This document shows, piece by piece, positions 1 to 64,000 of a DNA stretch of 64,000 nucleotides. The notes below the pieces were generated by a model. It saw only the letters and a list, made by a program, of their open reading frames with translations, was not told where the DNA came from and did not search any database. The position numbers and the translations under genes were made by a program. Numbering within the stretch: the stretch's first letter is position 1; the number at the start of each line of letters is the position of its first letter. Source of the DNA: Selenomonas sp. oral taxon 920 (GTDB lineage: Bacteria > Bacillota > Negativicutes > Selenomonadales > Selenomonadaceae); the NCBI RefSeq assembly GCF_001717585.1, contig NZ_CP017042.1, forward strand, positions 347,501-411,500, read 5' to 3'.

Positions 1-1655
<1,655 letters not shown>

Positions 1656-1657
<2 letters not shown>

Positions 1658-1775
1658 TACTGACCTGTCCGAGAAGCGAATCCGTAGGATGAAGCTGAAC
1701 GGGAAACAGGTCGTATGCGAAAACGTCCCAAGAACACGAGCGACAGCGAAGTGTGATTGGATGACGTTGACCGCT
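1656..1775 (+). repeat. Spacer repeat, copy A
   Basis: This stretch begins at the 3' end of 23S. Its reverse complement aligns without large gaps to 53962-54083, sharing blocks such as CCAATCACACTTCGC, GTGTTCTTGGGA and GCTTCTCGGACAGGTCAGTA; by eye about 80% of positions match. A weaker inverted relative lies at about 1955-2074. Confidence 0.8.
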
Positions 1776-2073
1776 AAGTAGCGAACCAAAACTGCGTGAG
1801 CGAAAGCGAACGAGCAGTTTTGTGTGAGTCACTTAGTCGACGTTGACGCAGTCAATGTCGACAGTAACTCAAAGGTACAAGCCTACAAATACAATTTGCT
1901 TGAAGTTTCTTCTGTGAAGTTTTGAGTGAACGACAGTTTACTCTATAGAGCGCAGGTAGTGTCAGCCAATCGTCTGTGTCCTTATGGACTTGACTCTTGG
2001 GACACTTATGCGTACGACTTGTTGAGCCAATCGCATACGCCCTGATGGGCTTTGCTCTTGGAACAAGTCAGTA
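1658..2073 (+). other. 23S-5S internal transcribed spacer, highly structured
   Basis: No tRNA is visible in this 416-base spacer. It contains several strong hairpins: AAAACTGC/GCAGTTTT (1788-1795 with 1814-1821), a near-perfect 12-bp pair GTCGACGTTGAC/GTCAATGTCGAC (1836-1847 with 1851-1862), and GACCTGT/ACAGGTC (1662-1668 with 1706-1712). Its two ends are related to each other in inverted orientation, so the spacer can fold back on itself, as expected of rRNA processing stems. Confidence 0.75.
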
Positions 2074-2074
2074 A
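1955..2074 (-). repeat. Spacer repeat, diverged inverted copy C
   Basis: Read on the minus strand this segment follows the same plan as copy A: TTACTGAC(C/T)TGT, then an AACA(A/G)GTCGTA block, then GTCCCAAGA, then GATTGG.TGAC. Similarity is clearly lower than between A and the copy near 54 kb. A and C face each other across the 23S-5S spacer and could base-pair in the precursor rRNA. Confidence 0.55.
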
Positions 2075-2190
2075 TGCGGTGATGATGCCTGAACGGTTCC
2101 ACCTGTTCCCATTCCGAACACAGTAGTTAAGCGTTCAAAGGCCGAGGGTACTTCGTTGGAGACGACGTGGGAGAGTAGGTAGTTGCCGCA
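2074..2190 (+). rRNA. rrf: 5S ribosomal RNA
   Basis: A 117-base gene with terminal pairing TGCGGTGATG/TTGCCGCA and the conserved internal block CCCATTCCGAACAC. It lies downstream of the 23S on the same strand and is followed at once by a terminator. Confidence 0.95.
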
Positions 2191-2195
2191 CAATC

Positions 2196-2228
2196 AAAGA
2201 CTCGTGAGCTTTCACGGGTCTTTTTTCT
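2196..2228 (+). terminator. rRNA operon terminator
   Basis: Stem GACTCGTG/CACGGGTC with a short loop, followed by TTTTTT. Confidence 0.85.
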
Positions 2229-2259
2229 TTCGATTGCTTCAAACATGTGACGTATCTTC

Positions 2260-2288
2260 TTGCATTTTCATTATAGTTTGACTATAAT
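2260..2288 (+). promoter_or_regulatory. Promoter and operator-like repeat of the MFS gene
   Basis: TTGCAT (2260-2265) and TATAAT (2283-2288) are 17 bases apart. A perfect inverted repeat, TTATAGT-TTG-ACTATAA (2271-2287), fills the spacer and overlaps the -10 box, which is the position of a repressor site. A second inverted repeat, CTGATAAA-TTCAT-TTTATCAG (2340-2360), lies in the leader. The regulator is not known. Confidence 0.65.
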
Positions 2289-2397
2289 AGGGAATGTTTC
2301 GTTCTTTCTCTGATGAGGCGGCGGTACACATGGAAAGCACTGATAAATTCATTTTATCAGCGATTTCTTGACGGCACGCCATGAAGGAGGCTGTTTC

Positions 2398-3738
2398 ATG
2401 ATTTTGGATCGGTTGGAGAATCTGCCGCTTGGCAGATTCCAGTACAAGCTGCTTGCTGTGACGGGCCTTGGCTGGCTGTTTGATGCAATGGATACGGGAC
2501 TGATTGCGTTTGTCCTGCCGGTGCTTGCACGGGAGTGGAGTCTCACGCCGGCGCAGGCGGGATGGATCGGGTCGATCGGTCTCATCGGCATGGCACTCGG
2601 TGCGGTGCTTGCGGGAACGATTGCAGACCGCATTGGGCGCAAGCAGGTGTTCACGATCACGGTTTTGCTCTATAGTATCTCGACAGGATTGTGTGCTGTG
2701 GCGTGGAGCTATGAGTCGCTGCTTGTGTTCCGCTTCCTTGTGGGCTTTGGTTTGGGCGGAGAGCTGCCTGTTGCGGCGACACTGATGAGCGAGTATGCAC
2801 CTGCAAAGCTGCGCGGCCGCTTCATTGTTCTCCTTGAGAGCTTCTGGGGACTAGGCTGGCTCGCGGCGGCGTGCATCGCCTATCTCCTGATTCCCGTCTT
2901 TGGGTGGCAGGCTGCCTTCCTCATTGGTGCGCTTCCTGCACTCTATGTGTTCCTCCTGCGTCTGCATATGCCGGAGTCGATTCGCTATCTGCTCTCAAAG
3001 GGGCGTGTGGATGAGGCAAAAGCGATTATCCGTGACATCGAACACCAGCTGAAGATGCCGGAGCGTCCGTTCCTCGATCAGCTTGCACCGGGCAGAGTAC
3101 AGGCGGAGCGTGTGGAGACACCGGGCTTTATGACCCTTTGGGCAAAGGGAATGCGACGCCGTACAACGATGCTCTGGCTTGCGTGGTTCGGCATTGTGTT
3201 CAGCTACTACGGGATCTTTATGTGGCTGCCGTCAATTGTGTATGCACAGGGATTCGAGATTGTAAAGACGTTCGAGTATGTGCTCATCATGACGCTCGCA
3301 CAGCTGCCGGGCTACTATGCGGCGGCGTACTTGGTGGATGTGATCGGGCGGCGTTATACGCTTGGGCTGTTTCTGCTTCTGAGCGGTGTGTGCAGCTATT
3401 TCTTCGGCAATGCGGGCGATGTCACGGCACTCCTTGTCTGGGGTGCGGCGATGAGCTTCTTCAACCTCGGAGCATGGGGCGTGATCTACACCTATACGCC
3501 GGAGCAGTATCCGACGTCGATGCGTGCGCTCGGCAGCGGCTGGGCGGCGGGCTTCGGGCGCATCGGCGGCATGATTGCGCCGATGCTTGTAGGCGTGATG
3601 CTCGCGCATGCATTCCCGATGAGCGGCATCTTTATGATGTTCGCGGCGGTCTTCGCACTGATCTCGGGGGCGGTTATTCTTCTCGGGCGTGAGAGCAAAC
3701 AGCAGACGCTCGAGGAATTGGAGCATTCACTCGGCTGA
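2398..3738 (+). CDS. MFS transporter (NiaP/aromatic-acid:H+ symporter type)
   Basis: A 446-residue inner-membrane secondary transporter with about 12 hydrophobic segments. Start ATG at 2398 has AAGGAGG at 2384-2390. The first cytoplasmic loop shows the MFS signature around GTIADRIGRK, and FRFLVGFGLGGELPVA is the matching motif of the sugar/acid porter branch. The N-terminal LPLGRFQYKLLAVTGLGWLF with an acidic residue in the first helix (FDAMD) resembles niacin transporter NiaP and benzoate-type carriers. Substrate cannot be read from sequence; nicotinate or an aromatic acid is an inference. It is a single-gene unit with its own promoter and terminator. Confidence 0.8.
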   Translation: MILDRLENLPLGRFQYKLLAVTGLGWLFDAMDTGLIAFVLPVLAREWSLTPAQAGWIGSIGLIGMALGAVLAGTIADRIGRKQVFTITVLLYSISTGLCAVAWSYESLLVFRFLVGFGLGGELPVAATLMSEYAPAKLRGRFIVLLESFWGLGWLAAACIAYLLIPVFGWQAAFLIGALPALYVFLLRLHMPESIRYLLSKGRVDEAKAIIRDIEHQLKMPERPFLDQLAPGRVQAERVETPGFMTLWAKGMRRRTTMLWLAWFGIVFSYYGIFMWLPSIVYAQGFEIVKTFEYVLIMTLAQLPGYYAAAYLVDVIGRRYTLGLFLLLSGVCSYFFGNAGDVTALLVWGAAMSFFNLGAWGVIYTYTPEQYPTSMRALGSGWAAGFGRIGGMIAPMLVGVMLAHAFPMSGIFMMFAAVFALISGAVILLGRESKQQTLEELEHSLG

Positions 3739-3766
3739 CGGAAAAAACTAGCGAAAATTTCTTGAC

Positions 3767-3811
3767 TGTGCTACAATGGAGCGGATAAACTCTATTGTAG
3801 CACATTTTTTT
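3767..3811 (+). terminator. Terminator after the MFS gene
   Basis: Perfect 11-bp inverted repeat TGTGCTACAAT/ATTGTAGCACA (3767-3777 with 3794-3804), 16-base loop, then seven T. A TTGACT-N16-GATAAA promoter-like pair (3762-3789) overlaps it, so a dual operator role is possible. Confidence 0.7.
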
Positions 3812-3822
3812 GAGGTGACATT

Positions 3823-5850
3823 TTGCGATATTGTTTGAAACGTCTTGCAGCGGCGTCTCTTTTTGCGTTGGCAATAAATTTTCATACGCCGGAGATTCAT
3901 GCGATGCCGCCGATCCTTCCGTACAGCGAGGTGATAGCGGGCATGCAGGGAACGGCATATACGGTGCTTGATACCTCGGGAGAGATTCGCACATTTCCCG
4001 TTGAAATCCTCGGCGCGATGGAGGGCGGCAAGGGCTCACAGCGCATGATCATGGCACGGACGAGCGGCGATCTCATCGAACAGGTCGGCGGTGTGCTTCA
4101 GGGGATGAGCGGCAGCCCGATCTATGTGGATGGTCGTCTTGTTGGTGCGCTTGCTGCAGGTCTGAAGGATCTCAGCCCCTATACGTTCTTCATCACGCCG
4201 ATCGAGGACATGACGCCAATCTGGTCGATGCCGGACACGAAGAATCAGACGAATATTGATACGGTCGATATTGTAAAGGAGCTTGAGGAGCGCAAGAAGG
4301 CGGAGGAGAAACGCCGTCTGCGCGAGCGTGAGAAGGAATTCGCGAAGATGTCGCGCGCCGAGCGCGAAGCGGAGTGGCGCGATATGATCGCGGTACTGAA
4401 GGGGGAGAAGACGGAGGACACGGAGGACACTGCGACGAACTCCGACACGTCTGCGGCAGCGGAGGCGTCTTCTGCTGCCGCACATACGGACAGCGCCTCC
4501 GAGGATACGGAAGCCAAGTCTGGAAATGCGGCGGAGGAGAAGGCATATTTCTTTACGCAGGGCTTTAACGCTGCGGGGCTGCGCTATTTGCAGAACAACC
4601 TTCCAATGAATGGAGCCTCCTTCCTGCCGCTCGGCGGTTTTGGCGCAAGTTCCAAGCTGCACACACGCTATGATGCGACGCTCACGGGCGGTCAGCCCGT
4701 CGGTGTGGCGCTCGTCTACGGGGATTTCAGCATCGGTGCGACAGGCACGGTGACGGCAGTGGATGGCAAAAAGGTCGTCGCGTTTGGTCATTCGTTCATG
4801 CACAAGGGAAATGTCAACTATTTCATGACGGATGCTGATGTCATCGGGACGATTGCGGGGCAGAGCAACGGCGTGAAGATCGCGAACATTGGCAGTGTGA
4901 TCGGGCGTGTCAATCAGGATCGTGAGACGGGGGTCGCGGGGGTACTCGGAACGTTCCCGACGGCGGTGCCGGTGCAGATCCATATCAAGGACAATGCACT
5001 CGGCAAAGATGAGACGTTTGGTGCGCAGATTGCGTACGATGAGGACTTCCTGCCGATTCTCTCGGGCAGTGTCGCCTATGCGGCGATGAGCCGTGTCGCG
5101 GATTCGCTCGGGAGCAGCACGGCACGCATCCGCTTTGCCATTCGGACGAATGCCTATGAGGGCGGTATTTTCGAGCGCCGCAATATGTATTACAGTGCGG
5201 CGGATGTCGGTCAGGTCGCCGTGGCAGAACTCCTGCAGGCGGTGAATCTGATCGTGACGAACTCAGAGAAGGAGTCCGATGTCATTGATGTCAATGTGGA
5301 TGTGGAGCTGGACGGCGAGCGGAAGACGGCACTCCTCGTCTCGGCAACGCCGGACAAGATGACGGTGAAACCCGGTGAGACGGTGACGTTCAAGACAACG
5401 ATCCGTCCCTATCGGAAGGCGGAGGAGACGCTCTCCATTCCTTACAAGGTACCAAAGGCGCAGCCGGCGGGGACGCTGAACCTCGATATCCGTGGAGGCG
5501 GCTTTGTGCCTGTGAATCCGCTGATGCTTCTTGCACAGGCAGGCCTTGAGGTGCCCGACGATGAGGAGAAGTTCAAGTCGACGAGCGACCGTCTGCGTGA
5601 GCTCGCGGAACAGGGACAGAACAACGAGATCATCATTGCTCCGGGCGCCGCTCCTGCACCGACCTCCGAGAAGGAGATGAAAAAGCGCATGAAGGCGGCG
5701 GCAAAGGCATCGGCGCACGCGGCACAGAATGAGCCGGAGAAGCGCGTGACCCTTCTCGCCGATCCGAAGAAGAAGGAAGAGAAAGAGAAGTTCTTCGCAC
5801 CATATGTGATTGAGAATGTGATACACGCAACGCTAAAGGTAGAGGAATAG
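3823..5850 (+). CDS. Secreted SpoIVB-type S55 peptidase domain protein
   Basis: 675 residues from a TTG start at 3823 preceded by GAGGTG. Residues 1-27 look like a signal peptide. The serine motif GMSGSPIY lies at residues 94-101 and a second conserved motif AFGHSF has its His at residue 323, both typical of MEROPS S55. Between them sits a low-complexity charged insert (about 145-245) rich in Lys/Arg/Glu, then Ala/Ser/Glu/Asp. The Ser motif comes before the His motif, opposite to SpoIVB itself; I recall this order from other non-sporulation members of the family. The C-terminal third is beta-rich and ends in a charged Lys/Glu tail. Substrate unknown; an envelope signalling or processing role is inferred. 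It lies 11 bases before murA and may be cotranscribed. Confidence 0.75.
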
Positions 5851-5861
5851 GGGAACGACGA

Positions 5862-7157
5862 ATGGAACAACTGGTGATTCACGGGGGCAATCCACTGCGC
5901 GGCCGCGTGAAAATCGGTGGAGCGAAAAACGCAGTGCTGCCGATCATCGCGGCGGCACTTCTCGGCAGTCGGGGGGTGAGTGTGCTCGACGATGTACCGG
6001 CACTCGAGGATGTCTATACAATCTCCTCGGTACTGCGCTCGCTCGGGGTGAAGGCGGACTACTCTGCTGCAGAGCATCGGCTGACGATCGACGCGTCGAA
6101 GATCGAGACACTTGCAGCGCCCTATGAGCTGGTACGCAAGATGCGCGCCTCGTTTCTCATCATGGGCCCCCTGCTTGCGCGAGAGGGGCGCGCAGAGATC
6201 TCTCTGCCGGGCGGCTGCGCGATCGGGACGCGTCCTATTGACCTGCATTTGAAGGGGTTTGAGGCACTGGGCGCAAACATTGAGATCACACAAGGCGCGA
6301 TTCACGCCTCTGCGCCGAACGGGCTGAAGGGCGCGCGAATCTATTTCGACTTCCCGAGCGTGGGAGCGACGGAGAACGTGATGATGGCGGCATCCTGTGC
6401 TGAGGGGCAGACGATCCTCGAGAATCCCGCGCTCGAGCCGGAGATCGTCGATCTCGCAAACTATCTGAACGTTATGGGGGCGCACATCCGCGGCGCGGGA
6501 ACGAATCAGATCAAGATTGACGGTGTGCCGCAGCTTTCGGCGGCGGACTATACAATCATCCCTGACCGCATCGAGGCGGGGACATACATGGTTGCCGCGG
6601 CGATGACAGGCGGAGATGTCTTTATCGAAAATGCGATCAGCGAGCACCTGAAGCCTGTTGTGGCAAAGCTCACAGAGGCGGGGGCACAGATCGAGGAGGA
6701 CATCGCAGGCATCCGCGTGCGTGCGGATGGGAAGATGAAGGCAATCGACCTAAAAACAATGCCGTATCCCGGCTTTCCAACGGATATGCAGGCGCAGTTC
6801 ATGGCACTGCTTACCCTTGCGGAGGGAACGAGTGTTGTGACGGAGACGGTGTTCGAGAACCGCTTTATGCACGTTGAGGAGCTCGTGCGCATGGGGGCGC
6901 AGATCCGTGTAGACGGGCGGACGGCGACGGTCGAGGGCGGACAGCGCCTGACGGGTGCTGCCGTGCGTGCGACGGATCTGCGTGCGGGTGCCGCGATGGT
7001 GCTTGCAGGTCTCGTGGCAGACGGCGAGACGCGCGTCGGCTACATCCATCACATTGACCGCGGATACGATGATCTCGTGGCAAAGCTCGTTGCACTCGGT
7101 GCGGACATCAGCCGCGTTGAGGCGGAATGGAACGAGGATGAAAAATCACTTGCATAA
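5862..7157 (+). CDS. murA: UDP-N-acetylglucosamine 1-carboxyvinyltransferase
   Basis: 431 residues, normal MurA length. The enzyme transfers enolpyruvate from PEP to UDP-GlcNAc, the first committed step of peptidoglycan synthesis, in the cytosol. The KNAVLP substrate-binding motif is at residues 22-27 and the catalytic loop [15 protein letters not shown] holds the PEP-reactive Cys at residue 119, the fosfomycin target. Residues 1-20 and the last quarter form the first inside-out barrel domain of the EPSP-synthase fold. It follows the S55 protein closely; no separate promoter is evident. Confidence 0.97.
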
Positions 7158-7178
7158 ATAGGATTTATGCGATAGAAT
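7150..7178 (+). promoter_or_regulatory. scfA promoter with an inverted repeat between the boxes
   Basis: TTGCAT (7150-7155) and TAGAAT (7173-7178) are 17 bases apart. The perfect inverted repeat GCATAAAT-AGG-ATTTATGC (7152-7170) spans the gap and overlaps the murA stop codon. This looks like a repressor site on the promoter; the regulator is unknown. Confidence 0.55.
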
Positions 7179-7211
7179 TGAAAGACAAGACCGATTGAGG
7201 AGGAATGAGTC

Positions 7212-7349
7212 ATGAAGCATATCAAGACGGTCAATAAGCCGACGATGCAGTCCACGCTCTACACGGGCGGCTGCGGTGAATGTCAGGCGTCCTGCCAGTC
7301 TGCCTGCAAGACTTCCTGCACGGTGGGCAACCAGCCCTGCGCGAAGTAA
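7212..7349 (+). CDS. scfA: SCIFF ribosomally made peptide precursor
   Basis: A 45-residue peptide with six cysteines (residues 21, 24, 28, 32, 36 and 43), the 'six cysteines in forty-five residues' RiPP. The N-terminal MKHIKTVNKPTMQSTLYTGG leader block and the C-terminal Cys block match the family. Thioether bridges between Cys and Thr are installed by the adjacent radical SAM enzyme. Start ATG 7212 has GAGGAGG just upstream. The mature product's function is not known in any organism that I am aware of. A terminator separates it from scfB. Confidence 0.95.
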   Translation: MKHIKTVNKPTMQSTLYTGGCGECQASCQSACKTSCTVGNQPCAK

Positions 7350-7366
7350 GACGGGGGAATCGGCGC

Positions 7367-7397
7367 AGCCCTTCTCGCTTGCGAGAGGGGCTTTTTC
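7367..7397 (+). terminator. Terminator after scfA
   Basis: Stem AGCCCTTCTCGC/GCGAGAGGGGCT with a two-base loop followed by TTTTT. It would make a short abundant scfA transcript with partial read-through to scfB. Confidence 0.85.
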
Positions 7398-7410
7398 TGT
7401 GTATTTTGTC

Positions 7411-7484
7411 ATGCATACACTACGCAGACGCTTAGCTGCGTTTTCCTGCTTGTTCCACTAGGGCTTGCTTAGGCGTACTGCATT
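7411..7484. repeat. Hairpin repeat, short copy (relative of 50789-50957)
   Basis: The ends can pair (ATGCA/TGCAT and TACGC/GCGTA). A 23-base block at 7448-7470, containing GTTCCACTAGGGCTTGC, matches the reverse complement of 50802-50824 with one difference. It sits between the scfA terminator and the scfB ribosome-binding site. It looks like a shortened member of a dispersed hairpin family. Confidence 0.6.
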
Positions 7485-7511
7485 TCCAAGAGTGTTTACG
7501 AAGGAGAAGAA

Positions 7512-8909
7512 ATGAAAGTCCGAACGCATAAGTTCAAACAGAACGGTATGCATATCCTTGTTGATGTGAACAGCGGTGCTGTCCATGTAATTGACGAGAT
7601 GATTTATGATATGATGGATGACTTCGACGGGACAAACGACGAGGCGGTGGTCGCGCACCTTGCGGGACGCTATTCTGAGGCAGATCTGCGTGAGGCGTGC
7701 GGCGAGCTCCATGAGCTGATGGCGGCGGGCGCACTCTTTGCTCCCGATATAGATGTGCCGCCGACGTTCAAGTCGCGCGGTCTTGTCAAGTCCCTCTGTC
7801 TGATGGTGGCGCAGGACTGCAATCTGCGCTGCAAGTACTGCTTCGGCGACGGCGGCAGCTACGGCGGACACCGCGCCGTCATGAGCCCCGAGGTCGGACG
7901 TGCGGCGGTGGACTTCATCATCAATGGCTGCGGCCCGCGGAAGCACTGCGAGATCGACTTTTTCGGCGGTGAGCCGCTCATGAATCTCGGCACAGTGAAG
8001 GAGGTCACGGCGTACGTCCGCAGGCGTGAGCAGGAGACGGGAAAGGAGTTCAAGCTGACGCTCACGACAAACGGCATGCTCCTCTCAGATAAGAATATCG
8101 CGTGGCTGAACGACAACAACATCTCGGTTGTACTTTCCTCGGATGGGCGGCGCGAGGTGCACGATGCCATGCGTCCCGATGTGCGCGGCAACGGCTCATA
8201 TGATGTCGTGATGAGAAACTTCAAGAAGCTCGTCGATGCGCGCCATGGGAACGACTACTACCTGCGTGGCACATATACACGTGAGAATCTGGACTTTACG
8301 AAGGACGTGCTCGCGATGAACGAGGCGGGCTTTGACATCCTCTCGATGGAGCCGGTCGTGCTCAAGGACAGTCCGCTCGGCTTTACGGAGGAAGATCTGC
8401 CGCGTATCTTCGCCGAGTACGATCATCTGACCGAAACGTATCTCAGCCGCGTGCGCGCGGGCAAGGGGTTCTTTTTCTTCCACTTCAATATGGATCTGAA
8501 TCACGGCCCGTGCGTTGCAAAGCGGCTTGCGGGCTGCGGCGCGGGGCATGAGTACTATGCTGTCGCGGAGAACGGCGACCTCTATCCGTGCCATCAGTTC
8601 GTCGGACGTGAGGGCTACCGGCTTGGCTCGGTCTTTACGGGTGTGGAGAGCATGGAGCTTCCGACGTATTTCCGCAACTCGCATGTGCTGAATAAACCTC
8701 TCTGCCGTGACTGCTGGGCGCGGTTTTACTGCAGCGGCGGCTGTCATGCGAACGCGGATCTCTTTCACGGGGATATCCGGCATCCGTACGAGCTGGGCTG
8801 TGAGATTCAGAAGAAGCGCCTTGAGTGCGCCATCCTCGTACAGGCGGTGCTTGCGCTCGAACAGGAGGCGGAGGAGGAGACACAGGAGGAAATGCGCAAG
8901 CGGGCGTGA
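7512..8909 (+). CDS. scfB: SCIFF maturase, radical SAM/SPASM thioether-forming enzyme
   Basis: 465 residues. An N-terminal peptide-binding (RRE-like) region of about 85 residues precedes the radical SAM core with the CxxxCxxC cluster at Cys103, Cys107 and Cys110 (CNLRCKYC). The C-terminal SPASM region holds further cysteines in YPCHQFVGREGYRLGS and in CRDCWARFYCSGGC for auxiliary iron-sulfur clusters. The family uses S-adenosylmethionine to link SCIFF Cys sulfurs to Thr alpha carbons. Position directly after scfA supports the pairing. Confidence 0.95.
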   Translation: MKVRTHKFKQNGMHILVDVNSGAVHVIDEMIYDMMDDFDGTNDEAVVAHLAGRYSEADLREACGELHELMAAGALFAPDIDVPPTFKSRGLVKSLCLMVAQDCNLRCKYCFGDGGSYGGHRAVMSPEVGRAAVDFIINGCGPRKHCEIDFFGGEPLMNLGTVKEVTAYVRRREQETGKEFKLTLTTNGMLLSDKNIAWLNDNNISVVLSSDGRREVHDAMRPDVRGNGSYDVVMRNFKKLVDARHGNDYYLRGTYTRENLDFTKDVLAMNEAGFDILSMEPVVLKDSPLGFTEEDLPRIFAEYDHLTETYLSRVRAGKGFFFFHFNMDLNHGPCVAKRLAGCGAGHEYYAVAENGDLYPCHQFVGREGYRLGSVFTGVESMELPTYFRNSHVLNKPLCRDCWARFYCSGGCHANADLFHGDIRHPYELGCEIQKKRLECAILVQAVLALEQEAEEETQEEMRKRA

Positions 8910-8935
8910 TTTATTTGTGAACGTTAAAAATTTCC

Positions 8936-8964
8936 TTGACAAGGCGGGGCATATCCGCTATAAT
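8936..8964 (+). promoter_or_regulatory. Consensus sigma-A promoter of the tRNA gene
   Basis: TTGACA (8936-8941) and TATAAT (8959-8964) are exactly 17 bases apart. Confidence 0.9.
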
Positions 8965-8988
8965 TGCCCATGTTGCTGAGAGCGACAC

Positions 8989-9064
8989 AGGGGTATCGCC
9001 AAGTTGGTAAGGCACGGGATTCTGAATCCCGCATGCGTTGGTTCGAGTCCAGCTACCCCTGCCA
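8989..9064 (+). tRNA. tRNA-Gln (anticodon CTG)
   Basis: Acceptor stem AGGGGTA/TACCCCT, D-arm, anticodon stem CGGGA/TCCCG with loop TTCTGAA, T-arm with GGTTCGAGTCC, discriminator G and an encoded CCA (9062-9064). The body GGGGTATCGCCAAG is characteristic of tRNA-Gln. Confidence 0.95.
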
Positions 9065-9075
9065 TTCGTAAATTC

Positions 9076-9104
9076 GGAGCCGCAATTATTTGCGGCTCCT
9101 TTTG
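9076..9104 (+). terminator. tRNA terminator
   Basis: Stem GGAGCCGCAA/TTGCGGCTCC followed by TTTTG. Confidence 0.9.
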
Positions 9105-9122
9105 TATTTGTTGAAAAAATCA

Positions 9123-9151
9123 TTGAAAACTATTCTTAATTTTGCTACGAT
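9123..9151 (+). promoter_or_regulatory. Promoter of the DUF4418/ABC operon
   Basis: TTGAAA (9123-9128) and TACGAT (9146-9151), 17 bases apart. The sequence TGAAAACTATTCTTA (9124-9138) overlaps the -35 box and resembles motifs near 14863 and 14897; it may be a metal-regulator site. Confidence 0.55.
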
Positions 9152-9187
9152 ATGGAGACGATTAATCTCATCGAAGGAGTTGTTACC

Positions 9188-9604
9188 ATGAACGAAAAGA
9201 AACGCAGATGCGGCATCACGGACGTACTGCTGCTCGTGCTGAATCTTATCTTCTTTGTCGGCATACAGACAGTATTTGCGCCCTGTGAGGCGCGCCCCGA
9301 CGGCTCGTGGATGACATGTCACTGGGCGGGGCAGGCACTCATTGGGATTGCGGCGGCACTGCTCGCGATTGCAGTCATGCACCTTGTCATTCCGCGCACA
9401 CAGGTCAAGATTGGACTCTCACTTGCCGTGATTCCGGTCTCTGTATTGGCATTCGCTGTGCCGGATCATCTCATCGATCTCTGCATGATGGAGACGATGC
9501 ACTGCCATACGGTGATGGAGCCGGCGGTGACGGTACTCTCGCTGCTGAACGTGCTGCTTGCTGCTGCTGATATTTATGTCTATCAAAAAGGGGAGAACGG
9601 ATGA
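9188..9604 (+). CDS. DUF4418 family membrane protein
   Basis: 138 residues from ATG 9188 (AAGGAGT upstream). Four predicted membrane segments with conserved Cys/His pairs, CHWAG and CHTVMEP, plus an external-loop Cys (FAPC), which match the DUF4418 family. It overlaps the following permease gene by four bases (ATGA), so the two are translationally coupled. The family often sits beside MacB-like ABC export systems; its role is unknown, perhaps sensing or partnering the exporter. Confidence 0.8.
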   Translation: MNEKKRRCGITDVLLLVLNLIFFVGIQTVFAPCEARPDGSWMTCHWAGQALIGIAAALLAIAVMHLVIPRTQVKIGLSLAVIPVSVLAFAVPDHLIDLCMMETMHCHTVMEPAVTVLSLLNVLLAAADIYVYQKGENG

Positions 9605-10806
9605 ACTTCGCATATCTGCTTGCTATGCGCACCTTCCGCAGGAATACGACGCGCTTCGCCGCACTTGCAGTGCTGGTATCAATTCTCGCACTCGTGATCT
9701 TCGGCGGCTCCGAGGTGCTGCTCGGACTTCAAGGGGGGCTCATGCGTTTTCAGCAGCGGCTTGGGGCAGATGTTGTGGTACTGCCGAAGGAGGCAGGAGA
9801 GGCACAGGCGCTCGAGGGCGTGCTTGTACAGGGCGTGCCTGCACATTTCTATATGGAGGCGCGTTATCTGGATGAACTGCGCGGAATGGCGGGAGTCGCC
9901 CAGGCAACACCACAGTTTTTTCTCGCCTCGGCGCATGCGGGGTGCTGCTCGGTGGCGGTGCAGCTGATCGGCTTTGACCCCGCGACCGATTTCACGATTC
10001 GCCCATGGATGCAGGAGAGCCGTGCTGCGGAGATGGGCTTCGGGGACATCCTCGTCGGCAGCGGGATATCGGTTCCCGCGGATGCGATGCTGACATTTTA
10101 CAACACGCCATGCCGCGTGGTCGGGCGGCTGAGTCCGACAGGAACGGGGATGGATACGGCAGTCTATACGAATATGGAGACGATGCGTGCGATGATGGCT
10201 AATGCGGCATCGCTTGACTTCGATTATTTCCAAGGGATTCCCACGGGAAATGCCGTCTCTGCCGTGATGATTCGAACAGCGGAGGGGTTCACGCCCGATG
10301 GGCTCGCGGCTGCCATCAACCAGATGTATCCTGCGCTCTCAGCAAAGCCAGCGCATGGGATGGTGCATCATGTGGAGGCGGGGCTCGGCGGCATTCTCGA
10401 AACGGTCGGTGTCCTGATTGTATTTGTTTGGGTCATTGCCGTTGTCGTTCTCGGCATCGGATTCCATCTGTCGGCGCGGGAGCGGCGGCGTGAGTTCCTG
10501 ATCCTGCGCATCGCGGGCGCAACACGCTCCTTCTTGCTGCGATTGATGCTGACGGAGGCGGTCATTACCTCGGCGGCAGGCGGAGCGGCAGGTATCGCCA
10601 TCGGCGCGCTTGTCCTGCTGCCGTTTGCCGGACTCATGAAGGAGGGGTTGATGCGTCCCTATCTCCTGCCGGATGTCGGAACGATTGCAATGCTCGCCGT
10701 GAATACACTCGCTGTGGCGATCCTGTCGGGAACTCTCTCAGCAGCGTGGACGGTGGGGCGCGTGACGAATACGCAGATCAGTGAGATGCTGCGGGAGGAT
10801 GGATGA
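9601..10806 (+). CDS. ABC transporter permease, FtsX/MacB type
   Basis: 401 residues. One N-terminal membrane helix, a large extracytoplasmic domain (about residues 45-255), then three C-terminal helices: the FtsX/MacB_PCD plan. Such permeases work as mechanotransmission exporters for peptides, lipoproteins or drugs with a dedicated ATPase. The start overlaps the upstream DUF4418 gene and the end overlaps the ATPase gene, so all three form one operon. Substrate unknown. Confidence 0.88.
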   Translation: MNFAYLLAMRTFRRNTTRFAALAVLVSILALVIFGGSEVLLGLQGGLMRFQQRLGADVVVLPKEAGEAQALEGVLVQGVPAHFYMEARYLDELRGMAGVAQATPQFFLASAHAGCCSVAVQLIGFDPATDFTIRPWMQESRAAEMGFGDILVGSGISVPADAMLTFYNTPCRVVGRLSPTGTGMDTAVYTNMETMRAMMANAASLDFDYFQGIPTGNAVSAVMIRTAEGFTPDGLAAAINQMYPALSAKPAHGMVHHVEAGLGGILETVGVLIVFVWVIAVVVLGIGFHLSARERRREFLILRIAGATRSFLLRLMLTEAVITSAAGGAAGIAIGALVLLPFAGLMKEGLMRPYLLPDVGTIAMLAVNTLAVAILSGTLSAAWTVGRVTNTQISEMLREDG

Positions 10807-11483
10807 TGGAACTTCGTGCGGAGAAAATCAGTCAGGACTTTTTGCGCTATAGTGCAAAGGATGGCTATTTCATAGCGGTGCAGGAGACGGATTTCCGCCT
10901 TTCAGCGGGGGCTCTCACAGTGGTGACGGGACGCTCGGGCAGCGGCAAGAGTACGCTGCTCCATATCCTTGGGGGACTGATGAAGCCCGTGACGGGGCGC
11001 GTGCTCGTGGATGATGTGGATCTCTATACGATGGGGGAGGACGCACGTACCCGTCTGCGCAGCCGCTGCATCGGCATCGTTCCGCAGCGTCTGATGTCGC
11101 TCGCCGCGCTCTCGGTGCGCGAGAATATCCTGCTGCCCGCACTGCTTGCGGGCGAGGCAGAAAAATTTGCTCTGCGTGCGGATGAACTGATGGAACGTCT
11201 CGGGATCCGTAAGCTCGCATCGGTCACTCCGTCGGAACTCTCGGGCGGGGAACTCAGGCGCGTGACGATTGCACGGGCGCTCGTGATGCAGCCCGGAATT
11301 CTGCTCACGGACGAGCCGACGGGCGATCTCGATGAGGAGAATACGCAGAGCGTCCTCCGTCTCCTGCGTGAGACGGCAGATGCGGGCACTGCCGTCCTTC
11401 TCGTCACGCACGAGAGTGAAGCGCGAAACTACGCCGATACCTGCTATACAATGACGGCGGGGAAGTTGGAAAAAATCGCATAA
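10803..11483 (+). CDS. ABC transporter ATP-binding protein, LolD/MacB type
   Basis: 226 residues. Walker A GRSGSGKST, signature LSGGELRR, Walker B ILLTDEPTGDLD and the H-loop VTHE are intact. The GDLD after Walker B is typical of LolD/MacB/FtsE-type ATPases that partner FtsX-like permeases, matching the overlapping upstream gene. Confidence 0.92.
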   Translation: MMELRAEKISQDFLRYSAKDGYFIAVQETDFRLSAGALTVVTGRSGSGKSTLLHILGGLMKPVTGRVLVDDVDLYTMGEDARTRLRSRCIGIVPQRLMSLAALSVRENILLPALLAGEAEKFALRADELMERLGIRKLASVTPSELSGGELRRVTIARALVMQPGILLTDEPTGDLDEENTQSVLRLLRETADAGTAVLLVTHESEARNYADTCYTMTAGKLEKIA

Positions 11484-11484
11484 G

Positions 11485-11523
11485 AAATCCCGAACGGTGA
11501 CGAATCACTGTTCGGGATTTTTG
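11485..11523. terminator. Bidirectional terminator between convergent operons
   Basis: Stem AAATCCCGAACGGTGA/TCACTGTTCGGGATTT with loop CGAA, T-run on the plus side and A-run on the other; it also ends modC on the minus strand. Confidence 0.85.
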
Positions 11524-11527
11524 CACT

Positions 11528-12574
11528 TTAGTCCCTCAGAAGCATAAGCTCCTCGACGGGGAAGTTGAAATACAATATATCGCCGATGCCGCCTTCGTGC
11601 GCGTGCCACGTTGCTTTGTCGATTTCCCAGCGGATGGGCATCGCTCCATCTGCAAAGCGCAGCATGACGATGTAGGTAAAGGTGCTCTCGATGACCTCGG
11701 CGATGTGTGCAGGGAGCGCATCCACATCGTTCTCTGACGCAAGCACAAGATAGTGCGCGCGGACGGCGATGTGGCGCACGTCCGTCGCCGCATTTGCGAC
11801 GCGGAGCGTGATGCCCCAGTCGATCGCCTCGACGTGGTGCTCGTCTACACGGTGAGCGGCAGAGATGTTCTTGCAGCCCGTGAGTGTGGTCGCGGCACGC
11901 GTGCCGGGATTTCGAAAGAGTTCGTGCTTATCCGTCGGCGGCGTGAGCTGCCCACGATCGACGGTCGCGATCTCCTGTGCGATACGGAATGCCTCGTCGC
12001 GGTCATGTGTGACGAGGATCGCCGAGATGTCCTGCATGGCGAGGATTTCGCGCAGTGCAAGCTCGATCTGCCACTTGAGGTGAGTGTCGAGCGCGGAGAG
12101 CGGCTCGTCGAGGAGCAGCACATCCGCGCCGCGTGCGAGGATACGTGCGAAGGCGACGCGCTGCTGCTGTCCGCCCGAGAGCCCCGCAGGATAGGCGTTT
12201 TCCAGCCCTTCCAGCGAGAACCGTGCGACGTTCTCTTTGAAGATACGCTCCTTTTCCTCACGCGTGCCGTCCAGCGCAAAGATGATGTTCTCGCGTACGG
12301 TCATGTTCGGAAAGAGGGCGTAGTTCTGAAAGAGGTAGCCGACGTTCCGCGCCTGCGGCGGGAGGTTGATGCCCTTTTCACTGTCAAAGAGGATGCGCTC
12401 GTTCAGGACAATCTGTCCGCAGTCGGGACGCTCGAGCCCCGCGATGCACTTGAGCGTCATGCTCTTGCCGCTGCCCGATGCGCCGAGGAGGGCGAGGGTC
12501 GTGTCCGTGAGCGTAAAGTTTGCCGCAAGAGTGAAGTCACGCAGGCGTTTTTTGATGTTGACGACGAGCTTCAT
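11528..12574 (-). CDS. modC: Molybdate ABC transporter ATP-binding protein
   Basis: 348 residues. Walker A GASGSGKS, signature LSGGQQQR, Walker B VLLLDEPLSALD and switch His in VTHD. A C-terminal extension of about 120 residues corresponds to the TOBE/MOP region seen in ModC. It energises molybdate (or tungstate) uptake. The start overlaps modB by four bases, completing a modA-modB-modC operon transcribed away from moaC. Confidence 0.92.
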   Translation of the reverse strand: MKLVVNIKKRLRDFTLAANFTLTDTTLALLGASGSGKSMTLKCIAGLERPDCGQIVLNERILFDSEKGINLPPQARNVGYLFQNYALFPNMTVRENIIFALDGTREEKERIFKENVARFSLEGLENAYPAGLSGGQQQRVAFARILARGADVLLLDEPLSALDTHLKWQIELALREILAMQDISAILVTHDRDEAFRIAQEIATVDRGQLTPPTDKHELFRNPGTRAATTLTGCKNISAAHRVDEHHVEAIDWGITLRVANAATDVRHIAVRAHYLVLASENDVDALPAHIAEVIESTFTYIVMLRFADGAMPIRWEIDKATWHAHEGGIGDILYFNFPVEELMLLRD

Positions 12575-13242
12575 TCACGCACCTCCCGTTTGAGGTACAG
12601 GTTCATCGCTCCGATAAAGAAGAGTGAGAACAGGGAGATGATGATCGCCCAGCGAAAGGCGAGGTTGTAGTCGTTCGCCTGTACCGCCGCATAGATGGCA
12701 GTGGACATGGTCTGCGTACGTCCCGGAATATTGCCCGCGAACATGATGGTTGCGCCGAACTCACCGAGTGCGCGGGCAAACGAGAGGACGAGCCCCGCGA
12801 GGATGCCGTGCCGTGCATTCGGCAGAATGATACGCCAGAAGATGCGCCAGTTGTTGACGCTGAGTGTCTGCGCCGCGTGGATCATGCTCTGGTCAATCGC
12901 CTCGAATGCACCGCGTGCCGTGCGGTACATGAGCGGGAGGCTCACGATGACCGCCGCGATGACCGCCGCGCGCCAAGTAAAGACGAGCGGCAGGTCGATT
13001 GACAGGAGGAAACTTCCAATCGTACTGCGCTTTCCGAAGAAGAGCAGGAGGAAGAATCCGACGACGGTCGGCGGCAGAACGAGCGGCAGGGTAATCACGG
13101 CGTCGGCGATCGTGCCCGCGAGGCGGCTGCGGATCTGCAGGACACCGTAGGCTAGAGCAATGCCGACGAAGAAGGTGATGACCGTCGCAAGACCCGCGAC
13201 CTCAAGCGAGATGATGAGCGGGGATAGCGTTTCGTCCGTCAT
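12571..13242 (-). CDS. modB: Molybdate ABC transporter permease
   Basis: 223 residues, five to six membrane segments, with the EAA loop around EAIDQSMIHAAQTLSVNNWRIF that docks with ModC. Length and gene order are typical of ModB. It abuts modA without a gap. Confidence 0.93.
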   Translation of the reverse strand: MTDETLSPLIISLEVAGLATVITFFVGIALAYGVLQIRSRLAGTIADAVITLPLVLPPTVVGFFLLLFFGKRSTIGSFLLSIDLPLVFTWRAAVIAAVIVSLPLMYRTARGAFEAIDQSMIHAAQTLSVNNWRIFWRIILPNARHGILAGLVLSFARALGEFGATIMFAGNIPGRTQTMSTAIYAAVQANDYNLAFRWAIIISLFSLFFIGAMNLYLKREVRE

Positions 13243-14045
13243 TATTTCACTTTGAAGCCGTATTTCTCAAAGACTTTCTTCGCAGCGTCCGTCTGGAGGA
13301 ACGCGAGGAAATCCTTTGCTTCGTTCATGTTCTTCGCATCCTTGAGGACGGCGGCGGGGTAGACGATAGGTTTATGTGTATCGGCAGGAGCAACGGCGGC
13401 GACCTTTACCTTATCCGAGATGGCGGCATCGGTTGCGTAGACAACGCCGCAGTCCGCATCGCCCGTCTCGACCCACGCGAGCACTTGACGGACATCCGAG
13501 CCGTAGACGGCGCGCGCTTTGACATCATCGAGGATGCCGAGCTTTGTAAAGACTTCCTCACTGTACTGTCCGACGGGTACGCCCTTCGGTTCACCGAGCG
13601 CGATGTGTGCGACCTGCGGGTCAAGCACTGCCTTGAAGTCGGGGAGGTTCAGCTTGCTGTCCTTCGCCGTAATCAGCACCACGTCGTTGATGAGCAGATC
13701 GACGCGCGTGCCGTCCGCTAGGAGTTTCTTCTCGTCGAGTGCATTCATCTGTTTCTGTGCAGCGGAGACAAAGACATCGGCGGCGCCGCCGTTCTCGATC
13801 GCCTGCTGGAGTGCACCGCTGCTGCCGAAGTTGAAGACGAGCTTCGTATTTCCGTGCTCCTTCTCGTACATTCCGCCAAGTTCCTTCATCGCGTCTGTGA
13901 GGCTCGCCGCCGCCGAGACCTGCAGCTCGATGGGACCCTCCTTCGGCGTGTCCATCTTGTTTGCACTGTCGCCGCCGCCCACGCAGCCAGCGGTGAAGAG
14001 TGCCATGGCGGTGAGACCTGCCGTAAGTAAGTTCCTAAGTTTCAT
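13242..14045 (-). CDS. modA: Molybdate-binding lipoprotein
   Basis: 267 residues. Signal peptide with lipobox LFTAGC, so the mature protein is lipid-anchored through Cys21. SAAASLTDAMKELGGMYE and FNFGSSGALQQAIENG are the anion-binding segments of ModA, and the MNALDEKKL block fits too. It delivers molybdate to ModBC. Its leader region contains a structured RNA candidate. Confidence 0.93.
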   Translation of the reverse strand: MKLRNLLTAGLTAMALFTAGCVGGGDSANKMDTPKEGPIELQVSAAASLTDAMKELGGMYEKEHGNTKLVFNFGSSGALQQAIENGGAADVFVSAAQKQMNALDEKKLLADGTRVDLLINDVVLITAKDSKLNLPDFKAVLDPQVAHIALGEPKGVPVGQYSEEVFTKLGILDDVKARAVYGSDVRQVLAWVETGDADCGVVYATDAAISDKVKVAAVAPADTHKPIVYPAAVLKDAKNMNEAKDFLAFLQTDAAKKVFEKYGFKVK

Positions 14046-14049
14046 GGTA

Positions 14050-14192
14050 GTATTCTCCTTTACAAAATAGAGTAGGCACGACCGTTTCCAAGTCGTACCC
14101 CGTGACGGAATCCGTCAGGCAAGGCGTCGTAGCAAATTTGCCTTAGATAATCCTTGCTCGGAGTGTGTGTTGGAAAAGCTGACCTTTCCCCG
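14050..14192 (-). ncRNA. Candidate molybdenum-cofactor (Moco) riboswitch upstream of modA
   Basis: The 149 bases between moaC and modA fold well on the minus strand. Visible elements are GGAAA/TTTTCC near the moaC stop, the block CACTCCGAGC, TGACGG-ATT-CCGTCA, and an 8-bp stem GGTACGAC/GTCGTGCC capped by a GGAAAC loop with a GNRA (GAAA) tetraloop. Location between moaC and modABC is where Moco riboswitches occur. Assignment to RF01055 rests on context and memory of its layout, not on a covariance search. Confidence 0.5.
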
Positions 14193-14194
14193 AA

Positions 14195-14677
14195 TCAGCG
14201 GACAAATGTGCCGCTCTTGCCGCCGGACTTGCGCTCGAGATGAATGTCTCCGATCTCCATGCGCTTGTCAATTGCCTTGCACATATCGTAGATTGTGAGG
14301 AGTGCAACGCTCACAGCGTGCAGTGCCTCCATCTCGACCCCCGTCTCGCCTGTGACCTTTACAGTCGCAGTCGCACGTACGGCGCGGCGCGGAATCTCCT
14401 CAAGCGCGAAGTCGAGCGTGCATTTGGCGAGCGGCAGCGGGTGGCAGAGCGGGATGGTGTCCGATGTGCGCTTTGCCGCCATGATCCCTGCGATGCGTGC
14501 AACGCCGAGTACATCGCCCTTCGCCGCAGTGCCTCCCTCGATGGCGGCATAGACCGCATCGCTCACATAGATGCGTCCGCTTGCAATCGCCTCGCGGTGC
14601 GTCTTCTCCTTGCCGCTGACATCTACCATGATCGCGGCGCCGCCCTCATCGAAGTGCGTCAGTCCTGCGTTCGGCAT
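14195..14677 (-). CDS. moaC: Cyclic pyranopterin monophosphate synthase
   Basis: 160 residues. MoaC converts the MoaA product to cPMP, the first stable intermediate of molybdenum cofactor synthesis. Signature segments [22 protein letters not shown] and [25 protein letters not shown] contain the active-site residues. The start is chosen at the Met with AGGAGGA upstream; a longer TTG frame begins 60 bases earlier but lacks such a site. It is divergent from the plus-strand Moco operon. Confidence 0.95.
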
Positions 14678-14833
14678 GTGTATTCCTCCTTTCTGACCGA
14701 ATGTTTTAATCATAGCGTACCTTGCATTGAAAATCAATCGTTTGCGCGCAATCTTCTGTTACAGAAAAGAGGGACAAAGGGCGCAAAAAACCTTTCTCAT
14801 TTACGAAAAATCATAGAGAAAATTTATTTTATG

Positions 14834-14842
14834 TGGTATAAT
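14834..14842 (+). promoter_or_regulatory. Extended -10 element upstream of the Moco operon
   Basis: TGGTATAAT forms an extended -10 box without a clear -35. A Fur-like 7-1-7 sequence TGAGAATGGTTTTTA follows at 14863-14877 and AAAACTATTCTT at about 14898-14909; the two blocks are inverted relative to each other. Confidence 0.4.
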
Positions 14843-14907
14843 CAATAAGAAGAATGTATAAATGAGAATGGTTTTTAGAGAAAGATTAATTCGTCGCAAA
14901 ACTATTC

Positions 14908-14957
14908 TTGTTTGATCGCGAATGTGTATTATATACTATGTATTTTCAAAAATACAT
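14908..14957 (+). promoter_or_regulatory. Proximal Moco-operon promoter with a palindrome at the start site
   Basis: TTGTTT (14908-14913) and TATACT (14932-14937) are 18 bases apart. A perfect palindrome with 9-bp arms, ATGTATTTT-CA-AAAATACAT (14938-14957), begins right after the -10 box and covers the expected start of transcription. It looks like an operator. Confidence 0.5.
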
Positions 14958-14978
14958 ATCGATGGAACGGGAGGGACT

Positions 14979-16007
14979 ATGCGGGAGGTTCGCGTTCAGG
15001 ACGCAGTAGGGATGATGCTCTGCCACGACATTACGGAGATCGTGCGGGGGGAGCGCAAGGGAGCGCGATTCCGCAAGGGCGATGTGATCCGCGCGGAGGA
15101 TGTCGAGGTGCTGCTGCGCATTGGCAAGGAGCATATCTACGTCTGGGAGGACGACGAGAATATGCTGCACGAGAACGATGCGGCAGTGATTCTGCGTGAC
15201 CTCTGCCGGAGCGACTACATGACGGCGAGCGAGCCGAAGGAAGGCAAGATCGAGCTGACATCGACAGTGGACGGCGTGTTCGAGGTGCGCGAGGATGCAC
15301 TCAATGCGGTGAACGATATCACGGATGTGATGATCGCGACGATCGCGCAGCACTATCCCGTAAAGGCGGGGACGAAGCTCGCAGGGATGCGCGTGATTCC
15401 GCTCGTCATTGATAAGAGCACTATGGAAAAGGTGCGTGAGACGGCAGGTTCCGAGCCGCTGCTGCGCATTCTTCCCTATCGAAAGATGAAGGTCGGCGTT
15501 GTGACGACGGGCTCGGAGGTCTTTCACGGACGCATCAAGGACACCTTTACGCCCGTCATTGACAGCAAACTGCGCGCGTTCGGACTACAGGTAGACGAGC
15601 ATCGTCTCTCAGATGACGGGACGGAGCATACGCGTGCGGCGATTGAGGAACTGCTTGCCCTTGGCATGGACATGGTACTCTGTACAGGCGGCATGAGTGT
15701 CGATCCCGACGACCGCACGCCCGCCGCGATTCGTGCGACGGGGGCACGCGTGGTGACGTACGGCGCACCCGTGCTGCCGGGTGCGATGTTCCTGCTCGCC
15801 TACTACGAGAAGGACGGGCGCAGCGTACCGATCATGGGGCTGCCGGGCTGCGTCATGTACTCGCCCGCGACGATCTTTGATATCATCATGCCGCGCGTGA
15901 TTGCGGGCAGTGAGTGGACGAGGCGCGAAATCACGCGCCTCGGCATCGGCGGACTCTGCATGGAGTGCAAGGTGTGCCACTATCCCGTGTGTCCGTTCGG
16001 AAAGTGA
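14979..16007 (+). CDS. Molybdopterin-binding (MoeA/MogA-like) protein with a Cys-rich tail
   Basis: 342 residues from ATG 14979 (GGGAGGG upstream). Residues about 170-320 form the MoCF/MPT-binding fold, with VVTTGSEVFHGRIKDTFTPV and LCTGGMSVDPDDRTP as the pterin/phosphate-binding loops. The N-terminal half lacks the full MoeA domain plan. The C-terminus ends in CMECKVCHYPVCPFG, four Cys and a His that could bind metal. The MoCF fold and gene context tie it to Moco metabolism; whether it inserts metal, carries cofactor or regulates is open. It heads the operon running through moeA and moaA. Confidence 0.8.
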   Translation: MREVRVQDAVGMMLCHDITEIVRGERKGARFRKGDVIRAEDVEVLLRIGKEHIYVWEDDENMLHENDAAVILRDLCRSDYMTASEPKEGKIELTSTVDGVFEVREDALNAVNDITDVMIATIAQHYPVKAGTKLAGMRVIPLVIDKSTMEKVRETAGSEPLLRILPYRKMKVGVVTTGSEVFHGRIKDTFTPVIDSKLRAFGLQVDEHRLSDDGTEHTRAAIEELLALGMDMVLCTGGMSVDPDDRTPAAIRATGARVVTYGAPVLPGAMFLLAYYEKDGRSVPIMGLPGCVMYSPATIFDIIMPRVIAGSEWTRREITRLGIGGLCMECKVCHYPVCPFGK

Positions 16008-16088
16008 GATGTGATATTCCGCACAGACATAGAGACGAATATTTTGTATAAAGATACGTGTATGAACATCAGGGAGGGGGCGGCTACG

Positions 16089-17294
16089 ATGCAGGACATC
16101 GAACTCGAACAGGCAGTAGAGGTGCTGCTTGCACATACAACACCGGTTGCGGAAACGGAGCGCGTTCCCCTGCTGGATGCTGTGGGACGTGTCGCGGCGG
16201 AGGACGTGCGTGCGGGGTTTGACAACCCGCCGTTCGACCGTTCGCCGCTCGACGGCTATACGTTCGCTGCGGCAAGTACGCGTGGCGCCTCGGCGGAGAA
16301 TCCCGTTACGCTGCGCGTCGTCGGCGAGGAGTGCGCTGGTGATTTCTTCGATGGGGTTGTCGGTGCGGGCGAATGCGTCCGCATCATGACGGGCGGCGCG
16401 ATTCCAAAGGGCTGCGACTGTGTGGTGCGGCAGGAGGATGTACGCGAGGACGGGGAGCAAATTCACGTTCCGTTCACGTCTGAGCCGTACGAGAACTACT
16501 GTTATGCGGGCGAGGACATCAAGAAGGGAACTGTCCTCATTCGGCAGGGGCAGTGCATCCGCGCGGCGCATCTGGCGGTGCTCGCAAGTGAGGGCTATGG
16601 CGACGTTCTTGTCCGTCGGCGCGTGCGCGTCGCTGTCGCCAGTACGGGCGATGAACTGCTCCAACCGGGCGAGTCTCTTCGTCCCGGCAAGATCTACAAC
16701 AGCAACCTTTACCTGCTCGCAGGGCGCCTGAAGGAGCTCGGTGCAGAGGTGACGGTTGTCGGCTCTGTGCCGGATGATGTGGAGCGGGCAGCATCGGTGA
16801 TTGCCTCCTACGCGGACAAGGTGGATCTCTTTCTGACCTCGGGCGGCGTGTCCGTCGGCAAGAAGGACATCATGCATGGTGTTGTGCCTGCGCTCGGTGC
16901 GGAGCGCCTCTTCTGGCGCGTCTGCATGAAGCCGGGTGCGCCCGCGATTGCCTATACGCGCGGGAAGATGCTCGGCATTGCGCTCTCGGGCAATCCGTTC
17001 GCTGCATACGCGACGTTCGAGCTGATGGCGCGTGCGGCACTGGCGCATCTTGCGGGTGAGACGGAGGTCACGCGCCCCCGTCGGCGTGCGGTGCTCGCCG
17101 ACGCATTTCCAAAGGCGTGCCTCGGTCGGCGGTTCCTGCGTGCACGGATCGAGGCGGACGGGCGCATCTCGCTGCCTGATCAGCACGAGTCCGGCTCGCT
17201 CTTTTCGGCGGCGGGCTGTGATGCGTTCGTGGACGTGCCGGCGGGGACAAAGCCGCTTGCGGCAGGTGCAGAGGTAGAGGTTGTAATCCTTTAG
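16089..17294 (+). CDS. moeA: Molybdopterin molybdotransferase
   Basis: 401 residues, normal for MoeA, which inserts molybdate into adenylated molybdopterin. ATG 16089 has GGGAGGGGG in front; an in-frame ATG at 16062 is less favoured. FDNPPFDRSPLDGYTF is the N-terminal MoeA motif, IMTGGAIPKGCDCVVRQED the second, and STGDELL plus TSGGVSVGKKD the MPT-binding loops. The final 75 residues form domain IV. It sits between the short MPT-binding paralogue and moaA. Confidence 0.95.
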   Translation: MQDIELEQAVEVLLAHTTPVAETERVPLLDAVGRVAAEDVRAGFDNPPFDRSPLDGYTFAAASTRGASAENPVTLRVVGEECAGDFFDGVVGAGECVRIMTGGAIPKGCDCVVRQEDVREDGEQIHVPFTSEPYENYCYAGEDIKKGTVLIRQGQCIRAAHLAVLASEGYGDVLVRRRVRVAVASTGDELLQPGESLRPGKIYNSNLYLLAGRLKELGAEVTVVGSVPDDVERAASVIASYADKVDLFLTSGGVSVGKKDIMHGVVPALGAERLFWRVCMKPGAPAIAYTRGKMLGIALSGNPFAAYATFELMARAALAHLAGETEVTRPRRRAVLADAFPKACLGRRFLRARIEADGRISLPDQHESGSLFSAAGCDAFVDVPAGTKPLAAGAEVEVVIL

Positions 17295-17313
17295 TTTTAG
17301 ATAGAAGGCTATT

Positions 17314-18309
17314 ATGCAGGATCAGTTTCAGAGGAAAATTGAATATCTGCGCATTTCGGTGACGGACTGCTGCAATCTCCGCTGTCGCTACTGCATGCCT
17401 GCACACGGCGTGAAGAAGATGGCGCACGCGGATGTGCTCACCTATGAGGAGATCCTGCGGAACGTGCGTGCACTTGCGGGGGTGGGGATTCGCAAGGTGC
17501 GTCTGACGGGCGGCGAGCCGCTTGTGCGCCGCGACATTGTACATCTCGTGCGCGGGCTGAAGGAGACACCGGGCATTGAGACGGTTGCGATCACGACGAA
17601 CGGTGTCCTGCTCGGTGCGATGATGGACGAGCTCTTGGACGCGGGACTGGATGCGGTAAACCTCAGCCTCGATACGCTCGACGGGGGCAAGTTCTTCTCC
17701 ATTACGCGGCGCCCAATGTTCGGTGCGGTCATGGAGACTCTGGAACGCCTGACGCGCGAGACGCAGCTCGATATCAAGATGAACTGTGTGCCGATTGCGG
17801 GCGTGAACGACGATGAGATCACGGCACTCGCATCACTTGCACGTGATCATGCGATTAAGATGCGTTTTATCGAGCTCATGCCGATCGGTTGTGCCCGCAC
17901 GGAGGGATATCGCGGCGTACCGATGGATGAGGTGCGTGCACGGCTCAAAGCGGCGTTTGGTGCACTCCTGCCCGTCGGTGAGGCGACGCACGGACGCGCT
18001 GTTCCGAAGGGGCCCGCCACGTACGTACAGCCCGCCGGATTCCGTGGGGCGCTCGGTTTTATCGACGCAATGGAGCATAAATTTTGTGATACGTGCAACC
18101 GCGTGCGTCTGACGGCAGAGGGGTTCTTGAAGCTCTGCCTTTACAGCAATGCGGGTCTCGATACACGCTCGCTGCTGCGCGGCGGAGCGACGGATGCACA
18201 GCTGGCGGATGCAATCGCGCACGCCGTCTGGAAGAAGCCAGAGGAACATTATTTCGAGATGGACACGGAGACGCGTGATCGTCGCGCCATGTATCAGGTA
18301 GGGGGTTAA
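17314..18309 (+). CDS. moaA: GTP 3',8-cyclase
   Basis: 331 residues. MoaA is a radical SAM enzyme starting Moco synthesis from GTP. The SAM cluster motif is CNLRCRYC (Cys20, 24, 27) and the C-terminal GTP-binding cluster uses CDTCNRVRLTAEGFLKLC. The protein ends in Gly-Gly, the essential tail that enters the active site in MoaA. GGEPLVRRDIV is present in the core. The next gene starts two bases after the stop. Confidence 0.97.
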   Translation: MQDQFQRKIEYLRISVTDCCNLRCRYCMPAHGVKKMAHADVLTYEEILRNVRALAGVGIRKVRLTGGEPLVRRDIVHLVRGLKETPGIETVAITTNGVLLGAMMDELLDAGLDAVNLSLDTLDGGKFFSITRRPMFGAVMETLERLTRETQLDIKMNCVPIAGVNDDEITALASLARDHAIKMRFIELMPIGCARTEGYRGVPMDEVRARLKAAFGALLPVGEATHGRAVPKGPATYVQPAGFRGALGFIDAMEHKFCDTCNRVRLTAEGFLKLCLYSNAGLDTRSLLRGGATDAQLADAIAHAVWKKPEEHYFEMDTETRDRRAMYQVGG

Positions 18310-18310
18310 T

Positions 18311-19234
18311 ATGGGAGAGATTCGGGCGCTCTGCATCAGTGAGAAGCGCGGGACGCAGAAGCATGCGATGGATCGCGTCTTCTTTATGACGGAGTTCGGC
18401 ATCGACGGCGATGCTCATGCGGGCGACTGGCATCGTCAGGTGAGCCTTCTCGGACTTGGCGAGATCGACGACTTCCGCGCGCGCGGCGCGGATGTGGATT
18501 TCGGGGCGTTTGGTGAGAATGTCGTTGCGGACGGCTTTCATTTTAAGGAGCTTCCTATCGGCACGCGGCTGCGCGTCGGGGATGTTTTTCTCGAGATCAC
18601 GCAGATCGGCAAGGAGTGTCACAGCCACTGTCAAATCTACCATCAGGTCGGCGACTGCATCATGCCGCGCGAGGGGGTATTTGCACGCGTTCTGCATGGC
18701 GGCTGGGTGACGGTCGGGGACAAAATGGAGATCACGACGGAGAAGATTCCGCTCGATGCCGCTGTGATTACAGCAAGCGATAAGGGCTCGCGTGGTGAAC
18801 GCGAGGATAAGAGCGGTGCGGCGATTCGAGAGATGCTGACCGAGGCGGGGTACCATGTCGCGGGCTTCAACATCGTCCCCGATGAGAAGGAGCAGCTTGT
18901 GCGCGAGATGGAGCTCTGGGCGGAGCGCGGCGTGGGCCTGATCCTCACGACGGGCGGCACGGGCTTCTCTGTGCGCGACGTGACCCCCGAGGCAACGCGT
19001 GAGGTCATCGAACGTGAGACCCCGGGTATCCCTGAGGCGATGCGTGCGTTCTCCATGCAGGTGACGCCGCGTGCCATGCTCACGCGTGCGGCGGCAGGCA
19101 TTCGGAAACGCTCGCTCATCGTCAATCTGCCGGGCAGCGAGAAAGCGGTGCGCGAGTGTCTCTCGTTCATCCTGCCGCAGCTGCAGCACGGCGTGGAGAT
19201 TCTGCGGGGCGATACGGGCGAGTGCGCACGATGA
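18311..19234 (+). CDS. MOSC domain-MogA/MoaB fusion protein
   Basis: 307 residues made of two Moco domains. Residues 1-145 are a MOSC domain (FGIDGDAHAGDWHRQVSLL, GAFGENV and the Cys in GKECHSHCQIY), a domain family that handles sulfur or Moco sulfuration. Residues about 150-307 are a MogA/MoaB-type MPT adenylyltransferase with ITASDKGSRGEREDKSG, TTGGTGFSVRDVTPEAT and LPGSEKAVRECL. No separate mog gene is visible here. The stop overlaps the start of the mobA fusion by four bases. Confidence 0.92.
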   Translation: MGEIRALCISEKRGTQKHAMDRVFFMTEFGIDGDAHAGDWHRQVSLLGLGEIDDFRARGADVDFGAFGENVVADGFHFKELPIGTRLRVGDVFLEITQIGKECHSHCQIYHQVGDCIMPREGVFARVLHGGWVTVGDKMEITTEKIPLDAAVITASDKGSRGEREDKSGAAIREMLTEAGYHVAGFNIVPDEKEQLVREMELWAERGVGLILTTGGTGFSVRDVTPEATREVIERETPGIPEAMRAFSMQVTPRAMLTRAAAGIRKRSLIVNLPGSEKAVRECLSFILPQLQHGVEILRGDTGECAR

Positions 19235-20364
19235 ATCTCTCCGATCTGACACTCATCGTGGCGGCGGGTGGCAAGAGTACACGCATGGGGCAGGACAAGC
19301 GCTTTCTGCCGCTGGACGGTGAGTCCCTGCTTGCGCGCACGCTCCGCAAGGGACGTGCGGCGGGCTTTCGCAGCATTGTCCTCGCGGCAGAGGGGGCGCA
19401 GGAAGAGCTCACGACGCTTGCCGCCGAGTTCGGAGCGATTCTCGTCACGGATGAAATCCCTGCACAGGGACCTGCAGCGGCGATTGCAGCAGGTCTGTCG
19501 GCAGCGGAGACGGAGTGGTCACTCGTTCTCTCGGCAGATATGCCCTTTTACGATTTCGAGCTGGTACGGGCACTCCTGCCGCACGCAGAGGGCGATACGC
19601 AGGCAGTACTGCCGACCCTCAGCGATTACTGGCAGCCGCTTGCGGCACTCTACCGACGGGATGCGGGCGCGGTATTTGCGGCAGCGATTGCACGCGGTGA
19701 CCGCAAGCTCGGCATCATCCTCAGGGAGCTCGCCGTGCGTGAAGTTCCGTTTACGGTGGATGCGGGGCTGCTGTTCAACGTGAACACGCCCGCCGCCTAT
19801 CGGCTTGCGCAGGGGCGGCTCGCGAACGAGCAGCGGACAAAGCCCGTCCTCTCAGTTGCCGCACCTGCCTCAGGCACGGGCAAGACGACATTTATTGAAA
19901 AGCTCATTCCACTCCTCGCACAGCGCGGCGTACGTACGGCGGTCATCAAGAGTGACAGCCACGGATTTGACCTCGACACGGAGGGAAAGGATACGGCACG
20001 TTTTACGGCGGCGGGTGCAGAGGCGGTTGCAGTCAGCTCGCCCACAGGATATTTTATCCAACAAAAAACAAAGATACGGAAGGATTTTCAGAATCTTATC
20101 GCGAAAATAGATACCCATAGTGTAGAACTATATATCTTAGAGAGCCGCGCGCATGGTGTTCTGCCGACATTCATGCTGGACCGCGGGATGGGGATACCGG
20201 AGCTGGATGAGCGCGTGGTCGCATACGTTACAAAAGGACGTACCGCAGAAACAGATATTTTGACCTTTGGTCTCGACGATATGGATACCGCCGTGCGCCT
20301 TGCGCTCTTTCTGATGGGACGGCCACTCTACGGCGCAGACGGTACAATGTTTTTGACAATGTAA
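19231..20364 (+). CDS. MobA-MobB fusion: molybdenum cofactor guanylyltransferase and GTP-binding partner
   Basis: 377 residues from ATG 19231. Residues 1-205 match MobA with AAGGKSTRMGQDKRFLPL and the metal site around SADMPFYDFE; it attaches GMP to Moco to give bis-MGD, the form used by formate dehydrogenase. Residues about 210-377 match MobB, with the P-loop APASGTGKTTFIEKLI and KSDSHGFDLDTEGKDTARF. MobA and MobB are separate proteins in E. coli. Placement just before fdhD and fdhA is consistent with bis-MGD delivery. Confidence 0.92.
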   Translation: MNLSDLTLIVAAGGKSTRMGQDKRFLPLDGESLLARTLRKGRAAGFRSIVLAAEGAQEELTTLAAEFGAILVTDEIPAQGPAAAIAAGLSAAETEWSLVLSADMPFYDFELVRALLPHAEGDTQAVLPTLSDYWQPLAALYRRDAGAVFAAAIARGDRKLGIILRELAVREVPFTVDAGLLFNVNTPAAYRLAQGRLANEQRTKPVLSVAAPASGTGKTTFIEKLIPLLAQRGVRTAVIKSDSHGFDLDTEGKDTARFTAAGAEAVAVSSPTGYFIQQKTKIRKDFQNLIAKIDTHSVELYILESRAHGVLPTFMLDRGMGIPELDERVVAYVTKGRTAETDILTFGLDDMDTAVRLALFLMGRPLYGADGTMFLTM

Positions 20365-20388
20365 TGATTGGAATGGAAAGACTGGGAA

Positions 20389-21186
20389 ATGGAAATTCAG
20401 CGCAGTGACTTTATCGATGTACCCGTAACCCGCTATGTATCGGAGAAGAATACGTTCGTCCCCGATCATAAATATACTTCCGAGGAGGTCTACTTCGACA
20501 TTGACCTCAACGGGGAGAACTTCACCACGGCGTTCTGCTCGCCCGTTGACTTCGAGGATCTTGTCATCGGGATGCTCGCCCAGATGGGGCGCATCCGCAC
20601 GTATGACGACATCACGGAGCTGACTGTGGATGCAGAGCACCTCAGCGCTTCGGTCAAAACAACGGAGGACGCGCAGCGTTGGGCAGAAGAAGCCGTCAAG
20701 AATCCCCGTTACTTCTCAGCACGCAAAATTTTGAAACTGCGCCCCGAGGAGATATTCGAGCGTCCACGTGACGTACGTTTTCATGCGTCGGATATTCTTG
20801 CGACGGCGGATGAGCTGCTCGCACACCTTTCCAAGACGCATGACACGACGAACGGCGTACACAGCGGGGTCATTTACGATCAGGAGAACAAGAAAATCCT
20901 CGTCTTCCGTGAGGATGTCGGCCGTCACAACGTCTTTGACAAACTCTATGGCTGGGCACTCAAAAATCACGTGGAGATTACCGATAAAATCATCGTCTTC
21001 AGCGGACGCTGCTCCTCGGAGATGATGCTGAAGCTTGGGCGCATGGGCATCGGGGCGGTTGCGGCGAAGTCCGTACCGACCACCCTCTCGCTCGATGTCG
21101 CACGCAAACTCGGCATTACGCTGTGTGCGCGTATGGCGCCCGGTTCGTTCTGTGTATACGCGAACCCCGAGCGCATTGTACTTTAG
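20389..21186 (+). CDS. fdhD: Formate dehydrogenase accessory sulfurtransferase FdhD-like
   Basis: 265 residues. FdhD passes sulfur from IscS to the Mo/W centre of formate dehydrogenase and binds bis-MGD. Recognisable blocks are FCSPVDFEDLVIGML, TTNGVHSGVIYD, REDVGRHNVFDKLYGWAL, FSGRCSSEMMLKLGRMG and SKSVPTTLSL-like segments. The mobile-loop CxxC present in E. coli FdhD (Cys121/Cys124) is not visible; the only cysteines are in FCSP, GRCSS, TLCAR and SFCVY. An alternative start lies 21 bases upstream (20368); neither has a strong ribosome-binding site. Confidence 0.85.
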   Translation: MEIQRSDFIDVPVTRYVSEKNTFVPDHKYTSEEVYFDIDLNGENFTTAFCSPVDFEDLVIGMLAQMGRIRTYDDITELTVDAEHLSASVKTTEDAQRWAEEAVKNPRYFSARKILKLRPEEIFERPRDVRFHASDILATADELLAHLSKTHDTTNGVHSGVIYDQENKKILVFREDVGRHNVFDKLYGWALKNHVEITDKIIVFSGRCSSEMMLKLGRMGIGAVAAKSVPTTLSLDVARKLGITLCARMAPGSFCVYANPERIVL

Positions 21187-21187
21187 G

Positions 21188-21214
21188 TGAAAACAGGGGA
21201 TTTCCCCGTTTTTC
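21188..21214 (+). terminator. Terminator between fdhD and fdhA
   Basis: Stem ACAGGGGA/TCCCCGT followed by TTTTC. It isolates the Moco operon from fdhA, although partial read-through is possible. Confidence 0.6.
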
Positions 21215-21247
21215 ATAGATATGTTAATTAAGGTTTAGGAGAGCCTG

Positions 21248-21265
21248 TCGGCGGATTTCCGCCGA
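21248..21265 (+). promoter_or_regulatory. 5'-leader hairpin before fdhA
   Basis: Perfect 8-bp hairpin TCGGCGGA-TT-TCCGCCGA ending five bases before the AAAGGAG ribosome-binding site. No T-run follows, so a terminator is unlikely; it may affect mRNA stability or translation. Confidence 0.4.
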
Positions 21266-21283
21266 TATGAAAGGAGAATCACG

Positions 21284-24200
21284 ATGAACCTTAGCAGACG
21301 TGACTTTTTGAAAGCCACCGGGCTAAGCGGCGTCGGGCTGGCACTCGCGAGTCTCGGTCTGGACGTCGGCAAAGTCGAGGCGGCGGCGAAAGAGTACAAG
21401 CTGACGGGCGGTCGCGAATTTACCTCCGTCTGCCACTTCTGCGCCTGCGGCTGCGGTACGCTCGGCTATGTCAAGGACGGCAAGCTGATCAACCTCGAAG
21501 GTGCGGCGGACCATCCTGTCAACCGCGGGGGCCTCTGCCCGAAGGGCGTTGGCTACGGTCACATCCCGAACTCGGCAGAGCGTCCGAAGTGTCCGATGTA
21601 CCGTGCGCCCGGCAGTGACCACTGGGAGGAGATCAGCTGGGAAGAGGCGATTGATCGCGCAGCACGCGCCATCAAGAAGGCGCGCGATGAGAACTGGGTC
21701 GGTCAGGATGAGGCGAACGGCTACAAGTTCATGAGCAACCGTACGGATGCCATCGGACTGATTGGCGGTTCGCAGGTCAACAACGAGGAGTGCTACCAGC
21801 TGATTAAGATGGTGCGCGGTCTCGGCGTTGTCAAACTCGACAACCAGACGCGTGTCTGCCATGCCACCACCCCGCCGGCACTCAGTGCGGCGTTCGGGCG
21901 CGGTGCGATGAACGGCTCGTGGTACAACATCAAGCATGCGAAGATGGTTTGGATCGAAGGGTCGAACATGGCGGAGTGTCACCCGATGGGTATGAAGAAC
22001 GTCATGGAGGCAAAGGACAACGGTGCCATCATCGTTCATGTCGATGTACGTTATACCCGTACCTCGCGCGTGGCAGATCATTTCTTCCAGCTTCGTCCCG
22101 GCACAGATATCGCCTTCCTCGGAGCCCTTATCAATTATATTATTCAGAACAAGAAATACGATATCGACTATCTGCGCCGCAACACGAACGCGTTCTGTGT
22201 CCTGCGTGATGACTTTGACTTCGATGCGGGCATCTTCTCCGGATACAACGAGAAGACGCGCACGTACAACAAGGAGTCGTGGGGCTACAAGCTCGACAGC
22301 AACGGCAAACCGATGAAGGCACTCACGCTTGCAACCCCCGGCACGGTCATGGATCACCTTGCACGTCATTTCTCGCGCTACACGTTCGAGAAGGCATCGG
22401 CGATCACAGGTATGCCCGTGGCGGATATCAAGAAGGCAGCGGAGCTCTTCTCGACGATCACGCCTACCGTCATGATGTACGCGCTCGGCATGTGCCAGCA
22501 TACGATCGGCGTGGAGAATATCCGCTGCTTCACGATCATCCAGCTGCTCATGGGCAACATCGGTGTCTCGGGCGGCGGCATTGACGCAATGCGCGGACAG
22601 CCGAACGTGCAGTCCTCGACGGACTACGGCATTATGTTCCAGTACTATCCGGCATATCTGCCGTATCCGACGCACACGGACGATACGCTCGCGAAGTGGA
22701 CACACCACAACGGCACGTTCAAGGCGAAATTCCTGAAGAACCTGCTCAAGGCATGGTTTGGTGATGCGGCAAATGCGTCGAATGACTATATGTTCAACGC
22801 CCTGCCGATCCGCAACGGCACGCACAACGACTCACTCTATGTCATGTTCGAAAAGGCGATCGAGGGTATTGTCAAGTGCATCTACGTCTGCGGACAGAAT
22901 CCCCAGATGACGAATGCAAACCTTACGGTGGTCAACGAGGGGCTTAAAAACCTCGAAACACTCATCGTACAGGATGTCTTCATCAACGAGACAGCGGCGT
23001 TCTGGGAGCGCCCCGGCGATAATCCGGCGGACATCAAGACGGAGGTCATCTTTATGCCGGCTGCCTCCTACCTTGAGCGCAACGGTACGATGACGAACTC
23101 CATGCGCATGATTCAGTGGCGCATGAAGGGGCCGGATCCCGCCAATGACTCGCGTCCTGACTACTGGATCATTGACAAGCTCTGGAAGCGCATCGTGGAA
23201 CTCTACAAGGACTCCACGGATCCAAAGGACAATACAGTCAAGCTTCTCACATGGAACTACGGCGATCCGGACGATGGACAGACCTATGTCGAGAACATCA
23301 TGAAGGAGTGCAACGGCTACGATCTGAAGGATGGGCATCTCCTGCGCGGCATCCGCGAGATCCGCGACGACGGCACGACGATGGCTGGCATGTGGATCTT
23401 TACGGGCGTTTACGGCGACGGTGTGCACATGGCAAAGCGCCGCGGGCAGGAAGACCACGGCGACATGGGGATCTACCCGAACTTTGCATGGGTCTGGCCG
23501 GACAACATCCATATGCTTTACAACCGTGCCTCCTGCGACGAGAACGGCAAGCCGGTTCGTCCCGGTCAGGCACTCGTCTGGTGGGATGAAGCAAAGGGGA
23601 TGTGGGACGGCTACGACGTTCCCGACGTTGCCGACCGCACACAGGGGCCGAATACGCCCGGCGGTCAGAAGCCATTCCGCATGAATGCCGAGGGCATTGC
23701 CCGTCTCTTTGCCGCCGAATACAGCGATGTGGAGAACGGAGAGACGCGCGATCACTCCTATGTTCCTGTAGACGGTCCCATGCCCGAGTTCTATGAGCCG
23801 GTCGAAAGCCCGACAAAGAACGTGATGAACGAGGGACAGAAGACCGAGTTTAACCCGTGTGTAATCTATCCGCGCGTACCGAAGTACCAGAAGATCGGCA
23901 CGCCGGACGAGTATCCGTATGTCCTCTGCTCCTCGAGTCTCACGGAGCACTGGTGCTCGGGTACGATCACGCGCCACATCCCGTACCTCAACGAGCTGGT
24001 TAAGGAACCGTTCGTCGAGATGTCCGAGCAGCTTGCAGTGAAGCTTGGGATTCGTAAGGGAGACCTCGTCCGCGTCAGCACGGCACGCGGCAGCGTGGAT
24101 GTCAAGGCGATGGTCACGAAGCGTGCACAGCCGCTCATGGTCAACGGCAAGCTCACGCACATGATCTGGATGCCCTACAACTGGGGATTCAAGGGGCTCT

Positions 24201-24301
24201 CGAAGGGTCCCTCGACAAACTACCTCACCATCGACGCGCTCGATCCGAACGTGCAGGAGCAGGAATTCAAGGCCTGCCTTGCCAACGTCGAACGGTTGTA
24301 A
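21284..24301 (+). CDS. fdhA: Formate dehydrogenase catalytic subunit (Tat-exported, Cys type)
   Basis: 1005 residues, the size of FdnG-type subunits. Residues 1-34 carry a twin-arginine signal (SRRDFLKA), so the folded enzyme is exported to the cell-envelope side. The [4Fe-4S] site is Cys50, Cys53, Cys57 and Cys85 (CHFCACGC...GGLCPKG). The metal ligand position, Sec in E. coli FdnG (RVUHG), is Cys192 here (RVCHATTPP, codon TGC). The rest shows the molybdopterin oxidoreductase domains, ending in the MGD-binding C-terminal domain. With the downstream iron-sulfur and cytochrome subunits it forms a membrane formate:quinone oxidoreductase. Confidence 0.95.
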   Translation: MNLSRRDFLKATGLSGVGLALASLGLDVGKVEAAAKEYKLTGGREFTSVCHFCACGCGTLGYVKDGKLINLEGAADHPVNRGGLCPKGVGYGHIPNSAERPKCPMYRAPGSDHWEEISWEEAIDRAARAIKKARDENWVGQDEANGYKFMSNRTDAIGLIGGSQVNNEECYQLIKMVRGLGVVKLDNQTRVCHATTPPALSAAFGRGAMNGSWYNIKHAKMVWIEGSNMAECHPMGMKNVMEAKDNGAIIVHVDVRYTRTSRVADHFFQLRPGTDIAFLGALINYIIQNKKYDIDYLRRNTNAFCVLRDDFDFDAGIFSGYNEKTRTYNKESWGYKLDSNGKPMKALTLATPGTVMDHLARHFSRYTFEKASAITGMPVADIKKAAELFSTITPTVMMYALGMCQHTIGVENIRCFTIIQLLMGNIGVSGGGIDAMRGQPNVQSSTDYGIMFQYYPAYLPYPTHTDDTLAKWTHHNGTFKAKFLKNLLKAWFGDAANASNDYMFNALPIRNGTHNDSLYVMFEKAIEGIVKCIYVCGQNPQMTNANLTVVNEGLKNLETLIVQDVFINETAAFWERPGDNPADIKTEVIFMPAASYLERNGTMTNSMRMIQWRMKGPDPANDSRPDYWIIDKLWKRIVELYKDSTDPKDNTVKLLTWNYGDPDDGQTYVENIMKECNGYDLKDGHLLRGIREIRDDGTTMAGMWIFTGVYGDGVHMAKRRGQEDHGDMGIYPNFAWVWPDNIHMLYNRASCDENGKPVRPGQALVWWDEAKGMWDGYDVPDVADRTQGPNTPGGQKPFRMNAEGIARLFAAEYSDVENGETRDHSYVPVDGPMPEFYEPVESPTKNVMNEGQKTEFNPCVIYPRVPKYQKIGTPDEYPYVLCSSSLTEHWCSGTITRHIPYLNELVKEPFVEMSEQLAVKLGIRKGDLVRVSTARGSVDVKAMVTKRAQPLMVNGKLTHMIWMPYNWGFKGLSKGPSTNYLTIDALDPNVQEQEFKACLANVERL

Positions 24302-24387
24302 CTCCCCCTGCGGCATGAACCGCATGGGACATGACCGCACAGAAAAACAATAGGAATAACGTCTGAAAAGACGGGGAGACCCCTTTT

Positions 24388-25260
24388 ATGAAACCGAAAA
24401 AAACAGATCCGATGAAGCGCTTTCTCAAGAAGTACCCGTTTCTCGCGGAGGCAGAGCGCATTCACCGTCTCGTCGATGAGGCGGTCGGCAAGCCGGAGCC
24501 CATCCAGCTGCCGAAGCGCGCTGTCACGAAGACACTGGCAGAGAAGCTGCCCATCCTGCAGCAGGAGACCTATCGCCGCCGCATGGTGCGTGCGGTCTAC
24601 CTTATGCAGGAGGCAGTGTTCGCCCGCATCGCGGAGGCGGATGTTCCGCCGCTCATGCAGGAATCGGCACGTGAGTATCTCGCCGTGCTGAAGAAACTGC
24701 GCAAGGCGGCAAAGGAAGAGTTCATCATCGCTGTACTCACGCAGGATAAGGAGGCATTTGCGGCATTGTGCGAACAGCACGTGCTCAACGAGGGCTTTCT
24801 GCGCAGTACGATCTGGCGTATGATTGCGGCACTTGTACCCGCAGAGCTGAAGGATCCGGACGGGTGGAATCCCGATCGGGACAAACCGCGTTTCCGTGAG
24901 AACTTCTGCCCCGTCTGTGGACGGCGGCCTGTGATCGCAGATCTTCGCAAGCACCGCCAAGGGCGCACGCGCGATCTCGTCTGCGGCGGCTGCGGCACGC
25001 GTTGGCTCTATGCCCGCATTGGCTGCGTCTACTGCGGCAATACGGATCTGGAGAAGATGCATATGCTCGAACCGACGGACAGCGATCTGATGCGTCTTGA
25101 TATTTGTGACGAATGCAACAGCTATATCAAGACCTATCGCGGTCCCGTGGACGGCAGCGATGCCGACGCGATCTATCGTCAGGACTGGGCGAGCGTCCAC
25201 CTTGATCTCCTCGCCGAGGAGAAGGGACTTCATAAAAAGGGCAACCCGATACTGGAATAA
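24388..25260 (+). CDS. fdhE: Formate dehydrogenase accessory protein FdhE
   Basis: 290 residues. Four Cys pairs in rubredoxin-like knuckles are visible: CPVCGRRP, CGGCGTRW, CVYCGN and CDECNSY, the hallmark of FdhE, which binds iron and is needed for maturation or Tat proofreading of FdhA. It lies between the catalytic and iron-sulfur subunit genes, unusual compared with the E. coli order where fdhE follows the structural genes. Confidence 0.93.
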   Translation: MKPKKTDPMKRFLKKYPFLAEAERIHRLVDEAVGKPEPIQLPKRAVTKTLAEKLPILQQETYRRRMVRAVYLMQEAVFARIAEADVPPLMQESAREYLAVLKKLRKAAKEEFIIAVLTQDKEAFAALCEQHVLNEGFLRSTIWRMIAALVPAELKDPDGWNPDRDKPRFRENFCPVCGRRPVIADLRKHRQGRTRDLVCGGCGTRWLYARIGCVYCGNTDLEKMHMLEPTDSDLMRLDICDECNSYIKTYRGPVDGSDADAIYRQDWASVHLDLLAEEKGLHKKGNPILE

Positions 25261-25293
25261 ACAGGTACTAAGATAAGGAGAGGAGCGAACGTC

Positions 25294-26118
25294 ATGACAC
25301 AGGAAATTGCAATGCTGCATGATATGTCGCGCTGCACTGCGTGCCGCGGCTGCATGGTGGCATGCAAACAGTGGCACGACCTGCCGCCTGATATGGATAC
25401 GCCGTTCGAGGGCGAATACCAGTCGCACAAGGATCTCAGCTCTCGTGTCTATACGCTCATCGAAATGAAAGAGCGTGTTGACGACAAGGGGAAGTTCCAC
25501 TGGGACTTCTTCAAGAAGAACTGCTTCCACTGCGGCGATCCCGCCTGCGCGAAGGGCTGTCCCGAGAACGCCATCGACCGCAACGAGAACGGCACTGTCG
25601 TTATCAATGAGGAAAAATGTGTCGGCTGCCACTACTGCGAGCACAACTGCCCGTGGCACATTCCCAAGATTGACGAGATCCGTCATAAGTCTACGAAATG
25701 TGATCTCTGCTACGACCGCATCGCGCACGGCTATGAGACAACGGGGGAGATCCTGAAGCCCTCGTGCGCCAAGACCTGCACGGCACACGCGCTTGAGTTC
25801 GGCACGATCGAGGAGATGAAGCAGCTCGCGGCGGAGCGCCTCGCGATGATCCAACCGAACCATCCGAACGCGAACATCTACTGTCCCGAGGGGGTCGGCG
25901 GCACGCATATGATCTACGTCCTGCCCGACAAACCGGAGGTGTTCGGTCTGCCGGCAAATCCCGTTACGCCGCTCTCGATCGACCTCTGGAAGGCAGGCCG
26001 CACCTTTACGAAACTTGCCATCGGCGGCGCTGCTGCCGGTATCGTCGGCGCTATGGTGCTCAGCAAGATGGTTAAATCGAGCGCCAAGAGTGCGGCGAAG
26101 GAACAGGAGAAGGGGTGA
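25294..26118 (+). CDS. Formate dehydrogenase iron-sulfur (beta) subunit
   Basis: 274 residues with four ferredoxin-like Cys clusters (CTACRGCMVAC, CFHCGDPACAKGC, CVGCHYCEHNC, CDLCYDR plus CAKTC), matching FdnH/HybA-type electron-transfer subunits with four [4Fe-4S] clusters. A hydrophobic helix near the C-terminus (about residues 240-260) anchors it in the membrane next to the cytochrome subunit. It moves electrons from FdhA to heme b. Confidence 0.93.
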   Translation: MTQEIAMLHDMSRCTACRGCMVACKQWHDLPPDMDTPFEGEYQSHKDLSSRVYTLIEMKERVDDKGKFHWDFFKKNCFHCGDPACAKGCPENAIDRNENGTVVINEEKCVGCHYCEHNCPWHIPKIDEIRHKSTKCDLCYDRIAHGYETTGEILKPSCAKTCTAHALEFGTIEEMKQLAAERLAMIQPNHPNANIYCPEGVGGTHMIYVLPDKPEVFGLPANPVTPLSIDLWKAGRTFTKLAIGGAAAGIVGAMVLSKMVKSSAKSAAKEQEKG

Positions 26119-26819
26119 GCACAATGCTGATCAACAAGAAATTTGTTCCGCGCCATCAGAAGACATTTGCGCTCTGTCACTGGCTGAACGCATTTGCGTT
26201 CTTCATGCTCTTCCTCACGGCGCTGCCGCTGTATGCGGACACCTTCCGCTTCATGTACGACATCTTTGGTGATAAGACGCTCATGTATGCACACCGCGTG
26301 TTCGGTGTCATCTTTATCGCAACTCCAATCATCGGCTTCTTCATCGCGCGTGAGGGCTATCTGACGATGATCAAGGAAGTCTTCCGCTTTGGGCAGAAGG
26401 ATATGGAGTTCATGCAGAAGTTCCCGATCGAGCTGATGGGCAAGGATCCCCATATGCCGCCGCAGGGCTTCTACAACGGCGGTGAGAAGATGAACATCGC
26501 GCTTCAGCTTGCGCTCGCCCTCGTCATTGCCCTCTCGGGCGTGATTCTCTGGATGGGCGACAGCATCCTGCCCGCGACCATCACGGCACTTGCCATCCCC
26601 GTACACAGCATCGCGGCTGCGGTCTGCTTTGCTGCGGCACTCGGACACATCTATCTTGCGGCGGGGGTCAATCCGGACTCCCTGCACGGCATGAAGGACG
26701 GTACGATCAAGGCTTCCTACGCGGCGCATCACCATGGCGCGTGGGTGAACGAACTCATCGCACAGGGGGTTGTCACCCGCGAGGAGATCGAACAGGCAGA
26801 AAAAGAGGATCATCACTGA
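26115..26819 (+). CDS. Formate dehydrogenase cytochrome b (gamma) subunit
   Basis: 234 residues from a GTG at 26115 overlapping the beta-subunit stop; an ATG at 26124 is the alternative. Four membrane helices with His residues typical of FdnI heme ligation (CHWLNAFAF, MYAHRVFGV, PVHSIAAAVC, LGHIYLAAG). It passes electrons to quinone. The last residues are charged and end in HH. Confidence 0.92.
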   Translation: MSTMLINKKFVPRHQKTFALCHWLNAFAFFMLFLTALPLYADTFRFMYDIFGDKTLMYAHRVFGVIFIATPIIGFFIAREGYLTMIKEVFRFGQKDMEFMQKFPIELMGKDPHMPPQGFYNGGEKMNIALQLALALVIALSGVILWMGDSILPATITALAIPVHSIAAAVCFAAALGHIYLAAGVNPDSLHGMKDGTIKASYAAHHHGAWVNELIAQGVVTREEIEQAEKEDHH

Positions 26820-26838
26820 TTCCGTTCCGTTGACGAAA

Positions 26839-26875
26839 GTCGCTGCGGCGCAGAGCGCTGCGGCGGCTTTTTTTT
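26839..26875 (+). terminator. Terminator of the formate dehydrogenase operon
   Basis: A 13-bp GC-rich stem (26839-26851 with 26855-26867, three wobble pairs, loop AGA) followed by eight T. Confidence 0.9.
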
Positions 26876-26887
26876 CATGTGGATTTA

Positions 26888-26896
26888 TGGTATGAT
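26888..26896 (+). promoter_or_regulatory. Extended -10 promoter element of the PBP gene
   Basis: TGGTATGAT lies 37 bases before the ATG; no clear -35 box is seen because the preceding stretch is the terminator T-run. Confidence 0.4.
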
Positions 26897-26932
26897 GACA
26901 CGGGAACGATTTGACGGGGGGCGTGCAAAACA

Positions 26933-28930
26933 ATGAAGAATCTTCGGGCAACGGTGCAGGGGCGCATTGCGCGCGTCGCCCTGCTCATGTTTGCCGCACT
27001 CGTCGTCCTGACGTTCCGCTATGCCTATCTGCAGGTGATTCAAGGTGATGCACTCGCACAGCGCATGCGCGACCAGAGCGGCTATGAGTTCCGCATCCAG
27101 TCCCTGCGCGGCGCGATCCTTGACCGCAACGGCAAGGAACTCGCCGTCAGCAGCATGACGAAATCCCTCTTTATCGACCCAAACCACGTCTACGAGTCGC
27201 ACGATCCTGCGCAGATCGCTGCCGATATTGCTCCGCTCCTCGGGCTCACGGAGAGGGAGGTCCTCGATGATATCGCTGTCGGCGGCGGCTTCGTCTGGGT
27301 CAAACGGCGGCTCGAGCACAGTGAGTACGAGGCGGTGCGCGCAGTGATCCGCGAAAAGGGGTACAGCGACTGTCTTGGCTTTCAGAACGAGGCGAAGCGC
27401 TATTACCCGAACGACGCCCTCGCAGCGAATGTGCTCGGCTTTGTCGGTACGGAGGACAAAGGACTGGACGGTGTGGAGCAGGCACTTGATCCGCTGCTCA
27501 AAGGAGAGGTGCGTGAGGAGCGCCTGACGGTCGACGGACAGCGGCGGCCGATCCTCGACTCCATCTTAGTCGGGCGGCGCACCTATCGCGGCGACTACTG
27601 CAAGACGGCCGTTCTTACGATTGACAGTACGATTCAGTTTATGGTGGAGCAGGAGCTTGACCGCGCGATGGCGGAAAATAGCCCTTCGTCCATTACAGCG
27701 ATCGTCATGGATCCGAAGACGGGCGAGATCCTTGCGATGGCGTCGCGTCCCTCGTACAATCCAAACCGCTTCTGGGAATACCCGCAGGAGAATTGGAAGA
27801 ATCGTGCCGTCTCCTTTATCTACGAACCGGGGTCGACGTTCAAGGCGATCGTTGCGGGCGCGGCGCTGCAGGAGGGCATTGTCACACCGAATCAGGTCTT
27901 TTTTGATCCAGGCTACGTCATGGTCTCGGGGCGGCGCATCCAGAACTGGAGCAATGAGAGCTACGGGGCTGTCACGTTTACTGACATCGTGAAGAACTCG
28001 CTCAACACAGGCTTTGCACAGGTCGGACTGTCACTTGGCGCGGAGAAGCTGATGCACTATACGCGGGTCTTCGGCTTTGGCGAGCAGACGGGCATTGATC
28101 TGCCCGGTGAGGAGGAGGGAATCCTTTTCAAAGCCGAAGATATGCGTGACTCGGATATTGCGACCACTGCGATCGGACAGAGTATCGCAGTGACGCCGCT
28201 GCAGCTTGTGACGGCGATGTCTGCAATCGCGAACGGCGGGATGCTGATGCGCCCACATATCGTGCGCGAGATCAAGAATCCGGACGGCTCCATCTATGAG
28301 GAGCGCAAGCCTCAGGAGATCCGCGAGACTCTGCAGAAGACGGTGAACCGTACGCTGATCGGACTCCTCGAGCAGGTTGTTGCGACGGGCGGCGGCTCGA
28401 AGGCAGGCGTGCGCGGCTACCGCATTGCCGGCAAGACCGGCACAGCACAGAAGATCCGCCTCGATACCTCGGGCTATATGGAGGGGCGCTACATTGCCTC
28501 GTTCTGCGGCTTTGCACCTGTCGAGGATCCGATCTTCACCGTGCTCGTCATGATCGACGACCCGCGCGGCGGCAATTTCTACGGCGGTCAGATTGCCGCG
28601 CCCGTTGCCTCGCGCATCTTCGCACAGCTGCTGCGCTATGCACACGTTGAGCCGTCCAGCAATCCGTTTACCCCCATTGAAGAGCCGGAGGCGCCGGTAC
28701 GCAACGCCGCTGAGGAGAAGCGTATGGAGGCGGCCGCCGTGCCGCCCGAGGGCAAGGCAATCGTACCGGACTTCACGGGGCTCTCCATGCGTGAGGCAGC
28801 ACGTCTGGCGGAGCTGCGCGGTCTCTTCTTCGAGAGTGAAGGCACAGGCGCAGCCGTCGGTCAGAGCCTGAGCGTGAACGATATCGTTGAGCAGGGCACG
28901 CATGTGAAGGTCTATTTTGAGCCGACATAA
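26933..28930 (+). CDS. Class B penicillin-binding protein with C-terminal PASTA domain (FtsI/SpoVD type)
   Basis: 665 residues. One N-terminal membrane anchor (about 13-35), PBP dimerisation domain (about 50-215), then the transpeptidase domain with STFK (Ser301), an SLN motif in KNSLNTG and KTGTAQK near residue 501. The last 60 residues, beginning VPDFTGLSMREAARLAELRGL, form one PASTA domain. It cross-links septal peptidoglycan. A PASTA-tailed class B PBP is a Firmicute trait. The gene stands alone, not in a dcw cluster. Confidence 0.92.
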   Translation: MKNLRATVQGRIARVALLMFAALVVLTFRYAYLQVIQGDALAQRMRDQSGYEFRIQSLRGAILDRNGKELAVSSMTKSLFIDPNHVYESHDPAQIAADIAPLLGLTEREVLDDIAVGGGFVWVKRRLEHSEYEAVRAVIREKGYSDCLGFQNEAKRYYPNDALAANVLGFVGTEDKGLDGVEQALDPLLKGEVREERLTVDGQRRPILDSILVGRRTYRGDYCKTAVLTIDSTIQFMVEQELDRAMAENSPSSITAIVMDPKTGEILAMASRPSYNPNRFWEYPQENWKNRAVSFIYEPGSTFKAIVAGAALQEGIVTPNQVFFDPGYVMVSGRRIQNWSNESYGAVTFTDIVKNSLNTGFAQVGLSLGAEKLMHYTRVFGFGEQTGIDLPGEEEGILFKAEDMRDSDIATTAIGQSIAVTPLQLVTAMSAIANGGMLMRPHIVREIKNPDGSIYEERKPQEIRETLQKTVNRTLIGLLEQVVATGGGSKAGVRGYRIAGKTGTAQKIRLDTSGYMEGRYIASFCGFAPVEDPIFTVLVMIDDPRGGNFYGGQIAAPVASRIFAQLLRYAHVEPSSNPFTPIEEPEAPVRNAAEEKRMEAAAVPPEGKAIVPDFTGLSMREAARLAELRGLFFESEGTGAAVGQSLSVNDIVEQGTHVKVYFEPT

Positions 28931-28946
28931 ATCTTGCATATGGAAT

Positions 28947-28981
28947 TGCAGCATGAATCTTGTTCGTGCTGCAGTTTTTTT
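28947..28981 (+). terminator. Terminator after the PBP gene
   Basis: Stem TGCAGCATGAA/TTCGTGCTGCA followed by a T-run. Confidence 0.85.
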
Positions 28982-28991
28982 CTTGCCGCTA

Positions 28992-29047
28992 TTGACATAT
29001 CCTCTAAAAACGAGTAATATGTAAACATACTTTTTCGGTATGTTTAC
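28992..29047 (+). promoter_or_regulatory. cysK promoter with operator-like inverted repeat
   Basis: TTGACA (28992-28997) and TAATAT (29015-29020) are 17 bases apart. A perfect 10-bp inverted repeat, GTAAACATAC/GTATGTTTAC (29021-29030 with 29038-29047), starts right after the -10 box and covers the probable start site. AAACATAC also precedes the -35 box of the promoter at 32562, suggesting a shared sulfur regulator. Confidence 0.6.
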
Positions 29048-29082
29048 TTTTTGCAATTGGAATTGTTAAAGGAGAATGGATT

Positions 29083-30018
29083 ATGGGAAACGTTTATCAG
29101 TCGGTGACGGAGCTCATCGGTCATACGCCGCTGCTCACAGCAAAAAACTTTGCAAAGTCGTATGATGTTCCGGCGAATCTGCTGGTGAAGCTCGAGTATT
29201 TCAACCCTGCGGGGTCGGTGAAGGACCGCATTGCGGCTGCGATGATTGAGCAGGCGGAGAAGGACGGCAAGATTGCTCCGGGGGCAACGTTGATCGAGCC
29301 GACGAGCGGCAATACGGGCATCGGCATCGCCGCTGTTGCGGCAGCGCGCGGCTATCATGCGATCCTCACGATGCCGGAGACGATGAGCGTCGAGCGCCGC
29401 AATCTTCTCAAGGCATATGGTGCTGAGATTGTGCTGACGGAGGGCTCGCAGGGAATGAAGGGCGCGATTGCACGCGCTGAGCAGCTGCAGAAGGAGATTC
29501 CGAACTCATTCATTCCGTCGCAGTTCGAAAACCCCGCAAACCCTGCGGTGCACGAGCGTACGACGGGACCTGAGATCTGGGCAGACGCGGATGGAAATGT
29601 AGACGCGTTTGTCGCGGGTGTCGGTACGGGCGGAACGGTTTCGGGAGTCGGCCGCTACCTGAAGAGCCAGAACCCCTCCATCCATGTCGTTGCTGTGGAG
29701 CCGGCAGACTCACCCGTGCTCTCGGGCGGCAAGCCGGGACCGCACAAGATTCAGGGCATCGGCGCAGGCTTTATCCCCACGACCCTTGATACGAAGGCGT
29801 ACGATGAGGTCATTCAGGTGAAGAACGAGGATGCCTTTGCCTACGGCAGGGAGTTCGCACGCCGCGAGGGCGCACTGATCGGAATTTCCTCAGGTGCTGC
29901 GCTTGCAGCAGCAGTGCAGCTGGCACGCCGCCCTGAGTTTGCCGGTAAGAATATCGTTGTTCTGCTTCCCGACGGCGGCGATCGCTACCTCTCGACGGAT
30001 CTGTTCCAGGATAAGTAA
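29083..30018 (+). CDS. cysK: Cysteine synthase (O-acetylserine sulfhydrylase)
   Basis: 311 residues. A PLP enzyme making cysteine from O-acetylserine and sulfide. The PLP Lys is in NPAGSVKDR (Lys47), the substrate loop is TSGNTG, and the phosphate-binding loop is GTGGTVSG. The start has AAAGGAG upstream. It is monocistronic, with its own promoter and a terminator. Confidence 0.95.
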
Positions 30019-30042
30019 ATATTGATTGCAGATAATCCACAG

Positions 30043-30074
30043 GACCTCCTCTTAATGAGGAGGTCTATATTTTT
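30043..30074 (+). terminator. Terminator after cysK
   Basis: Stem GACCTCCTC/GAGGAGGTC, loop TTAAT, followed by TATATTTTTG. Confidence 0.75.
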
Positions 30075-30092
30075 GTGGTACAACAAAAAAAA

Positions 30093-30129
30093 GAGGAATG
30101 ACGGCGAAAATGCGGTCGTTCCTCGTTTT
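30093..30129. terminator. Second, bidirectional terminator (serves the minus-strand lyase operon)
   Basis: Stem GAGGAATGAC/GTCGTTCCTC with an A-run upstream and TTTTT downstream. Confidence 0.75.
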
Positions 30130-30139
30130 TATATGTCAT

Positions 30140-31309
30140 TCAGCCAAATGCCTTGGCGAGATTCTGAAGTCCCGTTTCGAGTGTCGCCCACGGGCAGGCG
30201 ATGTTGATGCGCTGAAAGCCGCTGCCGCCCGCACCGAAGATGGGGCCATCGTCGAGCCAGAGACGCGCCTCGCGGATGATCTTCTCGTTGAGCGCCTCAT
30301 CCGAGAGTCCGTAGGCACGGAAATCGAGCCAGAGTAGATAGGTTCCCTCGGGTTCGATGATCTGTACCTTCGGCAGATGTGCCGCGAGGAAGCTCTTGGT
30401 ACGTGCATAATTCTCCTCAATGTAGGCGAGCAGCTGCGTGAGCCACTCCGCGCCGTGCTCGTATGCTGCCTTTGCACCTATAAGCCCAAGTGTGTTCGGC
30501 TCGTCGTAGCCCGTGCGGCTCAGTTCCTCCTTGAAGCGGCGGCGCAGCTGCGCATTTCGGATGAAGATGTTGGAGATCTGCAGCCCCGCAAGGTTAAAGG
30601 TCTTGCTCGGTGAGGTGCAGGTGACGGTGATCGCCGCTGCCTCCTCTGAGAGCGAGGCGAACGGGATGTGACGGAAGCCTGGGCGGATGAACTCCTCGTG
30701 AATCTCGTCCGCGACGACGATGACGTTGTGGCGGAGGCAGACGGCGGCGATCTGTTCGTGTTCCGCACGTGTCCAGACGCGTCCGACGGGATTGTGCGGA
30801 CTGCACAGGATGAAGAGTTTTACACGATGCTCGATGATCTTCTGCTCGAAGTCCGCGAAGTCGATTTCATAGCGTCCCTCGATCAGACGCAGGGGATTGT
30901 CGACGATCACGCGCTCATTCTGTCGAATCATATTTGCAAAGGGGTAGTAGACGGGCTGCTGAATAAGTACGGCATCGCCTTTTTTCGTAAAGGCGCGGAT
31001 GGCGGTCGCGATCGCAAAGACAACGCCGGGCGTGAGGATGAGGTCGCGCCGCTCAACCGTCCAGTCATGGCGCGTGCGGAACCAGTTCTGAAGGACGGCG
31101 AAATAGTCGTTCTTCACCTGTGTATAGCCGAAGATGCCGTGCTCCGCGCGTGCTCTGAGCGCGTCAATGACGGGGGCAGGGGCGCGGAAGTCCATGTCCG
31201 CGACCCAGAACGGCAGAATGTCTGCGGGGTAGCCGCGCTCGACGGCAAAGTCGTGTTTTAGACAGGAGGTGTTCCTGCGGTCGATGATTTCGTCAAAGTT
31301 GATGGGCAT
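30140..31309 (-). CDS. PatB/MalY-type PLP C-S lyase (cystathionine beta-lyase-like aminotransferase)
   Basis: 389 residues of fold-type I, class I/II aminotransferase. The PLP Lys is in CTSPSKTFNLAGLQ (Lys236); PFWVADMDF and SPHNPVGRVW are the PatB/MalY signatures. These enzymes cleave cystathionine or cysteine conjugates to thiol, pyruvate and ammonia. It follows the cystathionine gamma-synthase-like gene after five bases, so the pair probably interconverts cysteine and homocysteine precursors. Which substrate it prefers is not readable. Confidence 0.88.
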   Translation of the reverse strand: MPINFDEIIDRRNTSCLKHDFAVERGYPADILPFWVADMDFRAPAPVIDALRARAEHGIFGYTQVKNDYFAVLQNWFRTRHDWTVERRDLILTPGVVFAIATAIRAFTKKGDAVLIQQPVYYPFANMIRQNERVIVDNPLRLIEGRYEIDFADFEQKIIEHRVKLFILCSPHNPVGRVWTRAEHEQIAAVCLRHNVIVVADEIHEEFIRPGFRHIPFASLSEEAAAITVTCTSPSKTFNLAGLQISNIFIRNAQLRRRFKEELSRTGYDEPNTLGLIGAKAAYEHGAEWLTQLLAYIEENYARTKSFLAAHLPKVQIIEPEGTYLLWLDFRAYGLSDEALNEKIIREARLWLDDGPIFGAGGSGFQRINIACPWATLETGLQNLAKAFG

Positions 31310-31314
31310 ATTTA

Positions 31315-32469
31315 TTATCCTTCCTGAGCAGCCTTCTTGAGTGCCTGTTCCAGATCCTCCTTCAGATCCTCCTCGTCCTCAAGCCCCACGGAGAGGCGCA
31401 GGAGACGGTCGTCCAGTCCCGTGCGCTCAATGAGATCCTTCGGCATCTCCGCGTGCGTCTGTACGATGGGATAGGTGAGGAGACTTTCGACGCCGCCGAG
31501 ACTTTCGGCAAACGCGATGAGCCTCAGATGCGCGAGAACATTTTGTGCGATGGCGGGCGTTTTCACTTTGAATGAGATCATGCCGCCGCAGCCCGTGCTC
31601 TGGGACTGATGGAGCGCGTACTGCGGGTGATCGGGGAGACCCACATAGTAGACCTCCGTGACTATGGGCAGTGTGCGCAGCCACTGGGCAATGGTGAGCG
31701 CACTCTCCGCTTGACGCTCGACGCGCACGCCAAGCGTCTTCAGGCTGCGCAGCATGAGCCACGAGTCCATCGGAGAGAGGTTTGGTCCCTCGGATTTGAC
31801 GAGCAGCTCGATCTCCTTCGCGAGGTCGGAGTCCGCATCCCGCACTGTGAGCGTGCCGCAGATCACGTCATTGTGACCGCAGAGATACTTTGTGCCGCTC
31901 TCTAGGACAATGTCCGCACCAAGTTCGAGCGGCTTTTGGAAATGTGGTGAGAGGAAGGTATTATCTACAACAAGGAGGGCATCATGCGCGTGTGCGGTCT
32001 CTGCGAGCGCACGGATGTCGGTGACGAACATCATGGGGTTCGAGGGAGTTTCAATGAAGACAAGCTTCGTCTCTTTCCGCATCCTTTCCCGAACGAGCGC
32101 TGTGTCACGCATGTCGATATACTCAAAGTCGATGCCGTAACGGCTGTAGATGTCGTTGGCAAGGCGTACGGTGCCGCCGTAGAGATCCTCGGGCAGAAGC
32201 ACGTGATCGCCCGCCCTGCAGAGCGCAAAGACGAGGTTGACCGCCGCCATGCCGGAGGAGAGTGCCCATGCACGCCCGCCCCCTTCGAGAAGGGCGATCG
32301 CGCGCTCAAAATCGCAGCGCGTCGGGTTGGCGACACGCCCGTAGTCGTAGCCCGTGCTCTCACGGAATGCTGGATGGCGGAATGTTGCGGACAAATAGAC
32401 GGGCGTGGTGAGTGCCCCTGTCGCATCATACGCGTGACAGCCATGTACCTCGGCAGAGAAATCCTTCAT
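31315..32469 (-). CDS. Cys/Met metabolism PLP enzyme (cystathionine gamma-synthase/lyase type)
   Basis: 384 residues, chosen from the Met with GGAGG in front rather than an upstream Met. The PLP Lys is in ESGTKYLCGHND (Lys194), the phosphate-binding segment is SSGMAAV, and the Tyr contributed across the dimer is in YDYGRVANPTR. The family covers MetB, MetC and methionine gamma-lyase, and sequence alone does not decide among them. Pairing with a PatB-type beta-lyase suggests MetB (trans-sulfuration toward homocysteine). Confidence 0.88.
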   Translation of the reverse strand: MKDFSAEVHGCHAYDATGALTTPVYLSATFRHPAFRESTGYDYGRVANPTRCDFERAIALLEGGGRAWALSSGMAAVNLVFALCRAGDHVLLPEDLYGGTVRLANDIYSRYGIDFEYIDMRDTALVRERMRKETKLVFIETPSNPMMFVTDIRALAETAHAHDALLVVDNTFLSPHFQKPLELGADIVLESGTKYLCGHNDVICGTLTVRDADSDLAKEIELLVKSEGPNLSPMDSWLMLRSLKTLGVRVERQAESALTIAQWLRTLPIVTEVYYVGLPDHPQYALHQSQSTGCGGMISFKVKTPAIAQNVLAHLRLIAFAESLGGVESLLTYPIVQTHAEMPKDLIERTGLDDRLLRLSVGLEDEEDLKEDLEQALKKAAQEG

Positions 32470-32509
32470 AAATATGTCCTCCATCAAATATATTCTTTAT
32501 GTGATTTCC

Positions 32510-32539
32510 ATTATACGCGCCCGTTCCATTCCATGTCAA
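32510..32539 (-). promoter_or_regulatory. Promoter of the minus-strand lyase operon
   Basis: On the minus strand TTGACA (32539-32534) and TATAAT (32515-32510) are 18 bases apart. Confidence 0.65.
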
Positions 32540-32561
32540 TAAGAAAATATATAAAACATAC

Positions 32562-32590
32562 TTGACAAGAATGTTATTTCCATGTATGAT
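32562..32590 (+). promoter_or_regulatory. Promoter of the UROD-like/ABC transporter operon
   Basis: TTGACA (32562-32567) and TATGAT (32585-32590), 17 bases apart. AAAACATAC immediately precedes the -35 box and equals one arm of the cysK operator-like repeat. Confidence 0.7.
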
Positions 32591-32648
32591 GTGCACACAG
32601 TTGATTAAAACATATAAACAAACAATGTTTTGCAGAATGGAGTATCAC

Positions 32649-33656
32649 ATGGCAACAGGAAAAAAAGAACTGGTACTGAATGCGATGGATCGCAAAGCAG
32701 TGGAGCGCGTACCCGCAGGCTTCTGGTTTCACTTCCTCGACGATGAGATCCATGCGGACGCCTACACGCATCCGGAGCTGGAGCAGAAGGTACTGGACGG
32801 TGAGATTCGCTACATAGAGGAGGCACAGCCCGACTTCGTGAAGATCATGACGGACGGCTTCTTCTCCTATCCGAACCCCGTCGTACAGAAGGCACGTACG
32901 GTTGCGGAGCTTGCAAAGGTGCAGCCGCTTCCCGACGATCACCCCTTCTTTACGCGGCAGGTCGCGTATGCAAAGGAGATTACACGGCGTTACGGCAGCG
33001 ACATCGCGACATTCTACAATCTCTTCTGCGCGGGTACGACGATCAAGTTTATGCAGCCGGGCACGCTTGCCGAGGATGAGGCATTCCTTGCGCAGCTTGT
33101 ACGCGAGGACAAGGAGGCGGTAAAGCAGGCATTCGCCGTAATCTCCGCTGACCTCGCAAAACTCGCGCACCGCGTCATCACGGAGGCAGGCGTGACGGGC
33201 ATCTACTTCAGCCTGCAGAACCTCGTCGGCGAGGGGGCTGACCGCGCCGTCTATGAGGAGGTGTTCGCGCCGGGCGAAAAGGGGATCCTGCGTGTCGCGA
33301 ACGCGGCAAGCCCCTACAATATCCTCCACATCTGCGGCTACGCAGGGCACCGCAACGAGCTCGACTGGTACAGAGACTACGACGCCAAGACGATCAACTG
33401 GGCGGCGGTTGTCGAGGGGGTATCTCTTGCGGAGGGGCGCAGGATTTTCCCGCAGCACGCGCTGCTCGGAGGATTCGGCAATCTGCCCGAGGATGTGCTC
33501 TATCGCGGCACGCGTGCGGAGATCGAGGCGGAGACCGAGCGTATCCTCGCAGCGGCGGGACGTACGGGCGTCCTGCTCGGGGCAGACTGCACCGTTCCGC
33601 GCGACATTGATTGGAAGCATTTTGACTGGGTTCGCGGCGCGGCAGGCGCACGATAA
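32649..33656 (+). CDS. Uroporphyrinogen-decarboxylase-fold protein, probable zinc methyltransferase
   Basis: 335 residues from ATG 32649 (TGGAG upstream). The UROD superfamily fold is recognisable (RVPAGFWFHF near the N-terminus; LGADCTVP near the end), but the arginine-rich N-terminal motif of true HemE is absent. Residues LHICG give His227-x-Cys229 and ADCTVP gives Cys314; His-x-Cys...Cys is the zinc signature of MtaA/MtbA/CmuA-type methyltransferases. It precedes a polar amino-acid ABC transporter and is divergent from sulfur amino-acid lyases, so demethylation of an imported methylated sulfur compound is a reasonable inference, not shown. Confidence 0.75.
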   Translation: MATGKKELVLNAMDRKAVERVPAGFWFHFLDDEIHADAYTHPELEQKVLDGEIRYIEEAQPDFVKIMTDGFFSYPNPVVQKARTVAELAKVQPLPDDHPFFTRQVAYAKEITRRYGSDIATFYNLFCAGTTIKFMQPGTLAEDEAFLAQLVREDKEAVKQAFAVISADLAKLAHRVITEAGVTGIYFSLQNLVGEGADRAVYEEVFAPGEKGILRVANAASPYNILHICGYAGHRNELDWYRDYDAKTINWAAVVEGVSLAEGRRIFPQHALLGGFGNLPEDVLYRGTRAEIEAETERILAAAGRTGVLLGADCTVPRDIDWKHFDWVRGAAGAR

Positions 33657-33670
33657 AAGGAGCGAATAAC

Positions 33671-34531
33671 ATGAATTTCGAGAAAATCGGCAAGGCAGCA
33701 CTCACGGGCCTTCTCGCGGCGGCGCTCGCAGCAGGGCTCGCTGGCTGCGGCAAGGACAGCGCGGACGGGGCGAAGTCCGCAGACGGCAAGAAGACCATCA
33801 CGGTCGCGCACACGAACTACTATGTGCCGTATGACTACGTGAACGAGCAGGGCGAGTCGGATGGATTTGAGGTCGCCGTGATGAAGGAAGTTGCGAAGAA
33901 GCTGCCGCAGTATGAATTCAAGTTTGTACCGACCTCGGATGATGATCTCCTGATCGGTGTCGAGTCCGGCAAGTACAATGTGGGTACAAAGGGGATCTGG
34001 ATTACGGACGCACGAAAGAAGAAGTATGTGTTTCCGAAGAACAACATCGGCGCGAGCGTGATCGGTCTTGCGATCCGCAAGGATACGGCGAATGAGATCA
34101 AGGATCTGCCGTCCTTTGCGAAGTTCAGCGGCAAGCTCGTCCCGATTGCGCCGCAGGATGCGCGCTACATGGTCATCGACACCTACAACAAGGAGAACCC
34201 CGGAAACGAGATTAAGCTGACCTCGTCCGAGGCTTTCCAGAATGCGGACGCATACAGCTGGGTCATGGAGGGGCGTTACGACGGCTATCTTGAGGTCGAG
34301 CTGAGCTACAAGAACAACATCGAGAAGGAGGATGCGCCCTATCATGCCTTCAGCGACAAGCTGACGTACATCCGCTACAAGGGGATTCCGACCTATCCGA
34401 TCTTTAACAAGAAGGAACAGGCTTTTGCGGATGAATATGACAAGGCGATCGAGGAGCTGCGTGCCGAGGGCAAGATTGCGGAGCTTGAGCAGAAATATTT
34501 CGGGGAGAGCCTGTCGGCATATCTGAACTGA
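33671..34531 (+). CDS. Amino-acid ABC transporter substrate-binding lipoprotein
   Basis: 286 residues. Signal peptide with lipobox LAGCGKD, then a PBP type 3 (SBP_bac_3) fold starting ITVAHTNYYVPYDYVNEQGESDGFEVAVM. It resembles TcyJ/TcyK-type cystine or S-methylcysteine binding proteins, and the sulfur-metabolism context agrees. It begins 15 bases after the UROD-like gene, in the same operon. Confidence 0.87.
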   Translation: MNFEKIGKAALTGLLAAALAAGLAGCGKDSADGAKSADGKKTITVAHTNYYVPYDYVNEQGESDGFEVAVMKEVAKKLPQYEFKFVPTSDDDLLIGVESGKYNVGTKGIWITDARKKKYVFPKNNIGASVIGLAIRKDTANEIKDLPSFAKFSGKLVPIAPQDARYMVIDTYNKENPGNEIKLTSSEAFQNADAYSWVMEGRYDGYLEVELSYKNNIEKEDAPYHAFSDKLTYIRYKGIPTYPIFNKKEQAFADEYDKAIEELRAEGKIAELEQKYFGESLSAYLN

Positions 34532-34549
34532 TGAAAGGAGCCATACGGG

Positions 34550-35311
34550 ATGGAAACACGGGCATTTGACATAGGAATGATCGCGCAGGTGCTGCCCGAT
34601 CTTCTTGCGTATCTCGATGTGACCCTCCTCGTGGCTCTCGTCAGCATTGCACTCGGGTCTCTTCTTGGGGGACTTCTTGCGTGGGCAAATCTCGGCGGCA
34701 ACGCGCTGCTTCGGTGGTCTGCTCTCTCGTATGTGTACGTCATGCGCTGCACACCGTCGATTGTTCTGCTGTTCATCGTATTCTACGGTTTGCCAAAGCT
34801 CATGGAGGCGGCATTTCGGTACGACATGAATGAGCTGCACCGTGCGGTCTTTGCCATCATCACATTTACGCTGCTCTTCAGTGCGTATATCTCGGAGGTA
34901 TTCCGCGCGGCGTACACAGCCGTTCCGCGCGGGCAGTACGAGGCGGCGGTGAGTGCGGGGCTGACGCCGTTTCAGGCGTTTCGGCACGTGATCCTAGGAC
35001 AGGCGGCACTCGTGGCACTGCCAAACTTCGGCAATGCGACGATCAATCTGCTGAAGGAGGGGTCTCTCGCCTATACAATCGGATTGATTGATATGATCGG
35101 CAAGGGCAATCTCATCATCGCGCAGAATTTCGGAGCATATGGGATTGAGGTCTACCTTGCCGCGCTGCTCATCTACTGGGTGCTCGTGCTCCTGCTGGAG
35201 CAGGTCTTTGCTCTGGTGGAAAAGCGCCTTGATGTCGGTACAAGTCTGCGCGCTGCGGATACGAAGGAAGCGACGGGGAGAGGAGGGGACACCGTTGGAA
35301 CTGGATCTTGA
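34550..35311 (+). CDS. Amino-acid ABC transporter permease (first)
   Basis: 253 residues, HisM/TcyL type, about five membrane helices. The EAA motif is in EAAVSAGLTPFQAFRHVILGQA. It overlaps the second permease gene by 17 bases. Confidence 0.88.
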   Translation: METRAFDIGMIAQVLPDLLAYLDVTLLVALVSIALGSLLGGLLAWANLGGNALLRWSALSYVYVMRCTPSIVLLFIVFYGLPKLMEAAFRYDMNELHRAVFAIITFTLLFSAYISEVFRAAYTAVPRGQYEAAVSAGLTPFQAFRHVILGQAALVALPNFGNATINLLKEGSLAYTIGLIDMIGKGNLIIAQNFGAYGIEVYLAALLIYWVLVLLLEQVFALVEKRLDVGTSLRAADTKEATGRGGDTVGTGS

Positions 35312-35999
35312 CTTTATGCAGGAAACCTTCCTGCTCGTGTGGCAGGGCGCGGGCGTGACGCTCTCTCTGACCGCCCTTTCCCTCATCCTCGCAGCACCCG
35401 CGGCGTTCTACTTTGCCGTCCTGCGCGTGCGCGGGCGGCGCGTCGGCGGGACGATCGCACGCTTTTATGTCTCCTTTGTACGCGGTACGCCGCTGATCCT
35501 GCAGATTCTCCTGCTCTACAGTCTCCTGCCGAGCCTTGTCAATGCTGCAGTGAAGGATTTGGGACTGGCGATCAACGTATTTGAGGCAGTCGATCCATTT
35601 TATTACGCGGTCTTTATCTTTACGTTGAATACGATTGCCCTCCTCACCGAGGCATTTCGTGCGGCGCTGCTTGGGATCCCGAAGGGACAGCTTGAAGCAG
35701 GGCTTGCGAGCGGGCTGAGTGCATTTCAGACCTATCTGCATGTCATCATTCCGCAGGCACTTGTCGTGGCACTGCCAAGCATCTGCAACATCACGGTCAA
35801 TCTCATCAAGGGCACGTCGCTCGCGTTCCTCATGACGGTCAAGGACATCATGGCGGTCGGCAAGATCGCTGCGTCCTATGGCTACAACTACATCGAGGCG
35901 TATCTCGATGTGTTCATCGTCTATCTCGTGCTCTGCACCATCGTTCAGCTGCTCTTTGCTGCGGCAGAACGGCGTGTCGGGGCGTTCCGAAGTCTCTAG
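35295..35999 (+). CDS. Amino-acid ABC transporter permease (second)
   Basis: 234 residues. The start is a TTG at 35295 with AGGAGGGG six bases before; an ATG at 35316 is the alternative. Five helices; EAA motif in [22 protein letters not shown]. Two permease genes with one binding protein and one ATPase match the YtmJKLMN/TcyJKLMN type system. Confidence 0.88.
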
Positions 36000-36009
36000 G
36001 AGGTGGAGT

Positions 36010-36774
36010 ATGTTATTCGGAGTTCAGAATGTACGCAAAAATTTTGAGCAGACCGAGGTGCTGAAGGATGTCAGCCTGGCGGTGAACAAGGGGGATGTCG
36101 TCGTTATCCTGGGACCCAGCGGCTCGGGAAAGACCACCTTCCTGCGCTGCCTCAACTTCCTCGAACGCGCCGACGGCGGCACGATGGACTTTCATGGGAC
36201 GCAGCTCTCCCTTGCGGAGGCGAGTGACCGTGAAATTGCAGACGTGCGGAAAAAGACCGCATTCGTCTTTCAGAACTACAACCTCTTTGCGAACAAGACC
36301 GCGCTCGAGAATGTGACGCTCGGGCTGACCGTCGGGCGCGGCATCGCAAAGGACGAGGCGCACGAGATCGCAATGGAGGCGCTGCGGCGCGTCGGTATGG
36401 AGGCGCGTGCAGACTACTATCCCGCGCAGCTCTCGGGCGGACAGCAGCAGCGTGTCGGGATTGCGCGCGCGATTGCGGCAAAACCCGATGTCATCCTTTT
36501 CGATGAGCCCACCTCGGCACTCGATCCCGAACTCGTGGGCGAGGTCCTGCAGGTTATGAAGACACTTGCCGAGGAGGGAACGACAATGATCGTCGTCACT
36601 CATGAGATGAAGTTCGCACAGGAGGTCGCGACCCACGTCGTCTTTATGTCGGACGGCGTCATCGTCGAGGAGGGCAGCGCGAAGGAGATCTTCACCGCAC
36701 CGCGCGAGGAGCGCACGCGCCGCTTCCTTCGCCGTATCCTGCCCGAGGAGTATGAGCCGGCGGCACTGATCTGA
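36010..36774 (+). CDS. Amino-acid ABC transporter ATP-binding protein
   Basis: 254 residues from ATG 36010 (TAGGAGGTGG upstream). Walker [10 protein letters not shown], signature LSGGQQQR, Walker [15 protein letters not shown] and VTHEM: the GlnQ/TcyN polar amino-acid class. It closes the operon. Confidence 0.93.
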
Positions 36775-36801
36775 ACGATGCCATGATAAAACATAAAATA
36801 G

Positions 36802-36835
36802 CGGCAGTCCGTGAGGTTTTCCTCGCGGGCTGCCG
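36802..36835. terminator. Hairpin between convergent genes
   Basis: Stem GGCAGTCCGTGAGG/CCTCGCGGGCTGCC with loop TTTT. The T-run is poor on the plus side and better on the minus side (CTATTTTAT). Confidence 0.6.
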
Positions 36836-36854
36836 CCGTTTGCGTGCAGTGCTT

Positions 36855-37586
36855 CTATGTATCGCTTGTACTCTTATTGGTCGGGATGACGATTGTGCTG
36901 CGGTCTGCGTGTTTTTTTGCAGCGGCAGTCTTTTGATACTCTCTGAGCGCGGCAAGTGCGGTCAGGTCATCCGGCTGCGCTGCCGCAAGTGCTGCGCGTT
37001 CCTTCTCCTGCGCCTTTGTGATCTCCGCATCGCGGTCGGCACGCTCCTGCAGTGCCTGACCGCGCAGCTTCATATTGTGGTGTTCTTTCGCCTTCATTTC
37101 GGATTCCAGACGACCGATCTGCGACTGATACAGATCGCGCTGTTTTTCGATTTCTTTGTCAGTGGCAAAACCATCCGTCACAAGCTTGTCGAGCTTCTCC
37201 ACCTTTCCGTGCAGTTCACTCAGCTTGTCCTCGTCCGTCATGCCCGCACGCTTCAATTCGTCTGCACGCTTTTGGAGCTTTGCCTTGTCCTCGTCCGTGA
37301 GACCTTCATCCGTCTGAATGCGCTGCTCGATCTCCGCCGCCTGCGCTTTCTTTGCCTTTTTATCGGCGAGCTCCTTATCATTCGCCGCAAGTGCCAGCTC
37401 TGCGGGGGTCAGATCTTCCTCCATATCCGCGCTCTCGTTCAGGGATTTTCCCTTCGCACTGATATAGACCTCGACCGCGCGGCTCAGGATATCTGTCACC
37501 GTGCTTTTCTTCTGCTCCGATTTTCCTGCCGCTGCGTTCTCCGTCTGCAGGAACGGGAGCTTACCTGCATTCTCTCCAATACGCAT
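36855..37586 (-). CDS. Unrecognised charged coiled-coil protein
   Basis: 243 residues from the Met with GGAGATGG upstream. No domain is recognised. Most of the chain (about 60-220) is Ala/Lys/Glu/Asp-rich with heptad-like spacing, consistent with long helices and coiled coil; there is no signal peptide or membrane segment. The frame stays open upstream to an ATG at 37652 through a run of nine C (three Pro codons), so length variation in that tract could alter a longer form. The gene is preceded by a toxin-antitoxin pair on the other strand. Confidence 0.6.
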   Translation of the reverse strand: MRIGENAGKLPFLQTENAAAGKSEQKKSTVTDILSRAVEVYISAKGKSLNESADMEEDLTPAELALAANDKELADKKAKKAQAAEIEQRIQTDEGLTDEDKAKLQKRADELKRAGMTDEDKLSELHGKVEKLDKLVTDGFATDKEIEKQRDLYQSQIGRLESEMKAKEHHNMKLRGQALQERADRDAEITKAQEKERAALAAAQPDDLTALAALREYQKTAAAKKHADRSTIVIPTNKSTSDT

Positions 37587-37634
37587 GTTACCATCTCCAA
37601 TCCGTGGGATACAATTCCTTCTAATAGCATTATC

Positions 37635-37643
37635 GGGGGGGGG
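37635..37643. repeat. Homopolymer of nine G (nine C on the minus strand)
   Basis: The tract lies about 50 bases upstream of the chosen start of the coiled-coil protein, within its in-frame extension, and 22 bases before the -35 box of the antitoxin promoter. Confidence 0.9.
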
Positions 37644-37664
37644 AGTGTTCATCTTAAATAGAAT

Positions 37665-37693
37665 TTGACAAAGTGAATCATGCGTAGTACATT
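37665..37693 (+). promoter_or_regulatory. Promoter of the toxin-antitoxin operon
   Basis: TTGACA (37665-37670) and TACATT (37688-37693), 17 bases apart. Confidence 0.65.
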
Positions 37694-37716
37694 GTAATCA
37701 AAACGGAGGGATGACA

Positions 37717-37971
37717 ATGAGTTTTTCGATTCGACTGACAGACACAGAGAAGGCACTCGCGGAGAGTTATGCGAAGCTGCATGCGATCTCCCTCGGCGAG
37801 GCATTCAAGCGAGCACTCTTTGAAAAGATCGAGGATGAGTACGATATCGCGCTTGCGGAGGAGGCGTATGCGGAGTATCTAAAAGACGGCAAGCAGGCAA
37901 AGCCGATTGAGGAGTTGTGGAAGGAACTAGATCTTGAAGATGTACGAAGTACAGACAACTGCCTTGTTTGA
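37717..37971 (+). CDS. RelB/DUF6290-like antitoxin
   Basis: 84 residues. GGAGG at 37705-37709 fits the ATG at 37717 better than the ATG at 37711. The N-terminus MSFSIRLTDTEKALAESYAKLHAISLGEAFKRAL is a ribbon-helix-helix DNA-binding module, and the acidic C-terminus would wrap the toxin. The reading frame overlaps the toxin gene by 38 bases. Autoregulation is expected from the family. Confidence 0.85.
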   Translation: MSFSIRLTDTEKALAESYAKLHAISLGEAFKRALFEKIEDEYDIALAEEAYAEYLKDGKQAKPIEELWKELDLEDVRSTDNCLV

Positions 37972-38200
37972 TCGGGATTTTAAGAAGCTGGATCGCTATA
38001 CACAGCGTATCCTTCGTGGCTGGATTACGAAAAATCTTATCCACTGCGAGAATCCGCGTGCATTTGGCAAGGCACTCACGGCGAACCGAAAGGGGCAGTG
38101 GCGTTACCGCATCGGCGACTATCGCCTGATCTGTGCCATCGAGGACGATCGCCTTGTCATCCTTGCACTTCCCATCGGGCATCGGCGGGAAATATACTAA
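37934..38200 (+). CDS. RelE/ParE family toxin
   Basis: 88 residues from TTG 37934 (AAGGA eight bases before) or 86 from ATG 37940. FDRDFKKLDRYTQRILRGWI, GKALTANRKGQWRYRIGDYRLIC and a basic C-terminus match the RelE fold, a ribosome-dependent mRNA interferase. The basic residues in RYRIGDYRL are the usual catalytic-surface positions. Confidence 0.88.
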   Translation: MKMYEVQTTALFDRDFKKLDRYTQRILRGWITKNLIHCENPRAFGKALTANRKGQWRYRIGDYRLICAIEDDRLVILALPIGHRREIY

Positions 38201-38249
38201 CAGTATGTAGAGCGATGGTATGCGTTATACATTCGTACCGTCGCCCACT

Positions 38250-38609
38250 TCAGCTGAAATGATCGTCGTCATACCCCTCGTTCCAGTCATTCCAGTCGGC
38301 ATAGAGATTCTCTGCGGGCGGCAGATCATCCTCATGCCCATAGATATCCTCATCCTCGTACTGATCTTCCACAGGATAGTCCCATGTATCATCGGGATAT
38401 TCGTCTGTTGGGATGGGAGGCTTCTCTGTATGTCCATCCCCGTCCGTGTACGGAAATATACCTGCGGCACTGACATCGGGGACGATGAGCCCGAAAAACT
38501 TTGCCGCGATGTATGTGCCAAACACAGCGATCAGCAGCTTTTTCCACCATGCGAGCGGCTTTGGCGGAGGGGCTGTTTTTGTATTTTGACGGTGTGATTG
38601 TGCGGGCAT
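38250..38609 (-). CDS. Small acidic single-pass membrane protein, unknown function
   Basis: 119 residues. The start is placed at the Met preceded by GGAGG; an upstream GTG overlaps that site. A basic N-terminus (about 1-20) is followed by one hydrophobic helix (about 22-45) and a tail extremely rich in Asp, Glu, Tyr and Pro. No family recognised. The cupin gene lies upstream on the same strand. Confidence 0.6.
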   Translation of the reverse strand: MPAQSHRQNTKTAPPPKPLAWWKKLLIAVFGTYIAAKFFGLIVPDVSAAGIFPYTDGDGHTEKPPIPTDEYPDDTWDYPVEDQYEDEDIYGHEDDLPPAENLYADWNDWNEGYDDDHFS

Positions 38610-38648
38610 TTTCCTTACCTCCACTTGTGCGTAGAATAAGAGAACAGG

Positions 38649-39020
38649 TTACCCCTCAATGGGGGAATAATCTGCCGGAACGGGCGCAAGGATGCCGACG
38701 AAGATAAAGTCCTCCGTGCCCGTGTTCTTCATGCCGTGACACATGCCCTTCGCCGAGACGATGACGTCGCCCTTTGTGATGGGGCGCTCCTCATTGGGCG
38801 TGGGATAGAATACGCCCTCACCCTGTATGCAGATCCAGATATCGTCGGCCTTGGCATGTCCGTGCGGCTTGATTTCCTGTCCCGGCTTTAGCACCCAGAC
38901 CACGCCGCTCGTCGACTCTGTACTGTAGATCGGCGTGCGCGTGGCGACGTCGCCCGTCTTTGCCACGTCAGCGAGACGATAGCGGCGTGTCTCAAAGTCA
39001 TTTGTAATCGCCGTGCTCAT
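38649..39020 (-). CDS. Cupin domain protein
   Basis: 123 residues, a single beta-barrel cupin. The first motif is KPGQEIKPHGHAKADDIWICIQGEG (two His and a distal acidic/His-like set) and the second is GDVIVSAKGMCHGMKNTG. Metal binding is likely; enzyme or binding activity is unknown. It is separated from the acidic membrane protein by 39 bases. Confidence 0.8.
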   Translation of the reverse strand: MSTAITNDFETRRYRLADVAKTGDVATRTPIYSTESTSGVVWVLKPGQEIKPHGHAKADDIWICIQGEGVFYPTPNEERPITKGDVIVSAKGMCHGMKNTGTEDFIFVGILAPVPADYSPIEG

Positions 39021-39257
39021 GATGGATTCTCCTACTATTTGTTCATTTGTAAAAATATTTACTGTTATTTATGATTCGCTATAAATTATAAATGTCCTGC
39101 ATACTTCATAGGGGGCGAACTTTAGATCATCATGTTACGACTTTAGTCTACCAAAACACTTTGGGAGGGCCTATCACTTGTCAACCTTGGGCTTTTACGA
39201 TACAATTCTTTATGAGTTTTGCGAGAGAAATAGTGGAGCAAAGATGGAGTGCACAGC
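39021..39257. other. Intergenic, nothing recognised
   Basis: 237 AT-rich bases between divergent genes. I see no repeat, RNA or convincing promoter pair apart from AT-rich -10-like sequences near 39070-39090. Confidence 0.5.
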
Positions 39258-40502
39258 ATGTTGTTTATGGAAGAAGCATTTGTAGAATATTTGTGGAAGC
39301 AAGGCATATTCAAAGAGAAAGACATTATGGGAAAGAATTGTCTTGTTGTCGGCGGTTCATATATTGTAGGGGAGAATTATGCACCTACGTTAAGAAGCCA
39401 CTTGCTTCGTATGGGGGCGTTACGATGTGATAATATCATGCTCTTTGACCCACACTTTCGGGAATCCTTTTGTGATCTCACAGATACGAAAGAGGCCATT
39501 GGTTCACTGTGCTATGACGTAATCATTGTCCTTAGTGGGATGGAGAAAACGCGAAATATACGTGAAGGAGTTTATCAGCTTCAGGAAGCCTGTCGTGTGG
39601 GCGGAAAAATTTTTGTGGTAGCAAGGACGCCAAAGGACATTTCTGCGCGACAGGAGATCAATGCCTATGAAGACCTCTGGCGCTATGATGTACAGGATCT
39701 TTCCAGTTTGTTTGGTGGGTGCTCTTTGGAGATGACAACAAGCTCCGATGACGGAGAGATTGTTGCTGCTGTTTTTACTCGTGGCGTGGGAGCTGCAGAA
39801 TCACGGTGCAGAGCGCTTTTCTGCACAAGAACCCAAAAGAGAGCAGATATAGACGGAGAACTCCCGCGTGGATACTTTGACGAGGCATCAGATCTTGATG
39901 TGATCGGCATAAAACACCATACAGACAAATGCTCCATGATACATAATTATCTTGGAAAGTATGAATTCTTTTTACAGTGCTTTCGCAACCAGCCAATCCG
40001 TTTATTGGAACTTGGTATTTTTCAAGGGGCGAGCCTTCGGATGTGGCAGGAGTATTTCCCGCATGCAGAGATTTTTGGGGTAGATATTAGAGAAGGTTGC
40101 TCCCAATATGAGGATGAACGTATCCATGTTATCCAAACAGATCTTTCGAATGTGGATGCTGTGATACGGCTCAAAGACATTCGACCGCAAATCATCATTG
40201 ACGATGCCTCACATATCGTAAGTCATCAATTGTTGGCATTGTTTACCCTGTTTGATGTTCTCCCCAGTGGTGGTGTCTATATCTTGGAGGATTTGGAGAC
40301 TTCGCTGAATCCTGAGCAATTTGAGGATGCATACCGTGACTGTCCTCTTGATGCTTATGAAGTTTGCTCACGCATTGCGCGTATCACTGCGCGAAAAGTA
40401 CCTGACGACAACAGTATTTATGCAGAGCATATCAATCGCATTGGTATGCAGGCAGAGCTGGTTTCCGTTATGAAGGGGAGCGTGGTCTTTATCAAGCGGT
40501 GA
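39258..40502 (+). CDS. Two-domain class I SAM methyltransferase, copy 1
   Basis: 414 residues (ATG 39258, TGGAG upstream). The N-terminal domain (about 1-140) looks like a degenerate Rossmann methyltransferase fold with DVIIVLSGMEKTRNIREGV. The C-terminal domain (about 215-414) has a clear SAM-binding start, LLELGIFQGASLRMWQEYFP, then IFGVDIR, and IIIDDASHIVSHQL...GGVYILEDLETS, a layout seen in MycE/TylF-type sugar O-methyltransferases. Substrate unknown. From residue 118 onward it is identical to copy 2. It is convergent with a secreted Cys-rich peptide gene across a strong bidirectional terminator. Confidence 0.75.
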   Translation: MLFMEEAFVEYLWKQGIFKEKDIMGKNCLVVGGSYIVGENYAPTLRSHLLRMGALRCDNIMLFDPHFRESFCDLTDTKEAIGSLCYDVIIVLSGMEKTRNIREGVYQLQEACRVGGKIFVVARTPKDISARQEINAYEDLWRYDVQDLSSLFGGCSLEMTTSSDDGEIVAAVFTRGVGAAESRCRALFCTRTQKRADIDGELPRGYFDEASDLDVIGIKHHTDKCSMIHNYLGKYEFFLQCFRNQPIRLLELGIFQGASLRMWQEYFPHAEIFGVDIREGCSQYEDERIHVIQTDLSNVDAVIRLKDIRPQIIIDDASHIVSHQLLALFTLFDVLPSGGVYILEDLETSLNPEQFEDAYRDCPLDAYEVCSRIARITARKVPDDNSIYAEHINRIGMQAELVSVMKGSVVFIKR

Positions 40503-40512
40503 ATACACATAG

Positions 40513-40564
40513 AAACGAGCGGGTCTGCTTGAAAGAGATATCCTTCAAACAGACCCGCTCGTTT
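40513..40564. terminator. Bidirectional terminator, unit 1
   Basis: AAACGAGCGGGTCTG pairs with CAGACCCGCTCGTTT (one extra paired block TTGAA/TTCAA inside), giving a very stable stem with A and T runs on both sides. Confidence 0.88.
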
Positions 40565-40576
40565 GCTCGACTAACG

Positions 40577-40801
40577 TCAGCGGCCACATCCACAGCCGCC
40601 GCGTCTCTGATTTGCGCACGCACCGCGTGATGTCTGTGCGCAGTCGCCGTCGTAGCAGTAACCTGCATTACCGCCATAGCAGTACGCCGTGTTCTGACGC
40701 TGCGGCAGTTCGCATGCGCCGTCCTCGCAGCCATAGGCGATTGCCTGTGCACCTGTAGCGAGGATGAGCCCCGCAAAGAGTCCTGCAATCATCTTTTTCA
40801 T
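40577..40801 (-). CDS. Secreted Cys-rich small protein, copy 1
   Basis: 74 residues; GGGAGG lies eight bases before the chosen ATG. A signal peptide (about 1-22, ending ATGAQA) is followed by a mature part of about 52 residues with eight Cys, Gly and Tyr-rich repeats (AYCYGGNAGYCYDGDC) and the end GGCGCGR. It has no lipobox. No family is recognised; disulfide-rich or metal-binding folding outside the cytoplasm is inferred. Identical to copy 2 at 42582-42806. Confidence 0.7.
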   Translation of the reverse strand: MKKMIAGLFAGLILATGAQAIAYGCEDGACELPQRQNTAYCYGGNAGYCYDGDCAQTSRGACANQRRGGCGCGR

Positions 40802-40914
40802 AACCATTTCCTCCCAAAATATAATGGATTTTTATCTCTATTCTATCATACTTGTCAATCGCAAGGTAAATTGCAAGTTTAATTGTCGCAAGGCCTCGTT
40901 AAACTTTTAGCCAA

Positions 40915-41130
40915 TTATACAATCGCAGCATGTATATCATTTGCGGTCTTATAGCCGAAGATTTTACGCAGATAGTTATTGACCCAATCCTCAATCCGCT
41001 GTAGTGCCTTCTGTTTCAATTTGCTGAAGTCCGTCCCCTTGGGAAGAAAATTGCACAGCATCCGATTCCCGTTTTCGTTGCTCCCACGCTCCCAGTTGCT
41101 GAAAGGATGTGCGTAGTATACCCGCTTATT
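40915..41130 (-). pseudogene. IS30-family transposase, 3' fragment
   Basis: Translation of the minus strand gives VYYAHPFSNWERGSNENGN, then LPKGTDFSKL and a C-terminal helix ending NDIHAAIV and a stop at 40915. WERG.NEN and the LPKGTDF block are hallmarks of the IS30 DDE transposase C-terminus. An in-frame stop lies just upstream of the fragment and the N-terminal two thirds are missing, so it is a remnant. No intact terminal repeats were found. It lies between the two duplicated units. Confidence 0.85.
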
Positions 41131-41238
41131 TTACAACTTACATTTCCTATGAAAAGTCTAGGAAGAGATTGGAATTCTGGCGATATGGTGATAAAATGAC
41201 AAGAGCACAACGAAAATATTATGAATGAGGGGTGTCAG

Positions 41239-42507
41239 ATGGAAAAATACGAAAATCTTTTAGCGGAGGAGCTCTTCTTTGTAAAGTTACGTCTTTGCAA
41301 CATACTGAAGCCGGAAGATATCGCGGGTAAAGAGTGCTTGGTCATCTGTGCAATGGGGGGAGTTGGCCTTTGGCGGAAGATTTATGGACAAGCATTGCAG
41401 GAACAACTCGTAGAGATGGGAGCTGCGACGGCTGACCAGATGCTGCTTTTTAACACGGATGTCTTGGATTCGTTTTATGATCTGACAGATGTGATGCGAT
41501 TTGCTGGAACAGCTTCCTATGACTGCATTATCGTACTTGGCGGAATGGAGAAAACGCGAAATATACGTGAAGGAGTTCATCAGCTGCAGGAGATCTGCCG
41601 CCCTGGAGGGGAGATTTTTGTGGTAGCAAGGACGCCAAAGGACATTTCTGCGCGACAGGAGATCAATGCCTATGAAGACCTCTGGCGCTATGATGTACAG
41701 GATCTTTCCAGTTTGTTTGGTGGGTGCTCTTTGGAGATGACAACAAGCTCCGATGACGGAGAGATTGTTGCTGCTGTTTTTACTCGTGGCGTGGGAGCTG
41801 CAGAATCACGGTGCAGAGCGCTTTTCTGCACAAGAACCCAAAAGAGAGCAGATATAGACGGAGAACTCCCGCGTGGATACTTTGACGAGGCATCAGATCT
41901 TGATGTGATCGGCATAAAACACCATACAGACAAATGCTCCATGATACATAATTATCTTGGAAAGTATGAATTCTTTTTACAGTGCTTTCGCAACCAGCCA
42001 ATCCGTTTATTGGAACTTGGTATTTTTCAAGGGGCGAGCCTTCGGATGTGGCAGGAGTATTTCCCGCATGCAGAGATTTTTGGGGTAGATATTAGAGAAG
42101 GTTGCTCCCAATATGAGGATGAACGTATCCATGTTATCCAAACAGATCTTTCGAATGTGGATGCTGTGATACGGCTCAAAGACATTCGACCGCAAATCAT
42201 CATTGACGATGCCTCACATATCGTAAGTCATCAATTGTTGGCATTGTTTACCCTGTTTGATGTTCTCCCCAGTGGTGGTGTCTATATCTTGGAGGATTTG
42301 GAGACTTCGCTGAATCCTGAGCAATTTGAGGATGCATACCGTGACTGTCCTCTTGATGCTTATGAAGTTTGCTCACGCATTGCGCGTATCACTGCGCGAA
42401 AAGTACCTGACGACAACAGTATTTATGCAGAGCATATCAATCGCATTGGTATGCAGGCAGAGCTGGTTTCCGTTATGAAGGGGAGCGTGGTCTTTATCAA
42501 GCGGTGA
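41239..42507 (+). CDS. Two-domain class I SAM methyltransferase, copy 2
   Basis: 422 residues (ATG 41239 with GAGGGG seven bases before). The N-terminal ~125 residues are homologous to copy 1 but well diverged (shared MEKTRNIREGV and DLTD), whereas everything from the VARTPKDISARQ segment onward is identical at protein and DNA level. The C-terminal SAM domain motifs are as in copy 1. The abrupt change from diverged to identical suggests gene conversion or recombination between paralogues. Confidence 0.75.
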   Translation: MEKYENLLAEELFFVKLRLCNILKPEDIAGKECLVICAMGGVGLWRKIYGQALQEQLVEMGAATADQMLLFNTDVLDSFYDLTDVMRFAGTASYDCIIVLGGMEKTRNIREGVHQLQEICRPGGEIFVVARTPKDISARQEINAYEDLWRYDVQDLSSLFGGCSLEMTTSSDDGEIVAAVFTRGVGAAESRCRALFCTRTQKRADIDGELPRGYFDEASDLDVIGIKHHTDKCSMIHNYLGKYEFFLQCFRNQPIRLLELGIFQGASLRMWQEYFPHAEIFGVDIREGCSQYEDERIHVIQTDLSNVDAVIRLKDIRPQIIIDDASHIVSHQLLALFTLFDVLPSGGVYILEDLETSLNPEQFEDAYRDCPLDAYEVCSRIARITARKVPDDNSIYAEHINRIGMQAELVSVMKGSVVFIKR

Positions 42508-42517
42508 ATACACATAG

Positions 42518-42569
42518 AAACGAGCGGGTCTGCTTGAAAGAGATATCCTTCAAACAGACCCGCTCGTTT
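42518..42569. terminator. Bidirectional terminator, unit 2
   Basis: Same stem as at 40513-40564, in the second duplicated unit. Confidence 0.88.
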
Positions 42570-42581
42570 GCTCGACTAACG

Positions 42582-42806
42582 TCAGCGGCCACATCCACAG
42601 CCGCCGCGTCTCTGATTTGCGCACGCACCGCGTGATGTCTGTGCGCAGTCGCCGTCGTAGCAGTAACCTGCATTACCGCCATAGCAGTACGCCGTGTTCT
42701 GACGCTGCGGCAGTTCGCATGCGCCGTCCTCGCAGCCATAGGCGATTGCCTGTGCACCTGTAGCGAGGATGAGCCCCGCAAAGAGTCCTGCAATCATCTT
42801 TTTCAT
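42582..42806 (-). CDS. Secreted Cys-rich small protein, copy 2
   Basis: Identical in sequence to the 74-residue protein at 40577-40801, including the upstream ribosome-binding site. It is convergent with methyltransferase copy 2 and divergent from the DUF134-NifX gene, whose promoter region begins right where the duplication ends. Confidence 0.7.
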   Translation of the reverse strand: MKKMIAGLFAGLILATGAQAIAYGCEDGACELPQRQNTAYCYGGNAGYCYDGDCAQTSRGACANQRRGGCGCGR

Positions 42807-42880
42807 AACCATTTCCTCCCAAAATATAATGGATTTTTATCTCTATTCTATCATACTTGTCAATCGCAAGAAAAATATAA

Positions 42881-42927
42881 TTGACATATGCTGAAAACTT
42901 TGCTAAGATTATAATTGTCATATGACA
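42881..42927 (+). promoter_or_regulatory. Promoter and palindromic operator of the DUF134-NifX gene
   Basis: TTGACA (42881-42886) and TAAGAT (42904-42909) are 17 bases apart; TATAAT at 42910-42915 is a less well spaced alternative. The perfect palindrome TGTCATATGACA (42916-42927) follows and shares TGACATATG/CATATG with the -35 region, giving two candidate sites for the encoded regulator. Confidence 0.6.
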
Positions 42928-42941
42928 GAAATGGAGGAAGT

Positions 42942-43802
42942 ATGTCGCGACCAAAGAGATGTCGACGCATCGGTGCTTATCCCGATTTTTGGAGTTTTGC
43001 GCCGGAGGATGCGGAAGAGGAGACGGAGGAGTCCGTTATCCTCCAGCTGGATGAGCTCGAGACGATCCGTCAGATCGACTATGGGCGGCAGACGCAGGAG
43101 GAATGTGCCGCCGCGATGGGCGTGTCCCGTGCGACGGTGACGAGCATCTATGAGGCGGCGCGCTACAAGCTCGCGGAGGCAATCATCTGCGGGAAGCGCA
43201 TCCGCATTGCGGGCGGCGCATATCGGATCGAACATCCGATAGTCCTCGGGATTCAGGATAAAGGAGAGCATACAATGAGAATCGCAGTACCTTATGAAAA
43301 TGAGAAGATTGAGCAGCATTTCGGCAGAGCAAAACAGTTCAAGTTCTATGATGTCGAGGACAGTACGGTGCAAGCCTCGGAAGTTGTGGACACGGTCGGT
43401 GAGGGGCATGGTGCACTTGCGAGCTTCCTCCACAACGCGAAAGCGGATGTTGTGATCTGTGGCGGCATCGGCGCGGGTGCACAGACGGCACTTGCAGAGG
43501 CAGGTATTACGCTCGTATCCGGCGTGAAGGGCAGCGCGGATGAGGTCGTGCAGCAGCATCTCGCGGGAACGCTTAAGCGAAGCGCGGATGAGGGCAAGTG
43601 CACGCACCGCCACCAGCATCAGCACGGCAAGGATCATGCACATGGGCATGGCTGCGGTCATGAGGGGCATGAAGGTCACGGCTGTGGACACGGCACACAT
43701 GAGGGGCACGAAGGTCATAAAGGGCATGGTCCTCACGGTGGTCATGGCTCTCATGGCGGACATGGTGGACACGGTCCTCATGGCGGACACGGCGCACACT
43801 GA
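42942..43802 (+). CDS. DUF134-NifX/Y fusion with His/Gly-rich metal-binding tail
   Basis: 286 residues from ATG 42942. Residues 1-105 are DUF134 (MSRPKRCRRIGAYPDFWSFAP; LDELETIRQIDYGRQTQEECAAAMGVSRATVTSIYEAARYKLAEA), a sigma-region-4-like helix-turn-helix. Residues about 115-220 are a dinitrogenase iron-molybdenum cofactor-binding domain (MRIAVPYENEKIEQHFGRAKQFKFYDV, ADVVICGGIGAGAQTALAEAGI). The last ~55 residues are mostly His and Gly in HGCGHEGHEGH-type repeats and could bind nickel, zinc or iron. DUF134 and NifX-type proteins are often separate adjacent genes; here they are one chain. Metal-responsive autoregulation is inferred. Confidence 0.87.
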   Translation: MSRPKRCRRIGAYPDFWSFAPEDAEEETEESVILQLDELETIRQIDYGRQTQEECAAAMGVSRATVTSIYEAARYKLAEAIICGKRIRIAGGAYRIEHPIVLGIQDKGEHTMRIAVPYENEKIEQHFGRAKQFKFYDVEDSTVQASEVVDTVGEGHGALASFLHNAKADVVICGGIGAGAQTALAEAGITLVSGVKGSADEVVQQHLAGTLKRSADEGKCTHRHQHQHGKDHAHGHGCGHEGHEGHGCGHGTHEGHEGHKGHGPHGGHGSHGGHGGHGPHGGHGAH

Positions 43803-43819
43803 GCTTACACAATGGAAAG

Positions 43820-43842
43820 CACCGCTTCGGCGGTGTTTTTTT
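43820..43842 (+). terminator. Terminator after the DUF134-NifX gene
   Basis: CACCGC-TTCG-GCGGTG stem-loop with a UUCG-type loop followed by seven T. Confidence 0.9.
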
Positions 43843-44164
43843 GTTGGAATAAGCATAGTTAAAAATTATATATAAAATATAATCATGAATCATACTGTTA
43901 TAAAATACAAAAATAAACCAGAATTGATTTCTGAAGAAAATATGAACAGAGATATTCTCAATAGCTTGATATAATTGAGAATATAGATGAGAACGAATAT
44001 GTATACCTATAAGATTCCTATGGATGAATGAAAACGTGAATTTGATTCATAATTATTGTTTATGATTTTTGTAAAAACCTCTTGATTTTTTGAAAGGACT
44101 GTTATATTATATACATGAATCAAACAACAAAGATATTCACGTTGATATATAGGAGTGTATTCTT
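43843..44164 (+). promoter_or_regulatory. AT-rich upstream region of the flavodoxin/HutW operon
   Basis: No gene in this 322-base stretch, which is much richer in AT than its surroundings. It holds a perfect 10-bp inverted repeat TATTCTCAAT/ATTGAGAATA (43953-43962 with 43974-43983) and a promoter TTGATT-N17-TATTAT (44082-44087, 44105-44110). The TGAGAAT half-motif is Fur-like, which would fit a heme-iron operon. Confidence 0.5.
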
Positions 44165-44665
44165 ATGGGAAACGATATTGCAGTGATCTACTCCTCGCGT
44201 ACGGGGAATACGAAAAAGGTCGCGGAGCGTCTGGCGGAGGCACTCGACGCATCCTGCCACAGTGTCAAGGATACGTCGGCAGTGCCCGAGGGTGCGACGC
44301 TCTGCATCGGCACATGGATTGACCGTGGGACGGCGGATGCTGCGGCGAAGAAGTACATTGAAAGTCTGCGCGGGCGGCGCGTCTTCATCTATGGCACGCT
44401 TGGCGCGGAGCCGGATTCGGAGCACTGCGCGAAGTGCATCGAAAATATCCGTGCACTCTTTGACCCGTCCAATGAGATTCTGGGCGCGATTCTCGTGCAG
44501 GGCGCGATTGACCCGATGCTTATCGAGATGTTCAAGAGTATGCCGAAGGACAACGTACACGCGTTCACGGAGGAGAATGCGGCGCGTTATGCGGCGGCGG
44601 CAAGTCACCCGGATGAAAACGATTTCGCACAGGTCATTGCAGCGGCAAAGGAGGTACTGGCATGA
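44165..44665 (+). CDS. Flavodoxin, partner of the HutW-type enzyme
   Basis: 166 residues. FMN phosphate loop YSSRTGNTKKVAERLAEAL at residues 9-27 and the flavin loops GTWIDRGTAD and YGTLGAEPDSEHC fit the flavodoxin fold. It overlaps the radical SAM gene by four bases, so it likely donates electrons to that enzyme. Flavodoxins are known partners of anaerobic heme-degrading radical SAM enzymes. Confidence 0.88.
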   Translation: MGNDIAVIYSSRTGNTKKVAERLAEALDASCHSVKDTSAVPEGATLCIGTWIDRGTADAAAKKYIESLRGRRVFIYGTLGAEPDSEHCAKCIENIRALFDPSNEILGAILVQGAIDPMLIEMFKSMPKDNVHAFTEENAARYAAAASHPDENDFAQVIAAAKEVLA

Positions 44666-46314
44666 ATACATTTGAGACGAAACTCGCGGCACTCTCAGAG
44701 GAGGCACGCGGCTGGCTGCTCGGTACGAAGTCAGAGAATCCACTCGGCTGTGCCTTTACGAAAAAGCGTGTCGTGCATCCCGGCGCGGGCGGCAAGCGCA
44801 TGATCGGGGACAAGGCGGAGCAGGCGCAGATCTGGGCGGAGCTGATGGCGCAGACTCCCGACCCTGCCGATGAGCGTGCGGTCTACATTCACATCCCGTT
44901 CTGTGACAAGAAATGCAGCTACTGCGGCTTCTTCCAGAATTTCACGCGCGAGGAGGCGGTGCATCACTATGTCGACGTCCTCATCGACGAGATCGAGGCA
45001 GCGGCGGATACGCCGTATGTGACGGGCGCGCCGTTCCAAGCCATGTTCTTCGGCGGCGGTACACCGACGGCACTCAGTGATGCGGATCTCGCACGGCTTG
45101 TGCGTACGGTGCGCGAGCGTCTGCCGCTGACGAGCGACTGCGAGATTACGCTTGAGGGACGCATCCATGACCTCAGCGAGAGCAAGGTGGATGCTGCGAT
45201 GCACGCGGGCATCAATCGTTTCTCGCTCGGCGTACAGTCCTTTGACACGCGCGTTCGTCAGTCAATCGGACGTATCGATGACCGCGAGACTGTGATTGAG
45301 ACGCTGCGCCGCATGGTGGAAAAGCAGGGCGCGGTCGTCATCGCCGATCTCATCTACGGGCTGCCCTATCAGTCGATGGAGGTCTGGGAGAATGACGTGC
45401 GCACGCAGTTCGAGCTCGGTATTGCGGGCGGCGACCTCTACCAGCTCAACGTCTTCCCGGGCAGTGAGCTCGCACGCCGCATCGATACGGGTGATTTGCC
45501 GATGCTCCCAACCACGGAGGAACAGGCGGAGTATTTCAAGCGCGGACTTGAGATTGTCGCGGAGTATCCGATGGCACGACGCATCGACACGACGCATTGG
45601 ACAACGGACCACCGCGAGCGCAGCATCTACAACACGCTCGCCAAGCGCGGCAACGACGTTCTCGCATTTGGCTCGGGAGCGGGCGGCTTCATCGGTCAGA
45701 TGATGTGGCGTAACCACGGTGCGCTTGCACCGTATGAGAAGATGGTGGAGGAGGGGACGAAGCCGTTCCAGTTCATGGGCGAGCAGGCGGACGAGCACCG
45801 TATGCACAGCGAGATCGGCGATCAGATCGAGCATGGCTATCTCTATGCGCCGTTCTTTGAGAAGAAGTACGGTGTCGATCTCCTCACCGAACTCGAGCCG
45901 CTTCTCGCCGCATGGGCGGGGAATGGTCTCGTTGCGCGTACGGCGACGGGGTTCCGTTTGACCCTTGCAGGTGAGTTCTGGCATGACAACCTCATCCAGG
46001 GGTTCCTCGAGGCGTATGCCCTCACGCAGGAGGATGAGGTGAAGCTCCGCAAGGAGAACGTCGCCCTGCAGGACATGATTCCGAAGTCCGTGCGCTCCAT
46101 GCTTGAAGCGATGTTCCCCGATGGGATGCCGGAGCAGATGGCGGCGGCACTCTCGGGTAAGCCGTCCCCCGAGCTCGAGAGCCATCCGCATATGCAAATG
46201 CTGCGGAATCTCATCGAAAAGGAACGGGAGAAGGAACGTGCTGCAGACCGTTCCACCCTCGATCTCAATACCGTCATGCGCACGCAGTCGCGTGAACTTG
46301 GAAAAGCTGTGTAA
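44662..46314 (+). CDS. hutW: Radical SAM heme-degradation enzyme, ChuW/HutW family
   Basis: 550 residues. Radical SAM motif CDKKCSYCGFF (Cys81, 85, 88), then FFGGGTPTALSDADL and LEGRIHDLSESKVDAAMHAGINRFSLGVQSFDTRVRQSIGR, the HemN-like core. Compared with HemN it has the longer N-terminus with GCAFTKKRVVHPG and a C-terminal extension seen in ChuW/HutW/HmuW, which open heme anaerobically by methyl transfer and release iron. Flavodoxin coupling supports this over coproporphyrinogen oxidase. No heme transporter gene is nearby in this window. Confidence 0.87.
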   Translation: MNTFETKLAALSEEARGWLLGTKSENPLGCAFTKKRVVHPGAGGKRMIGDKAEQAQIWAELMAQTPDPADERAVYIHIPFCDKKCSYCGFFQNFTREEAVHHYVDVLIDEIEAAADTPYVTGAPFQAMFFGGGTPTALSDADLARLVRTVRERLPLTSDCEITLEGRIHDLSESKVDAAMHAGINRFSLGVQSFDTRVRQSIGRIDDRETVIETLRRMVEKQGAVVIADLIYGLPYQSMEVWENDVRTQFELGIAGGDLYQLNVFPGSELARRIDTGDLPMLPTTEEQAEYFKRGLEIVAEYPMARRIDTTHWTTDHRERSIYNTLAKRGNDVLAFGSGAGGFIGQMMWRNHGALAPYEKMVEEGTKPFQFMGEQADEHRMHSEIGDQIEHGYLYAPFFEKKYGVDLLTELEPLLAAWAGNGLVARTATGFRLTLAGEFWHDNLIQGFLEAYALTQEDEVKLRKENVALQDMIPKSVRSMLEAMFPDGMPEQMAAALSGKPSPELESHPHMQMLRNLIEKEREKERAADRSTLDLNTVMRTQSRELGKAV

Positions 46315-46330
46315 TAAATATAGGATAGAA

Positions 46331-46371
46331 TGACAGCCCGTCAGGATGCGTTGGCATCTTGGCAGGCTGTC
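46331..46371. terminator. Bidirectional terminator between hutW and mutY
   Basis: GACAGCCCGTCAGGATGC pairs with GCATCTTGGCAGGCTGTC with loop GTTG; mismatches are few. Confidence 0.8.
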
Positions 46372-46373
46372 TG

Positions 46374-47480
46374 TTATTGCGGCGTGAAGTACCCAAACGC
46401 AGCGGGGATGCTGTAGGTATCGGCGAGCTCCTCGCGGCGCACCCAGAGGAGTGCAGAAGGGGCTGCGTCATTCTCCTCTGCCGCCATGAGCGGCGGCTCG
46501 TTCATGTCGGCGACCGTGACCGCCCAGCCCGTCAGCTCCCACTCAATATGCGAGAAGATGTGACGTGCGGACGGGAGCGGTGCGATGTCACGCACATCGA
46601 AGCCCTCGGATTCGATGTGCGCGCGGACAGCGCGTTGCGACAGCTTTCCTTCGAGATTCGGATATTCCCAAAGACCTGCGAGGAGTCCCCGCGCAGGTCT
46701 TTTTCGTATGGCGATGCGGTCGCCGCAGGAGAGGAGGAGGACGGTGCGCCGTTCTTTGCGGCGCGCCTTGAGTGCTGTCTTGACGGGATAGTCCTGCTCT
46801 GTGCCGCGATCATGCGCGAGACAGAGCTGTGCAGCGGGGCATGCATGGCAGAGCGGTACTCCGTTCGGCAGACAGACGGTCGCACCGAGATCCATGAATG
46901 CCTCGTTGAGAAGCCCTGCGTCGCGTCCGCTCGGATAGGCGGGTGCAAGTGCCGCCTCAAGCGCACGCTTCGATGTGTCCTTGGCGATGTCGATGGGATT
47001 CGCCGTGACGCGTGCGGCGACGCGCAGGAAGTTGCCGTCTACGGCAGGGTGTGGCTGCCCGTAGGCAAACGATGCAATCGCGCTCGCCGTATAGCGTCCG
47101 ATGCCGGGGAGGGCGAGCAGCGCGTCAAAGTCCTTTGGCAGCTGTCCTTCGTGCTTCTCAACGATTACCTCTGCCGCACGCTTGAGGTTACGGGCGCGGC
47201 TGTAGTAACCAAGCCCTTGCCAGAGCTTCATGAGAGCATCATCGTCCACCTCCGAGAGGGAGCGGACGCTCGGCAGCGCATCGAGAAAGCGCAGATAGTA
47301 GCCGCGCACGACGGCGGCGCGGGTCTGCTGCAGCATGATCTCCGAGATCCAGACGTGATAGGGCGTGGGCTCGTCGCGCCATGGCAGGTCGCGCATATCG
47401 GGCGCGGATTTGCGCCATGCGAGCAGAGTGGCGCAGAGGGCGGGGAAGACCGTGCTTCCCTCCCACGGTAAAATTTTCAT
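46374..47480 (-). CDS. mutY: A/G-specific adenine DNA glycosylase
   Basis: 368 residues; start at the Met with GGAGAG upstream, although the frame remains open much further. Helix-hairpin-helix LPGIGRYTASAIASFAYGQPHPAVDGN includes the catalytic Asp; MLQQTRAAVV is the N-terminal motif with the catalytic Glu just before it. The [4Fe-4S] motif is CLPNGVPLCHACPAAQLC, with seven rather than the usual six residues between the first two cysteines. The C-terminal NUDIX-like domain recognises 8-oxoG. It removes adenine mispaired with 8-oxoguanine. Confidence 0.94.
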   Translation of the reverse strand: MKILPWEGSTVFPALCATLLAWRKSAPDMRDLPWRDEPTPYHVWISEIMLQQTRAAVVRGYYLRFLDALPSVRSLSEVDDDALMKLWQGLGYYSRARNLKRAAEVIVEKHEGQLPKDFDALLALPGIGRYTASAIASFAYGQPHPAVDGNFLRVAARVTANPIDIAKDTSKRALEAALAPAYPSGRDAGLLNEAFMDLGATVCLPNGVPLCHACPAAQLCLAHDRGTEQDYPVKTALKARRKERRTVLLLSCGDRIAIRKRPARGLLAGLWEYPNLEGKLSQRAVRAHIESEGFDVRDIAPLPSARHIFSHIEWELTGWAVTVADMNEPPLMAAEENDAAPSALLWVRREELADTYSIPAAFGYFTPQ

Positions 47481-47550
47481 GAAAGAGCTCTCCTTTTTAC
47501 GAGATTTTACTAGCCTTACGTGAAACGCGGATGAAGAAGGTGGTCTTTTC

Positions 47551-47579
47551 TTTACAAAGTGCGCCCTTTGTACTATGAT
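47551..47579 (+). promoter_or_regulatory. serS promoter
   Basis: TTTACA (47551-47556) and TATGAT (47574-47579), 17 bases apart. The leader is only about 30 bases, too short for a T-box. Confidence 0.7.
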
Positions 47580-47614
47580 AGCAGATAACAAACTATATGA
47601 TGGAGTGATTTCTG

Positions 47615-48886
47615 ATGTTGGATATGAAATTTGTGCGCGAGAATCTGTCGGCGGTACAGGAGATGCTGAAAAACCGCTGCAACGCGCTCGATCTCTCGCC
47701 GTTTGCGGCACTGGATGAGCGTCGGCGTGCGATCTTGCAGGACGTGGAGGAGAAGAAGGCGCGCCGCAACGCTGTATCGAAGGAGATCGGCGTACGCAAG
47801 AAGGCGGGCGAGAGTGCAGATGATGTAGTTGCGGAGATGCGTGCGCTCGGCGATGAGATCGCGGCGCTCGATGAGGATCTGCGCGATGTAGAGCTGAAGC
47901 TGCGTGAGCTGCTGCTCCAGATCCCGAACATGCCGAAGGCAGACGTGCCCATTGGCAAGGACGATACGGAGAATCCAGAGGTGCGCCGTTGGGGCGCGCC
48001 TCGTACATTTGATTTCGAACCGCAGGCACATTGGGACATCGGGGAGAAACTCGGCGTGCTTGATGCGGAGCGTGCGGCGAAGGTCACGGGGGCACGCTTT
48101 ACGTTCTACAAGGGGCTCGGCGCACGGCTTGAACGCGCGTGCATCAACTTCATGATGGATCTCCATGCGGAGAAGCACGGCTACACGGAGATGCTCGCGC
48201 CCTACATCGTGAACGAGGCAAGCATGGTCGGGACGGGACAGCTGCCGAAGTTCGCGGAGGATATGTTCAAGCTCGACGGGCTCGACTACTACCTCGTGCC
48301 GACGGCAGAGGTGCCGACGACGAACTACCACCGCGATGAGATTCTGGACGCGGAGCGGCTTCCGGAGTACTATACCTCCTATACGGCGTGCTTCCGTGCG
48401 GAGGCGGGCAGCGCGGGACGCGACACGCGCGGGCTGATCCGTCAGCACCAGTTCAACAAGGTAGAGCTGATTAAGTTTGTTGCACCCGAGACGAGCTGGG
48501 ACGAGCTTGAGACGATGGTGGAGGCGGCGGAGGATGTGCTGAAGACGCTTGAACTGCCGTACCGCGTCGTGCAGCTCTGCACGGGCGACATGAGCTTTAC
48601 CTCGGCGAAGACCTACGATATCGAGGTCTGGATGCCCGCGCAGGACAAATACCGCGAGATATCGTCCTGCTCGAACTGCACGGACTATCAGGCACGCCGT
48701 GCAAATATCAAGTATCGTCCGGAGCGTGGGGCAAAGCCCGCATTCCTCCATACGCTGAATGGCTCGGGTGTTGCGGTCGGCCGCACGGTTGCGGCGATCC
48801 TCGAGAACTATCAGCAGGCGGACGGTTCTGTCGTTGTGCCGAAGGCACTTGTGCCGTATATGGGCGGCGTTACGGTCATTCGATGA
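47615..48886 (+). CDS. serS: Seryl-tRNA synthetase
   Basis: 423 residues, normal length. An N-terminal helical arm (about 1-110, charged coiled coil) that holds tRNA-Ser is followed by the class II core: motif 2 region [30 protein letters not shown] and motif 3 [20 protein letters not shown]. It charges tRNA-Ser and tRNA-Sec. It overlaps ubiX by four bases. Confidence 0.97.
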
Positions 48887-49437
48887 AAAAGATTATTGTC
48901 GGCATCACGGGGGCAAGCGGCAGTGTATACGCCGTTCGCTTGATTGATGTCCTGCGGGAGCAGGGCATCGAGGTGCACGCCGTCATCACGGACAGCGGAC
49001 AGCGCGTGCTGGACTACGAGTGCGGCGTAACGATGGAGGAACTTGCGCGGCGCGTTGATGTTCTCTACCCGAATACGGACGTGGGCGCGGCAATCGCAAG
49101 CGGCTCGTTCCGTATGGATGCGATGGTCGTCCTGCCCTCCTCGATGAAGACGGCGGGTGCAATCGCCCACGGCATGACGGACGATCTTCTCACGCGTGCG
49201 GCGGATGTGACGCTCAAGGAGGGGCGGCGGCTGCTTCTCGTGCCGCGCGAGACACCCATGCACGAGATTCATCTCGAGAACCTGCTGCGGCTCGCACGTG
49301 CAGGGGCGGTCATCATGCCCGCTGCGCCCGGATTTTATCATCGACCGGAGACACTGGATGATCTGGTGAATATGATGGTAGGCAAGATCCTCGACCGTCT
49401 CGACATCGAGGCGGAGCTCTTTACACGTTGGAGGTGA
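48883..49437 (+). CDS. ubiX: Flavin prenyltransferase UbiX
   Basis: 184 residues. [18 protein letters not shown] is the FMN-binding start and [24 protein letters not shown] and [29 protein letters not shown] are family blocks. UbiX makes prenylated FMN for UbiD-type decarboxylases; no ubiD is visible in this window, so its client is elsewhere. Coupling to serS is likely only operonic. Confidence 0.93.
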
Positions 49438-49442
49438 CGGAT

Positions 49443-50066
49443 ATGACTTTTTTCAAAGCGAAAATGACGGCACTTGCGGCTGTGCTCGCGCTGAGCGCGG
49501 CGGGGACGGCAGCGGCTGCACCTGCAGAGGCGGACGGACATACGATGCAGATGCACATGGGAGATTCCTCGGTGCAGGACAAGAAAGCCGAGATCCAGAT
49601 GGACTATCTGGAACATCGCGGACAGCGGCGTTACATTGACCTTTACAATCTGCACGTTTTTCGCCAGTACAAGGAGATGCACGGGATGTCGCTCCACTGG
49701 GGGCTGACCGTTTCGCGTGCCGTCGGCTCGTGGGCGGAAAAGGACACGCCCGACGTGCGCCTCGACTCGTCCGCCGTCGGTGCAGGTCCCGCGTATATGG
49801 TGCGTTGGACGAAGCCGCTCGGCAGTAAATGGGAGGCATCGTTTGACGCGACAGGCGCGGTCCTCGTATACAACGACGTGCATCCTGCGCACACGCGCAA
49901 CTACGGCTTTATGTGGCGCATCGGGCCGCGTATGACGTATAAGTTCAACGAGCGCAGCGCACTCAGCGTTGCCTATCTCGGGCATCATGTATCGAACGGA
50001 CAGCGGACGAAGAACCCCGGCTACAACGGCATTGGTTTTTCGATCGGCTATCGGTATTCATACTAA
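49443..50066 (+). CDS. PagL-like outer-membrane beta-barrel (acyloxyacyl hydrolase family)
   Basis: 207 residues from ATG 49443 (GGAGGTG upstream). A signal peptide ends near AAAA-PAEA, a His/Met-rich stretch follows, then alternating beta-strands and a final aromatic residue (YRYSY) as in outer-membrane proteins. HHVSNG near residue 183 matches the His-x-Ser of lipid A 3-O-deacylase PagL. The PagL catalytic Glu position appears to be Asn (NPGYNGIGF). Lipid A remodelling is therefore suggested but catalytic competence is uncertain. Confidence 0.7.
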   Translation: MTFFKAKMTALAAVLALSAAGTAAAAPAEADGHTMQMHMGDSSVQDKKAEIQMDYLEHRGQRRYIDLYNLHVFRQYKEMHGMSLHWGLTVSRAVGSWAEKDTPDVRLDSSAVGAGPAYMVRWTKPLGSKWEASFDATGAVLVYNDVHPAHTRNYGFMWRIGPRMTYKFNERSALSVAYLGHHVSNGQRTKNPGYNGIGFSIGYRYSY

Positions 50067-50076
50067 AGGACGTACT

Positions 50077-50760
50077 GTGGCAAAGAAATTTTACGCCGTG
50101 AAGCGTGGGCGCAAAACGGGCATCTTCACCGTATGGGCAGAGTGTTCCGCGCAGGTGCAGGGCTTTCAGGGCGCAGTGTATAAGGGCTTTATGACCGAAG
50201 CAGAAGCGCGTGACTGGCTGGATGGTGCGTCGGATTCGTCTGCGCCGCGTGCTGCAAAGAGCGGCGCAGCCGCGAAAAAAACATCCGCGCCGACCGTCGA
50301 AGAACCCGTTGACGCGGACTATATCATCCACACGGATGGCTCGTGTCTCCGCAATCCCGGCGGCGCGGGCGGCTGGGCTGCCGTCATTGAGACGCTCGCA
50401 ACAGGCGAGGTCAGAGAGTGCAGCGGCGGCGACCCCGAGACGACGAACAACCGCATGGAACTGACGGCGGCACTTGAGGCAATGAACGCCGTGCCGGAGG
50501 GCGCGAGTGTCGCACTCTATACAGACAGTCAGTATCTCAAGAATGCATTCACGAAGTTCTGGCTGCCCGCGTGGAAGAAGCGCGGATGGAAGAAGGCGGA
50601 CGGCGAACCCGTGCTCAATCAGGATCTCTGGATGCGGCTCGATGCTGCGTTTGCCGCACGGCGTGTACAATTCCATTGGGTCAAGGGACATGCGGGCAAC
50701 CCACGCAACGAACGCTGTGACGAGCTTGCGCGGAGCGAGGCGGAGAGATTTTCTCGTTGA
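50077..50760 (+). CDS. rnhA: Ribonuclease HI with N-terminal viroplasmin-like domain
   Basis: 227 residues from a GTG at 50077 (AAAGGA six bases before). Residues 1-48 (AKKFYAVKRGRKTGIFTVWAECSAQVQGFQG...YKGF) form the caulimovirus-type RNA:DNA hybrid-binding domain. An Ala/Lys linker leads to RNase HI with the catalytic acids in HTDGSC, NRMELTAALEAM, YTDSQY and the DELA segment near the end. It degrades RNA in RNA:DNA hybrids. Confidence 0.95.
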   Translation: MAKKFYAVKRGRKTGIFTVWAECSAQVQGFQGAVYKGFMTEAEARDWLDGASDSSAPRAAKSGAAAKKTSAPTVEEPVDADYIIHTDGSCLRNPGGAGGWAAVIETLATGEVRECSGGDPETTNNRMELTAALEAMNAVPEGASVALYTDSQYLKNAFTKFWLPAWKKRGWKKADGEPVLNQDLWMRLDAAFAARRVQFHWVKGHAGNPRNERCDELARSEAERFSR

Positions 50761-50788
50761 GTTATAGATCGTATGTGGAGTTGTCGCG

Positions 50789-50957
50789 ATGCAGTGCTCC
50801 AAAGCAAACCCTAGTGGAACAAGCGGAGCAAAGGGCACGTTCTGCCCCCTACGGATTTCTTTCGTTCAAGCGAAGCGCGTTTAAGAAGTCCGCAGGTATT
50901 TAGGCAGATAAGTGCCCGACCGCTTGTGTAACGAGGCGTTTGCGTGGAGCACGCAGG
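50789..50957. repeat. Rod-like structured element (about 160 nt)
   Basis: Seven nested stems pair in strict order: GTGCTCC/GGAGCAC (50794, 50946), GCAAAC/GTTTGC (50804, 50938), ACAAGCGG/CCGCTTGT (50819, 50920), GGGCAC/GTGCCC (50833, 50912), TCTGCC/GGCAGA (50841, 50903), CGGATTTCTT/AAGAAGTCCG (50852, 50883) and TTCG/CGAA (50861, 50871). A part is repeated, inverted, at 7448-7470. It may be a non-coding RNA or a hairpin-type mobile repeat; no family recognised. Confidence 0.7.
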
Positions 50958-50994
50958 TGACACCTTATATTTTTATCACGAAAGGAGGGAATCC

Positions 50995-51762
50995 ATGCAG
51001 CGCATCTTCGAGGCGGTGGGACGCTTTGTCCTCACACATCTTGCGAACATAGGGCGCATCACCCTCCTCTACGCTGAGACGGCGCGGCAGGTCACACAGC
51101 GTCTTCGCGTTAAGAGCATCGTCTACCAGATGGCGCACCTCGGTGTGGATTCTCTCCTCATCGTCGGGCTTACACTTCTCTTCACAGGCATTGTGCTGAC
51201 CCTCCAAATCGCGCACGAGTTCATCCGCTACGGAGCGCAGAGCACCATCGGCGCGGTCATCGCTATCGGTATCGGGCGCGAGCTCGGCCCTGTCCTCGTC
51301 GGCGTCGTCTGCGCCGGGCGTGTGGGCGCAGCGATTACGGCGGAGGTCTCCACGATGAAGGTCACGGAGCAGATCGACGCGCTGCGCGTCATGGCGGTCA
51401 GTCCAGTGAACTACCTCATTGTGCCGCGTATGCTCGCGTGCATGATCGTCGTTCCTGTCCTCACCGTATTCGGTGATGTGATCGGTGTTCTCGGAGGCTA
51501 CCTTACAGCGGTGCACTACTCGGGCATATCGCCCTACACCTTCACACACTCCGTCACACAGTTTGCAGAGATCTACGATATGACGGGAGGACTTATCAAG
51601 GCGATCTTCTTCGGCAATGTCATCGCCGTTCTCGGCTGCCATTACGGGCTGAACGCGCCAAGCGGCGCGGAGGGAGTCGGCAGGGCGACCATGCAGACCG
51701 TTGTCACCTCCATCATTGTCATTTTTATTCTGAACGCCGTCTTGACGTTCTTCTTGTTCTGA
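50995..51762 (+). CDS. mlaE: MlaE-type ABC permease
   Basis: 255 residues from ATG 50995 (AAAGGAGGG upstream). GIGRELGPVLVGVVCAGRVGAAITAEVSTMKVTEQIDAL is the MlaE/YrbE signature with the ATPase-coupling helix. It is the inner-membrane core of the phospholipid-trafficking Mla complex. Confidence 0.95.
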   Translation: MQRIFEAVGRFVLTHLANIGRITLLYAETARQVTQRLRVKSIVYQMAHLGVDSLLIVGLTLLFTGIVLTLQIAHEFIRYGAQSTIGAVIAIGIGRELGPVLVGVVCAGRVGAAITAEVSTMKVTEQIDALRVMAVSPVNYLIVPRMLACMIVVPVLTVFGDVIGVLGGYLTAVHYSGISPYTFTHSVTQFAEIYDMTGGLIKAIFFGNVIAVLGCHYGLNAPSGAEGVGRATMQTVVTSIIVIFILNAVLTFFLF

Positions 51763-51771
51763 GGACACGCG

Positions 51772-52518
51772 ATGATACGACTGAACAACGTCAAAAAGTG
51801 TTTCGGGGACAAAGAAGCACTCAAGGGGATCAGCCTCACCATCGAAAAAGGGGAGACTATCGCCATTATCGGCGGCTCCGGCTCGGGCAAGTCCACCCTC
51901 CTGCGCCTGATGATCGGACTGGATCGTCCCACCTCGGGCGAGATCTACCTCGGCGGTGACAATATCGCTGTGATGAGTGAGGACGCACTTGACCGCGTGC
52001 GTCTGCGCATGGGCATGGTATTCCAGTACTCCGCACTCTTTGACTCCATGAGCGTAGGGGAGAATGTCGCGTTCGGACTGCGGGAACATACGACAAAGAG
52101 CGAGGATGAGATTCAGCGCATTGTGGCGGAAAAACTTGCGCTTGTTGGACTGCCCGACGCGGCGGCGATGATGCCGCAGGAGCTTTCGGGCGGCATGAAA
52201 AAACGCGTGGGGCTTGCGCGTGCGATTGCGACCGATCCCGAGATCATCTTCTACGATGAGCCGAGCTCGGGACTGGATCCCATCATGACGGCAAAGATTG
52301 ACGAGCTGATTATTGATATGCAGCGAAAACTCGACGTGACCTCGATTGTCGTTACACACGATATGGCGAGTGCGAGCCGCATTGCCGACCGCATCGCCAT
52401 GATTTACGAGGGGCAGCTCATCGCCGTCGATACGGCGGAGCGATTTCAGGATATCAAGGATGAGCGTGTGCAGGCGTTTTTCCGTACGCTGCATCATCGC
52501 AGGGAGGTTGGAGCATGA
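51772..52518 (+). CDS. mlaF: MlaF-type ABC ATPase
   Basis: 248 residues. Walker A GGSGSGKST, signature LSGGMKKRVGLARA, Walker B IIFYDEPSSGLDP and VTHD. LSGGMKKR is typical of MlaF rather than importer ATPases. It overlaps the MCE gene by four bases. Confidence 0.95.
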   Translation: MIRLNNVKKCFGDKEALKGISLTIEKGETIAIIGGSGSGKSTLLRLMIGLDRPTSGEIYLGGDNIAVMSEDALDRVRLRMGMVFQYSALFDSMSVGENVAFGLREHTTKSEDEIQRIVAEKLALVGLPDAAAMMPQELSGGMKKRVGLARAIATDPEIIFYDEPSSGLDPIMTAKIDELIIDMQRKLDVTSIVVTHDMASASRIADRIAMIYEGQLIAVDTAERFQDIKDERVQAFFRTLHHRREVGA

Positions 52519-53795
52519 GTGCAGAGGCAAAGGTCGGAGTGTTTACACTTGGGGGGGCGGCACTCCTCATCGCTGTCGTCATGTTCTTTGGCGGCCTGCG
52601 TCTTGGCGGCAGTCAGGATTATATGCTCTATGCGGGGTTTGGCCGTGCAGTCGGACTGAATCCCGAGGCGCAGGTGCTTCTCTCGGGTGTTCCCGTTGGA
52701 CAGGTCGAGGAGATCGTGAGCGATGGGCTGGGGGTTACTGTCTCCATGCGAATTCGAGACGGTGTAAAGATCCCACGCGGCTCTTCCGTCACCATTGGTC
52801 AGCCGGGCATCATGGGGGATAAATTCGTCATCATCACACCCTCGTCCAATGTCGATTTTTATGCGAATGGAGACTATCTCTACGGCGAGAACGAGATGGG
52901 CATGGACACGATGTTCACCGAGCTGAACAAGATGATTATTCAAGTCGAGGCAATGCTCACCTCCATCAACAACATCGTCGGCGCACCAGGCTTCCAGAGC
53001 TCGATGGTGCAGCTCGTTGTCAACATGGAGCAGATGACGGCACACCTCGATGGACTGACCGCGACACTCGAACAGATGGCGAACGAGAATCGCGGCAACC
53101 TGCACGCCATGCTCGCAAACATGAACACGATGTCGGCGAATCTCGCGCAGACCACCGCGAGCGTCGAGCGCATCATGGCGAATCTTGAGACCGTCGGCGC
53201 GGACCCGCAGACAGCGGAAAATCTCAGAAAGACGCTTGAAAACATCACCGCCTCCTCTGAGCGCATCCTGCACATCGCCGAGGGCATCGAGGCGGTCGCA
53301 GGTGACAAGCAGACACAGGAGGACGCGCGTGCCCTCATTCACAATGCACGCACTATGACAGACAAGGCAGGCGGGCTCATGGGGCGGCTGCAGAACGTCA
53401 AGGTTACGCCGAAAGTAGACGCGATGTACAGCGGCAAGGCGGATGACTGGCGTACGAATTTCAACCTCGACGTCGGTGAGAAACAGGGAATGTACGCGAC
53501 GTTCGGCGTGGACGACATCGGCGGAGGTGACAAGTTCAATGCGCAGGTCGGCAAGCGCGGCACATCTTTCGGTGCACGCGCGGGGGTCGTTGCGGGTGCG
53601 GCGGGCATCGGTGTGGATGCGTACGCAGGGGAGAAATTCAAGTTCTCCGCCGATGCCTACAACCCGAACGACTTTACCCTTCGGCTTCGTGCCCAGTATC
53701 AGCTGCGTGACAGCACTTACCTCTTCGGCGAGTGGAACGATGTGAACGACAGCAAGCGCCGTGCGTTCTATACGGGTGTACGGCAGGAGTTTTGA
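52515..53795 (+). CDS. mlaD: MCE protein (MlaD) fused to a C-terminal beta-barrel
   Basis: 426 residues, about twice the length of E. coli MlaD. A membrane anchor (about 9-28) is followed by the MCE domain (about 35-115, with VLLSGVPVGQVEEI and SSVTIGQPGIMGDKFV), a long helical region (about 130-290, many Met/Asn/Glu and repeated QMANENRGNLHAM-type helices), then a C-terminal section (about 295-426) of alternating beta-strands ending in Phe, as outer-membrane barrels do. Such a fusion is known from Veillonella parvula, where one protein bridges both membranes. No mlaA, mlaB or mlaC is in the operon, consistent with that. Confidence 0.9.
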   Translation: MSAEAKVGVFTLGGAALLIAVVMFFGGLRLGGSQDYMLYAGFGRAVGLNPEAQVLLSGVPVGQVEEIVSDGLGVTVSMRIRDGVKIPRGSSVTIGQPGIMGDKFVIITPSSNVDFYANGDYLYGENEMGMDTMFTELNKMIIQVEAMLTSINNIVGAPGFQSSMVQLVVNMEQMTAHLDGLTATLEQMANENRGNLHAMLANMNTMSANLAQTTASVERIMANLETVGADPQTAENLRKTLENITASSERILHIAEGIEAVAGDKQTQEDARALIHNARTMTDKAGGLMGRLQNVKVTPKVDAMYSGKADDWRTNFNLDVGEKQGMYATFGVDDIGGGDKFNAQVGKRGTSFGARAGVVAGAAGIGVDAYAGEKFKFSADAYNPNDFTLRLRAQYQLRDSTYLFGEWNDVNDSKRRAFYTGVRQEF

Positions 53796-53802
53796 TTTTA
53801 GC

Positions 53803-53849
53803 AGCACAAAACGCCGTCTGTCTCAGAAGGACAGACGGCGTTTTGTGCT
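53803..53849. terminator. Bidirectional terminator after the mla operon
   Basis: A perfect 20-bp stem (53803-53822 with 53830-53849), core CGCCGTCTGTC/GACAGACGGCG, loop of seven bases, flanked by AAAA and TTTT inside the stem. Confidence 0.88.
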
Positions 53850-53961
53850 GGGGGGTTACACGCCAATGCCGCACTCCCTGCGAATCGCATTTTGCATCAA
53901 CTGTGAAAAATTGTGCCCCTTCCACCGCTTGTGCGGGCCCCCTTCTCCGTTATGCTGGGGG

Positions 53962-54083
53962 AGCGGTCAATCTCTTCCAATCACACTTCGCCTTTCGGCT
54001 TGTGTTCTTGGGAGGTTTTCCCATATGACCTGTTACCCGCTCAGCTGCACCCTTTGGGCTTGCTTCTCGGACAGGTCAGTAAG
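53962..54083 (-). repeat. rRNA-spacer repeat, copy B
   Basis: On the minus strand this reads like the sequence immediately after the 23S rRNA (copy A, 1656-1775): about 122 bases, roughly 80% matching by eye, with the GACCTGT/ACAGGTC-type hairpin kept. It begins 25 bases after the stop of the crotonase gene on the same strand. No rRNA gene is adjacent. Confidence 0.8.
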
Positions 54084-54107
54084 TGACGCTCATACAACAG
54101 CTCGATT

Positions 54108-54887
54108 TCAATGTTCGTCTTGATTAAACACAGGCTTCCGTCCCTCAAGAAACGCGGTCACTGCCTCGCGGTGATCGGCAGACGCGCCCGCCCGCGCGAG
54201 GTTCTCCGCCTCGAGGCGGCTGTACGCCATGTAGTCGCGGTAGAACACCTCATAGCAGAGCTGCTTTTGCATCGCGAGTGCGCCGAGTGGGCGGCGCAGC
54301 AGCTTCGCGGCAAAGGCATGCGTCTCCTCTGCGAGCTTCCCATCGGGAGCGAGCCGCGTCGCAAGCCCCAGACGCAGTGCCTCCTCACCGTAGACGGGAG
54401 CACTCAGCGCCATGAGTTCAATCGTCCGCGCAAGCCCGACGATCTGTTTCAAATGATAGATACAGCCCGTATCACCGGGGAGTGCGACGTTCGAGAACGC
54501 CGTGAGCAGATAACTCTCCTCCGTCATGATGCGGAAGTCCGCACCGAGCGCAATCCCGCAGCCCGCACCTGCGGCAGCGCCGTTCACCATTGCAATCACG
54601 GGCTTCGAGCAGCGACGCAGGGAAAGTGATGCCTGTCCCGTCAGGAGCGAGAGTTCATAGCTGATGAAGTCGAACGATGCCATCTCCTTGATGTCTCCGC
54701 CGGCGGAGAAATTCTTGCCTGCGCCCGTGACGATGAGAACCTTCACGTCATCATCCGCACCGCAGTGCTCCACTGCAGAGATCAGATCGCGGAACATCTG
54801 CGCATTCAGCGCATTGTTCGAGGCAGGACGGTCAATCGTGATTGTTGCAATTCCATCCTGAACGGATAACTTGATATGATCGTACAT
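54108..54887 (-). CDS. Enoyl-CoA hydratase/isomerase family protein (crotonase)
   Basis: 259 residues, typical length. Oxyanion-hole segments NFSAGGDIKEM and NGAAAGAGCGIALGADFRI, and the conserved PGDTG in place of the second catalytic Glu region (ALPGDTGCIYHL). Members hydrate or isomerise acyl-CoA; without an acid in the second Glu position (usually PExG) its exact reaction is uncertain. It has AGGAGG before the start and no neighbouring acyl-CoA genes. Confidence 0.85.
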   Translation of the reverse strand: MYDHIKLSVQDGIATITIDRPASNNALNAQMFRDLISAVEHCGADDDVKVLIVTGAGKNFSAGGDIKEMASFDFISYELSLLTGQASLSLRRCSKPVIAMVNGAAAGAGCGIALGADFRIMTEESYLLTAFSNVALPGDTGCIYHLKQIVGLARTIELMALSAPVYGEEALRLGLATRLAPDGKLAEETHAFAAKLLRRPLGALAMQKQLCYEVFYRDYMAYSRLEAENLARAGASADHREAVTAFLEGRKPVFNQDEH

Positions 54888-55100
54888 GGAAACCTCCTCA
54901 CAATAAACGATGTCCTCCTAAAATCGGACAAAGAAGTTTTCGAAAAATTATGTCTCTCCTTATGGTACCGCATTTTTTCCTGCAGTACAAGCGGAAATTA
55001 TCGTGCGGCAACAACTTTGTCATTGTCGACGATGAACGCGAGGAGGAGCTGTTGTGTTCGCTGCGTGAGTGCTGTTCCAGTCAGCTAACAATAAATTTAT
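54888..55100. other. Intergenic, no gene recognised
   Basis: The stretch between the divergent crotonase and tolC genes holds only the crotonase ribosome-binding site and short reading frames without a start context or homology that I recognise. Confidence 0.5.
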
Positions 55101-55164
55101 TTGAAAAAAAATAGGGGAACTGATACAATGAAAGAACCTGTCAATACAATTTCATTGTATTGAC
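55101..55164 (+). promoter_or_regulatory. tolC promoter and operator-like repeat
   Basis: TTGAAA (55101-55106) and TACAAT (55124-55129, extended by TG) are 17 bases apart. The perfect 10-bp inverted repeat GTCAATACAA/TTGTATTGAC (55140-55149 with 55155-55164) lies at about +4 to +28. It is followed by no T-run, so an operator is more likely than an attenuator. Confidence 0.6.
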
Positions 55165-55224
55165 GACGTTTGGAACAGCCCGCCGTTTGGGTGCATCCTG
55201 GTAACGGCTGAGGAGGAAATGGTT

Positions 55225-56739
55225 TTGAAGAACAGGGAACGTTTTGTCGGGCACCTTGTACGGGCGCTGGCTTTGACTGCCGCAGTCGGGCTTTTTACGG
55301 GGACCGTTTCGGCAGAGACGATGCATGTGGATCTCAGGCGCTCGGTGCAGATGGCGCTCGAGAACAACCGCACGATCAAACAGGCGCTGACGGATGTGGA
55401 TGCAGCGCACGCCTCGCTCGCGCAGGCGAACCGCTCGATGGGGCCGACGCTGACGTGGCAGACGTCGGCGAACCGCGTTGGCGGTGAGGCATATGAGGGG
55501 ACGGGCGTTAAATACAACTACGGAAATACGGGCACGATCGCGCTGCCGGTCTACAATGCGGCGCTGAATGCGCAGCGCAGAGCGGCGCGTTACGGGCTGA
55601 ATGCAGCAGATTTTGCACTCGAGCAGACGAAGCAGTCAATCCGTCTGACGGCCACGATGGATTATTTCAACATTCTTCAGGCGCGCAATTTGGTGAAGGT
55701 GCGCGAGGAGACGGTGGCGACGCTGACGACGCATCTCGCGGACGTGAATGCGCAGTTCCGCGTGGGTACGGTGGCGCGTGCGGATGTCCTTGCCTCGGAG
55801 GTGGAGCTGGCGAACGCGCAGCAGAACCTGACGACAGCGAAGAATACCTATGAGGTTGCCGTTGCGACGCTAAACAACGTGATTGGCGTGCCGACGGATA
55901 CGATGCTTACGATCAACGATGAGCTGCGCTATACGGGGTACGACCTTTCGCTGGATGACTGCACGGACTATGGACTCATCTACCGTGCGGATGGTGCTGC
56001 TGCCGTCTATGCGGTAAAGCAGGCGCAGGCGGGCGTGCGCACGGCACAGGCGGGGTATCATCCGACGGTGAACGCGGCGGCGACTCGTTCGATTGCGGGT
56101 GAGCGTCCGTTCAAGGATGATCACAAGAGCAGCAATACATGGGCGGTTGGAGTCAGCGCTTCGTGGAATATCTTCGACAGCGGTGTGACGGCGGCGCAGG
56201 TTACGGCGGCAAAGGCAAAGCTGCGCAAGGCGGAGGAGTCGCTTGCGGAGACGGATGAAAAGATCCGTCTCGATGTGCGCACGGCGTATCTGAACCTGCG
56301 TGCGGCAGAGCAGAACATCAAGACCACGGAGAAGGCAGTCAAGCAGGCGGAAGAGGACTACAATATCGCGCGTGTCCGCTACAATGCAGGCGTGGGGACG
56401 AATCTTGAGGTCATGCGTGCCTCGGACAATCTGACGACGGCGCGCATGAACTACTCGACGGCGCTCTACAGCTACAATACGGGCAAGGCGAGCCTCGACA
56501 ATGCGATGGGCGTGCCCGTCGATCTCGATGCCGTACGCTATCGTACAGCAGAGGAGGATGGTGCGCGTGCAGCAGAGGCACGTGCGGAGGCACAGCTGCA
56601 TGAGGGAGCGCTCTTTGAGACACCGAAGGATGCGGCAGTGCGGCCTGTTCCTGCGCGTGCGCCGATGGACGCCGCAGCGGCTGCTGCGGCGCGTGTGAAG
56701 GCGGCGAATGCTGCCTATGAGGCGGAGATGAGCAAATAA
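55225..56739 (+). CDS. tolC: TolC family outer-membrane efflux/secretion channel
   Basis: 504 residues from TTG 55225, eight bases after AGGAGG; an ATG at 55219 is only two bases from it. A signal peptide ends near VSAETM. Two homologous halves rich in Ala/Gln/Asn helices (LRRSVQMALENNRTIKQALTDVDAAHASLAQANRSMGP; AAKAKLRKAEESLAETDEKIRLDVRTAYLNLRAAEQNIKTTEKAVKQAEEDYNIARVRYNAG) form the TolC alpha-barrel and beta-barrel. It has an Ala-rich C-terminal tail. It likely serves as the exit duct for exporters encoded elsewhere. Confidence 0.9.
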   Translation: MKNRERFVGHLVRALALTAAVGLFTGTVSAETMHVDLRRSVQMALENNRTIKQALTDVDAAHASLAQANRSMGPTLTWQTSANRVGGEAYEGTGVKYNYGNTGTIALPVYNAALNAQRRAARYGLNAADFALEQTKQSIRLTATMDYFNILQARNLVKVREETVATLTTHLADVNAQFRVGTVARADVLASEVELANAQQNLTTAKNTYEVAVATLNNVIGVPTDTMLTINDELRYTGYDLSLDDCTDYGLIYRADGAAAVYAVKQAQAGVRTAQAGYHPTVNAAATRSIAGERPFKDDHKSSNTWAVGVSASWNIFDSGVTAAQVTAAKAKLRKAEESLAETDEKIRLDVRTAYLNLRAAEQNIKTTEKAVKQAEEDYNIARVRYNAGVGTNLEVMRASDNLTTARMNYSTALYSYNTGKASLDNAMGVPVDLDAVRYRTAEEDGARAAEARAEAQLHEGALFETPKDAAVRPVPARAPMDAAAAAAARVKAANAAYEAEMSK

Positions 56740-56813
56740 GAGGGCGCTCCGAGCGGTGTGCTGATTCCACTGCGGTGATAGGGGATCTTTAAAGAGAACA
56801 ATAGAGGAGTTCT

Positions 56814-59800
56814 ATGAGACGGAAGGCGTGTGTCGGAATTGCAGCGATCGCGGCAATTCTCATCTGCGCAGCAGTCCTCATTCATATTATACGCGCCCAG
56901 GCCTTCATGGCGGAGGCCGGTCGGATGGCAGAGAGTCTCGTGGCGCAGAAGCTTGGGACAGCTGTGCACATTGGTGCGGTAGAGATCCGTTCTCTGCATG
57001 AACTGAAAATGGACGATGTCATTATCTATGATAAGCAGGCGGAGCCTGTCCTCCGTGCCGACGAGGCGCGGGTGACTCTTCGTCTGCTTTCGTTGCTTTT
57101 ATCGCCTGAAACCTCGCTGGATGAGATCGTTCTCGTGGGGGCGCACGCCGCCGTCGTACAGCGTGCCGACGGCTCGTGGAACTACGGCGACATTGGTGCA
57201 GACGACACAGAGCCGAGTACGTTCGAGGGGCGTATTCGCACAGAACGTGCGACGGCAACGGTTGTGACGGATGGGCGCACGTACGAATTGGATAACATTA
57301 CGGGGATGGCTGAGATTGACCGAGGTGATATCTCCTACGATCTCACAGGCGCGCTCGCTGGGATTCCCCTGCATGCGCGCGGCGCCTACGTCGGCGGCAC
57401 GCAGGAACTGTATCTTTCCGCAGACGATGCGGAGCTCCTGCCGCTCCTTGACTATCTCCCCGATGGTGCGTTGTCGGAGGATGTACAGATCAATGCACTG
57501 CACGCTGATCACGTGTGGCTGAACCTCCGCCGTGTGGATGGTGTGCTGACACTCGACGGGCATGTTGACGGTGCGCGTGGAATGGCGGATATCTATGGAA
57601 CGGAGATGCAACTAAAGAGTTCTGCCCTCAAATTCGACGAGCATGCGCTGTTTCTCGCAGCGACGGCAGAGGCAGAGGGGCAGACGGCGCGCGCCGATGG
57701 GACAATTCGGTTCGATACGGAGGCGCCCTATCTCGACCTCATGCTGCATGCGCAGGATTTTGCCGTGGATCGGCTTCTCCGTGACAGCCCCTATGCGGGG
57801 GCTGTGTCGGGGGAGATCCACGTAACGGGGACGCTCGGTGCACTCTCTGCTGCGGGACAGCTTACTGCGGAGGAGGGCACTGTGTATGGAACGCCCTTCC
57901 ATGCGGCAGCGGCAGATGTTTCCTATGCCGACGGAGAAATCCTGCTGCGCAGCCTGACGGGGGAGATCTTTGGCGGCAGGCTCTCAGGGGAGGGCATCTT
58001 TGATACGGACGACAAATCCTATACGGCGCATCTGACGGCGGATGCTGCCTCACTCGCGCAGCTGCGTGCAGCAGACGTGCCTCTGCCGGAGGGGATGGAC
58101 GGCACGCTGCGCGTCGATCTCGGCATCAGCGGGAGGGGGACGGAGTCCTCTGCCCTGCGGGTCTATGGAAGTGCAGAGGTGCTGGACGGCGTATACCGCA
58201 ATATTCCTGTGGAACGTGCGAGTGCGTCCTTCCTCCTGCAGGGAAAAGATCTGACGATCGACTTTCTCAGCCTGAACCTTGCCAACGATACGGATCTCGG
58301 GGTCGAGGGGCGGATTATGGGCGGCTCTGCGCTCGACCTGCACTTCTACGGGGGGCATGCAGATCTCTCGCTGCTGAATCATCTGGACGACCGCTTCCAT
58401 TTTTCGGGGCTGGCGGATTTCTCGGGAGAGGTTCACGGCGATATTCACGATCCTCATGTAGATATGCGGGTTTCTGCAACGAACGGCGATCTCCTGTATC
58501 AGCCGTTTGACAGCCTGCTCTTTCGTGCAGACGGCTCGCTCTCCGGAATCGGCATCTATGATTTCTCGATGGAGCGCGGCGGACGTGAGGTCTGGCTCGT
58601 GAACGGTACGATCGGTTTCACGGGCGAGCGGCGCATTGATCTTCAGATTGACACGATGGGTGCGCGCATGGAGGATGTGGCGGCTCTCGTTGCGCCGGAT
58701 CAGCCGATTACGGGCAACATCGACAACATCATCAAGTTCACGGGGACGCTCGACAATCCCCATGCGGTCGGCTATGTCCACTTCTATCGCGGCAGCTATG
58801 CGGGAGCCGTGCTCTCTGGTATGGACGGCGACTACTTCCTCGAGGACGGGATCATTCGCGTGCAGGTGTTCCACATCTATTCGCCGATGGTGGACATGGT
58901 TCTGAACGGTACGATCAGTTCACAGGGGCTGCTGAATTTTGACGCTGAGGTGCGCGATCTCGACATGAAGCGCTTCGAGCACAAGCTGCCGTATGAGGTC
59001 GAGGGACATGGCGTGTTCAACGGAAAGGTCGGGGGCACGATCTCTCGTCCGATTTTTCGCGGCACACTCAAGGCTGATGTGATTACCATGAATGGTGTGC
59101 AGCTGCGCGATATACACAGCTTCGTTCACTATGAAAACGGCATCATTGAGATGCAGAAAACGGGCTTCCGCCAAGGAGAGGAAGGCCGTGTGTCGGCAGC
59201 GCTGCACTACGATATACAGACGCGGGCGCTGCGCGGCTCGATGGATATGGAGAACATGGATGTGGCGGCGCTGCTCGCGCTTGCCAACCAAAGTGAGAAC
59301 CGTATTGCGGGGCGAATGACGAGTGCGGTGCAGCTTGGCGGCACGCTGGACAATCCGTCCATTGCGCTGACCGGAGAGATCGCGGAGGGGGCGTTTGCCT
59401 CCTATCCGCTCAGTGATGTGGCGCTTGATATGGAGCTTGCGGATCGCGTGCTGACCCTGCGGCACCTCTCGGGGACGCAGGGGAGCGGGTCGTTTTCTGC
59501 CGTTGGAACAGCGGATTTTGACGGCATGGCGAACGTCGATATTGCAGCGTCGGATATTGCACTCGGTCTCTTTACAACCTTTGCGGGGGTTGCGGAGGAT
59601 GTGACGGGGACGGCATCCCTGACCGCGCATATCGGCGGCCTTACGCAGAACCCTGAGGCGGATGTGAAGATTACGGCGAAGAACGGCGGCGTGAACGGTG
59701 CTTCGTTCGACGAACTGACGGGGGAGGCGCAGCTGCGCAATTCGGTTATTCACTTGAACGGGCTGACGGTGACGAAATATGTCGATGGCGTTGCCTATCA

Positions 59801-61145
59801 GGCAAGCGCCCGCGGGACGCTGCCCCTGCGCGCGCTGCGTGCGGAGCACGATGAAGTTCTGAGCGCGTATGAGCAGTTCGATCTGACGCTTTCACTCGAC
59901 AAGGCCGACCTCTCCCTTCTGCCTGTGTTTTCAAAACAGGTGGAGTGGGCTCTCGGGCGCACGGAGGGCAGCCTGAAGCTGCAGGGGTCGCTTGCGGCAC
60001 CGCGTCTTACGGGCACACTGCGTGTCATAAACGGTGCGGTGAAACTGCGTTATTTCGAGCATCCGCTGACGGACCTGCAGATTCAGCTCGATGCGTTCGG
60101 CGATGCCATATCCGTGCGGGAATGTACGGCACGCATGGGCTCGGGTGCCTGCATGATGACGGGGCGCATGGAGCTCGCGGGGATGCACCCGACAGCATAT
60201 GATTTTTCGTTTGTAATGAATGGGCTCGGGATCAAGACCTCGTTCTTTGATGGGCCGATCAGCGGTTCACTGCGTCTGACAGAGGACGAGTATATGGGCG
60301 AAAAACTGCCGAAACTCTCGGGGACGATCGACATCGACCGCGCACTTGTAACAATTCCGTCGATTCCGGACACGGACGACGAACTCCCGCACATCATCCT
60401 CGATGTGGGGCTGCAGGTCGATCGGCACGTTCATTTCTTCAGTCCAAATCTCTACGATATGCACCCGTCCGGCTATGTGCATTTCGGCGGTACCACGCGT
60501 CACCCGCACACGACGGGGACGATTGGTGTACGGCGCGGTGATACCGTCAGCTATCTGCGGACGGTGTTCAAGATCCGCGAGGGGACGGCGACGTTCAATC
60601 AAATGGAGTCGTTCCTGCCGGAGATCGCGTTCTATGCAGAGACGCGGCTCACGTATACGCGTGTGTTCCTCTCTGCACACGGACCGCTCGATCATATGGA
60701 TTTCCGTCTCGGATCGAGTCCGGAGATGTCGGAGGAGGAGATCATCCGCATGCTCACCCTGCGCAGTGCTTACCGGAGCGGCGAGGGCGGCATTACGGCG
60801 GCAGACATCCTCTCCATCGGACTTCAGATGAGTGTTCTCTCCGAAGTGGAAGATTCTGTAAAGAATTTCCTCCATCTCGACGTGCTGCGCCTTTCGAGCG
60901 GCAGCGGTGCACTCTTTGAAACAAAGAACGATGAGGCGGTAAAGAAGTACGAGAATGAATACAACATTGAGATTGGAAAGTACCTCGGTGATCGCGTGCT
61001 CGTGCGCTATGTGCAGGGGCTGGGAGCGGCATCAGACAAGCACCGATTTGGTGTGCAGTACGATTTTAGCGACAAGTTCGGCATCTCGTATGACCGTGAG
61101 GGCTCCGATCAGCTGATCGGTGTGGAGGCTCGAATCAGATTCTAA
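56814..61145 (+). CDS. tamB: TamB/AsmA-like translocation and assembly module protein (DUF490)
   Basis: 1443 residues. One N-terminal membrane helix (about 6-28), then more than 1200 residues of beta-rich repeats (AsmA-like groove), ending with the DUF490 domain (about 1110-1443) and a C-terminal Phe. TamB-like proteins span the periplasm and are implicated in lipid transport and outer-membrane protein assembly. No tamA is present; the nearby bamA may serve, as proposed for diderm Firmicutes. It lies between tolC and a sigma factor, all on one strand. Confidence 0.92.
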   Translation: MRRKACVGIAAIAAILICAAVLIHIIRAQAFMAEAGRMAESLVAQKLGTAVHIGAVEIRSLHELKMDDVIIYDKQAEPVLRADEARVTLRLLSLLLSPETSLDEIVLVGAHAAVVQRADGSWNYGDIGADDTEPSTFEGRIRTERATATVVTDGRTYELDNITGMAEIDRGDISYDLTGALAGIPLHARGAYVGGTQELYLSADDAELLPLLDYLPDGALSEDVQINALHADHVWLNLRRVDGVLTLDGHVDGARGMADIYGTEMQLKSSALKFDEHALFLAATAEAEGQTARADGTIRFDTEAPYLDLMLHAQDFAVDRLLRDSPYAGAVSGEIHVTGTLGALSAAGQLTAEEGTVYGTPFHAAAADVSYADGEILLRSLTGEIFGGRLSGEGIFDTDDKSYTAHLTADAASLAQLRAADVPLPEGMDGTLRVDLGISGRGTESSALRVYGSAEVLDGVYRNIPVERASASFLLQGKDLTIDFLSLNLANDTDLGVEGRIMGGSALDLHFYGGHADLSLLNHLDDRFHFSGLADFSGEVHGDIHDPHVDMRVSATNGDLLYQPFDSLLFRADGSLSGIGIYDFSMERGGREVWLVNGTIGFTGERRIDLQIDTMGARMEDVAALVAPDQPITGNIDNIIKFTGTLDNPHAVGYVHFYRGSYAGAVLSGMDGDYFLEDGIIRVQVFHIYSPMVDMVLNGTISSQGLLNFDAEVRDLDMKRFEHKLPYEVEGHGVFNGKVGGTISRPIFRGTLKADVITMNGVQLRDIHSFVHYENGIIEMQKTGFRQGEEGRVSAALHYDIQTRALRGSMDMENMDVAALLALANQSENRIAGRMTSAVQLGGTLDNPSIALTGEIAEGAFASYPLSDVALDMELADRVLTLRHLSGTQGSGSFSAVGTADFDGMANVDIAASDIALGLFTTFAGVAEDVTGTASLTAHIGGLTQNPEADVKITAKNGGVNGASFDELTGEAQLRNSVIHLNGLTVTKYVDGVAYQASARGTLPLRALRAEHDEVLSAYEQFDLTLSLDKADLSLLPVFSKQVEWALGRTEGSLKLQGSLAAPRLTGTLRVINGAVKLRYFEHPLTDLQIQLDAFGDAISVRECTARMGSGACMMTGRMELAGMHPTAYDFSFVMNGLGIKTSFFDGPISGSLRLTEDEYMGEKLPKLSGTIDIDRALVTIPSIPDTDDELPHIILDVGLQVDRHVHFFSPNLYDMHPSGYVHFGGTTRHPHTTGTIGVRRGDTVSYLRTVFKIREGTATFNQMESFLPEIAFYAETRLTYTRVFLSAHGPLDHMDFRLGSSPEMSEEEIIRMLTLRSAYRSGEGGITAADILSIGLQMSVLSEVEDSVKNFLHLDVLRLSSGSGALFETKNDEAVKKYENEYNIEIGKYLGDRVLVRYVQGLGAASDKHRFGVQYDFSDKFGISYDREGSDQLIGVEARIRF

Positions 61146-61160
61146 AAAGGAGGTGTGCCC

Positions 61161-61787
61161 ATGTTTTCGGAGTATGTAAAAAAGCTTGCCGACGTGCAGA
61201 AATTAACACCAACAGAGGAGCGGGAACTGTGGTGCGCCTATAAGAAGAGGGGCGATGAGGCGGCACGGCAGCGGATTATCGAGTCCTATCAGCCGCTCGT
61301 CTTCCGTGAGGTCATGCCTTATCGGGCACTGTCCTCCGTCATGGACGCGGTACAGGAGGGCACCATCGGCTTGATCGAGGCGGTGGAACGCTACGACCCT
61401 GGACGCGGGGCGGCGTTCAGTCTCTACGCGGTGCATCGCATACGCGGACGCATTCGCGACTTCCTCCGGCATGAGGGGCAGGCGGATCTGCCCTGCCTCG
61501 AAGCGGAGATGGGAACGGTGGAGACGGCAAAGGAACTTCTTGTCGATGCGTGTCCCTCGGTTGCAGAGCTCGCGGAGCAACATGCGCTGGTCGGCGTGCT
61601 TGGTGCGGCGATGGAACGCCTGCCTGCACGGGAGCGACTCGTGCTTGAGGGGGTGACCATCGGCGGTGCACGCGCCCAGACGATGGCGGCATCGCTCGGC
61701 GTGACGCCGGCGCAGATCTATCGTCTGCAGCAGAACGGGATTCGCCGCATTCGCGGAATGCTCTCGCGTTTTATGCAGCATTGGTAA
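61161..61787 (+). CDS. Small sigma-70 family sigma factor
   Basis: 208 residues from ATG 61161 (AAGGAGG seven bases before). Region 2 is visible (RIIESYQPLVFREVMPYRALSSVMDAVQEGTIGLIEAVERYDPGRGAAFSLYAVHRIRGRIRDFL) and region 4 at the C-terminus (LPARERLVLEGVTIGGARAQTMAASLGVTPAQIYRLQQNGIRRI). Region 3 is short and region 1 absent, so it is a group 3/4-like factor close to the flagellar/sporulation class in plan. It sits 15 bases after tamB; an envelope-related regulon is an inference. Confidence 0.85.
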   Translation: MFSEYVKKLADVQKLTPTEERELWCAYKKRGDEAARQRIIESYQPLVFREVMPYRALSSVMDAVQEGTIGLIEAVERYDPGRGAAFSLYAVHRIRGRIRDFLRHEGQADLPCLEAEMGTVETAKELLVDACPSVAELAEQHALVGVLGAAMERLPARERLVLEGVTIGGARAQTMAASLGVTPAQIYRLQQNGIRRIRGMLSRFMQHW

Positions 61788-61939
61788 GAAAGCACGGATC
61801 AATGCAGCAGATCGTCTTGGCAAATCTTTTCCACATACTCTTTGTCGACCAAGCGAAAAACTGCCCAATCCGGCGGACTTCACTTTATCAGCAATTCCAT
61901 AATTTTATAAAATTAAGACCTCATTTTAACTTTGACTTC

Positions 61940-61969
61940 TTGAATCCATCCTATGGACTGTAGTATAAT
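61940..61969 (+). promoter_or_regulatory. Promoter upstream of the membrane-anchored protein
   Basis: TTGAAT (61940-61945) and TATAAT (61964-61969), 18 bases apart. The rest of the 61788-61989 gap is AT-rich and shows nothing else. Confidence 0.65.
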
Positions 61970-61989
61970 CCCAGAGAGGAGGAGCGGAG

Positions 61990-62529
61990 ATGGACGCAGA
62001 TCGCACGGAACGTGCGAAATCCATACGCGCGGCGCGTGACTGGCTCACGGGCGCGGAGCATGCGCTCGCGGGCGAGGACGATCTCGCGGGAGATCTAAAG
62101 CTCATGCTTGCACGCGCAGAGCTTGCGCGTATCGCGGCAGACCGCCGCGCACGTCTCCGACGGTGGGCACTTCGTCTGCTGCCGCCGCTCGCTGCAGCGA
62201 TGGTTCTTGCGTGGCTCCTGTGGGAGCCTCCTCCTGCGGAGAAGGCTGTCGTTCAGCCGCCAATCCCGCATACAGAGCAGCGTGTGGAAGTATCTGCACC
62301 TGCGAAAGAGTCTGCGGAACGCTCCGCAGCGACGGAGGATTCCGCTGCAGCCATACTGCCTGCAGAGACACGCGCACCTGCGGCCGAGGAGCGTGCTGTG
62401 CAGGAGCCGCCGATGCAGGTCACAGCGTCTGCTCCCGTGCAGCCCAAAGCTGCAGCCCAGCCTTCGCGTATGCCGGATGCCGATATGCAGCGGCTCATGC
62501 AGGTGGGCGGCAAGATCTTACGGGAATAG
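61990..62529 (+). CDS. Membrane-anchored protein of unknown function
   Basis: 179 residues. The N-terminal ~60 residues are helical and charged (RAARDWLTGAEHALAGEDDLAGDLKLMLARAELARI), one membrane helix follows (about 61-80), and the rest is Ala/Glu/Pro-rich and probably disordered on the outside, with a short C-terminal helix MPDADMQRLMQVGGKIL. The plan resembles anti-sigma factors with a cytoplasmic head, but no anti-sigma domain is recognised. It lies between the sigma factor and bamA. Confidence 0.6.
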   Translation: MDADRTERAKSIRAARDWLTGAEHALAGEDDLAGDLKLMLARAELARIAADRRARLRRWALRLLPPLAAAMVLAWLLWEPPPAEKAVVQPPIPHTEQRVEVSAPAKESAERSAATEDSAAAILPAETRAPAAEERAVQEPPMQVTASAPVQPKAAAQPSRMPDADMQRLMQVGGKILRE

Positions 62530-62604
62530 TCGATCGGTTCCCCGCAGACTGCGGGTGGATTGAAATAGAGCGCTTGACAGCGCGCATATCTAGGAGGGTT
62601 CGCC

Positions 62605-64000
62605 TTTGAACAGCAAGAAATATCAGAGACTCACGCTCGCCGTTGCACTTGGCGTAGGTGTATCTGCAGCTGCCTTACCGCACGGCTTTGCCGCTGAGGA
62701 GACCGCTGCAGAGAGTTCCGCACCTGCGGAGATGACGGCGACCGATGCGAATGCCGAGACGATGGAGACATCATCCGCGCCTGTACTGAGTAATCCGGCG
62801 GGAGCAAATGTGAGTGCGCCTGGGGATACAGTCGCTGCAGACGCACCTGCACTGACGGCGACACCCGCTGCCGCAACCTCAGATGAGCGTGCTGCCGCGT
62901 GGGCGGCAAAGCGTCCGGCAGAGGATGAGATCTCCAATTATCTTGCGGCACAGGTCGGAAAGACGATCGTGGAGATCAACTTCAATGGTGCGACGGAGGC
63001 GACAGAAAAGACAGCGCGCGCGGCGCTTGCCATGCATGTCGGGGATGCCGTGTCCGAGGAGGGGCTCGTGAAGGATCGTGACGCGATCTACGCGACGGGC
63101 TATTTCTATGATCTCTATCCGACCTTTGAGCAGGTGCCTGAGGGCGTTGTTCTGACCTATCAGGTGCTCGAGAATCCGGAGCTCAAGGAAGTGAAGATCG
63201 AGGGCAATACAGTCGAGTCAACCGAGACGCTGATGGGTCTGATCACGCTAAAAAATGGCGAGCTGCTGAATTCCCGTGTACTGCAGCAGAATGTGCAGGC
63301 GATTCAGGAGAAGTACCGTGCGGATGGCTACATCCTCGCGAAGATTACAGATCTGAATATCGCGCAGGACGGTACGCTCACGATCAAGATCAGTGAGGGC
63401 GTACTCGAAGGCTATAAAGTCAAGGGCAACAAGAAGACAAAGGAGCACGTCATTCTCCGCGAAATGCGCCAGAAGACGGGCGAGCCGTTCAATGCGAATA
63501 TGGCACGCCGCAGTATGCAGCGCGTCTACAATCTCGGCTTCTTTGAAGATGTCAACGTCAAGATGAATCCGGGTGTCGAGCCGAATGCCGTCATCATGGA
63601 GATCGATGTCAAGGAGAAGCGTACGGGTTCGTTCGGCATTGGTGCAGGGTACTCCAGCTCAGACGGCATGGTCGGAATGGTAAGCGTCAGCGACACGAAT
63701 TTCCGCGGCATGGGCGATACGATCAGCATCACCTATGAGATGAGCGGCGACGATACGGATGCGCGCGGCTACACGTTCATGTATCGCCGTCCGTGGCTCG
63801 ACAAGAAGGAGACGGCAGGGACGCTGCGCGTCTACAACCGCACATACGAGTACGATGATTACGATGCAGACGGACACCACAAGGAGTCGTTCATGCGTAA
63901 GTACTCCGGCGGTGAGTTTACCCTGAGCCGCCCGATGAGCGAGTATTCGACGAACTTCCTCACGCTGCGCAACCGCAAGGATAAATATGTCAAGCACACA
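62605..64000 (+). CDS. bamA: Outer-membrane assembly factor BamA, 5' part (runs off window)
   Basis: At least 465 residues from a TTG at 62605 with AGGAGGG seven bases before. A signal peptide is followed by a long Ala/Thr/Pro/Glu-rich linker (about 25-105). Three POTRA repeats are visible (beginning near VEINFNGAT, KEVKIEGNTVES and GYKVKGNKKTKEHV), fewer than the five of E. coli, then the start of the Omp85 barrel (GSFGIGAGYSSSDGMVG; FRGMGDTISITYEMSG; YRRPWLDKKET). It inserts beta-barrel proteins into the outer membrane. The 3' end is outside the window. Confidence 0.95.

What the first reader, a model, noticed from the sequence alone, without database searches (positions are those of the whole stretch)
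50789..50957. A ~160-nt element folding into one long rod with seven nested stems
Between rnhA and mlaE the sequence has seven inverted-repeat blocks whose partners occur in exact reverse order across 159 bases (listed in the feature entry), about 47 paired positions. Chance nesting at this density is unlikely. A 23-base piece with one mismatch recurs in inverted orientation at 7448-7470 inside a shorter hairpin. This looks either like a new structured RNA or like a hairpin-type dispersed repeat carried by this genome. Neither reading frame across it looks coding.
Basis: seen in the sequence. Interest (0 to 1): 0.68.

Follow-up and report, generated by a model that had tools for sequence, protein, structure and literature searches.

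The report
Dispersed hairpin repeat of Selenomonas
The 160-base 'rod' between rnhA and mlaE is one of about 25 copies in this oral Selenomonas genome of a family-wide DNA repeat, not found described in the papers searched, that folds back on itself, keeps its two arms matched while their sequence changes, and in some relatives is clearly carried by a transposon-like element.

Summary
Window 50782-50962 folds into one 66-pair rod (-93 kcal/mol, z -8.6). It is a dispersed hairpin repeat: ~25 copies in its own genome, ~62 and ~79 in two congeners, none in two others. A covariance model from other genera independently finds it in 51 of 121 genomes and 13 of 30 genera of the family; strong hits stop at the family border. 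Stems covary heavily (23 of 49 pairs changed on both sides; 136 double-change cells against 41 in shuffles), while unpaired patches stay conserved. The shorter hairpin at 7404-7493 is a related short copy. A quarter of the copies in two congeners sit inside a ~240-nt MITE with ISL3-like ends and 8-bp target duplications, and ISL3 transposases with a matching end occur in the genus. The window copy has no such ends. Copies lie between co-directional genes in either orientation, and G.T and A.C mismatches are equally rare in two other genera. That favours a DNA-level hairpin element over a strand-specific RNA. How most copies spread, and what the conserved loops do, is unresolved. No Rfam family matches.

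The parts
50782..50962 (+). full-length rod (long hairpin) repeat; core 50790-50955 plus copy-specific foot TGTC (50782-50785)/GACA (50959-50962)
   Evidence: MFE -93.2 kcal/mol, z -8.56; CM hit G000:C1:398279-398463 = window 50779-50963, 202.5 bits, E 1.1e-59, a training member
50782..50801 (+). 5' side of the foot helices (pairs with 50945-50962)
   Evidence: MFE structure; copy-specific but complementary in other copies
50807..50823 (+). hyperconserved partly unpaired motif AACCCTAGTGGA-CAAG
   Evidence: invariant or nearly invariant in 35 and 92 copies; found only here and in the short copy in this window
50833..50846 (+). 5' side of the most variable, most strongly covarying helices (pairs with 50903-50917)
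   Evidence: up to 19 of 35 copies changed on both sides of one pair
50852..50892 (+). apical helix and conserved apex TTTCGTTCAAGCGAAGCGCGTTTAAG, shared with copies in other genera
50893..50911 (+). 3' internal-loop segment GGTATTTAGGC-AGA-TAAG, conserved opposite a shorter 5' side
   Evidence: conserved columns
50920..50962 (+). 3' arm including the conserved loop GTAAC and the 3' foot
7404..7493 (-). short copy (outer stem only); its locus holds a full-length copy in a congener (L216, G002)
   Evidence: CM hit 41 bits, E 1.8e-9; shared-locus comparison

Best explanation
The rod is one copy of a non-coding, dispersed hairpin repeat found across the family to which this oral Selenomonas belongs: a MITE-like, non-autonomous mobile DNA element whose conserved feature is the folded shape. 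Shown: many intergenic copies per genome, covarying stems with conserved unpaired patches, family-wide homologues, and in a subset of oral Selenomonas copies an enclosing MITE with ISL3-like inverted ends and 8-bp target duplications. Inferred: the relevant form is a DNA hairpin or cruciform; the conserved unpaired patches are read by a protein (a transposase or host factor); arm matching is kept by selection on that shape, by arm-to-arm copying in palindromes, or both; and the rod, when co-transcribed, acts on its operon as other bacterial hairpin repeats do. The window copy lacks the ISL3 ends, so how it got there is not shown.
For: Copy number 22-25 in its own genome by blastn and CM, ~62 and ~79 in two congeners, 0 in two congeners. 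Covariation: 23 of 49 pairs with double changes, 136 cells against 40.7 +/- 5.0 shuffled and 3-27 in slid controls; repeated in two other genera, 188 against 51 and 287 against 86 cells. A model built only from other genera recovers the oral copies. Within the oral set unpaired columns are more conserved than paired ones (0.91 against 0.84). MITE form: 18 of 71 flank pairs match ISL3-like ends with z>4, the rest centre near zero. Flanking 8-mers match 6.2 of 8 against 2.5 between copies, with perfect 8-bp duplications in 6 of 13. ISL3 transposase genes are present in 6 of 14 genus genomes and three of their loci share one end with the MITE, 77-89% over 26-27 nt. In another genus two rods sit inside 569-705-nt units with different terminal inverted repeats. 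Copies lie between co-directional genes in 57 of 65 cases against 40 of 79 gaps in a small baseline, in either orientation.
Against: Only a quarter of the examined copies have recognisable mobile ends, and the window copy has none (z 0.0). Copies without those ends show no target duplication above background. No ISL3 transposase is held by the window's own genome. At about ten shared sites rods differ by only 0.5-4% where mostly coding flanks differ by 4-19%, more conservation than a decaying parasite should show, although about as many shared sites carry strongly diverged rods.
Confidence: 0.72

Rival explanations
1. It is a structured RNA (a multi-copy small RNA or a cis-acting mRNA element): the rod is selected because its transcript folds, and the conserved loops bind a protein or ligand.
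For: Strong covariation with conserved loops; on oral copies G.T exceeds A.C on the element's own strand (45:15 and 58:17 by gene orientation; 112:65 in G002 with a strand-neutral method); resident rods often more conserved than coding flanks; intercistronic position.
Against: Orientation to flanking genes is even and the G.T excess does not follow the mRNA strand. In two other genera G.T and A.C are equal (34:36 and 45:48). The oral excess sits largely in a few columns, probably of shared ancestry. No shared flanking sequence that could be a promoter was seen in copies without ISL3 ends; no Rfam match.
Confidence: 0.2
2. The covariation is not selected: long quasi-palindromes are kept matched by template switching between arms during replication, so stems drift together in each copy. 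This can coexist with the best explanation.
For: Copy-specific complementary feet (10.3 against 5.6 between copies); near-perfect stems of ~80-87 bp with G.T about equal to A.C in other genera. Template switching is reported to homogenise inverted-repeat arms (PMC8604942, abstract).
Against: Unpaired patches would be drawn into pairing or drift; instead they stay conserved across genera in the same order. Orthologous rods are often conserved beyond their flanks.
Confidence: 0.3
3. A REP-like hairpin moved by a Y1 (RAYT, IS200/IS605) transposase.
For: Intergenic palindromes in high copy number without a target duplication in most copies.
Against: No Y1 transposase domain (PF01797) in the own genome, with positive controls elsewhere; much longer than REPs; a subset has ISL3-type ends with 8-bp duplications.
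Confidence: 0.04
4. Chance hairpin or ordinary terminator between rnhA and mlaE.
For: None beyond its intergenic position.
Against: z -8.6; homologous copies genome-wide and genus-wide.
Confidence: 0.01

Closest known systems
BOX / RUP / SPRITE repeats of Streptococcus pneumoniae (PMC3049150)
   Same: Small interspersed, highly base-paired intergenic repeats in many copies; transposase-like ends proposed; old insertions with slow turnover; likely to affect co-transcribed genes.
   Different: No sequence relation tested; here stems are free to differ almost completely between copies while unpaired patches are conserved across genera, and the same rod occurs in carriers with different ends.
Correia/NEMIS elements and ERIC
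   Same: MITE-like hairpins in operons; RNase III processing of Correia-containing transcripts and effects of ERIC on transcripts (PMC10969869, PMC3049150).
   Different: Correia elements have conserved terminal repeats; the rod's foot varies from copy to copy. No processing data here.
ISL3-family insertion sequences and MITEs derived from IS ends
   Same: A subset of oral copies has GGCTCTTTGTCA-type ends and 8-bp target duplications, and ISL3 transposases are present in congeners.
   Different: The rod itself is not an IS end and most copies, including the window's, lack these ends.
REP/BIME elements with RAYT transposases (PMC2817692)
   Same: High-copy extragenic palindromes.
   Different: No Y1 transposase in the own genome, far longer hairpin, 8-bp duplications in the mobile subset.

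Membership tests
MITE (non-autonomous miniature transposable element) | short, non-coding, multi-copy | tested here: met
   165-nt rod, ~240 nt with ends; 22-25 copies in own genome; no coding frame recognised
MITE (non-autonomous miniature transposable element) | terminal inverted repeats matching a resident IS | tested here: inconclusive
   met in 18 of 71 G006/G002 copies and in L013 of the own genome, not in the window copy; one end of ISL3 elements in G006, G002 and G012 matches, the other end was not found
MITE (non-autonomous miniature transposable element) | target-site duplication | tested here: inconclusive
   8-bp duplications in copies with ISL3-like ends; none above background in the other copies
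REP / RAYT system | Y1 transposase in the genome | tested here: not met
   PF01797: 0 matches in G000, control genomes positive
Known Rfam RNA family | match at gathering score | tested here: not met
   no match over the rod at gathering or relaxed
Structured RNA | covarying helices | tested here: met
Structured RNA | transcription of a discrete RNA | not testable with these tools
   no RNA-seq available
Structured RNA | wobble pairs tolerated on one strand only | tested here: inconclusive
   G.T excess in oral copies, none in G022 and G034
BOX elements | boxA-boxB-boxC modules | not tested
   different organism; no boxA/B/C models searched
Integron attC sites | R and L boxes with an integron integrase | not tested
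   considered from memory only; no attC model or integrase search run

The most novel reading that the evidence does not exclude
A family-wide class of structure-recognised DNA elements: conserved unpaired patches in fixed order on a hairpin whose stems may take almost any sequence, found in transposon-like carriers with different ends, and at some resident sites kept under stronger constraint than neighbouring genes. It would imply a dedicated cruciform- or hairpin-reading protein in these bacteria.
Probability: 0.22. Interest if true: 0.8.

Novelty: new variant of a known kind. Interest (0 to 1): 0.6.

Why it matters
Bacterial hairpin repeats are usually defined by conserved sequence. Here the sequence of the stems is largely free, and the shape plus a few unpaired patches are what persists across at least 13 genera. 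Ordinary similarity search therefore misses it (blastn found it in one genus of 45; covariance models in many more). It gives a natural data set for separating selection on structure from arm-to-arm copying in palindromes. It also means that many operons in oral Selenomonas carry a 160-nt rod between genes.

Tried and rejected
Chance hairpin (rejected). Known RNA family (no match). Coding. RAYT/REP (no PF01797). Presence on plasmids, phages or viral contigs (no match; blastn and an exact pattern only). Clean empty sites for the window copy: S. infelix lacks the rod but has also lost neighbouring bases, and keeps a palindrome TGTCGCGACA at the site, so neither insertion nor loss could be fixed. 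Copies without ISL3 ends as decayed MITEs: their flanks score at background. The early idea that G.T excess proves an RNA on the element strand: weakened by the strand-neutral count in other genera. The other end of the ISL3 elements was searched for and not found. No autonomous element with the second kind of end was found among the listed matches in G129. Weak R2 hits in other families (E 1e-6 to 1e-9) were not inspected and may be chance hairpins.

Full report
Observation. The nested inverted repeats between rnhA and mlaE are real. Folding 50780-50970 gives one rod of 66 pairs from 50782/50962 inward, -93.2 kcal/mol against -57.1 +/- 4.2 for dinucleotide shuffles, z -8.56; the other strand folds nearly as well. 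The conserved piece AACCCTAGTGGAACAAG occurs twice in the window, here and reversed at 7449-7465, where shuffles give none.

Copies. Blastn finds 22 matches in the own genome. A covariance model from 35 copies (R1) finds 25 there, about 62 in G006 and 79 in G002, and none in G003 and G013 (candidates scored are capped, and a few weak rows are the reverse strand of a strong hit, so counts are approximate). By blastn the family is confined to this genus among 45 tested. Named relatives carrying the syntenic region are mostly oral Selenomonas and Centipeda, so the window is from that clade. By structure it is wider: R1 also hits six other genera of the same family. Outside the family only weak hits appear, not inspected.

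Structure under constraint. On 35 oral copies, 23 of 49 pairs show changes on both sides; 136 double-change cells against 40.7 +/- 5.0 in column shuffles and 3-27 with partners slid by 1-3 columns. Shuffles do not control for relatedness, but two other genera repeat the result on unrelated stems: 188 against 51 cells in G022 and 287 against 86 in G034. These rods are near-perfect hairpins of about 220-270 nt, -86 to -183 kcal/mol in the folded segments. Unpaired patches recur in the same order across genera, most clearly the apex TCGTTCAAGCGAAGCGCGTTTAA and GCGTNAAGAA facing TTTAGC. Within 92 oral copies unpaired columns are more conserved than paired ones, 0.91 against 0.84. In G022 and G034 this average is reversed (0.61-0.63 against 0.73-0.77); the folded segments there include variable flanks counted as unpaired, so for those genera the statement rests on the named patches only.

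RNA or DNA. Copies lie between co-directional genes in 57 of 65 cases, against 40 of 79 gaps in a small baseline, and in both orientations (26 and 31). Genes were called with a simple codon-usage scorer that miscalled mlaE itself, so the numbers are approximate. On oral copies G.T mismatches exceed A.C on the element's strand whatever the gene direction (45:15 and 58:17). A strand-neutral count gives 112:65 in G002 but 34:36 in G022 and 45:48 in G034. The simplest reading is constraint on complementarity at DNA level, with ancestral wobble pairs in the oral lineage; RNA is not excluded.

Mobility. In G006 and a few copies of other genomes the rod is the core of a MITE of about 240 nt with ends GGCTCTTTGTCATATGTTACGGA and TCCGTAACATTTATCATAGAACC. 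Ten such copies have flanking 8-mers matching at 6.2 of 8 positions against 2.5 between copies; 8 of 10 match at 6 or more, and 6 of 13 have a perfect 8-bp duplication. ISL3 transposases (PF01610) occur in 6 of 14 genus genomes, not in the own one, and one end of three of these loci matches the MITE end over 26-27 nt at 77-89%. That the ends and duplication length are ISL3-like is from general knowledge of the family. The split is sharp: 18 of 71 copies score z>4 for these ends, the rest centre near zero, and the window copy scores 0.0. Copies without the ends show no duplication above background but have copy-specific complementary feet. In G129 and G113 of another genus, two divergent rods sit in 569-705-nt units with different inverted ends (AAATTGCAGTTTGTGGG). 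So the rod is found in more than one kind of carrier; this is a comparison of sequences, not an observed movement.

The window site. S. infelix lacks the rod at rnhA-mlaE and has TGTCGCGACA there; G002 and S. flueggei carry rods in the opposite orientation in the same gap, the latter a short one; several others have none. The gap is therefore a repeated target or a place of frequent loss. The short copy at 7404-7493 lies where G002 has a full MITE-form copy (L216).

Age and turnover. At about ten shared sites the rods differ by 0.5-4% while flanks, mostly coding, differ by 4-19% (for example L003 against G002: 1 difference, flanks 90 and 95% identical). About as many shared sites carry rods that differ strongly but still pair. 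The first group suggests purifying selection on resident copies; the second suggests replacement or conversion. Neither is proven.

Verdict. A dispersed, MITE-like hairpin repeat with covarying stems; the known kind is the bacterial small interspersed hairpin repeat (BOX, Correia, ERIC; PMC3049150, PMC10969869). What is unusual is the near-free stem sequence, the conserved unpaired patches across genera, and the different carriers. No paper found in the library describes it; the library covers only open-licence full texts.

Noticed in passing
window 14039-14175 (-): Molybdenum/tungsten cofactor (Moco) riboswitch, 69 bits.
   Followed up: no
window 1-1659, 2075-2191, 8989-9061: Window starts inside a 23S rRNA gene, followed by 5S rRNA and a tRNA.
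   Followed up: no
L104 (G002), L108, L109: A second repeat, GGGAAGCACTGATAAATTCAG...TTTATCAGCGATTCCC, seen at several loci in the genus; in L104 it is inserted inside a rod at CCCTAG.
   Followed up: partly
L011, L012, L014 (own genome): Several rods share the same foreign segment at one point of the 5' arm (gggaaaacgtcccaagaacac...gttgaccgctcg), a mosaic subfamily.
   Followed up: no
L015/L019 and L016 (own genome): Rods interrupted at the same internal point by another shared sequence (cggtttatctccttgatagg...).
   Followed up: no
G022, G034, G028, G129, G113 (e.g. L278, L302, L313): Rods often occur as divergent (-)(+) pairs a few hundred nt apart, in G129 with nearly constant spacing.
   Followed up: partly
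G003 and G013 (same genus): Two near-complete genomes of the genus have no detectable rods, useful for finding a gene that goes with them.
   Followed up: no
L025, L027, L107, L111 at syntenic gaps: Gaps that hold a rod in one species hold other GC-rich hairpin repeats (such as CCCCCGT...ACGGGGG) in others.
   Followed up: no
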